This document shows, piece by piece, positions 1 to 24,397 of a stretch of 24,397 bases of DNA. The position numbers and the translations under genes were made by a program. Numbering within the stretch: the first letter of the stretch is position 1; each line of letters starts with the position of its first letter. Under the pieces are notes generated by a model. That model worked only from the letters and a program-made list of their open reading frames with translations. It did not search any database and was not told the origin of the DNA. The stretch is taken from NCBI GenBank assembly GCA_017522515.1, contig JAFWZH010000003.1, positions 1 to 24,397 of the forward strand. The letters are read 5' to 3'. This DNA comes from Clostridia bacterium (GTDB lineage Bacteria > Bacillota_A > Clostridia > UBA1212 > UBA1255).

Positions 1-45
1 GTCATTTTAACATTCAAATATCAAGAAAATATCATAAATCAAAAA

Positions 46-1236
46 CTATTTGCAGAAAAATGAGGCAATTACACACGCTCCGGTAGTGGAATTGTTTGTA
101 AGTTTCAATGCGCCGTTATGCTTTTCGCATAGTATTTTGCACAGGTACAAACCAAGTCCAAAATGATGTTCACTATCATTTTGATTTCCCGTATAGTAAG
201 GTGCAGTCGCTGTTTTCAATTCTTCTTCCGAAAATCCTGCCCCATCGTCCGATACAGATATAACTAAGTGATCTGCGGATATGTGACAAGATACATCTAT
301 TGACTTTACGGCGTAGCGAACGGCGTTTGAAACGATATTCTCAAACACCTGCATAACTACATTCCCATCGACATTTATATCCCTGGATTCAGTTTTCGCT
401 TCAAAGGTAGATACAAGTCCGTTTCCTTGACAGAGTATTTCCAATGATTTTTTTAGTTGGGCAGATAGTTTATTTGAACAGGTCTGCATTGGTTGTATCG
501 GTTGATCTTCCAATTTGCTCATCGTACCCATACTGTAAACATAGCTTTCAATGCGTTCTATGTTCTTTGATACGGTTTTTAATAGTGCTGCCTTTTTATC
601 CTCCGAAACATCTGACCTCATATAGACTTTTTCAAGAAGCTCGACATTTCCCCTCATAACAGTAAGCGGTGTTCTGAGTTCGTGGGAAAAAGCCTTGTTG
701 AGTTTTCGTTTCTCTTCAACCATTCTCCACATTGTTCGGTTATTATCCATTAGAGATAATCGCATTTTTTCAAATGAAGAACATAGCTGTCCAAGCTCGT
801 CTTTGCCGCTGTAATCTATCACGAAGTCGAGGTTATCATCAGAAATGTTTTCCGAAGCATTTATTAGAAGTTTTATCGGCTTTTGCAGCTTACCGAAATA
901 AAAGATAACTGCGCCAATCGTAATACTGACAATACACCAGAAAAAAGAGGAATACTCATAGATTATTTTATAAAAATTATGTGCTTGTTCATCTTCCTCG
1001 GAAAATGGAAGAAGATCTATATAATGATAATGCACAACACTATGCTCTGATTCATCACCCACGTCGGTTTTCTCTTCAAACACAATATATTTTGTTTGAA
1101 TGAGTTGTATTTGTTCATTTGCGTAACTCGTCGTTGTTTTTGAAAGAATTACCGCCAATATGATAAAAAATGACATAACGATTATCAGTGAGGGTATTAG
1201 CGGTATTCTTGAAATAACTTTCTTTAGTTTTCCCAT
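46..1236 (-). CDS. HAMP-domain sensor histidine kinase (VanS/PhoR-like)
   Basis: Membrane sensor kinase that should autophosphorylate on histidine and pass the phosphate to the response regulator encoded just upstream. In the 396-aa form used here, one membrane helix lies at about residues 9-32 and a second at about 98-114, enclosing an extracytoplasmic sensor of about 65 residues. A HAMP linker follows (about 115-167). The phospho-acceptor H-box is SHELRTPLT with His185, the N-box is ENIVSNAVRYA (about 299-309), the G1 box is DDGAG (about 330-334) and the G2 box is GLGLYL (about 360). All catalytic boxes are intact. I chose the ATG at 1236 because a GGGGGTG stretch lies at ribosome-binding distance; an in-frame ATG at 1254 lacks one. 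The gene overlaps the regulator by 13 nt, so the pair is translationally coupled. The signal it senses cannot be read from the sequence. A Van-type resistance role is not supported, since no van ligase genes are present. Confidence 0.93.
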   Translation of the reverse strand: MGKLKKVISRIPLIPSLIIVMSFFIILAVILSKTTTSYANEQIQLIQTKYIVFEEKTDVGDESEHSVVHYHYIDLLPFSEEDEQAHNFYKIIYEYSSFFWCIVSITIGAVIFYFGKLQKPIKLLINASENISDDNLDFVIDYSGKDELGQLCSSFEKMRLSLMDNNRTMWRMVEEKRKLNKAFSHELRTPLTVMRGNVELLEKVYMRSDVSEDKKAALLKTVSKNIERIESYVYSMGTMSKLEDQPIQPMQTCSNKLSAQLKKSLEILCQGNGLVSTFEAKTESRDINVDGNVVMQVFENIVSNAVRYAVKSIDVSCHISADHLVISVSDDGAGFSEEELKTATAPYYTGNQNDSEHHFGLGLYLCKILCEKHNGALKLTNNSTTGACVIASFFCK

Positions 1237-1895
1237 TTGTACCCACACCCCCATACTGTTGCAATGTATGATTTACAGCCTGCTTCTGTAAATTTGGCCC
1301 GTATTTTCCGTATATGTTCAACTACCGTCATAGAGTAGCCTTCGCTGTCAAATCCCCATAAGCGTTCATATATACGTTCTTTGTCAAAAACAATACCCGC
1401 ATTTGTGGAAAGCAGTTCTATAATATCAAATTCTGTTTTGGAAAAAGAAATCGGTTGCTCCTTGAAATAGACAGCTTTTGAGGAATAGTCTATAACCAAA
1501 TCGTCATTGAATTTCAAATCGGATTTTTTCTGCAACCTCATATCACGGCGCAAGTGAGCAGAAACACGGGCACCCAATTCATCAAGTGAGAAGGGCTTTG
1601 TAATATAATCATCCCCGCCTACAGAAAACCCGTTTATTTTATCAACATCATCTACGTTAGCTGTTAAAAACAGGATCGGGCAGGAAACAAACTCCCGTAT
1701 CTTTTTGCATACTTCAAGTCCACTCAATTTTGGCATATTGACATCGAGAAGAATTATATCGGGTTTCTGACTTATTTTTTCAAGTGCTTTCTTCCCGTCA
1801 TAAGCGGATAGCACATCATAACCGCATAAATCAAAGTAATTACAAAGAAGCTCAACAACATCTCGCTCATCGTCAACTATCAGAATTTTAGGCAT
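1224..1895 (-). CDS. OmpR/PhoB-family response regulator
   Basis: A 223-aa transcription factor with an N-terminal receiver domain (about 1-115) and a C-terminal winged-helix DNA-binding domain (about 125-223). The receiver keeps the acidic pocket Asp8/Asp9, the phospho-acceptor Asp51 (LLDVNMP), Thr78 and Lys100 (TKPF), so it should be phosphorylatable. The DNA-binding half shows the usual FSKTEFDIIELL and VVEHIRKIRAKF signatures of the OmpR/PhoB group. An AGGAGGTG ribosome binding site lies 7 nt before the ATG. The gene is first in a two-gene operon with the histidine kinase and overlaps its start. A 7-4-7 direct repeat sits just upstream of the -10 element, which is the classic target layout of this family and suggests autoregulation. 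Confidence 0.95.
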   Translation of the reverse strand: MPKILIVDDERDVVELLCNYFDLCGYDVLSAYDGKKALEKISQKPDIILLDVNMPKLSGLEVCKKIREFVSCPILFLTANVDDVDKINGFSVGGDDYITKPFSLDELGARVSAHLRRDMRLQKKSDLKFNDDLVIDYSSKAVYFKEQPISFSKTEFDIIELLSTNAGIVFDKERIYERLWGFDSEGYSMTVVEHIRKIRAKFTEAGCKSYIATVWGCGYKWEN

Positions 1896-1927
1896 TGCTT
1901 AACACCTCCTGTTCAATCAATCATATA

Positions 1928-1960
1928 ATTATAAACCATAAATATCAAAGTTTTATCAAA
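1928..1960 (-). promoter_or_regulatory. Promoter with PhoB-like direct-repeat box
   Basis: On the minus strand a TATAAT -10 hexamer lies at 1928-1933. Nine nucleotides upstream are two perfect heptamers TTTGATA separated by four bases (1943-1949 and 1954-1960 on the plus strand as TATCAAA), which is an 11-bp period. No good -35 hexamer exists at 16-18 bp. Dimers of OmpR/PhoB-type regulators bind such 11-bp direct repeats and replace the -35 contact, so this is probably the regulator's own operator. Confidence 0.6.
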
Positions 1961-2016
1961 ATAAGGTTATATATCGTATTATATATTTTTTCAAGCGACA
2001 AAACAAGTATACCAGC

Positions 2017-2169
2017 ATGAACATGGCGAACGAGGTTGGTCAAGTGAAAGTACCCGAACCTGTCGACCTTCCCAAGGAAACTGCTCCCAACAACGAACCC
2101 GAGCCGAACGAAGCTCCAAAAGCAAAGCCCAAACATCCCAAGAAGAAAAATTGCAAAAGAAACCATTAA
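2017..2169 (+). CDS. Possible small Pro/Glu/Lys-rich protein or 3' gene remnant
   Basis: A 50-codon reading frame with a strikingly biased, acidic-then-basic tail: VPEPVDLPKE is followed by NEPEPNEAPKAKPKHPKKK. It ends with TAA immediately before a GC-rich hairpin, as a genuine gene end would. No ribosome binding site precedes the ATG. The frame stays open upstream to 1942, so it may be the surviving C-terminus of a longer disrupted gene. Low-complexity Pro/Glu/Lys tails of this sort occur in surface proteins and in proteins of conjugative elements. The opposite strand also carries a hydrophobic 73-codon frame with no ribosome binding site. I do not recognise the product. Confidence 0.3.
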   Translation: MNMANEVGQVKVPEPVDLPKETAPNNEPEPNEAPKAKPKHPKKKNCKRNH

Positions 2170-2173
2170 AAAT

Positions 2174-2216
2174 GCCGCCGAGATAATGTCCGGCGGCTTA
2201 AAAACACCTTGTTTTT
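2174..2216. terminator. Two adjacent hairpins, possible terminator
   Basis: GCCGCCG (2174-2180) pairs perfectly with CGGCGGC (2191-2197) around a 10-nt loop. It is followed by a second palindrome, AAAAACA (2200-2206) with TGTTTTT (2210-2216). The first hairpin is followed on the minus strand by a short T run. On the plus strand the T run belongs to the second hairpin. The pair directly follows the end of the 50-codon frame. Confidence 0.45.
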
Positions 2217-2303
2217 GTGCTCCACTTTTGTCGCACTTTCTTGAACTTTGCAGGACTTTTGTGAGCGTTAGTCACGAAAATGGCAAATTGGAAGATAAAA
2301 AGA

Positions 2304-2346
2304 AAAACCGCTCAACCCACGTAGAATAGCGGATTATAGCGGTTTT
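2304..2346. repeat. 9-bp perfect inverted repeat in the left junction
   Basis: AAAACCGCT (2304-2312) and AGCGGTTTT (2338-2346) are perfect inverted copies, with a further AGCGG at 2328-2332 between them. The roughly 290 bases from 2170 to 2463 contain no convincing gene. They hold this repeat, the 2174-2216 hairpins and the 19-bp sequence at 2356. The context suggests a junction or end of a mobile element. Confidence 0.5.
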
Positions 2347-2355
2347 GAGTGGTGC

Positions 2356-2374
2356 GAGTGTTCATAAGGGATTT
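2356..2374 (+). repeat. Left copy of a 19-bp sequence shared with the tRNA-Pro terminator
   Basis: GAGTGTTCATAAGGGATTT here matches 18 of 19 bases of the sequence at 18892-18910, which lies on the opposite strand. The two copies bracket the tnpV-to-recombinase region in inverted orientation. That is not the direct-repeat layout expected of attL/attR from a single simple insertion. Confidence 0.6.
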
Positions 2375-2463
2375 ACTAAAAATATAAGTAAAACCGGCTT
2401 CAAACATAGTATTCTACACTTCATACCTTGCTTAAATATAGTAAAAAAGAAAGGATAAATACT

Positions 2464-2826
2464 ATGAAAACTAATTATATTACTTACAGACGAGTTGGCG
2501 ATTATAACATTCCAAACCTCATATTACCGCCCGAAGAAACAAGTGTTACTCTCGGCAAATGGGGTATGTTATATAAGGATTATTTACTGAAAAATAAGAA
2601 GGTGTTATTTACAACACTACTTACTCAAGGAAAACTTTATCAGCACTGTGCCGAGGCAGAAAAGCTGGCTCGTGAGATGTTCGATACTCTTATCGAGCAG
2701 ATAAAAGAAGCTGAAGGTGTTACCGAACGGCTGAAAGAAGAAAATCAGATGGAGTGGATTTGCCGCATGCAAAACATTGAAACAAGAGCAAGAGAAATCG
2801 TAAATAACGAATTGATATATGTATGA
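2464..2826 (+). CDS. tnpV: TnpV-like transposon-associated protein
   Basis: A 120-aa soluble protein resembling the TnpV family first described on the clostridial mobilizable transposon Tn4451 and widespread on clostridial mobile elements; its function there is unknown. The N-terminus (ITYRRVGDYNIPNLILP) and the core (LGKWGMLYKDYLLKN, followed by a helical LYQHCAEAEKLAREMFD stretch) match my recollection of the family. The start chosen is the ATG at 2464 with AAAGGA upstream, rather than an in-frame ATG at 2428. A hairpin terminator follows the stop. It lies about 90 bp inside the left 19-bp repeat and about 14 kb from the serine recombinase, so it marks this region as transposon-derived. Confidence 0.75.
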   Translation: MKTNYITYRRVGDYNIPNLILPPEETSVTLGKWGMLYKDYLLKNKKVLFTTLLTQGKLYQHCAEAEKLAREMFDTLIEQIKEAEGVTERLKEENQMEWICRMQNIETRAREIVNNELIYV

Positions 2827-2832
2827 ATTTTT

Positions 2833-2859
2833 AAGGTGTATCTTCGGGTACACCTTATT
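2833..2859 (+). terminator. Terminator after tnpV
   Basis: AAGGTGTA (2833-2840) pairs perfectly with TACACCTT (2849-2856) around a UCUUCGGG loop and is followed by a short ATTT. The T run is weak on the plus strand. The minus strand has TTTTT-like sequence too, so it may act in both directions. Confidence 0.6.
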
Positions 2860-2902
2860 TCTAATTATCCTAACAGTTGTATAAAACTCTCCGTTTGATA
2901 CA

Positions 2903-2930
2903 TTGAAAGCGGTTGAAAATATGATATAAT
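2903..2930 (+). promoter_or_regulatory. Promoter of the HTH-OPRT/pyrF operon
   Basis: TTGAAA (2903-2908), a 16-bp spacer and a perfect TATAAT (2925-2930). It is followed at about 20 bp by the AAAGGAGG ribosome binding site of the next gene. Confidence 0.7.
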
Positions 2931-2961
2931 ATTTTTAACAAGCAACAAAGGAGGTTGTAAG

Positions 2962-3789
2962 ATGTTAATCGGTGATAAAATCCGTTCTTTGCGAAAGAAC
3001 AAGAATATTACACAGTCACAGTTGGCTGATGCGTTGTCTGTTTCTTCTCAATCAGTTAGTAAATGGGAAAATCATTTATCTGCGCCGGATATTTCAGTAT
3101 TACCAGTGATAGCAAGATATTTCGGTATCACAATGGATGAACTGTTCAATTACCGCCTTGATGCGTTAAATTACAAGGAAAGATTTATACGCTTTATGGT
3201 GAATAACGGAATGTTGAGGTTCGGTGAATTCACATTGAAAAGCGGTAGAAAATCACCTTATTTAATTCATAGCGGATATAATCTTACGGGTAGTGAGATA
3301 TCAAAGCTTGGAGAATTTTATGCTGAGTGTATCCGAGAACATAACATAGACAGCAATTGCCTTGTGGGTATTAATAATCGTGAAATACCTCTTGTAATTG
3401 CAACAAGTATGATTCTGTTTAACAAATATGGAGTGGATACTGCTCATTGTGTAGATTTTAATATTGAAAATGAGGCCTTTGAATCCAAAAATATAACGCT
3501 CATTACAGATGCATTCACATCAGGTAAAACTTTGCGTTCAGCTCTTGATAATATAAAATCACAGATAGGTAAATATCCGTCTGACATTGTTGTTTGTGTT
3601 GACAGAATGGAGCAAGATGAAAGCTCATCATTCTCTGCTAAACACGAGATTGAGAAGCAGTATGGTGTGAAAATTCATCCTATTGTTAATCTTGATGATA
3701 TAATCAAGGCAGTTGATAATTGTGTTATTTCTGCAGGTGATTACACCGAAAAGCTCAAAGAGTATAGAGCTTGTTACAAGGGGTTATAA
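2962..3789 (+). CDS. XRE-type HTH fused to an orotate phosphoribosyltransferase-like domain
   Basis: A 275-aa fusion. Residues 1-62 form an XRE helix-turn-helix (ITQSQLADALSVSSQSVSKWEN). Residues about 70-260 resemble PyrE, with the FTLKSGRKSPYLI signature at about 90-102. PyrE makes orotidine monophosphate from orotate and PRPP, but the catalytic features here look eroded. The usual lysine-rich flexible loop (RKxKxHG) is absent between about 161 and 178, and the PRPP motif reads ITLITDAFTSGKT (about 178-190) with one acidic residue instead of two. I infer a ligand-sensing regulator built like Bacillus PurR, which joins a DNA-binding domain to an inactive PRTase fold. The start has a perfect AAAGGAGG site. 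Its stop lies 3 nt before pyrF, so the two are coupled. An active enzyme with a divergent loop cannot be excluded. Confidence 0.85.
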   Translation: MLIGDKIRSLRKNKNITQSQLADALSVSSQSVSKWENHLSAPDISVLPVIARYFGITMDELFNYRLDALNYKERFIRFMVNNGMLRFGEFTLKSGRKSPYLIHSGYNLTGSEISKLGEFYAECIREHNIDSNCLVGINNREIPLVIATSMILFNKYGVDTAHCVDFNIENEAFESKNITLITDAFTSGKTLRSALDNIKSQIGKYPSDIVVCVDRMEQDESSSFSAKHEIEKQYGVKIHPIVNLDDIIKAVDNCVISAGDYTEKLKEYRACYKGL

Positions 3790-3792
3790 TTT

Positions 3793-4749
3793 ATGAATAT
3801 TGTTGATAAACTGATTGGAAAAACTATAGCAACAAAAAATCCAACAGTAGTTGGTCTTGACCCTGACATCAGTAAAATTCCTGCTTGTTATAAAATAAAT
3901 AACGACAATTCAAATCCTTTGTCTGCTGTTGCAGAAGTAATATATAAGTTTAACTGTGACATAATTGATACAGTTACAGAACTTGTCCCTGCGGTAAAAC
4001 CTCAGATGGCTTTTTATGAAAAATTCGGGGCTTATGGTGTTACTGCATTTGAAAAAACCGTTGCTTATGCAAAATCAAAAGGGCTTGTTGTAATCGAAGA
4101 CGCAAAGCGGAATGATATAGGTAATACTGCAAAAGCTTATGCAGACGGACATCTTGGAATTGTTGAAACTCTTGATGGTTCATATACATCTGTGTTTGAT
4201 GTTGATTTTTTAACTGTAACACCGTTTTTAGGAAGTGAGAGTCTTAATCCGTTTGTTGATATCTGCAAGAAAACCAATAAAGGTATTTTTGTATTAGTCA
4301 AAACATCAAATACAAGTTCAGGCGAAATACAGGATGTTATCACAAAAGATGGTATAAGCATTAGTCAAAGCATAGCAAAATATGTTGCAGAACAATCCGA
4401 ATCTTTTGTCGGCAAATACGGTTATTCATCAATCGGTGCAGTTGTAGGTGCTACTTATCCCGAAGAAGCAGTTACGCTCAGAAAAATAATGTCTAAGAGT
4501 TATTTGCTAGTTCCTGGCTATGGTGTACAAGGTGGCGGTGCAAAAGATATATTACCTTGCTTTAACTATGATGGTCTTGGTGCAATTATTAATTCATCAA
4601 GAGGCATTTTATATACACATATGAGCGATGAAGAAAGGAACAACTGCAAGAAAGAAGAATACCTGAACAGTGTAAGAAATGCAGTTGTTAAAATGCAGAA
4701 GGATATATACAGTACACTTAAAAAGGATTTTCCTAAAATGTGTTATTGA
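3793..4749 (+). CDS. pyrF: Orotidine 5'-phosphate decarboxylase (type 2)
   Basis: Decarboxylates OMP to UMP, the last step of de novo pyrimidine synthesis, in the cytosol. The 318-aa protein has the expected TIM-barrel markers of the longer type-2 PyrF group: GLDPD (21-25), AVKPQ with Lys69, and the catalytic IEDAKRNDIGNTAKAY stretch with Asp103, Lys105 and Asp108. The phosphate-binding segments VPGYGVQGG and INSSRGI lie near the end. All key residues are present, so it should be active. It starts 3 nt after the HTH-OPRT gene, with AAGGGG overlapping that gene's end. Finding pyrF alone with a PyrE-like regulator, and without other pyr genes, inside a mobile region is unusual. It may supply UMP or act with its partner as a pyrimidine-responsive unit. 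Confidence 0.95.
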   Translation: MNIVDKLIGKTIATKNPTVVGLDPDISKIPACYKINNDNSNPLSAVAEVIYKFNCDIIDTVTELVPAVKPQMAFYEKFGAYGVTAFEKTVAYAKSKGLVVIEDAKRNDIGNTAKAYADGHLGIVETLDGSYTSVFDVDFLTVTPFLGSESLNPFVDICKKTNKGIFVLVKTSNTSSGEIQDVITKDGISISQSIAKYVAEQSESFVGKYGYSSIGAVVGATYPEEAVTLRKIMSKSYLLVPGYGVQGGGAKDILPCFNYDGLGAIINSSRGILYTHMSDEERNNCKKEEYLNSVRNAVVKMQKDIYSTLKKDFPKMCY

Positions 4750-4761
4750 TAAGCATATTAG

Positions 4762-4799
4762 AACCCCGTTAGAAGCAGTTTGACTGTCCCAACGGGGTT
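4762..4799 (+). terminator. Hairpin downstream of pyrF
   Basis: AACCCCGTT (4762-4770) and AACGGGGTT (4791-4799) form a perfect 9-bp stem around a 20-nt loop, 12 nt after the pyrF stop. No clear T run follows, so termination is likely but not certain. Confidence 0.55.
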
Positions 4800-4835
4800 G
4801 ATTCATAATATAAAAAAGAAAATAAATTGTCACAA

Positions 4836-4872
4836 ACAGTCATTTTTATAACGATTTATATAGTAAGACTGT
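4836..4872 (+). promoter_or_regulatory. Inverted repeat upstream of the LytTR gene
   Basis: ACAGTC (4836-4841) and GACTGT (4867-4872) face each other 25 bp apart, about 30-65 bp before the LytTR start, next to a TTGTCA hexamer at 4827-4832. It could be an operator for the LytTR protein itself. The arms are short, so this is tentative. Confidence 0.3.
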
Positions 4873-4900
4873 CGTATTATATGGGGTTAGGAATGATTTT

Positions 4901-5401
4901 GTGAATTTAATTATAGATAGCAATACAACAGAAATAAATAAGATAAAATCCAATATCATAGATTTTCTGGACAACAAAGGGATTTCGTATAACCTTGTTG
5001 ATGATGGCACTTCCGATAAAATATGCATTAGTTTTGGAAACAAGGACTGCAAGGAGTCATTTTGCAGTTCTTCTATTATTGTTTCGGCAAGCAATAAAGA
5101 TGTTTACAGGGTTTATCCAAATGAGATTATTTATATTGCTATTGAGAAAAGAAAATCTGTGCTTTATTTAACCGATGACAGAAGAGTTGAAACAAATTAT
5201 CATTTAGACCATTGGAAAATTGTGCTTGATAAAAGAACATTTGCTCAACCACATTACAGCTACATAGTTAACCTGAATTACGTAGAAGAAGTAACAAAGG
5301 AACTTGTTACACTCGGATATAACAAGGATGAGTATAAGGTCTATACTTCATCAAGAAAAATCCGTGCGTTTAAGGAAACTTTCAAGAACTTCAAAGGATA
5401 A
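4901..5401 (+). CDS. Stand-alone LytTR-domain DNA-binding regulator
   Basis: A 166-aa cytoplasmic transcription factor. Its C-terminal 100 residues form a LytTR domain, with YPNEIIYIAIEKRKSVLYLTDD and the diagnostic FAQPHYSYIVNLNYVEEV segment. The first 60 or so residues carry no CheY-like receiver, so it is not a classical two-component regulator. It belongs to the short LytTR proteins often paired with membrane modulators, but no such partner is adjacent. The start is a GTG at 4901 with AGGA 8 nt upstream; the nearby ATG at 4893 opens a three-codon frame only. The gene runs towards the GPH transporter, with 8 nt between the two stops and no separate terminator. Confidence 0.85.
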   Translation: MNLIIDSNTTEINKIKSNIIDFLDNKGISYNLVDDGTSDKICISFGNKDCKESFCSSSIIVSASNKDVYRVYPNEIIYIAIEKRKSVLYLTDDRRVETNYHLDHWKIVLDKRTFAQPHYSYIVNLNYVEEVTKELVTLGYNKDEYKVYTSSRKIRAFKETFKNFKG

Positions 5402-5409
5402 CTATGTCT

Positions 5410-6816
5410 TTAAAGCTTCTTTTTTAACCCCTTCATAAACGGTACAACAGCCAACAAAGAACTTACCGCAGGTAAAACGCTGAACATGAAGAACAGCATC
5501 GTAAACAGAGTTGTATATTCAGCACTTTCTCTTGCAACAAATCCGTTAGCAATATATTCATTAAGCTTTGCTGTTTCGGCACTTGTAAAGCCTATTACCA
5601 TATATCCCGCACTTGAAATCAATGAAGATACACCACTTTGTATTTTGATAATTGCCGTTTGAAAAGAGAAGAACAATGCTGTCGGCTTTGTGCCTGATAG
5701 TTTGTATTCTAACTCTACTGCATCATCAATAAGCAGAGTACGGATATTTGAAGCAAGACTCAGGAAGCTGCCGGAAATAAGTGAAAGTATGAACATAATC
5801 GCAAAGTTTGTAAAAGTGTTCATTGTTGTTTTGTTGCCGAGATACAATACAAAAATCATTATATTCGGCAGTATGGATGCAAGGTTGCATAAGACATAAG
5901 CTTTTACATTGCCGAGTTTTCTTGATAGTATAGGCACGAGGAATGTTGACAGCATTAAACCGACAAAGCTACCTGTACCAAGCAAAAATGTATAAAGAAA
6001 AGTAAGTCCTGAATTTTTGCTTGAGAAGTAAAAAGCAACCAACGCTGATAGTACCACACCCTGCAAAGCACTCATTGAGGAGAGTAATCCTGACATAATG
6101 ATTTTCTTTAAAAGCGGATTAGTGAGAATATATTTGTACTGTTGCTTTGTTTCGTTGCTTCTATTTTCGGTATGTTGTAATCGTTGTTTTGATACGGTTA
6201 ACTGATAAAGAATATATCCAACGATTGAGAAAGCAAGAACAATGATGAAAAAGGCATTTCGTTCATCTGTCTGTGTTCCGCCAAGAGCTCCCGAAACTGC
6301 AAAAGCAAGTGGCTGAACAATCAAACAACAAATGCTGCATACCATCGCACCGATAGGTCGCAATGAAAGAAGATTTGTGCGTTCTCTTTCATCTGCACAC
6401 AGTACATTGGGATAACTTATCATAGGTATGTCACCAAATGAAAACATAATCTCCCATAGAATAAATATTGCAAAGCCATAAACGATAATTGTTGCGTTTT
6501 GAAGTGTACTGTTGTTGTCAGAATAAATCTTCATCACAAAGCAAAGAACCGTTATTATAGCTGTCGGTAAAGGTAAATATCGCAGATATTTTGATAATGG
6601 CCATTTGCTTTTATTAATGAATGCTCCTATAAATGGGTCTTTAACAGCATCAAATATTTTTGCTGTACTGAGTATGATTCCGAGCCAAAAGGCAGGGATA
6701 AGAATAGTGAATTGAAGGTAGTAGGCAAAGCAGGACGATACAAGAGCATATAGTATGTTCTGCCCTGACAGACCTAAAAGATAGCGTGTTTTTTCATTTT
6801 GCAGTTTTGTTTTCAT
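5410..6816 (-). CDS. GPH-family (MelB-like) MFS transporter
   Basis: A 468-aa polytopic membrane protein with about 12 hydrophobic segments, of the glycoside-pentoside-hexuronide:cation symporter type. The first helix pair and the loop IFDAVKDPFIGAFINKSKWP, followed by KYLRYLPLP, match the conserved DP-x-IG region after helix 2 of that family. The family takes up sugars or glycosides with a cation. The substrate here is unknown, and related clostridial proteins controlled by TetR repressors could also be exporters. The ATG has AAAGGAG just upstream. A perfect palindrome that also occurs in the tetR promoter lies immediately before the ribosome binding site, so the TetR protein encoded upstream almost certainly controls it. 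Confidence 0.88.
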   Translation of the reverse strand: MKTKLQNEKTRYLLGLSGQNILYALVSSCFAYYLQFTILIPAFWLGIILSTAKIFDAVKDPFIGAFINKSKWPLSKYLRYLPLPTAIITVLCFVMKIYSDNNSTLQNATIIVYGFAIFILWEIMFSFGDIPMISYPNVLCADERERTNLLSLRPIGAMVCSICCLIVQPLAFAVSGALGGTQTDERNAFFIIVLAFSIVGYILYQLTVSKQRLQHTENRSNETKQQYKYILTNPLLKKIIMSGLLSSMSALQGVVLSALVAFYFSSKNSGLTFLYTFLLGTGSFVGLMLSTFLVPILSRKLGNVKAYVLCNLASILPNIMIFVLYLGNKTTMNTFTNFAIMFILSLISGSFLSLASNIRTLLIDDAVELEYKLSGTKPTALFFSFQTAIIKIQSGVSSLISSAGYMVIGFTSAETAKLNEYIANGFVARESAEYTTLFTMLFFMFSVLPAVSSLLAVVPFMKGLKKKL

Positions 6817-6832
6817 TGTAAAACTCCTTTCA

Positions 6833-6853
6833 TTACATACTTTTAGTATGTAA
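6833..6853 (-). promoter_or_regulatory. TetR operator 1 (transporter)
   Basis: TTACATACT and AGTATGTAA form perfect 9-bp arms around TTT. The site lies 17 bp before the transporter ATG, next to its ribosome binding site. It matches the palindrome in the tetR promoter. Confidence 0.75.
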
Positions 6854-6869
6854 AATAGTAAAATATAGT

Positions 6870-6893
6870 GCCGCAGGGGCGGCTTATTTTTTT
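6870..6893 (+). terminator. GC-rich hairpin with T run
   Basis: GCCGC (6870-6874) pairs with GCGGC (6879-6883) around AGGG and is followed by TTATTTTTTT. It would terminate plus-strand transcription, although no plus-strand gene ends nearby. It may insulate the transporter and tetR genes. Confidence 0.45.
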
Positions 6894-6902
6894 GCTTCTA
6901 TT

Positions 6903-6917
6903 CATACTTTTGGTATG
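6903..6917 (-). promoter_or_regulatory. TetR operator 2 (half-degenerate)
   Basis: CATAC, a five-base centre TTTTG and GTATG form a 15-bp palindrome with the same core and spacing as the other two operators, in the space between tetR and the transporter gene. Confidence 0.55.
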
Positions 6918-6933
6918 TATGTTGGCTTAATAA

Positions 6934-6953
6934 ATTGCCACCGCAGTGGCAAT
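6934..6953 (-). terminator. Hairpin after tetR
   Basis: ATTGCCAC (6934-6941) and GTGGCAAT (6946-6953) form a perfect 8-bp stem with a CGCA loop, 3 nt beyond the tetR stop, followed on the minus strand by TTTATT. It may attenuate rather than fully stop read-through into the transporter gene. Confidence 0.6.
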
Positions 6954-6956
6954 CTA

Positions 6957-7619
6957 TCATTTCCTATTATCCATTTCATTAATTTGCTTGTTCATATTAT
7001 AAACCGCCGGGTACATATCAGAAACATCTACACCGAGCATCGCCATCATACCCAAGATTACCTGACACTTTTTCTCAATATCCTCATCGCTCATTGAGAA
7101 AACAAGAGGATTGAGCCAAACATTGGCAAGTAAAGAGATAACCTCTGCAAGTTCTTTTGCAAACGGTATTTTAATTGAGCCATCTTTTATGCCCTCTTCA
7201 AGTACAGGTTTGATTGCATTAGGTGCAATATCATTAACAGACCTTAAAAGCAAGTCACTCAACATATGTGGCATATTCTGAAGATGAATACCCATACTTC
7301 TGAATTTCTGTTCCTGTTCGTCAACAAGTGATTCATAAAGCATAGATTTAAGCTTCTCTGCACCATTGAGAGAGGTATCTTCTGCTATCTTATTCCACTT
7401 ACGAGCCAAAGAGTTTTCCTGAAAAAGCCTTGCAGTAACAGCGTTCAGAATATCCTCTTTTGATGTGAAGTGGTGATAAATAGCACCTTTTGTCAGACCG
7501 CCTAAATTATCAATAATATCTTGAATTGTCGTGTGTTCGTAACCTTTTTCAAGAAACAGCTTTTGAGCCGTATCAAGAATCAAGGTTACGGTTTCTTCGG
7601 GGTATTTATTTCTTGCCAT
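6957..7619 (-). CDS. TetR/AcrR-family repressor
   Basis: A 220-aa one-component repressor. The N-terminal 55 residues hold the typical TetR helix-turn-helix (TIQDIIDNLGGLTKGAIYHHFTSKEDIL). The rest is an all-helical ligand-binding and dimerisation domain whose inducer cannot be guessed. It is transcribed from a consensus promoter whose start region is covered by a perfect palindrome, giving negative autoregulation. The same palindrome precedes the downstream transporter gene. The ATG has AAGGTGA about 4 nt upstream. The most likely role is substrate-dependent control of the GPH transporter. Confidence 0.93.
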   Translation of the reverse strand: MARNKYPEETVTLILDTAQKLFLEKGYEHTTIQDIIDNLGGLTKGAIYHHFTSKEDILNAVTARLFQENSLARKWNKIAEDTSLNGAEKLKSMLYESLVDEQEQKFRSMGIHLQNMPHMLSDLLLRSVNDIAPNAIKPVLEEGIKDGSIKIPFAKELAEVISLLANVWLNPLVFSMSDEDIEKKCQVILGMMAMLGVDVSDMYPAVYNMNKQINEMDNRK

Positions 7620-7627
7620 AATTCACC

Positions 7628-7648
7628 TTACATACTATTAGTATGTTT
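7628..7648 (-). promoter_or_regulatory. TetR operator 3 (tetR promoter)
   Basis: ACATACT and AGTATGT arms around ATT (core 7630-7646) lie immediately downstream of the -10 element at the expected transcription start. Repressor binding would therefore block initiation. Confidence 0.75.
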
Positions 7649-7677
7649 ATTATATCAATCACACACTGCATTGTCAA
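7649..7677 (-). promoter_or_regulatory. Consensus promoter of tetR
   Basis: On the minus strand a perfect TTGACA (7672-7677 on the plus strand as TGTCAA), a 17-bp spacer and a perfect TATAAT (7649-7654 as ATTATA). Confidence 0.85.
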
Positions 7678-7827
7678 GACTTTGCTTCGACAAGTACTTT
7701 GTAGGTAGAAAAAATTTGCTTTCTATTATAATAGAATTTAAAGTACATATGATTTTTTGCTACAATATCAGGAAACGGATATATCCTTATTAAAAAAACT
7801 ATTTGTATGTCAATTTGTTTTTATTAA

Positions 7828-7861
7828 AAAAGCATAGGATCGCATTGAATCCTATGCTTTT
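7828..7861 (-). terminator. Intrinsic terminator of the restriction/HD operon
   Basis: A perfect 13-bp stem, AAAAGCATAGGAT (7828-7840) with ATCCTATGCTTTT (7849-7861), has an 8-nt loop and is followed on the minus strand by a T-rich tract (TTTTTTAATAAAA). It starts 3 nt after the HD gene stop and closes the five-gene operon. The 150 bases between here and the tetR promoter show nothing else. Confidence 0.85.
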
Positions 7862-7864
7862 ATA

Positions 7865-9385
7865 TCATACAGGAGGCATCATTCTAAATTTAGGATAATC
7901 TTTTATATATTTCACAAAATCTTCATTATCTAGTACAGATTTAATAGTTTTGTCAACATATATATACAAAAAACTATTAATCGTCAGATTGGGATTAAGC
8001 TCTTCCAACAATGTATTGTAACTATATATATGACCATTTAGCAAGATTAATATGGCGCTCCTATCAATTGAAGAAAGCTTAATTGAGGTTTTAATTATTT
8101 GTGCTTCAATATTCAAGTCTTTATATTTATACAGATATTTTTTGAATTCCTCTGCTTCTAATGCGTTGCTTCCAGCTATTAGTTTAAAGTTCTCAACAGA
8201 AAAGTCGCCAAGCTTTAAATCGCACTCTCTTTCAGGAAAGATTTCTTTAAATTCAACGAAACTTTTCCATACAGCTTTCTTTTGGTTTCCACGATCTAAA
8301 ATTTCTTTTATACAAGGAATATCTTTATGCTTTTTAAATAAGCACCATATGTCATCGTCACAAAGACAATTGTTAACAATATTTTCCAAACAAAACATTT
8401 GCGTTATAAACAAATTAGGATTACCTGGATTTTCTTGCTTTGCAATTTCTTTGATTGCATTGGAAATTAAAAATGTTTCATATTGTACTTTGTGATGCGA
8501 ATATATCCATGTATATAAGGCATTTCGACATGTTACTACATTTTGTATAACACTTAATGCAGTTTTATCGTATACAAGGACCAATTGTTCGTTTCCTTTA
8601 TCATTTGTAAAATACCAAGGTGTAATTGACGTTATCAAGCGTTCAGTATCTACTTTAACATTATCATAGCCCGAAATTTCAGAATCTCTAGTTATGTAAT
8701 CCAACTTATCAACATCAATAGCTGAAGAATTCAACAAACGAATAAAACAATTATCCAAAGCTTTGTCTATATCGTCGTGCATCGTTCCTGTAATAGCTCT
8801 GATTATAAAATCATAATCTGCATCAATGGAACGAGCTTCACACAATTTTTGTATTGCATCTTTAAACTCCGTTATTGATATAATAGCACTTATTATTTCA
8901 TGAGGCGAAGGATGGGCATTAGCAAAATTTTCACAAAATTTTACATAAACATCATTATCTACGCATTTTGACAAGGCTTCTTTTAATTGTTTATTGATTT
9001 TTACTTCTCCATCTCTTTTTTCTAGTTTGAAATAATCTTCTAGTGTGTGAGAAAAAGGTGAATGTCCAACATCGTGCAATAAAGCTGCTAGTTCAAGATT
9101 AAACTGTAATTTTGAAAAATATTCTTTGTCAAAAATAAATTTTCCGGAAGTCAATTCTTTAAACTTCTGAGATAGATTAGTAGAAATTTTTTTAGCCAAG
9201 TGAAAGGTGCCTATTGAATGAATAAATCTATCGTGTCTTGCCGCTGGATAAAGACATCTCATGCTTGTTTGCTCTATTCGTCTTAATCTTTGGAACAAAG
9301 CGGTATCTATAATACTATTAACGATATCTTTTTCTATTTCAATATAGCCATGTATGGTGTCTCTGAAAATTTTAACATTACTCAT
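7865..9385 (-). CDS. SAMHD1/dGTPase-like HD-domain phosphohydrolase
   Basis: A 506-aa metal-dependent HD enzyme of the SAMHD1-like group, which typically removes triphosphate from dNTPs. The metal-binding layout is complete by eye: RFIHSIG with His56, ALLHDVGHSPFSH with His104/Asp105, and SAIDVDKLDYITRD with Asp224. The same motifs bracket the SAMHD1 active site. Arg53 before the first histidine is also kept. Past about 240 the sequence is unfamiliar and rich in Lys/Ile. I chose the ATG at 9385, with GGGTGAT upstream, over a TTG at 9400. It overlaps the 108-aa gene by 8 nt and is the last gene of the methylase/nuclease operon. dNTP-depleting HD enzymes are known anti-phage effectors, so a defence role is a reasonable inference. 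Another nucleotide or signal could be the true substrate. Confidence 0.88.
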   Translation of the reverse strand: MSNVKIFRDTIHGYIEIEKDIVNSIIDTALFQRLRRIEQTSMRCLYPAARHDRFIHSIGTFHLAKKISTNLSQKFKELTSGKFIFDKEYFSKLQFNLELAALLHDVGHSPFSHTLEDYFKLEKRDGEVKINKQLKEALSKCVDNDVYVKFCENFANAHPSPHEIISAIISITEFKDAIQKLCEARSIDADYDFIIRAITGTMHDDIDKALDNCFIRLLNSSAIDVDKLDYITRDSEISGYDNVKVDTERLITSITPWYFTNDKGNEQLVLVYDKTALSVIQNVVTCRNALYTWIYSHHKVQYETFLISNAIKEIAKQENPGNPNLFITQMFCLENIVNNCLCDDDIWCLFKKHKDIPCIKEILDRGNQKKAVWKSFVEFKEIFPERECDLKLGDFSVENFKLIAGSNALEAEEFKKYLYKYKDLNIEAQIIKTSIKLSSIDRSAILILLNGHIYSYNTLLEELNPNLTINSFLYIYVDKTIKSVLDNEDFVKYIKDYPKFRMMPPV

Positions 9386-9704
9386 TAATATCACCCGCAA
9401 AAAGAGCTTTTTTCATAGCGGTTTTAAAACTATCATCAAGAACATCAACAAATCTATTTCTTATTCTTATCATATTACATAAATAAAAATCTTTCAGAAA
9501 TAGTGAGTCATTTTCTAGCTTGAAATATTCTTCACATGATTCCATAACGGAAATTATAGCATTTTTTGATACATCAATAATTAAATCCTCGTTATGATTA
9601 TATACATTCCTTTCGAAAATGTTTAATTCGGAAAGAGAAATGCCGTCAGGACGATAATATAAAACGCTCCCTAAAACATATTCGGTTGAAATTTGCTTAC
9701 ACAT
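9378..9704 (-). CDS. Unrecognised 108-aa protein of the restriction/HD operon
   Basis: A small, apparently soluble and mostly helical protein that I do not recognise. It has no membrane segment, no cysteine cluster and no obvious catalytic motif. The C-terminal part (MIRIRNRFVDVLDDSFKTAM) looks like an amphipathic helical bundle. A TAGGAG site precedes the ATG. The gene lies 28 nt after the nuclease gene and overlaps the HD gene by 8 nt, so its product is made together with the HD enzyme. That coupling suggests a subunit, inhibitor or sensor partner of the HD protein, which is inference only. Confidence 0.8.
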   Translation of the reverse strand: MCKQISTEYVLGSVLYYRPDGISLSELNIFERNVYNHNEDLIIDVSKNAIISVMESCEEYFKLENDSLFLKDFYLCNMIRIRNRFVDVLDDSFKTAMKKALFAGDINE

Positions 9705-9732
9705 ATAAAACTCCTATAAATATAAAATATTT

Positions 9733-10398
9733 TTACGCAACTATACTTGAAAAATCATAAAAAACGTGAGCTAATAGTAACCCACTTACGTATTCACTTT
9801 CACATAAATAATACGGAGGAAAGGTTTCCTTAATAGAGATATCGCATTTAACATCACTTCCTAATTCATACATGTGAACTGTTGAAATATCTGTTATAAG
9901 TTTAATAAAATCAATATCTCTAACTATAAATCCAACCATAAAATTCTTTTTGTGGTAGGACGAATATTTTGGTGCAGGACCGATAAATCTTGATACACCA
10001 TCTGTAACATATTTTTTGTTTAGTATTGTTGTTCCATCAAGCCTTTTGCACTCAATGATAAAATAATCGTTTCTGTTATTAAACCAGTTTTTAGAAGCTA
10101 CTTTAATATCTGTTCGTCCTATATAAGAGTTTGATGACGGATCATAGTTTTCGGGTGATTCCGCCCAAAATCTCAAATGACAATCTGACAAACCAATATC
10201 CGCACGCAACTCATCTCTATCTAAATAATTCTCTAGAAGATGGGTTCTAATTTTTTCTTCATGGTTTTCAATGGTATTGCTATTGTTTATATTGTTTTTT
10301 AACATGAGTTCACAACTCTTTTTTATAGCCATTACAATAGTGGTAAATAACCCATTTGTAAAATCCACATTAAGAGACTGATTTTTAAAACCTCCCAT
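9733..10398 (-). CDS. PD-(D/E)XK nuclease, probable restriction endonuclease
   Basis: A 221-aa protein with a PD-(D/E)XK-type active site: Asp97 in GRTDIKV, then Glu116 and Lys118 in the hydrophobic strand FIIECKRLDG, with a candidate preceding Glu47/Glu48. This D-X18-ExK layout is typical of restriction endonucleases. The ATG overlaps the methylase stop as TAATG and has a strong AGGAGGTG site upstream, giving tight co-translation. Placed between the methyltransferase and the HD gene, it is most simply the cleavage subunit that relies on the large protein for sequence recognition, or a free type II endonuclease. The N-terminal 45 residues and the tail after 150 are not diagnostic. The motif is read by eye, without an alignment. 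Confidence 0.75.
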   Translation of the reverse strand: MGGFKNQSLNVDFTNGLFTTIVMAIKKSCELMLKNNINNSNTIENHEEKIRTHLLENYLDRDELRADIGLSDCHLRFWAESPENYDPSSNSYIGRTDIKVASKNWFNNRNDYFIIECKRLDGTTILNKKYVTDGVSRFIGPAPKYSSYHKKNFMVGFIVRDIDFIKLITDISTVHMYELGSDVKCDISIKETFPPYYLCESEYVSGLLLAHVFYDFSSIVA

Positions 10399-13337
10399 TA
10401 TTGGTCACCTCCTGAAGCCGATATAATTTGATCCATTACATCAGCCAGATCAAGTTCCGCAATAGCAGGATGCCAATATTTATAGTAATGAGGTTTAATG
10501 ATATAGAACGAATTTTCTTCAAAGTAAACAACATCTCTAATTTGATAAAAGTTATCATTATACGTGTGTACAGCCATTTTAGACAATAGTTCTAAATCTG
10601 GAGTTGTTTCACACACCTGTATTACCTCTTTATTCCAGTTGTTTACAATTTTTAGCTCAAAAGCAGAGTAAAAATTAGCCACATTAGGGTACAAAATAAT
10701 AGAAACATATTTATTTAGTTTATTATAAATGGCAGAAAACTGTTTTTCGAAGATTTCAACAAAAAGTTTGAGATCATCAATAGTAACTTTTTTATATGCA
10801 TAGTTTTCATCAACATTGGTTAATTCCGGTATTTGAATATTAATTGCATAATCAACAAATTTATTGTTTTCGAGCCCAAATGTTTTCAATATCAACTGAT
10901 CCAATTCAACAATTTTCAATTCGCTATCATATGAGTCTAAAAGAGGTTGATTTGTATTAGAACTTTGAATGTTTTGAACATAATTAACTATCTGTGATGA
11001 AAACACATATGGGAAGTCGAGAACTTCACTCATAAATCGTTGTTCACGCTCAATACCAACAGATGAGCCTAACATTAAATTTAAATACGCATATAAAGAT
11101 GAATTGAGTAAACCAACAATATTGTAAAGAGTATTATGTTGTTTCTCGTTACCTTTAATTATATACATAGTTTCTTTACAAACTAGTTCACTATTTGAGA
11201 ATGCTGATCTCATTTTAAAATTAGAACAGTTAAGTCCTTTCGCTGTGAAACAGTGCGGTGGGTTAAACAACGCTCTGTTTCTTACACGGTGTATCCTTTT
11301 TGATTCAAATATTGCTTCCTCATCAATGTTTATAGAAAAATGATCAACTCCATTATCTGAATTTAATAAAGGCAAGCCTATTAATTCTGAGGCATCTTGC
11401 GCATCACCAAGATGATCCTGAATACCTGAGCCAAATATTAGCGATGGTTTCTCAGATTTTATTGAGTCTTTCATTGTCTTAAATTTTTCTTTTAATTTTC
11501 CAATATTCTCGATATCACCGCTATATCCATAAACTATAGTTTTCCATGCCCAATCTGAATCATAAAGTACTTTTTGTTTAATGCGTTTTATATCGTGTTT
11601 CTCAATAACCAACACATTAAACAATTTAAAAAATATACTAGGTTTCAAAGAAATGTAGGAAAAGGTATTGTTTAAATTATCATCTTGATTGTATTTGAAT
11701 GAGAGTATTACTGCGGGAGCATTTGCTTTTTCAAATACAAGTTTTCTTACAGAAGACATTTCAATAACATTACATATTTGTGTTTCTTCTAATAAAAATT
11801 TGCGAAAATTAACGGCTTGAGATTTTTTGTTATAAAGTAATTTGGAATGCAAAATAAAACAGCAAGTAGTATTGGATGAACTAAAGTCTTTAGCTCTAAA
11901 AACAAAACTTCTGCTTATTTCGTTGTTTTGTTGCTTGTTTCTATGTCCATGATTTGCACAATAATTCAAATGTAAACCAGTTTTAACATTCCCCCATGGA
12001 GGATTTCCCAAAATATAATCGAATTTAATGTTTTTATTTTGCAAATCTTTTAGTTTTTCATCATCAAAAAAATCTGCTACAAATAAATTCGAGTTCTTTA
12101 AATTTGGAAGTTTAAAGTCGCATAGATTTTTAGGATCTTTATAATCCAACATTGTTAAGTACAGAGAAAATATCGTAACATCAATAGCCTCGTCATTGAT
12201 GTCAATACCAAATATATTGTCAACTAGAAGTTTTTTTAGCAAATCATTATTGTCACAATATAAGCTGTTTGATAAATTTTCTTCAACCATTCTACGATAA
12301 CTATCGACTAGAAAAACACCTGAGCCACATGCTGGATCTAGTACGGAAAACTGTTTTTTCTTAACCAATTGTTGCATAACTGTCTTATCGAGAATGAACT
12401 CTACCAAATAATTAGGTGTATAGAAAGCGTTATCTTTTTCTTGAACTTCTTTACCCAGAAGTATCTCATATATGTTGCTAATAAGTTCTACAGGTATAAT
12501 ATTAAAATCATATAGAGAAAACAAAGAGTATTGCCCACTTTTGAGTTCAATATTATCAGAAAAGAATTCTTCTAATAAAGCAAATACTTCGTCTGTCAAA
12601 GAATCACAATTAATCTCGTTTGTCAAATCGAAGAGGTTGCCATTGAATTTTGATTTTAGGTAAGCAAATAATTCATACAACTTTTCCTTTTTACTTACGA
12701 ACTTAAGAAATTCTATTCTTGATTCTTTTTTGTCTGCTGTAAAATTTTTGTAACCTAAATCAACGCCTCTGTCAATTAAATAACGGATAAAAATTAAACG
12801 CAGGACTAATTTTGTAGCAAAAGAAATATGAAACTTGTTTTTTAATTCATTAGTTAAATAAGAAATATTATCAAGAAGTTTTTTATGTAACTTTTCATTG
12901 GAATAGTCATATGAATATTTAGACCAAAATACAGGGTTAGCAATATTCCAAAACGAAAAGTCAGAATTTTCAGAGCATTCTTCCGCGTTATATTCTTTGA
13001 CTTTCTTTATCAACAAATCCGTTAGATCTAATGAGGTGCCATTGTACACATTTATGCTTTTCTCATTACAAAAAATAGCAACCGGAATTTGTGCGTTCCA
13101 AATGCGATTACTAATTTCCTTAAAATCAATTTTATCTTGAATCGAACTATCGAAAAATAAAACAAAGGGACGGTTATCCACGACATAGATAGCATATGGT
13201 CCAATCTCATTAATAATTTTTTTGGTGTGTGAAGACAGAGAAGAATCTTTTACTGCAGAAAACTTAATAAGATTATTAGAGTTTTCGTAACCTAATCGAG
13301 AAATAATTGAATCAATTGGTAACCTAAATTCGTTCAT
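10398..13337 (-). CDS. Eco57I-like N6-adenine methyltransferase with specificity domain
   Basis: A 979-aa protein with the organisation of type IIG/Eco57I-like enzymes. A helical region at about 140-300 leads into AFYTP (about 304), motif I DPACGSG (334-340), the acidic GIDIN strand (about 377-381) and the catalytic NPPWG (445-449), which mark an N6-adenine methylase. The C-terminal half, with LLNSSLYAYLNLMLG and SEVLDFPY, looks like a TaqI-type target-recognition domain. In full type IIG enzymes the first ~130 residues form a PD-(D/E)XK nuclease. Here the matching segment reads VVDNRPFVLFFDSS and lacks a convincing D...ExK triad, so cleavage may be done by the separate downstream nuclease. 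A strong AAGGAG site precedes the ATG. It overlaps the C-protein gene by 14 nt. Confidence 0.9.
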   Translation of the reverse strand: MNEFRLPIDSIISRLGYENSNNLIKFSAVKDSSLSSHTKKIINEIGPYAIYVVDNRPFVLFFDSSIQDKIDFKEISNRIWNAQIPVAIFCNEKSINVYNGTSLDLTDLLIKKVKEYNAEECSENSDFSFWNIANPVFWSKYSYDYSNEKLHKKLLDNISYLTNELKNKFHISFATKLVLRLIFIRYLIDRGVDLGYKNFTADKKESRIEFLKFVSKKEKLYELFAYLKSKFNGNLFDLTNEINCDSLTDEVFALLEEFFSDNIELKSGQYSLFSLYDFNIIPVELISNIYEILLGKEVQEKDNAFYTPNYLVEFILDKTVMQQLVKKKQFSVLDPACGSGVFLVDSYRRMVEENLSNSLYCDNNDLLKKLLVDNIFGIDINDEAIDVTIFSLYLTMLDYKDPKNLCDFKLPNLKNSNLFVADFFDDEKLKDLQNKNIKFDYILGNPPWGNVKTGLHLNYCANHGHRNKQQNNEISRSFVFRAKDFSSSNTTCCFILHSKLLYNKKSQAVNFRKFLLEETQICNVIEMSSVRKLVFEKANAPAVILSFKYNQDDNLNNTFSYISLKPSIFFKLFNVLVIEKHDIKRIKQKVLYDSDWAWKTIVYGYSGDIENIGKLKEKFKTMKDSIKSEKPSLIFGSGIQDHLGDAQDASELIGLPLLNSDNGVDHFSINIDEEAIFESKRIHRVRNRALFNPPHCFTAKGLNCSNFKMRSAFSNSELVCKETMYIIKGNEKQHNTLYNIVGLLNSSLYAYLNLMLGSSVGIEREQRFMSEVLDFPYVFSSQIVNYVQNIQSSNTNQPLLDSYDSELKIVELDQLILKTFGLENNKFVDYAINIQIPELTNVDENYAYKKVTIDDLKLFVEIFEKQFSAIYNKLNKYVSIILYPNVANFYSAFELKIVNNWNKEVIQVCETTPDLELLSKMAVHTYNDNFYQIRDVVYFEENSFYIIKPHYYKYWHPAIAELDLADVMDQIISASGGDQ

Positions 13338-13569
13338 CTAATCCTTCTCCTTTGCTACAAGAGCAATCAATAAAAAGTAAATATGTCTCAATTTCTAAAG
13401 CATTTGCAATCTTTTGAACATTTTCCAATGCTATACTTCTTTTTCCACATTCAATAGCACTAATATATGTTCTATGTAGCCCAGCTTTTTCTGCAAATGC
13501 CTCTTGAGAAATGCCAAGATTCATCCTATACTTTTTCAAGTTTGAAGAAAACACTTTTAAAATATCCAT
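13324..13569 (-). CDS. C-protein-like XRE regulator of the restriction-modification operon
   Basis: An 81-aa single-domain helix-turn-helix protein. The sequence ISQEAFAEKAGLHRTYISAI followed by ECGKRSIALENVQKIANAL closely matches the controller (C) proteins that time expression of type II restriction-modification genes. It is the first gene of the operon and overlaps the methylase start by 14 nt. A GAGGTG site lies just before the ATG. The Cys-rich tail (DCSCSKGEG) is unusual for the family. A C protein should first activate and later repress its own promoter, delaying the nuclease until host DNA is methylated. Confidence 0.88.
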   Translation of the reverse strand: MDILKVFSSNLKKYRMNLGISQEAFAEKAGLHRTYISAIECGKRSIALENVQKIANALEIETYLLFIDCSCSKGEGLDERI

Positions 13570-13589
13570 AGATACACCTCATTTTTTTA

Positions 13590-13619
13590 ATTATACACCA
13601 TTTGAATACAATTAGCCAA
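13590..13619 (-). promoter_or_regulatory. Promoter/operator of the restriction-modification operon
   Basis: On the minus strand TTGGCT (13614-13619 on the plus strand as AGCCAA), an 18-bp spacer and TATAAT (13590-13595). Two TTGTAT hexamers about 15 bp apart flank the -35 and are candidate C-protein contacts. Confidence 0.5.
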
Positions 13620-13753
13620 CATACAATAAGTAACATTTTAAGAATTTATTTTAAACTTATATGTAGTAAGCGTATATTTTGTTAGCCATTTTTTTAAGCG
13701 AGTTTTCCATACAGAAATTGTATTGATACTCATATATAATTCTTGATAAACTG

Positions 13754-13781
13754 TTGACAAAAAACGAATGTTCTGTATAAT
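13754..13781 (+). promoter_or_regulatory. Consensus promoter of the candidate RNA
   Basis: A perfect TTGACA (13754-13759), a 16-bp spacer and a perfect TATAAT (13776-13781). No coding region follows for over 1.4 kb on this strand, so the promoter should drive a non-coding transcript. Confidence 0.8.
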
Positions 13782-13787
13782 AGTAAA

Positions 13788-14023
13788 TTGGTAAATAGTG
13801 TATTTACTCTACAACTGAATACAAACTGAAACACATATTTTTTACTTATTGGCTTTATGCCAACACATATTATCTGACCGAAGAAGTATAGTCCGATACT
13901 CGGTCAGTAACATACGGACAATCAGAGCTTAAAGTTTAAGCCGTTACATAGTTTCAGTGCAAACTGTGCGAGAGGATGAAATGTCTTCCCGCTATTTGTG
14001 CTGTCTATGTGACGGCTTTTTTG
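13788..14023 (+). ncRNA. Candidate structured RNA, about 235 nt
   Basis: The transcript expected from the 13754 promoter holds a series of helices. GTAAATA/TATTTAC lies at 13791-13807 and TTGGC/GCCAA at 13849-13863. A bulged hairpin CTGACCG/CGGTCAG (13874-13907) contains AGTAT/ATACT. GCTTAAA/TTTAAGC lies at 13927-13941. A long rod follows, closed by 14 bp between 13938-13951 and 14005-14018 and extended inside by CAGTGCAAA/TTTGTGCTG and GCGAGAGGA/TCTTCCCGC. Six T residues follow at 14017-14022, so the rod is a strong intrinsic terminator. The helix at 13927-13941 shares four bases with the foot of the rod, so the two are partly exclusive, as in attenuators. There is no open reading frame of note. 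I cannot assign it to an RNA family from memory. It could be a stand-alone RNA or an attenuated leader. Confidence 0.6.
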
Positions 14024-14084
14024 TTGTGCAATTTTAACGAAAATAAAAAAGTTTTAAAAATTGCTTTCGTTTTTGCCTTTCTAA

Positions 14085-14433
14085 ACCCTTACCCCTTGAG
14101 AGAGTAAAAAATAACCGAATCCTGAAAGCACGTTTTGTTCAAAGCTACAAAATTTCAGTTTTTTGAAAAAAGTTTTGAAAAAACCTGCAAAAATCGGCGT
14201 TTTAAAAGTCACCCCTTGAGGGATGTTTTCTCTCGTGTACCTTGACAACTGAATGACCGTCCGAAAGTGATACTACGCCAAGACCTTGAAAGAGCGAGCG
14301 TGAAGACGTTGCGGTGAGATTCCGGGACAGGAACTATTTCGGGTGAAACGGCAAAAAAGAGGCTTGGTGGAACATTTTTGTAGTGCTTATTCCCATTACT
14401 TTTAGGGGCGGTTTTGATATATAAAAATCGCCC
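14085..14433. other. Gene-free region with spaced direct repeats and a hairpin
   Basis: About 450 bases between the RNA terminator and the XRE gene hold no convincing gene. ACCCCTTGAG occurs twice exactly 120 bp apart (14091-14100 and 14211-14220), in T/A-rich surroundings with several A/T palindromes. Next comes a GC-richer block from about 14240 to 14380. It ends in GGGCGGTTTT (14406-14415) paired with AAAATCGCCC (14424-14433), with one GU pair and no T run. The change in composition and the long hairpin suggest a functional non-coding element of the mobile region, but its role is unknown. Confidence 0.4.
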
Positions 14434-14478
14434 TCACGAAGAGAGCAGTTTAAATATTTAAGTAATATAAATTTGAAT

Positions 14479-14919
14479 TTATGGACTCTCTTTTTTCTTA
14501 CTCTTTTCATAAAGAATTATATTGACTAATGAAATAATAGCATTAACAACTGCTAAGACACAATAAAAAACGTCCAACCAATTTATGGCTTGAATGAGCC
14601 ACACAACAGAACTTAGTAACCATAAAAGCGAAGCAATAAGAAATCGTTTTTTATAAATAAGCTTTTGGTAATCTAATTTATTATGAACTTCTTTTACACA
14701 AGGAATATCGTTATCACTAGAATAGTCCTCATTTAATAAATAATCTGTGGTTACATTAAATAACTTGCTTAATTGAAGAATATTGTTTGCATCCGGAAGC
14801 GCTGTACCATTCTCCCAACGGCTGATTGCTTGTCGGGATACGTTGAGTTTTTCTGCTAAATCTTCCTGTGACCAACCATTAACTTTTCTTAGCTTTGTTA
14901 TTTTATCTGACAATTTCAT
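14479..14919 (-). CDS. Membrane-anchored XRE-family regulator
   Basis: A 146-aa protein. Residues 1-62 are an XRE helix-turn-helix (WSQEDLAEKLNVSRQAISRW). A polar linker follows, then two hydrophobic helices at about 93-112 and 115-136 and a Lys-rich end. The DNA-binding domain would thus be held at the cytoplasmic face of the membrane. GGGAGGC lies about 8 nt before the ATG. It is transcribed away from the mobilisation operon, from a region with two 8-bp repeats spaced by two helical turns. It may regulate the neighbouring transfer/integration genes or itself. Neither target is shown by the sequence. Confidence 0.85.
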   Translation of the reverse strand: MKLSDKITKLRKVNGWSQEDLAEKLNVSRQAISRWENGTALPDANNILQLSKLFNVTTDYLLNEDYSSDNDIPCVKEVHNKLDYQKLIYKKRFLIASLLWLLSSVVWLIQAINWLDVFYCVLAVVNAIISLVNIILYEKSKKKESP

Positions 14920-14987
14920 AATGAAAGCCTCCCTTCATTTTGGCGATTTCATTGTAACAAAACACAACGCAAAGTGCCACCACATTT

Positions 14988-15016
14988 ACTTTACAAATCC
15001 GCAACATAACTTTACA
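14988..15016 (-). promoter_or_regulatory. Paired ACTTTACA repeats upstream of the XRE gene
   Basis: ACTTTACA occurs at 14988-14995 and 15009-15016, exactly 21 bp (two helical turns) apart, about 70-100 bp before the XRE start. A minus-strand TACAAT -10-like hexamer lies closer to the gene. Such phasing suits two dimers of the XRE protein binding one face of the DNA. Confidence 0.4.
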
Positions 15017-15085
15017 TCGTTTTGAAAATCTGATTTTTTCTAATTATACTACAACCTCACCAAACAAATCAACCTGAATACATAT

Positions 15086-15120
15086 CCTTGTACTTTAAGT
15101 TTCAGTACGGGGATTTTTTT
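15086..15120 (+). terminator. Intrinsic terminator before the mobilisation operon
   Basis: CCTTGTACT (15086-15094) pairs with AGTACGGGG (15104-15112), with two GU pairs, around a 9-nt loop. ATTTTTTT follows. It would stop plus-strand transcription entering from the left. Confidence 0.7.
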
Positions 15121-15200
15121 AATGCAAAATTTTCAAATAAAGGAAGTGAAAAAATGCTTTAGAAAACCAACCGAAAAAACAGTAAAAAAAGCGTGGCATA

Positions 15201-15260
15201 AGTCTTAGCAAGCACTGGATTTGTGCATACAAATCCCACTTGTTAGGGATTGCTCCCTAA
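15201..15260 (+). other. Putative origin of transfer (oriT)
   Basis: Two hairpins lie side by side 26 nt before the first mob gene. GGATTTGT (15217-15224) pairs with ACAAATCC (15229-15236) around GCAT, with outer CAAG/CTTG arms. TTAGGGA (15243-15249) pairs with TCCCTAA (15254-15260) around TTGC. Short inverted repeats just upstream of mobC-type genes are the usual place and form of an oriT. The nick site cannot be named, because no relaxase is encoded here to define the family. Confidence 0.5.
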
Positions 15261-15286
15261 AACCCGAAAGACAGGAGGTGAAAAAA

Positions 15287-15637
15287 TTGAAGCTGACAAA
15301 AACCATATTTTTGTATCTGAATGAGAAAGAATTTTCAATGCTTACAAAGGATGCCCAAAGAGCAAATATGAGCAGGTCACGGTATATCAGGCATCAGATT
15401 GATAATGCAAAAATGAAGCCCACATTGGGTATGGACTATGAGAAATATATCAATCTGCTTGAGCCCATATGTGACAAGCTGAGTATTGTATCAAAAAGAG
15501 TGTGGCAAACAAAAATGCTTGATACAGTAATGCTTCGTGAGGTTCTTAAAAGCACAAATGAAATTATGCCCGAAATCATAAAAGCAAAGGAGGTGGCACA
15601 GTGCGTACAAGAGCGAGAAGAATCGCAGTTAGAGTAA
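15287..15637 (+). CDS. MobC-like relaxosome accessory protein 1
   Basis: A 116-aa protein whose N-terminal half (FLYLNEKEFSMLTKDAQRAN followed by MSRSRYIRHQI) has the ribbon-helix-helix look of MobC-family mobilisation proteins, which bind oriT and help the relaxase. The C-terminal half is helical. The chosen start is a TTG at 15287 because a perfect AGGAGGTG lies 6 nt upstream. A farther upstream in-frame start would run through the oriT-like hairpins. It overlaps the second mobC-like gene by 37 nt. The family assignment is from sequence feel rather than an alignment. Confidence 0.7.
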   Translation: MKLTKTIFLYLNEKEFSMLTKDAQRANMSRSRYIRHQIDNAKMKPTLGMDYEKYINLLEPICDKLSIVSKRVWQTKMLDTVMLREVLKSTNEIMPEIIKAKEVAQCVQEREESQLE

Positions 15638-15939
15638 GTGATGAGCAGTATGACAAAATATGCCGTTTGACAGACAGAAGTTTCTTTACAAAGGAGCAGG
15701 TGCTAAGGGATATTATTCTCGGCTATCCGATTCAGGAAGACAGAAAACCTGAATGTATGGAGTTTATTTTAAAGCTCCGTGGAATTGCAAGCACCTTAAA
15801 CAATCTTTTCAGAAATTACGGCTTATCAGATTTACCAATCGGCAAGGAGATTAAGCAGACAGCTGATGCGGTTGAGTGTACAGAGAATCTAATTGAAGAT
15901 TGTATTTTTATCACAAGAATGAAAAGGAGAATTAAATGA
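15601..15939 (+). CDS. MobC-like relaxosome accessory protein 2
   Basis: A 112-aa basic protein starting at a GTG preceded by AAAGGAGGTG. The N-terminus (RRIAVRVSDEQYDKI) is a ribbon-helix-helix-like DNA-binding segment, and the middle (FILKLRGIASTLNNLFRNYG) matches the conserved helix of the bacterial MobC family, where an N-x-N-Q/L pattern is common. It starts inside the first mobC-like gene and ends with an ATGA overlap into the ParB-like gene. In related mobilizable elements a relaxase gene usually follows at this point. Here none does. Confidence 0.75.
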   Translation: MRTRARRIAVRVSDEQYDKICRLTDRSFFTKEQVLRDIILGYPIQEDRKPECMEFILKLRGIASTLNNLFRNYGLSDLPIGKEIKQTADAVECTENLIEDCIFITRMKRRIK

Positions 15940-16853
15940 ATAAAGAAGATAATTTTATTAACACCCTGTTTGGAAAAACAGAAGAAGCAGAGGCGGTAAA
16001 GCCTCAGACTACAGAAATCATAAAGATGCCTATGAGCAGTATTGTTCCTAATTTTAAAAATCCGTATAAATGCCGTGAGGAAGATATGAAGCCGTTGGAG
16101 GACAGTATCCGTGAAAACGGTATTATTCAACCCCTTATGGTACGAAAGGACGATAAGGCTGATGTGTATGAAATCATATCAGGACACAGACGTTTCCTTG
16201 CAGCAACAAGGCTTAAACTGACAGAGGTGACGGTGGTAGTTTTAGATATCACAAAGGAAGAAGCAGATATTATTCTTGTTGACAGTAATCTGCACCGAGA
16301 GCATATTCTACACTCGGAGAAAGCCTTTGCTTACAAGATGAAAATGGATGCTCTTAAAAAGCAGGGCAAACGAACGGATTTAACTTCGGACCAAGTCGGA
16401 CCGAGGTTATCTGCAAACGAAATCTCCGATACCGACAGTGTTTCTCAGGTGAAAAGATATATCCGTCTTACTAACCTGATTCCAAGACTTCTTGCTTTGG
16501 TAGATAGTGGTAAAATCGCACTTGGTACTGCTGTTGAGCTTTCATATCTCAGCCAAGGTCATCAGAACTTTTTATCTGAGGCTATTGAAAAAGAGCTTTC
16601 TACGCCATCCCTTGCACAGGCGCAGAAATTGAAGAAATTAGAACAAGAGGGAAAGCTTGATGTCGGTACAATTCTTAGTATGGTTAAACAGCCTAAACCT
16701 AATCAGGTTGTTACAGTTAAAATCCCCGATGATAAAATCAGTAAATATCTCAAGCCAACAGCTACGGTAAAGGAGAAAGAAGATTTCCTTGCGAAGGCTG
16801 TTGATTATTACGGAAAGCATCTTATGAAACAGAAAGACAGAGGTACGAGATAA
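15936..16853 (+). CDS. ParB/Spo0J-like protein
   Basis: A 305-aa DNA-binding protein of the ParB/RepB/Spo0J family. The N-terminal nuclease/CTP-binding fold shows RENGIIQPLMV and the diagnostic SGHRRFLAA (GHRR 83-86). DSNLHRE (about 116-122) stands where chromosomal ParB has ENxQR. A helix-turn-helix region follows (NEISDTDSVSQVKRYIRLT), and the C-terminal part is helical. No ParA partner is present, as is usual for ParB-like proteins of clostridial integrative elements, where partition is less likely than a regulatory or stabilising role. ATGA overlap with the gene before and TAATG overlap with the gene after show a single operon. Confidence 0.9.
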   Translation: MNKEDNFINTLFGKTEEAEAVKPQTTEIIKMPMSSIVPNFKNPYKCREEDMKPLEDSIRENGIIQPLMVRKDDKADVYEIISGHRRFLAATRLKLTEVTVVVLDITKEEADIILVDSNLHREHILHSEKAFAYKMKMDALKKQGKRTDLTSDQVGPRLSANEISDTDSVSQVKRYIRLTNLIPRLLALVDSGKIALGTAVELSYLSQGHQNFLSEAIEKELSTPSLAQAQKLKKLEQEGKLDVGTILSMVKQPKPNQVVTVKIPDDKISKYLKPTATVKEKEDFLAKAVDYYGKHLMKQKDRGTR

Positions 16854-17089
16854 TGAAAAAGCTTAAAGATTTTTACGGTCTCTGTTGTGACAGTGAATAT
16901 TTAATTGATGGTGTCTGTTACAAGGTTTCATCCAAGTTTGCACCTGTGAATATCTGTAAGATTGAAAACACCATAAGCGACAAAGCACAAAAATATGTTG
17001 GCAGTGATTTTGCACATTTGACAAATGCCGATGATAGAAATACAATGAATGCAGAATATGTATGTTTGACTGCCGGGAAGGAGGATTAA
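16853..17089 (+). CDS. Small conserved-looking protein before the recombinase
   Basis: A 78-aa protein that I do not recognise, with four cysteines (C11, C12, C22, C34) near the N-terminus and one near the end. It is translationally coupled on both sides: TAATG overlaps with the ParB-like gene and again with the recombinase gene. It has no membrane segment. Small proteins next to large serine recombinases sometimes act as directionality factors. The position makes that possible, but nothing in the sequence proves it. Confidence 0.75.
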   Translation: MKKLKDFYGLCCDSEYLIDGVCYKVSSKFAPVNICKIENTISDKAQKYVGSDFAHLTNADDRNTMNAEYVCLTAGKED

Positions 17090-18792
17090 TGCAGGCTGAA
17101 GCAAACATCGGAATTACTGCTATCTACTGCCGATTATCAAGAGATGACGGCACGGAAACAGAGAGTAATTCTATCGGCAACCAAAAGAAAATGCTGACAC
17201 AAAAGGCAAAGGAATTAGGTCTAACAAATACCAAGTATTATGTTGATGACGGCTATACGGGTACGAACTTCAACAGACCTGCTTTTCAGGAGCTTCTTGA
17301 TGATATTGAGATGGGATATATCTCAGTCGTTATTGTCAAAGACCTTTCCCGATTAGGAAGAGATTATGTTTCAGTCGGTCATTATACAGACAACTATTTC
17401 CCTGAGCATAATGTAAGATTTATCGCTGTTAATGATATGGTTGACAGTGATGAGGGCGAAAATGAAATCGCACCCTTCAAAAATGTTATGAACGAAATGT
17501 ATGCGAGAGATATCAGCCGTAAAGTCAGGAGTGCTCACCGTATTCGTGGTAATATGGGAGAACCGCTTTCTCAGCCACCATACGGGTATATGAAGAGTCC
17601 TGAAAACAAGAAGAAATGGATAATTGATGCAGAAGCTGCAGAAGTGGTCAGGGATATTTACAGAATGTGTCTTGAGGGTATGGGTAACGAGTCTATTGCA
17701 AGAGAACTACAAAACAGACAAGTGCTTATCCCTATGGCATATTGGCAAAGTAAAGGCTTGAATCGTGGCGGTAAGAAAACACAGCCTAACCCATACAAAT
17801 GGTGCAAGACAACCGTGCAGAAGATATTAGCACAACAGGAATACTGTGGTGATGTTATCAACTTCAAGACCTATTCCAAAAACTTCAAGAACAAAACCCG
17901 TATTGATAACCCTGTAGAGAATTGGAAAATCTTCAGGGATGTTCATGAGCCTATTATTGACCGTGACACTTGGGAAATAGTACAGAAGCACACAGCACAG
18001 ACGAAACGTAGAGCACCTAAGAAAGAGAATGCAAGAAAGCATATCTTTAGTGGTCTCATCCGCTGCGCGGATTGCGGAAGCAATATGAGGTATCACACAA
18101 ATACTGTCAACAAGGATATTCACTATTTCAGTTGCAGCAACTATGTAAAAGATACCCGTGGAACTTGCCCTGAAAGACACTATATCCGTGCAGATGCTCT
18201 TGAACAGATAGTCGTCCTTGAGCTGAAACGCCTTGCAATAATGCTTCAAATGGATGAGCTGTTACTTGTTGAAATCCTCGAAAAGAAAACCCATAAAGAT
18301 TTCTATGATGAAAAGAAATTCCTTGAGGGTGAACTGCAGAAAGCAATAGTTCGTCAACAGACAGTCGCTTCTCTTTATGAGAAACTGTATGAGGACAATG
18401 CAACGGGCAAGGTTACGGATGAATGGTTTACTCATATGTCCCACAAATACGAGGTTGAACGAGCAGAGTTGAAGGTCAAGATATTTAACCTGAGAGAACA
18501 GGTTGCAAATATGCAGACAGTTCAGCACAGCAAGGATATGTTTATCGGTGCAGTAAGAAAGTTCCTGGATATGGAAACAATTACAGCACCACTCATTCAT
18601 GAGCTTATCGACCACATTGATGTTTATGAGGCAGAGGGTAAGGGTAAAAACAAGACACAGAGAGTTGTGATTCACTACAACTTTGTAGGTTATCTAGAAA
18701 TACCTGAATCAGACACACCTTGCTTCACAGCGGATACCCGTCAGGGAGTAGCAATAGGCTATATTGCGAAACCTACAGAAAAGTCAGCATAA
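17089..18792 (+). CDS. Large serine recombinase (TnpX/TndX type)
   Basis: A 567-aa site-specific recombinase that would integrate and excise the element through a phosphoserine intermediate. The N-terminal resolvase domain has the nucleophile Ser17 (YCRLSRDD), NSIGNQ, DDGYTGTNFNRPAF and the VKDLSRLGRD segment. A recombinase domain follows (IRGNMGEPLSQPPYGY). Next come a zinc ribbon (LIRCADCGSNM with a second Cys pair around FSCSNY...TCPERH), a coiled-coil stretch and a DUF4368-like end (IHELIDHIDVYE). The start used is the ATG at 17089 with AAGGAGGAT upstream and TAATG overlap, not the in-frame ATG at 17062. It is the last gene of the mob/parB operon and lies 120 bp from the tRNA-Pro gene. 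Confidence 0.95.
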   Translation: MQAEANIGITAIYCRLSRDDGTETESNSIGNQKKMLTQKAKELGLTNTKYYVDDGYTGTNFNRPAFQELLDDIEMGYISVVIVKDLSRLGRDYVSVGHYTDNYFPEHNVRFIAVNDMVDSDEGENEIAPFKNVMNEMYARDISRKVRSAHRIRGNMGEPLSQPPYGYMKSPENKKKWIIDAEAAEVVRDIYRMCLEGMGNESIARELQNRQVLIPMAYWQSKGLNRGGKKTQPNPYKWCKTTVQKILAQQEYCGDVINFKTYSKNFKNKTRIDNPVENWKIFRDVHEPIIDRDTWEIVQKHTAQTKRRAPKKENARKHIFSGLIRCADCGSNMRYHTNTVNKDIHYFSCSNYVKDTRGTCPERHYIRADALEQIVVLELKRLAIMLQMDELLLVEILEKKTHKDFYDEKKFLEGELQKAIVRQQTVASLYEKLYEDNATGKVTDEWFTHMSHKYEVERAELKVKIFNLREQVANMQTVQHSKDMFIGAVRKFLDMETITAPLIHELIDHIDVYEAEGKGKNKTQRVVIHYNFVGYLEIPESDTPCFTADTRQGVAIGYIAKPTEKSA

Positions 18793-18798
18793 CAAAAA

Positions 18799-18822
18799 GT
18801 CGCACTCCGAAAGGAATGCGAC
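18799..18822 (-). terminator. Hairpin after the recombinase gene
   Basis: GTCGCACTCC and GGAATGCGAC pair over 10 positions with one mismatch around GAAA. The T run (TTTTTG) lies on the minus strand, so it best stops transcripts coming leftwards from the tRNA side before they run into the recombinase gene. Confidence 0.6.
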
Positions 18823-18867
18823 GATACATAAAAACTAATAAATCAAATACAAAACTCTATTTTAAGC

Positions 18868-18912
18868 AAAAAAATTGAGTATTCACAGGTCAAATCCCTT
18901 ATGAATACTCAA
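18868..18912 (-). terminator. Intrinsic terminator of tRNA-Pro
   Basis: On the minus strand TTGAGTATTCA and TGAATACTCAA (18902-18912 and 18875-18885) form a perfect 11-bp stem around a 16-nt loop. Seven T residues follow (18868-18874 on the plus strand as A). It begins 2 nt after the tRNA CCA end. The stem and loop contain the 19-bp sequence that recurs at 2356-2374. Confidence 0.85.
18892..18910 (-). repeat. Right copy of the 19-bp sequence
   Basis: Read on the minus strand, GAGTATTCATAAGGGATTT differs from the copy at 2356-2374 by one base. It lies within the tRNA-Pro terminator, in the opposite orientation to the left copy. Confidence 0.6.
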
Positions 18913-18914
18913 TA

Positions 18915-18991
18915 TGGTCGGAGTGACGGGACTTGAACCCATGGCCTCTTGGTCCCGAACCAAGCGCGATACCAAACTTCGCCACACCCCG
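18915..18991 (-). tRNA. tRNA-Pro (anticodon CGG)
   Basis: A 77-nt tRNA with encoded CCA. The acceptor stem CGGGGTG pairs with CACTCCG (one GU). The anticodon arm is CTTGG-TTCGGGA-CCAAG, giving anticodon CGG for proline. The T arm contains GGGTTCAAGTCCC. It has its own promoter about 30 bp upstream and a terminator immediately downstream, and it looks fully functional. The serine-recombinase operon ends about 120 bp beyond its 3' side. Confidence 0.97.
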
Positions 18992-19021
18992 AAATATTCA
19001 ACTGTTTTGAACAGCTTGCTA

Positions 19022-19050
19022 ATTATAAATGATATGTTAGAAAAAATCAA
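19022..19050 (-). promoter_or_regulatory. Promoter of tRNA-Pro
   Basis: On the minus strand TTGATT (19045-19050 on the plus strand as AATCAA), a 17-bp spacer and a perfect TATAAT (19022-19027). The leader before the tRNA would be about 25 nt. Confidence 0.75.
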
Positions 19051-19130
19051 GTCATTTTCTTAAAAAAGTTGTTTTTTTCGGTATATAAAAATTTATGTGC
19101 GAAAAGTGGGTCGGATAACTGTGGTTTCCA

Positions 19131-19160
19131 TTGACAAAGACTTCTGTTCGGTGATATACT
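19131..19160 (+). promoter_or_regulatory. Promoter of the GH38-like gene
   Basis: A perfect TTGACA (19131-19136), an 18-bp spacer and TATACT (19155-19160). A GCTTTA/TAAAGC hairpin lies in the short leader before the GAGGGA ribosome binding site. Confidence 0.75.
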
Positions 19161-19190
19161 TGCTTTAGCCTAATAAAGCGAGGGACAGCT

Positions 19191-21617
19191 ATGAAAAACG
19201 AACCTTTATATATTCTTACATATGAACACGGCGGTTATGTTCTCTGGAAGGACAGAGTAAAGCCGAGAATTAAGAATCTTTTTGAATGGATGGAAAAGTA
19301 TCCGAGACTGCGAATCGGTCTTGATTACGAATCGTTCACCTTTGATGAGTTTTCACGAGAAGACCCGGAGGCGGTTGAGCTCATTCTCGAGCTTTTGCGT
19401 AAATATCCTGACAGGGTTGGCCTTGGTGCTACTACATACGGTCAGCCGTTGTCGTTAACGATTTCCGAAGAATCCAACGCACGCCAGCTTCTTTATGCCG
19501 TGCGTACAAATATGGCTTATTGCGGCAAGACACCGAGTGTTTATGCAATTTCCGAATTTGCTCTTAATAATCAGACACCTCAGCTTGCAAAACTCTGCGG
19601 CTATGAGGCGGCTATTCTGCGTTCTCATGTTATGGGTTACGGTTACCCGAAAACCTTTGACAGTGCTTGGGGCAAATGGATAGGCAAGGATAAAACGGAA
19701 ATTCCTGCCGTGCCGACTTACGACGGGCAGGGCAGAGGCTACAACTGCACAACGGTTGATAACTGGATTCTTTCACGTTGGCCTGTTGATTCCGTGCTGT
19801 ATTCGCTTGACGATTTCAAGGAGATGTTTTCCAAATATTCTCCGCTTCTTGCGACAAGGTACGATGACCTCACCCAACCTATTGAAACGCTTCATGCTGA
19901 AATCGAAGATAGGGAAGATTTCGAGTACATTCTTCTTGAGGATATTCCTAAAATTTTCGGTGAGCCTGTTGATGAGCTTGCAACAACCGATAATGATTTT
20001 CACGTGCAGATGCCGTGGGGTTATTGCGGCAACGAGATTTTCAACGGATGCCGTGAAGGTGAGGTTGCTGCTGTTCAGGGTGAAAAGCTCAACGCTTTAT
20101 CTGTATTTCTTGGCGGAAAATCCGAGCAGGAAAAGAGTGAGGAAGCGTGGAAATATACGCTTGCCGCTCAGCATCACGATGTCACTATCTGCGGCTTGCT
20201 TGATTTGTCACGCCGTTTCATTCCTTCGTCACTTGCAGCTTCAGATTATGTAAAATCTCAGTCGCTTTCTGAACTTTCAGCACGATTTGCAAATAAGGAT
20301 AACGACAGCCTCTTTGTCTTTAACGGTCATTCCTTTGCGATTGATGAGTGGGTGGAGGTTGAAAGTGATAAAGCACTTTCTGCTTTTGACGGCGAAACAC
20401 AGCTTGAAAGCGAGTATTCCGACGGTAAACTTCGTGTGCACATCTGTCTGCCTGCACTTACCGCAAAGAGCTTAAGACTTGTCAAAGCTGAAAATACGGC
20501 AAAATCCGAATATAATTGGAAGGCCGAAATCGGCGAACTTGTTACACCTGTATATACTCTCAAGGTAAATGACAGGGGAATTGTGTGGCTTAAGAAAAAC
20601 TCCGACAACAGCCTTGTTTTTGATAACGGTGAGGGTGAACTGTTCACAGCTTGGGTTGAAAATGAGCCCTGTGCTTCAATTGGAAAATGGAGTGTTGAAG
20701 TTACTGCACATGGCGCAAAGGCTGTTTATAACGGAGTTATAGGTACGGTTCCGTTTAATTTTGAAATGTGCTTTTCGGGTAAGAGTGAGAGAATTGACTG
20801 TAAAGCCCGTTTTGAAATGCACGGGGAGCATATCGGCAGAACTGATATCACTCAGGGCAGACCTGTTCCGCTTACACGTAACGGACATCACCACGAGGAT
20901 AAACTCTGCTTTGTTATGAACGCCTGCCTTGATAATGACAGGCGTATGATGCGTGACCTGCCGTATTCAATTTCCGATTGGAACGGTGCTGTGCTCAAAA
21001 CAGAGGAATACTGGTACCCCAACGACAAAATTCTTGTTGATACTGAGGTTTCGGCAGAGGAATCCTTCAACTCCATAACATATATGCAGGGCATTTACTG
21101 GCTTGCATTAAGAGATAATAAGCAGGGTATTGCTGTTGCAAACCGTGGCTGTACGGGCTCTGCTGTTGAAGGTAACAGGCTGTATATTCCATTGCTTTAC
21201 TCAAACGAATATATGTGCGGCACACGTATTCTTGACGGCGTTTTTGAGGATGAATTTTCGCTGATTCCGTTCGGTGCTGAAAAGACCGATGCCGAGCTTC
21301 ACCGTGATGCTGTTTCCTATGTTTATCCGCCCGTAAGTGCGGTTATTGCTAAAGGTGACGGCGACCTCAACACATTTACCGTTGCAGATTTCAAGGGTGA
21401 CAGCGAGGTTATTCTCACCGCACTTTATCCTGAGGAAAACCATATTCTTGCACGCTTCTGTAATTATTCTGATTCACCGTCGAGTGCTGTTCTTGCACCC
21501 AATGTCGGTAGCGTAAAATGTGAAACCGATTTGCTCGGCAATGAGCTTGGCAAAATAGAAAACGGCGAGTTGAGCTTCAGACCGTGGGAAATCAAAACTG
21601 TAAAAATTACGCTGTAA
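19191..21617 (+). CDS. Divergent GH38 (alpha-mannosidase)-like protein
   Basis: An 808-aa cytoplasmic protein without a signal peptide, with the overall layout of GH38 alpha-mannosidases. It has an N-terminal barrel (about 1-270), a helical middle containing LAAQHHDVTICG with His328/His329/Asp330 (like the family's H-H-D zinc-site segment), and a long C-terminal beta-sandwich (about 370-808). The usual N-terminal HxHxD zinc motif is replaced by TYEHGGYVLW. Where GH38 has the nucleophile Asp in a D-P-F-G segment, this protein reads YAISEFALNN (Ser121-Glu122). By eye, then, key catalytic residues are altered. It may be an atypical mannosidase, act on another glycan, or be a non-catalytic relative. 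GAGGGA precedes the ATG, and it has its own promoter. Base composition is more GC-rich than the island to the left, consistent with native chromosome. Confidence 0.6.
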   Translation: MKNEPLYILTYEHGGYVLWKDRVKPRIKNLFEWMEKYPRLRIGLDYESFTFDEFSREDPEAVELILELLRKYPDRVGLGATTYGQPLSLTISEESNARQLLYAVRTNMAYCGKTPSVYAISEFALNNQTPQLAKLCGYEAAILRSHVMGYGYPKTFDSAWGKWIGKDKTEIPAVPTYDGQGRGYNCTTVDNWILSRWPVDSVLYSLDDFKEMFSKYSPLLATRYDDLTQPIETLHAEIEDREDFEYILLEDIPKIFGEPVDELATTDNDFHVQMPWGYCGNEIFNGCREGEVAAVQGEKLNALSVFLGGKSEQEKSEEAWKYTLAAQHHDVTICGLLDLSRRFIPSSLAASDYVKSQSLSELSARFANKDNDSLFVFNGHSFAIDEWVEVESDKALSAFDGETQLESEYSDGKLRVHICLPALTAKSLRLVKAENTAKSEYNWKAEIGELVTPVYTLKVNDRGIVWLKKNSDNSLVFDNGEGELFTAWVENEPCASIGKWSVEVTAHGAKAVYNGVIGTVPFNFEMCFSGKSERIDCKARFEMHGEHIGRTDITQGRPVPLTRNGHHHEDKLCFVMNACLDNDRRMMRDLPYSISDWNGAVLKTEEYWYPNDKILVDTEVSAEESFNSITYMQGIYWLALRDNKQGIAVANRGCTGSAVEGNRLYIPLLYSNEYMCGTRILDGVFEDEFSLIPFGAEKTDAELHRDAVSYVYPPVSAVIAKGDGDLNTFTVADFKGDSEVILTALYPEENHILARFCNYSDSPSSAVLAPNVGSVKCETDLLGNELGKIENGELSFRPWEIKTVKITL

Positions 21618-21621
21618 TATC

Positions 21622-21930
21622 AAATCACCCTGTATCATACGCCGCCGAGTCGCAAGGCAGTATTTCTTTAAAATTTGAATTTTAAACACAATAATGCGTC
21701 AAACCACACAGATATGCGTCAGCATTATCTGTGTGGTTTTCCTTTTCTTGTATCTTAAAATTTCATTTTAAAGTGCTTCGCAGTTTCGTAAGAGTATAAA
21801 ATTTCTTTTATCGAAGCCAAAAACGCAGCAAGGCTGTCGCCTTGCGAGGCTTTTGTCAAAGATACGGGGAATTTTACTCGAGAAACAAATACTTCCTTAC
21901 GACTCGGCGGCGAAAGATGCAGGGTGATTT
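21622..21930. repeat. 309-bp MITE-like element with 48-bp terminal inverted repeats
   Basis: The sequence beginning AAATCACCCTG at 21622 is repeated, inverted, from 21930 inwards. The two 48-bp ends (21622-21669 and 21883-21930) agree at 42 of 48 positions and share a perfect 12-bp block, GCCGCCGAGTCG. Inside are a 14-bp terminator stem, an A/T palindrome (TTTAAAATTTGAATTTTAAA) and a GCAAGGC/GCCTTGC hairpin. It codes for nothing and exactly fills the gap between two convergent genes, starting 4 nt after one stop and ending 2 nt before the other. No target-site duplication is evident. Confidence 0.75.
21701..21748. terminator. Strong hairpin inside the MITE-like element
   Basis: AAACCACACAGATA (21701-21714) and TATCTGTGTGGTTT (21726-21739) form a perfect 14-bp stem with an 11-nt loop, followed by TCCTTTTCTT. 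It is the likely terminator of the GH38-like gene and may serve the opposing yfcE gene as well. Confidence 0.75.
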
Positions 21931-21932
21931 TT

Positions 21933-22475
21933 TCAGAAGCAATATTCTTTTATGATGTTGCCGTCAAAGTCTTTCCAGGTAAATTTTCTGTTTTCAAGAA
22001 TTATATAGCCGTGGTGGCTGTTTTCCTTCGGAATAGAGGTTGAGCCCGGATTTATGTAGGTAAATTCATCGTGCTCAATGCATACGGGTACGTGGGTGTG
22101 ACCGTGCAGAAGAATATCACCTTTTTTCAGTGGAGGCAGTTTCTGCTCGTTATATACGTGACCGTGAGTAGCGAAAATTGTTGTGTTTCCCTCGCAGATT
22201 ACGGCATAATCTGCAAGCACGGGAAAGGGCAGCACCATCTGGTCAACCTCTGTGTCACAATTGCCTCTTACACTTAATATTTCGTTTTTAAGTTCGCTGA
22301 GCAGTTCAATAACTGCCTTGGGGTTGTATTCTTCGGGCAGGTCGTTTCTCGGTCCGTGGTAAAGCACATCACCGAGAAGCAATATTCTCTCAGCGTTTTC
22401 GTTTTCATACGCTGTGATTAATTCTTTGCACCATTTTGCGCTTCCGTGTATGTCGGACGCTATAAACCATTTCAT
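21933..22475 (-). CDS. yfcE: YfcE-like metallophosphoesterase
   Basis: A 180-aa cytoplasmic calcineurin-like phosphodiesterase of the YfcE/MJ0936 type. These are metal-dependent enzymes that hydrolyse phosphodiesters; the physiological substrate is unknown. All metal-ligand motifs are present in order: SDIHG (Asp8, His10), LLGDV (Asp36), RGNCD (Asn72), THGH (His104/His106) and HGHTH (His124-His128). The length is typical. AAAGGTG precedes the ATG. The gene starts 12 nt after the alpha/beta hydrolase stop and should be co-transcribed with it. Confidence 0.92.
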   Translation of the reverse strand: MKWFIASDIHGSAKWCKELITAYENENAERILLLGDVLYHGPRNDLPEEYNPKAVIELLSELKNEILSVRGNCDTEVDQMVLPFPVLADYAVICEGNTTIFATHGHVYNEQKLPPLKKGDILLHGHTHVPVCIEHDEFTYINPGSTSIPKENSHHGYIILENRKFTWKDFDGNIIKEYCF

Positions 22476-22487
22476 ATTAAGTCACCT

Positions 22488-23504
22488 TTATAAACAGTTT
22501 TTAATAAAGTTTATTACCGTTTGCATAACGGCGGGGTCTTCACGGGTGATTAAATCGTAGTCAATGTCATAGCAGTAGTCAATTTCTTCCTTGCTCGGAT
22601 TTTTAATCTTTTTCAGTGCGTTGATTCCTGCAAAAACATTGTTCAGATATTCTTCGCTTTCCTTCGTCTGGTAAACGTTGTGGAAACGTCCCTCATACAT
22701 AATGCTTGTAATATGAGGATTTGTTTTTACCTTTGCGCTTGCAAGCGGTGAGTTGACAGGGGTAACGGTAGTGTCGCTGTCACCGTGCAGAAGCAAAACG
22801 GGCGGTGAGGTAAGACTGCCGAGAATATCCGAGCATTTTACGGCCGATTTTCTGTCGTCGGCAATGGAGAATATAAATTTGAACAGGGGAGTGAGGAAGC
22901 GCATTTTTTCGCCGAGAAAGCCTGTTACAACCTGGTAACCGCTGTCAGGTGCGGAAAACGCAACTGCGCCGGAAATACCGAGGTCTTTGTCGGCAAGATT
23001 CTGGCAAACGCTGTAACCGCCCCAAGAGTGGCCGACAAGAATTTTTTTCAGCCCGTCAAACTTTTCGTTTGAGTTTGCCCATTGGATTGCGGCTTTTAAA
23101 TCCCTTACGCCCTGATAAAAGCCGACGAGGCTTTTGCCTTCGGATGCAAAGGTGCCCGTGTTGTCGTAAGCGAGTACGGCAAAGCCGTTTTTGGCAAGGG
23201 TGTTGATTTCCGTCATATAGCTGCGGTGGCCGCCGCCCATACCGTGTGAGAAAATAATGAGTGCAAGCGGTTTAACCGTGCCTGCGGTTATGTATAGTGC
23301 GCCCTTTAGTATCTGTCCCTTGTCGGATTTGAACGAAACGGGTGCACACCTTAAATCCTCAAAATCCTCGCAAGTCAGATATTTAAGCCGTCTGTCACCG
23401 TTGCAGCGCTTGCCGAAAGCGGCTTTGAATACTGCAAAACCGCAGCCGATAACCGCAAGAGCAATTACCAAAAGAACAACCAATATAATACCGAGTGTTT
23501 TCAT
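22488..23504 (-). CDS. Membrane-anchored alpha/beta hydrolase
   Basis: A 338-aa serine hydrolase with an N-terminal signal anchor (LGIILVVLLVIALAVIGCGF, residues 4-23), which places the enzyme at the outer face of the membrane. The fold is shown by FSHGMGGG (oxyanion region, about 85-92), the nucleophile elbow VGHSWGG (Ser160), LLHGDSDTTV (Asp242/Asp244) and EGRFHNVY (His275). The triad is therefore complete. The start is taken at 23504, with AGGAAG upstream, rather than at an in-frame ATG at 23546. The substrate is unknown; relatives are esterases, lipases or peptidases. It sits first in a two-gene operon with yfcE. Confidence 0.88.
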   Translation of the reverse strand: MKTLGIILVVLLVIALAVIGCGFAVFKAAFGKRCNGDRRLKYLTCEDFEDLRCAPVSFKSDKGQILKGALYITAGTVKPLALIIFSHGMGGGHRSYMTEINTLAKNGFAVLAYDNTGTFASEGKSLVGFYQGVRDLKAAIQWANSNEKFDGLKKILVGHSWGGYSVCQNLADKDLGISGAVAFSAPDSGYQVVTGFLGEKMRFLTPLFKFIFSIADDRKSAVKCSDILGSLTSPPVLLLHGDSDTTVTPVNSPLASAKVKTNPHITSIMYEGRFHNVYQTKESEEYLNNVFAGINALKKIKNPSKEEIDYCYDIDYDLITREDPAVMQTVINFIKNCL

Positions 23505-23574
23505 TCTTTTCGCTTCCTTTTTATTGAAGTAATTTAATTTTATCACAGCTTTTTATAAAATTCAATATGGACAT

Positions 23575-23602
23575 AAAAAAGAACCGCACCCGAAAGTGCG
23601 GT
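23575..23602 (-). terminator. Intrinsic terminator after the 108-aa acidic gene
   Basis: ACCGCAC (23583-23589) and GTGCGGT (23596-23602) form a perfect stem with a 6-nt loop. The minus strand then runs into TCTTTTTT, 13 nt beyond the gene's stop. Confidence 0.8.
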
Positions 23603-23614
23603 CAGCTTTTATTG

Positions 23615-23941
23615 TCAATCTTCAAGATACAAATGATTAACTAAAGCCCAAGCGCAGACATCAACTAAATCGGTGTCCATATCTTCTATATCTCTTTCGA
23701 CTTCTGAGTCCATAATATCATACAGCTCTGATTCGTAAAAATAGTATTTGTCATTAATTAGTTCTTTGATTTCGGCAGCAGTGAATCTGATTTCTTGCGA
23801 AATAAATGCATCAAATTCAGCTGGAGTCATTTTTCTGAACAGCTTTAACATTACATCCAAAAATGGCTTATCCACTCCTTTTGGTGGATCTTTTTCAAGT
23901 TCATTAATGATTTCGTGCATTAAAATATAATCATCTGTCAT
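23615..23941 (-). CDS. Acidic 108-aa protein of unknown function
   Basis: A small, strongly acidic, soluble protein that I do not recognise. It is rich in Glu and Asp (for example EVERDIEDMDTDLVD) and apparently all-helical, with no membrane segment or catalytic motif. AAGGTGA lies 6 nt before the ATG, and an intrinsic terminator follows, so it is a real single-gene unit. It resembles immunity-protein-like small acidic proteins only in its composition, which is too weak to assign a role. Confidence 0.75.
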   Translation of the reverse strand: MTDDYILMHEIINELEKDPPKGVDKPFLDVMLKLFRKMTPAEFDAFISQEIRFTAAEIKELINDKYYFYESELYDIMDSEVERDIEDMDTDLVDVCAWALVNHLYLED

Positions 23942-23967
23942 TTGTATTCACCTTTTTATTGATAAAA

Positions 23968-23994
23968 TAAAAAATGCGCAGCCGAAGCTACGCA
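23968..23994 (-). terminator. Intrinsic terminator reading leftwards
   Basis: TGCGCAGC (23975-23982) and GCTACGCA (23987-23994) form an 8-bp stem (one GU) closed by a stable CGAA/TTCG loop. The minus strand continues into TTTTTTATTTT. It would end a minus-strand transcript that starts to the right, outside or near the end of the window. Confidence 0.65.
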
Positions 23995-24019
23995 CGAAAA
24001 ATACTTAGCCCCTACTGTC

Positions 24020-24142
24020 GCCAAACAAAATTTCAACATTCCAAGCAAACGCATGAATATGTCAAAACGGAGCATAAGTATTTTTACCGAAGTAAAAATA
24101 CTCATACTTGCTTGGAATATAAAATATGAAATTTTGTTTGGC
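24020..24142. repeat. 123-bp foldback element
   Basis: GCCAAACAAAATTTCA (24020-24035) is perfectly inverted at 24127-24142, and ATTCCAAGCAA (24038-24048) at 24108-24118. At the centre AGTATTTTTAC/GTAAAAATACT (24077-24102) forms an 11-bp hairpin with a CGAA loop. The entire element could fold into one long stem. It has no reading frame of note and resembles a non-autonomous repeat or a large structured RNA. Confidence 0.7.
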
Positions 24143-24188
24143 AAATTTAGTTTACCACACAGCAACAAAATATGCAAGAAAAAAGTAG

Positions 24189-24208
24189 GGACAATTCACG
24201 AATTGTCC
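24189..24208. repeat. 20-bp near-perfect palindrome
   Basis: GGACAATTC and GAATTGTCC are perfect 9-bp inverted arms separated by only AC. The tight spacing favours a dimeric protein site or cruciform over an RNA hairpin. Confidence 0.5.
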
Positions 24209-24265
24209 GAAAATGCCTTTTTATATGTAGGAATTAAATCTAAAATTACAGTTTGCCGAAATGAA

Positions 24266-24397
24266 TGCAAAGTGCAAAACGCAAAGTGCAAAGTTAAGGG
24301 TCGCTTCGCTCCGATTTTATAAAATGTTAATTTAGAGCGATTTATACAAATGGGTGAGGGCGAAGCCCTCCCACAATTTTGCATTTTGAACTTTGCA
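24266..24397. repeat. Intergenic repeat with GCAAAGT tandem motif and inverted ends
   Basis: GCAAAGTGCAAAAC is followed directly by GCAAAGTGCAAAGT. The start TGCAAAGTGCAAAACGCAAA matches 18 of 20 bases of the inverted end at 24378-24397. Near the right end, GAGGGC/GCCCTC forms a tight hairpin. The pattern resembles short interspersed repeats common between genes in gut Clostridia. The window cuts it off, so the right limit is uncertain. Confidence 0.6.

Follow-up and report, generated by a model that had tools for sequence, protein, structure and literature searches.

Comparative context divides a five-gene Clostridia island into an apparent C-controlled restriction-modification system and a putative S108-HD phosphohydrolase unit

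Gene layout and flanking sequence

The window, the whole stretch of 24,397 nucleotides analysed here from contig JAFWZH010000003.1 of a Clostridia bacterium, holds a compact block of five minus-strand genes, called C, MT, NUC, S108 and HD (Table 1). All five open reading frames were confirmed, as was the spacing given in an earlier note on this DNA: C overlaps MT by 14 nt and MT overlaps NUC by 1 nt (TAATG), NUC and S108 lie 28 nt apart, and S108 and HD overlap by 8 nt. The G+C content of the block is about 30%, compared with 36% in the left flank and 39-43% in the right flank. To the right are genes for an HTH protein, two NikA-like mobilization proteins, ParB and a large serine recombinase, which makes it probable that the block is part of a mobilizable element or lies next to one; for the element ends, no exact repeats of at least 12 nt were found around 18701-19200. 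Elsewhere in the window (2962-4749), one ORF joins an HTH domain to a part that by eye is orotate phosphoribosyltransferase-like, with Pfam recognizing the HTH only, and is followed by an orotidine decarboxylase gene.

Table 1. Genes and sequence features of the five-gene block and its surroundings
Feature	Position	Strand	Description
C	13324..13569	-	81-aa controller protein, HTH_3
MT	10398..13337	-	979-aa N6-adenine methylase, Eco57I/type IIG family
NUC	9733..10398	-	221-aa PD-(D/E)XK nuclease, probable cognate restriction enzyme
S108	9378..9704	-	108-aa small partner, winged-helix-like by prediction
HD	7865..9385	-	506-aa SAMHD1/EF1143-type phosphohydrolase, by homology
Hairpin then T run, probable terminator	7825..7864	-	downstream of HD
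Promoter-like TTGGCT-18-TATAAT upstream of C	13590..13619	-	site scan
Tandem repeat, ~15-nt period, over putative C promoter; probable C operator	13602..13632	-	
Mobile-element genes: HTH, two NikA-like, ParB, serine recombinase	14479..18792	.	context, in neither module

The earlier note had given the island one promoter and one terminator. Promoter-like sites number 40 in the window, against a shuffle mean of 38.3 (sd 5.4), and so are not in excess; the putative promoter of C is better supported because the tandem repeat upstream of C can be aligned between the window and five related loci. The exact 26-nt operator pattern occurs in 3 of 165 loci, while isolated half-sites, with one mismatch allowed, are not rare (seven in the window, a number reached in 5 of 100 shuffles), and the tandem repeat is a probable operator for the C protein. 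Downstream of HD, an inverted repeat of 16 nt, 94% complementary, leads into a run of six T on the minus strand, but this hairpin was absent from the output of the terminator scan, which gave one site, inside NUC (shuffle mean 2.1). Co-transcription of all five genes in the window organism is possible.

The restriction-modification genes

C matches the PADLOC Control_protein profile (E 2.7e-19), and its close relatives, at 69-84% identity, precede MT in 5 of the 79 genome loci in which the NUC family was found. MT matches Pfam Eco57I/N6_Mtase, is covered from residue 8 to 973 by the PADLOC type IIG profile PDLC03603, and carries the DPACGSG and NPPW motifs of adenine methylases; among 17 aligned members its N-terminus has no conserved nuclease signature. 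NUC has no match in Pfam, PADLOC or NCBIfam, the last of which gave nothing above a cut-off for the window genes. In an alignment of 49 rows (the window protein and 48 of its 113 relatives), G94, D97, I98, E116, K118, R119 and D121 do not vary, and conservation reaches at least 90% at R95 and C117, in the pattern G-R-x-D-I ... E-C-K-R-x-D. Assignment to the PD-(D/E)XK enzymes is also backed by the predicted fold of NUC; Foldseek searches with the S108 and NUC models gave nothing at E<=0.001, and the structural support comes from a later VIA-align comparison.

The methylase accompanies the NUC family in 78 of the 79 loci, and in the one locus without it the contig begins just before the match. 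Genes downstream of NUC vary between loci, and the NUC family was not found in viral contigs. The PADLOC matches, the NUC motif and this linkage agree with the restriction-modification assignment of the first three genes in the earlier note, and C-MT-NUC is by its sequence a complete-looking C-controlled type II restriction-modification system.

The HD phosphohydrolase

The HD protein contains an HD domain recognized by Pfam, and 12 residues are invariant in 33 aligned rows: H51, R53, H56, H104, D105, H108, H113, E116, H162, E163, D224 and D226, which we take to map onto SAMHD1 numbering. The catalytic-type residues and the downstream D residues are thus preserved, and the view that methylase, nuclease and HD motifs are all intact is upheld by the Pfam and PADLOC matches and the invariant residues of NUC and HD. 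EF1143 has dNTPase activity, and in the PDB the HD profile comes closest to EF1143-type (2o6i, E 2.9e-39) and SAMHD1 (4bzc, E 1.8e-27) entries, in keeping with the earlier description of a SAMHD1-like enzyme. Dgt is reached weakly (4x9e, 2.5e-5), the PADLOC dGTPase score is also weak (24.6 bits), and there is no match at E<=0.001 to 9p8s-9p8v, which we infer from the accession list of PMC12265719 to be the CloA dGTPase of the Clover system. By homology over the HD core the protein is a SAMHD1/EF1143-type phosphohydrolase and most likely degrades dNTPs.

A protein search returned 4401 relatives, of which the best 120 were considered; the closest of these 120, P0124-P0130, are 59-84% identical to the window protein. 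Matches at E<=0.001 occur in 17 of 391 genomes of the class.

S108 and its linkage to HD

Nine relatives of S108 were found by protein search. S108 has no nucleotidyltransferase match in Pfam, PADLOC, NCBIfam or PDB sequences, and PADLOC, scanned over the window and the relatives, names neither S108 nor HD beyond the weak dGTPase score. Its predicted model resembles winged-helix regulators, and S108 is probably a winged-helix partner protein.

Genome searches for HD covered 391, 9, 58, 67 and 392 genomes, in overlapping sets, and viral contigs. A tree of 50 HD proteins, made by a quick method with SH-aLRT support only, places the window HD in a clade of 23 (SH-aLRT 99), and a small gene lies directly upstream of HD in all 13 clade members with known context, the window included. 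These 13 of the 23 are the window, nine loci and three members for which S108 and HD clusters share longest contigs sized 14727, 2139 and 7678, and which are therefore taken to have both genes on the same contigs. At the nine loci, whose HD proteins are near that of the window, the upstream gene encodes 120-130 aa and is at most 45 nt away. Seven of the nine upstream genes still match the S108 profile, at E 1.3e-11 or better, if they are omitted from it; those of L153 and L154, with left-out E values of 47 and 37, are placed by position only, and the extended profile brings that of L154 to E 0.03.

A further 398 genomes, sampled later, yielded six HD loci at E<=1e-60, two of them (L175 and L177) near copies, and all six have a gene of 119-155 aa upstream, with a gap to HD of 198 nt in L173 and 137 nt in L174. 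The S108 profile built earlier finds three of these six genes (E 4.3e-26, 2.2e-11 and 2.9e-6) and nothing further among 585 ORFs. The linkage of small gene to effector gene is conserved for S108-HD in the 13 clade members and in these three later cases. Three S108-HD pairs sit on IMG/VR predicted viral contigs; the first queries with S108 and HD had found nothing in viral contigs, and no S108 was found in plasmids.

The profile of the window-type S108 proteins reaches only 2 of 10 locus-type proteins at E 2.4e-4 or better. The locus-type profile matches window S108 at E 9.1e-5, and hhalign of six window-type against ten locus-type proteins gives a probability of 95.6% (E 1.2e-8). Because this profile match is joined by shared position, size and a Met-Cys start (present in 8 of the 10 aligned locus-type proteins), the simplest reading is that both types belong to one fast-diverging family.

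Other HD clades have different small partners (group B, and group C, which forms one clade with support of 99) or none that was recognized. Partner groups B and C are related by profile (94%), but S108 and group C give a probability of 0.8%, and common descent of these two is therefore not claimed. One group B HD protein (L157:3492-5927) ends in a PRTase-CE domain (Pfam 3.8e-20) and is preceded by a 147-aa partner. Within the clade of the window HD, at L154:5534-10624, a 1566-aa protein with an N-terminal HD domain follows a 124-aa gene. At L164:8281-11341, the HD gene and an unclassified 171-aa upstream partner lie behind a phage-type amidase gene, with genes that look phage-like by eye earlier on the contig; the label DUF4065/Panacea, considered for this partner in L146 and L164, was dropped for want of Pfam backing.

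Restriction operons with other HD genes

HD-type genes were found by profile in three of the 79 restriction-modification loci. Two of these (L031:4656-10609 and L026:4769-10672) have the same restriction-modification family as an operon of a CloA-like dGTPase, an extended methylase and NUC, with dGTPase and methylase ORFs overlapping by 20 nt. The dGTPases score 226 bits (L026) and 219 bits (L031) with the PADLOC dGTPase profile, and that of L031 matches 9p8t at E 2.8e-54. The methylases have a 244-residue N-terminal extension; a nucleotidyltransferase domain suggested for it by a motif seen by eye was not supported by Pfam or PDB sequences. The third locus, L024, has a different HD gene downstream of NUC. 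Outside this family, a type I hsdM-hsdS-hsdR operon ends with a SAMHD1-like HD gene, 2 nt past hsdR (L113:8140-16095, hsdS by eye).

Other neighbours were seen beside methylases. At L037:5164-9860 and L042:5284-9986, a gene matching the PADLOC PDC-M70A nucleotidyltransferase is just upstream of the same methylase family, in these cases with an N-terminal extension of 190-199 residues, and L037 also has a weak 2'-5' RNA ligase match. On a Labrenzia plasmid (L081:2123-9413), genes for a radical SAM protein, a 3'-5' exonuclease, an AAA ATPase and an HD protein follow one another, and a divergent N-6 DNA methylase lies about 3 kb away.

One unit or two

The earlier note had proposed that all five genes form one defence unit, and the reading can be put as co-expression under the control of C, with restriction cutting phage DNA and the dNTPase starving phage replication. 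The compact layout, with its overlaps and 28-nt gap, speaks for such a unit, as do the overlap of dGTPase and methylase genes in L026 and L031, the other HD gene after NUC in L024 and the HD gene behind hsdR in L113. The neighbourhoods of the two gene sets argue against it. The S108 family occurs in none of the 79 restriction-modification loci (extended profile, 5119 ORFs, E<=1), 69 of which extend at least 1 kb past NUC and 10 less than 1 kb; an 80-aa ORF in L053 that the first S108 profile had found at E 1.7e-4 was not found with the extended profile and was taken as chance. Conversely, neither MT nor NUC of the window type was found by tblastn and the nuclease profile in the stretch read around any of the 12 genome or viral S108-HD pairs outside the window, several of which are on contigs of 4-6 kb (G338 4.4 kb, G1220 5.6 kb). 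On the viral contig L134, another N6 methylase gene, weakly matched by window MT, is about 4 kb from the pair. An N6_Mtase lies within 10 kb of HD in only 1 of 36 genomes with HD matches, about what chance would give (0.99 cases expected over 42 HD loci), and in that genome (G161) HD follows hsdR by 2 nt in the type I operon and falls outside the S108 clade in the tree (row L089). The absence of co-occurrence from both sides leaves the single unit unsupported as a conserved system, and we regard it as unlikely. The comparison that the earlier note had suggested, of S108 and HD neighbourhoods with the methylase and nuclease, thus largely went against its proposal; the part that survives is that HD genes of other types beside or inside three of the 79 loci keep some link of restriction with dNTP removal conceivable, and the operons of L026 and L031 in particular leave it viable that the two are sometimes combined, with parts other than those of the window.

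Two further explanations concern S108 and HD themselves. S108 could bind DNA and repress or activate the operon in which it lies, with HD serving in housekeeping or salvage as a phosphohydrolase that keeps the nucleotide pool clean, rather than as a defence effector; the resemblance of the S108 model to winged-helix regulators, the location of several pairs among ordinary genes and the presence of a thymidylate kinase gene some 0.5 kb before one pair (L152:2987-3664) are consistent with this. Against it stand the rare and patchy occurrence of HD (17 of the 391 class genomes), the three pairs on predicted viral contigs, and in the window the low G+C and the neighbouring recombinase, with a recombinase gene near L110 and L134 as well; this explanation appears rather unlikely. 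HD might instead act on another nucleotide or signal, such as ppGpp-like or cyclic compounds, with S108 as the sensor. Substrates of HD-superfamily enzymes are varied, and the dNTP assignment is itself drawn from sequence, but the closest solved relatives are the SAMHD1 and EF1143-type entries, the latter representing a known dNTPase activity, and we consider a different substrate very unlikely.

Proposed organization and its meaning

The reading that we find reasonably probable is of two back-to-back defence-type modules in one low-G+C block beside mobile-element genes, namely a restriction-modification system and a gated S108-HD unit. In the scheme that we infer, C would bind the tandem operator and time expression of the first module, MT would methylate adenine at its site and, judging from motifs and linkage, NUC rather than the N-terminus of MT would cut unmodified DNA. 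In the second module, HD would most likely degrade dNTPs and S108 would be its dedicated partner, most likely restraining or gating the enzyme, a role suggested by the clade-wide linkage, the gene overlap and the analogy with Clover. Infection or stress might then disturb an S108-HD complex, with dNTPs depleted only at that point. The two modules may share a transcript in the window, which would not imply a conserved unit; S108-HD is, on comparative grounds, a separate two-gene unit found in Bacillota genomes and predicted viral contigs, and can be read as a regulator-effector or toxin-antitoxin-like dNTPase module.

More tentatively, at somewhat below an even chance, S108-HD may be the clearest branch of a broader class of two-gene modules that has no name as yet. 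In each module a small protein encoded upstream would gate the SAMHD1-like HD enzyme, and the partner family (S108, B, C) would differ by HD clade. Such a class would serve regulated dNTP depletion against phages or be of toxin-antitoxin type, and restriction operons would have acquired its dNTPase genes repeatedly (the window, L026/L031 and L113).

How bacterial dNTPases avoid starving their own cell is only partly known; in one family, Clover solves the problem through a nucleotide signal. If confirmed, control by a small protein partner of its own would give the SAMHD1-like branch a second solution, based on protein, and gating of HD by S108 would offer a comparison for SAMHD1 itself. The island also illustrates that close packing of genes is not in itself enough for a joint defence system.

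Comparison with known systems

The earlier note knew of no named system with this gene order, and a keyword search of open-licence literature likewise showed, among the papers listed, none on the five-gene order or the S108-HD pair; the pair looks new. The restriction-modification part is, as far as its sequence can tell, a further member of the C-controlled type II systems, sharing with them an HTH controller, a repeat over its own promoter, an N6-adenine methylase and a PD-(D/E)XK nuclease. It differs in that the nuclease is a separate 221-aa gene with no library family and in that its operator repeats are direct, the usual C-box being described in PMC5282649 as inverted repeats with a GACT/AGTC core; the same paper reports direct repeats for C-proteins of Mollicutes.

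SAMHD1/EF1143-type dNTPases and the stand-alone anti-phage dGTPases (PADLOC dGTPase) are likewise HD-superfamily enzymes with the catalytic-type residues kept; the window HD differs in that its clade comes with a small upstream gene. Type II toxin-antitoxin pairs resemble S108-HD in that a small gene immediately precedes a larger one for the effector, and in their patchy distribution, although S108 has no family match and a role in toxicity is here putative. Clover, according to PMC12265719, consists of the CloA dGTPase and the CloB nucleotidyltransferase, and CloA is toxic without its partner. The likeness to S108-HD is one of outline, in that both have two genes, an HD dNTPase-type enzyme and a dedicated partner, which in the described Clover system restrains the enzyme. 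The window HD is of the SAMHD1/EF1143 type rather than the Dgt type, its profile missing the presumed CloA structures at the threshold given above, and S108, at 108 aa and with no nucleotidyltransferase match, is not a CloB-type partner. On this reading, S108-HD would add a variant to the regulated dNTPase modules, with a small, probably winged-helix protein in the place of the partner.
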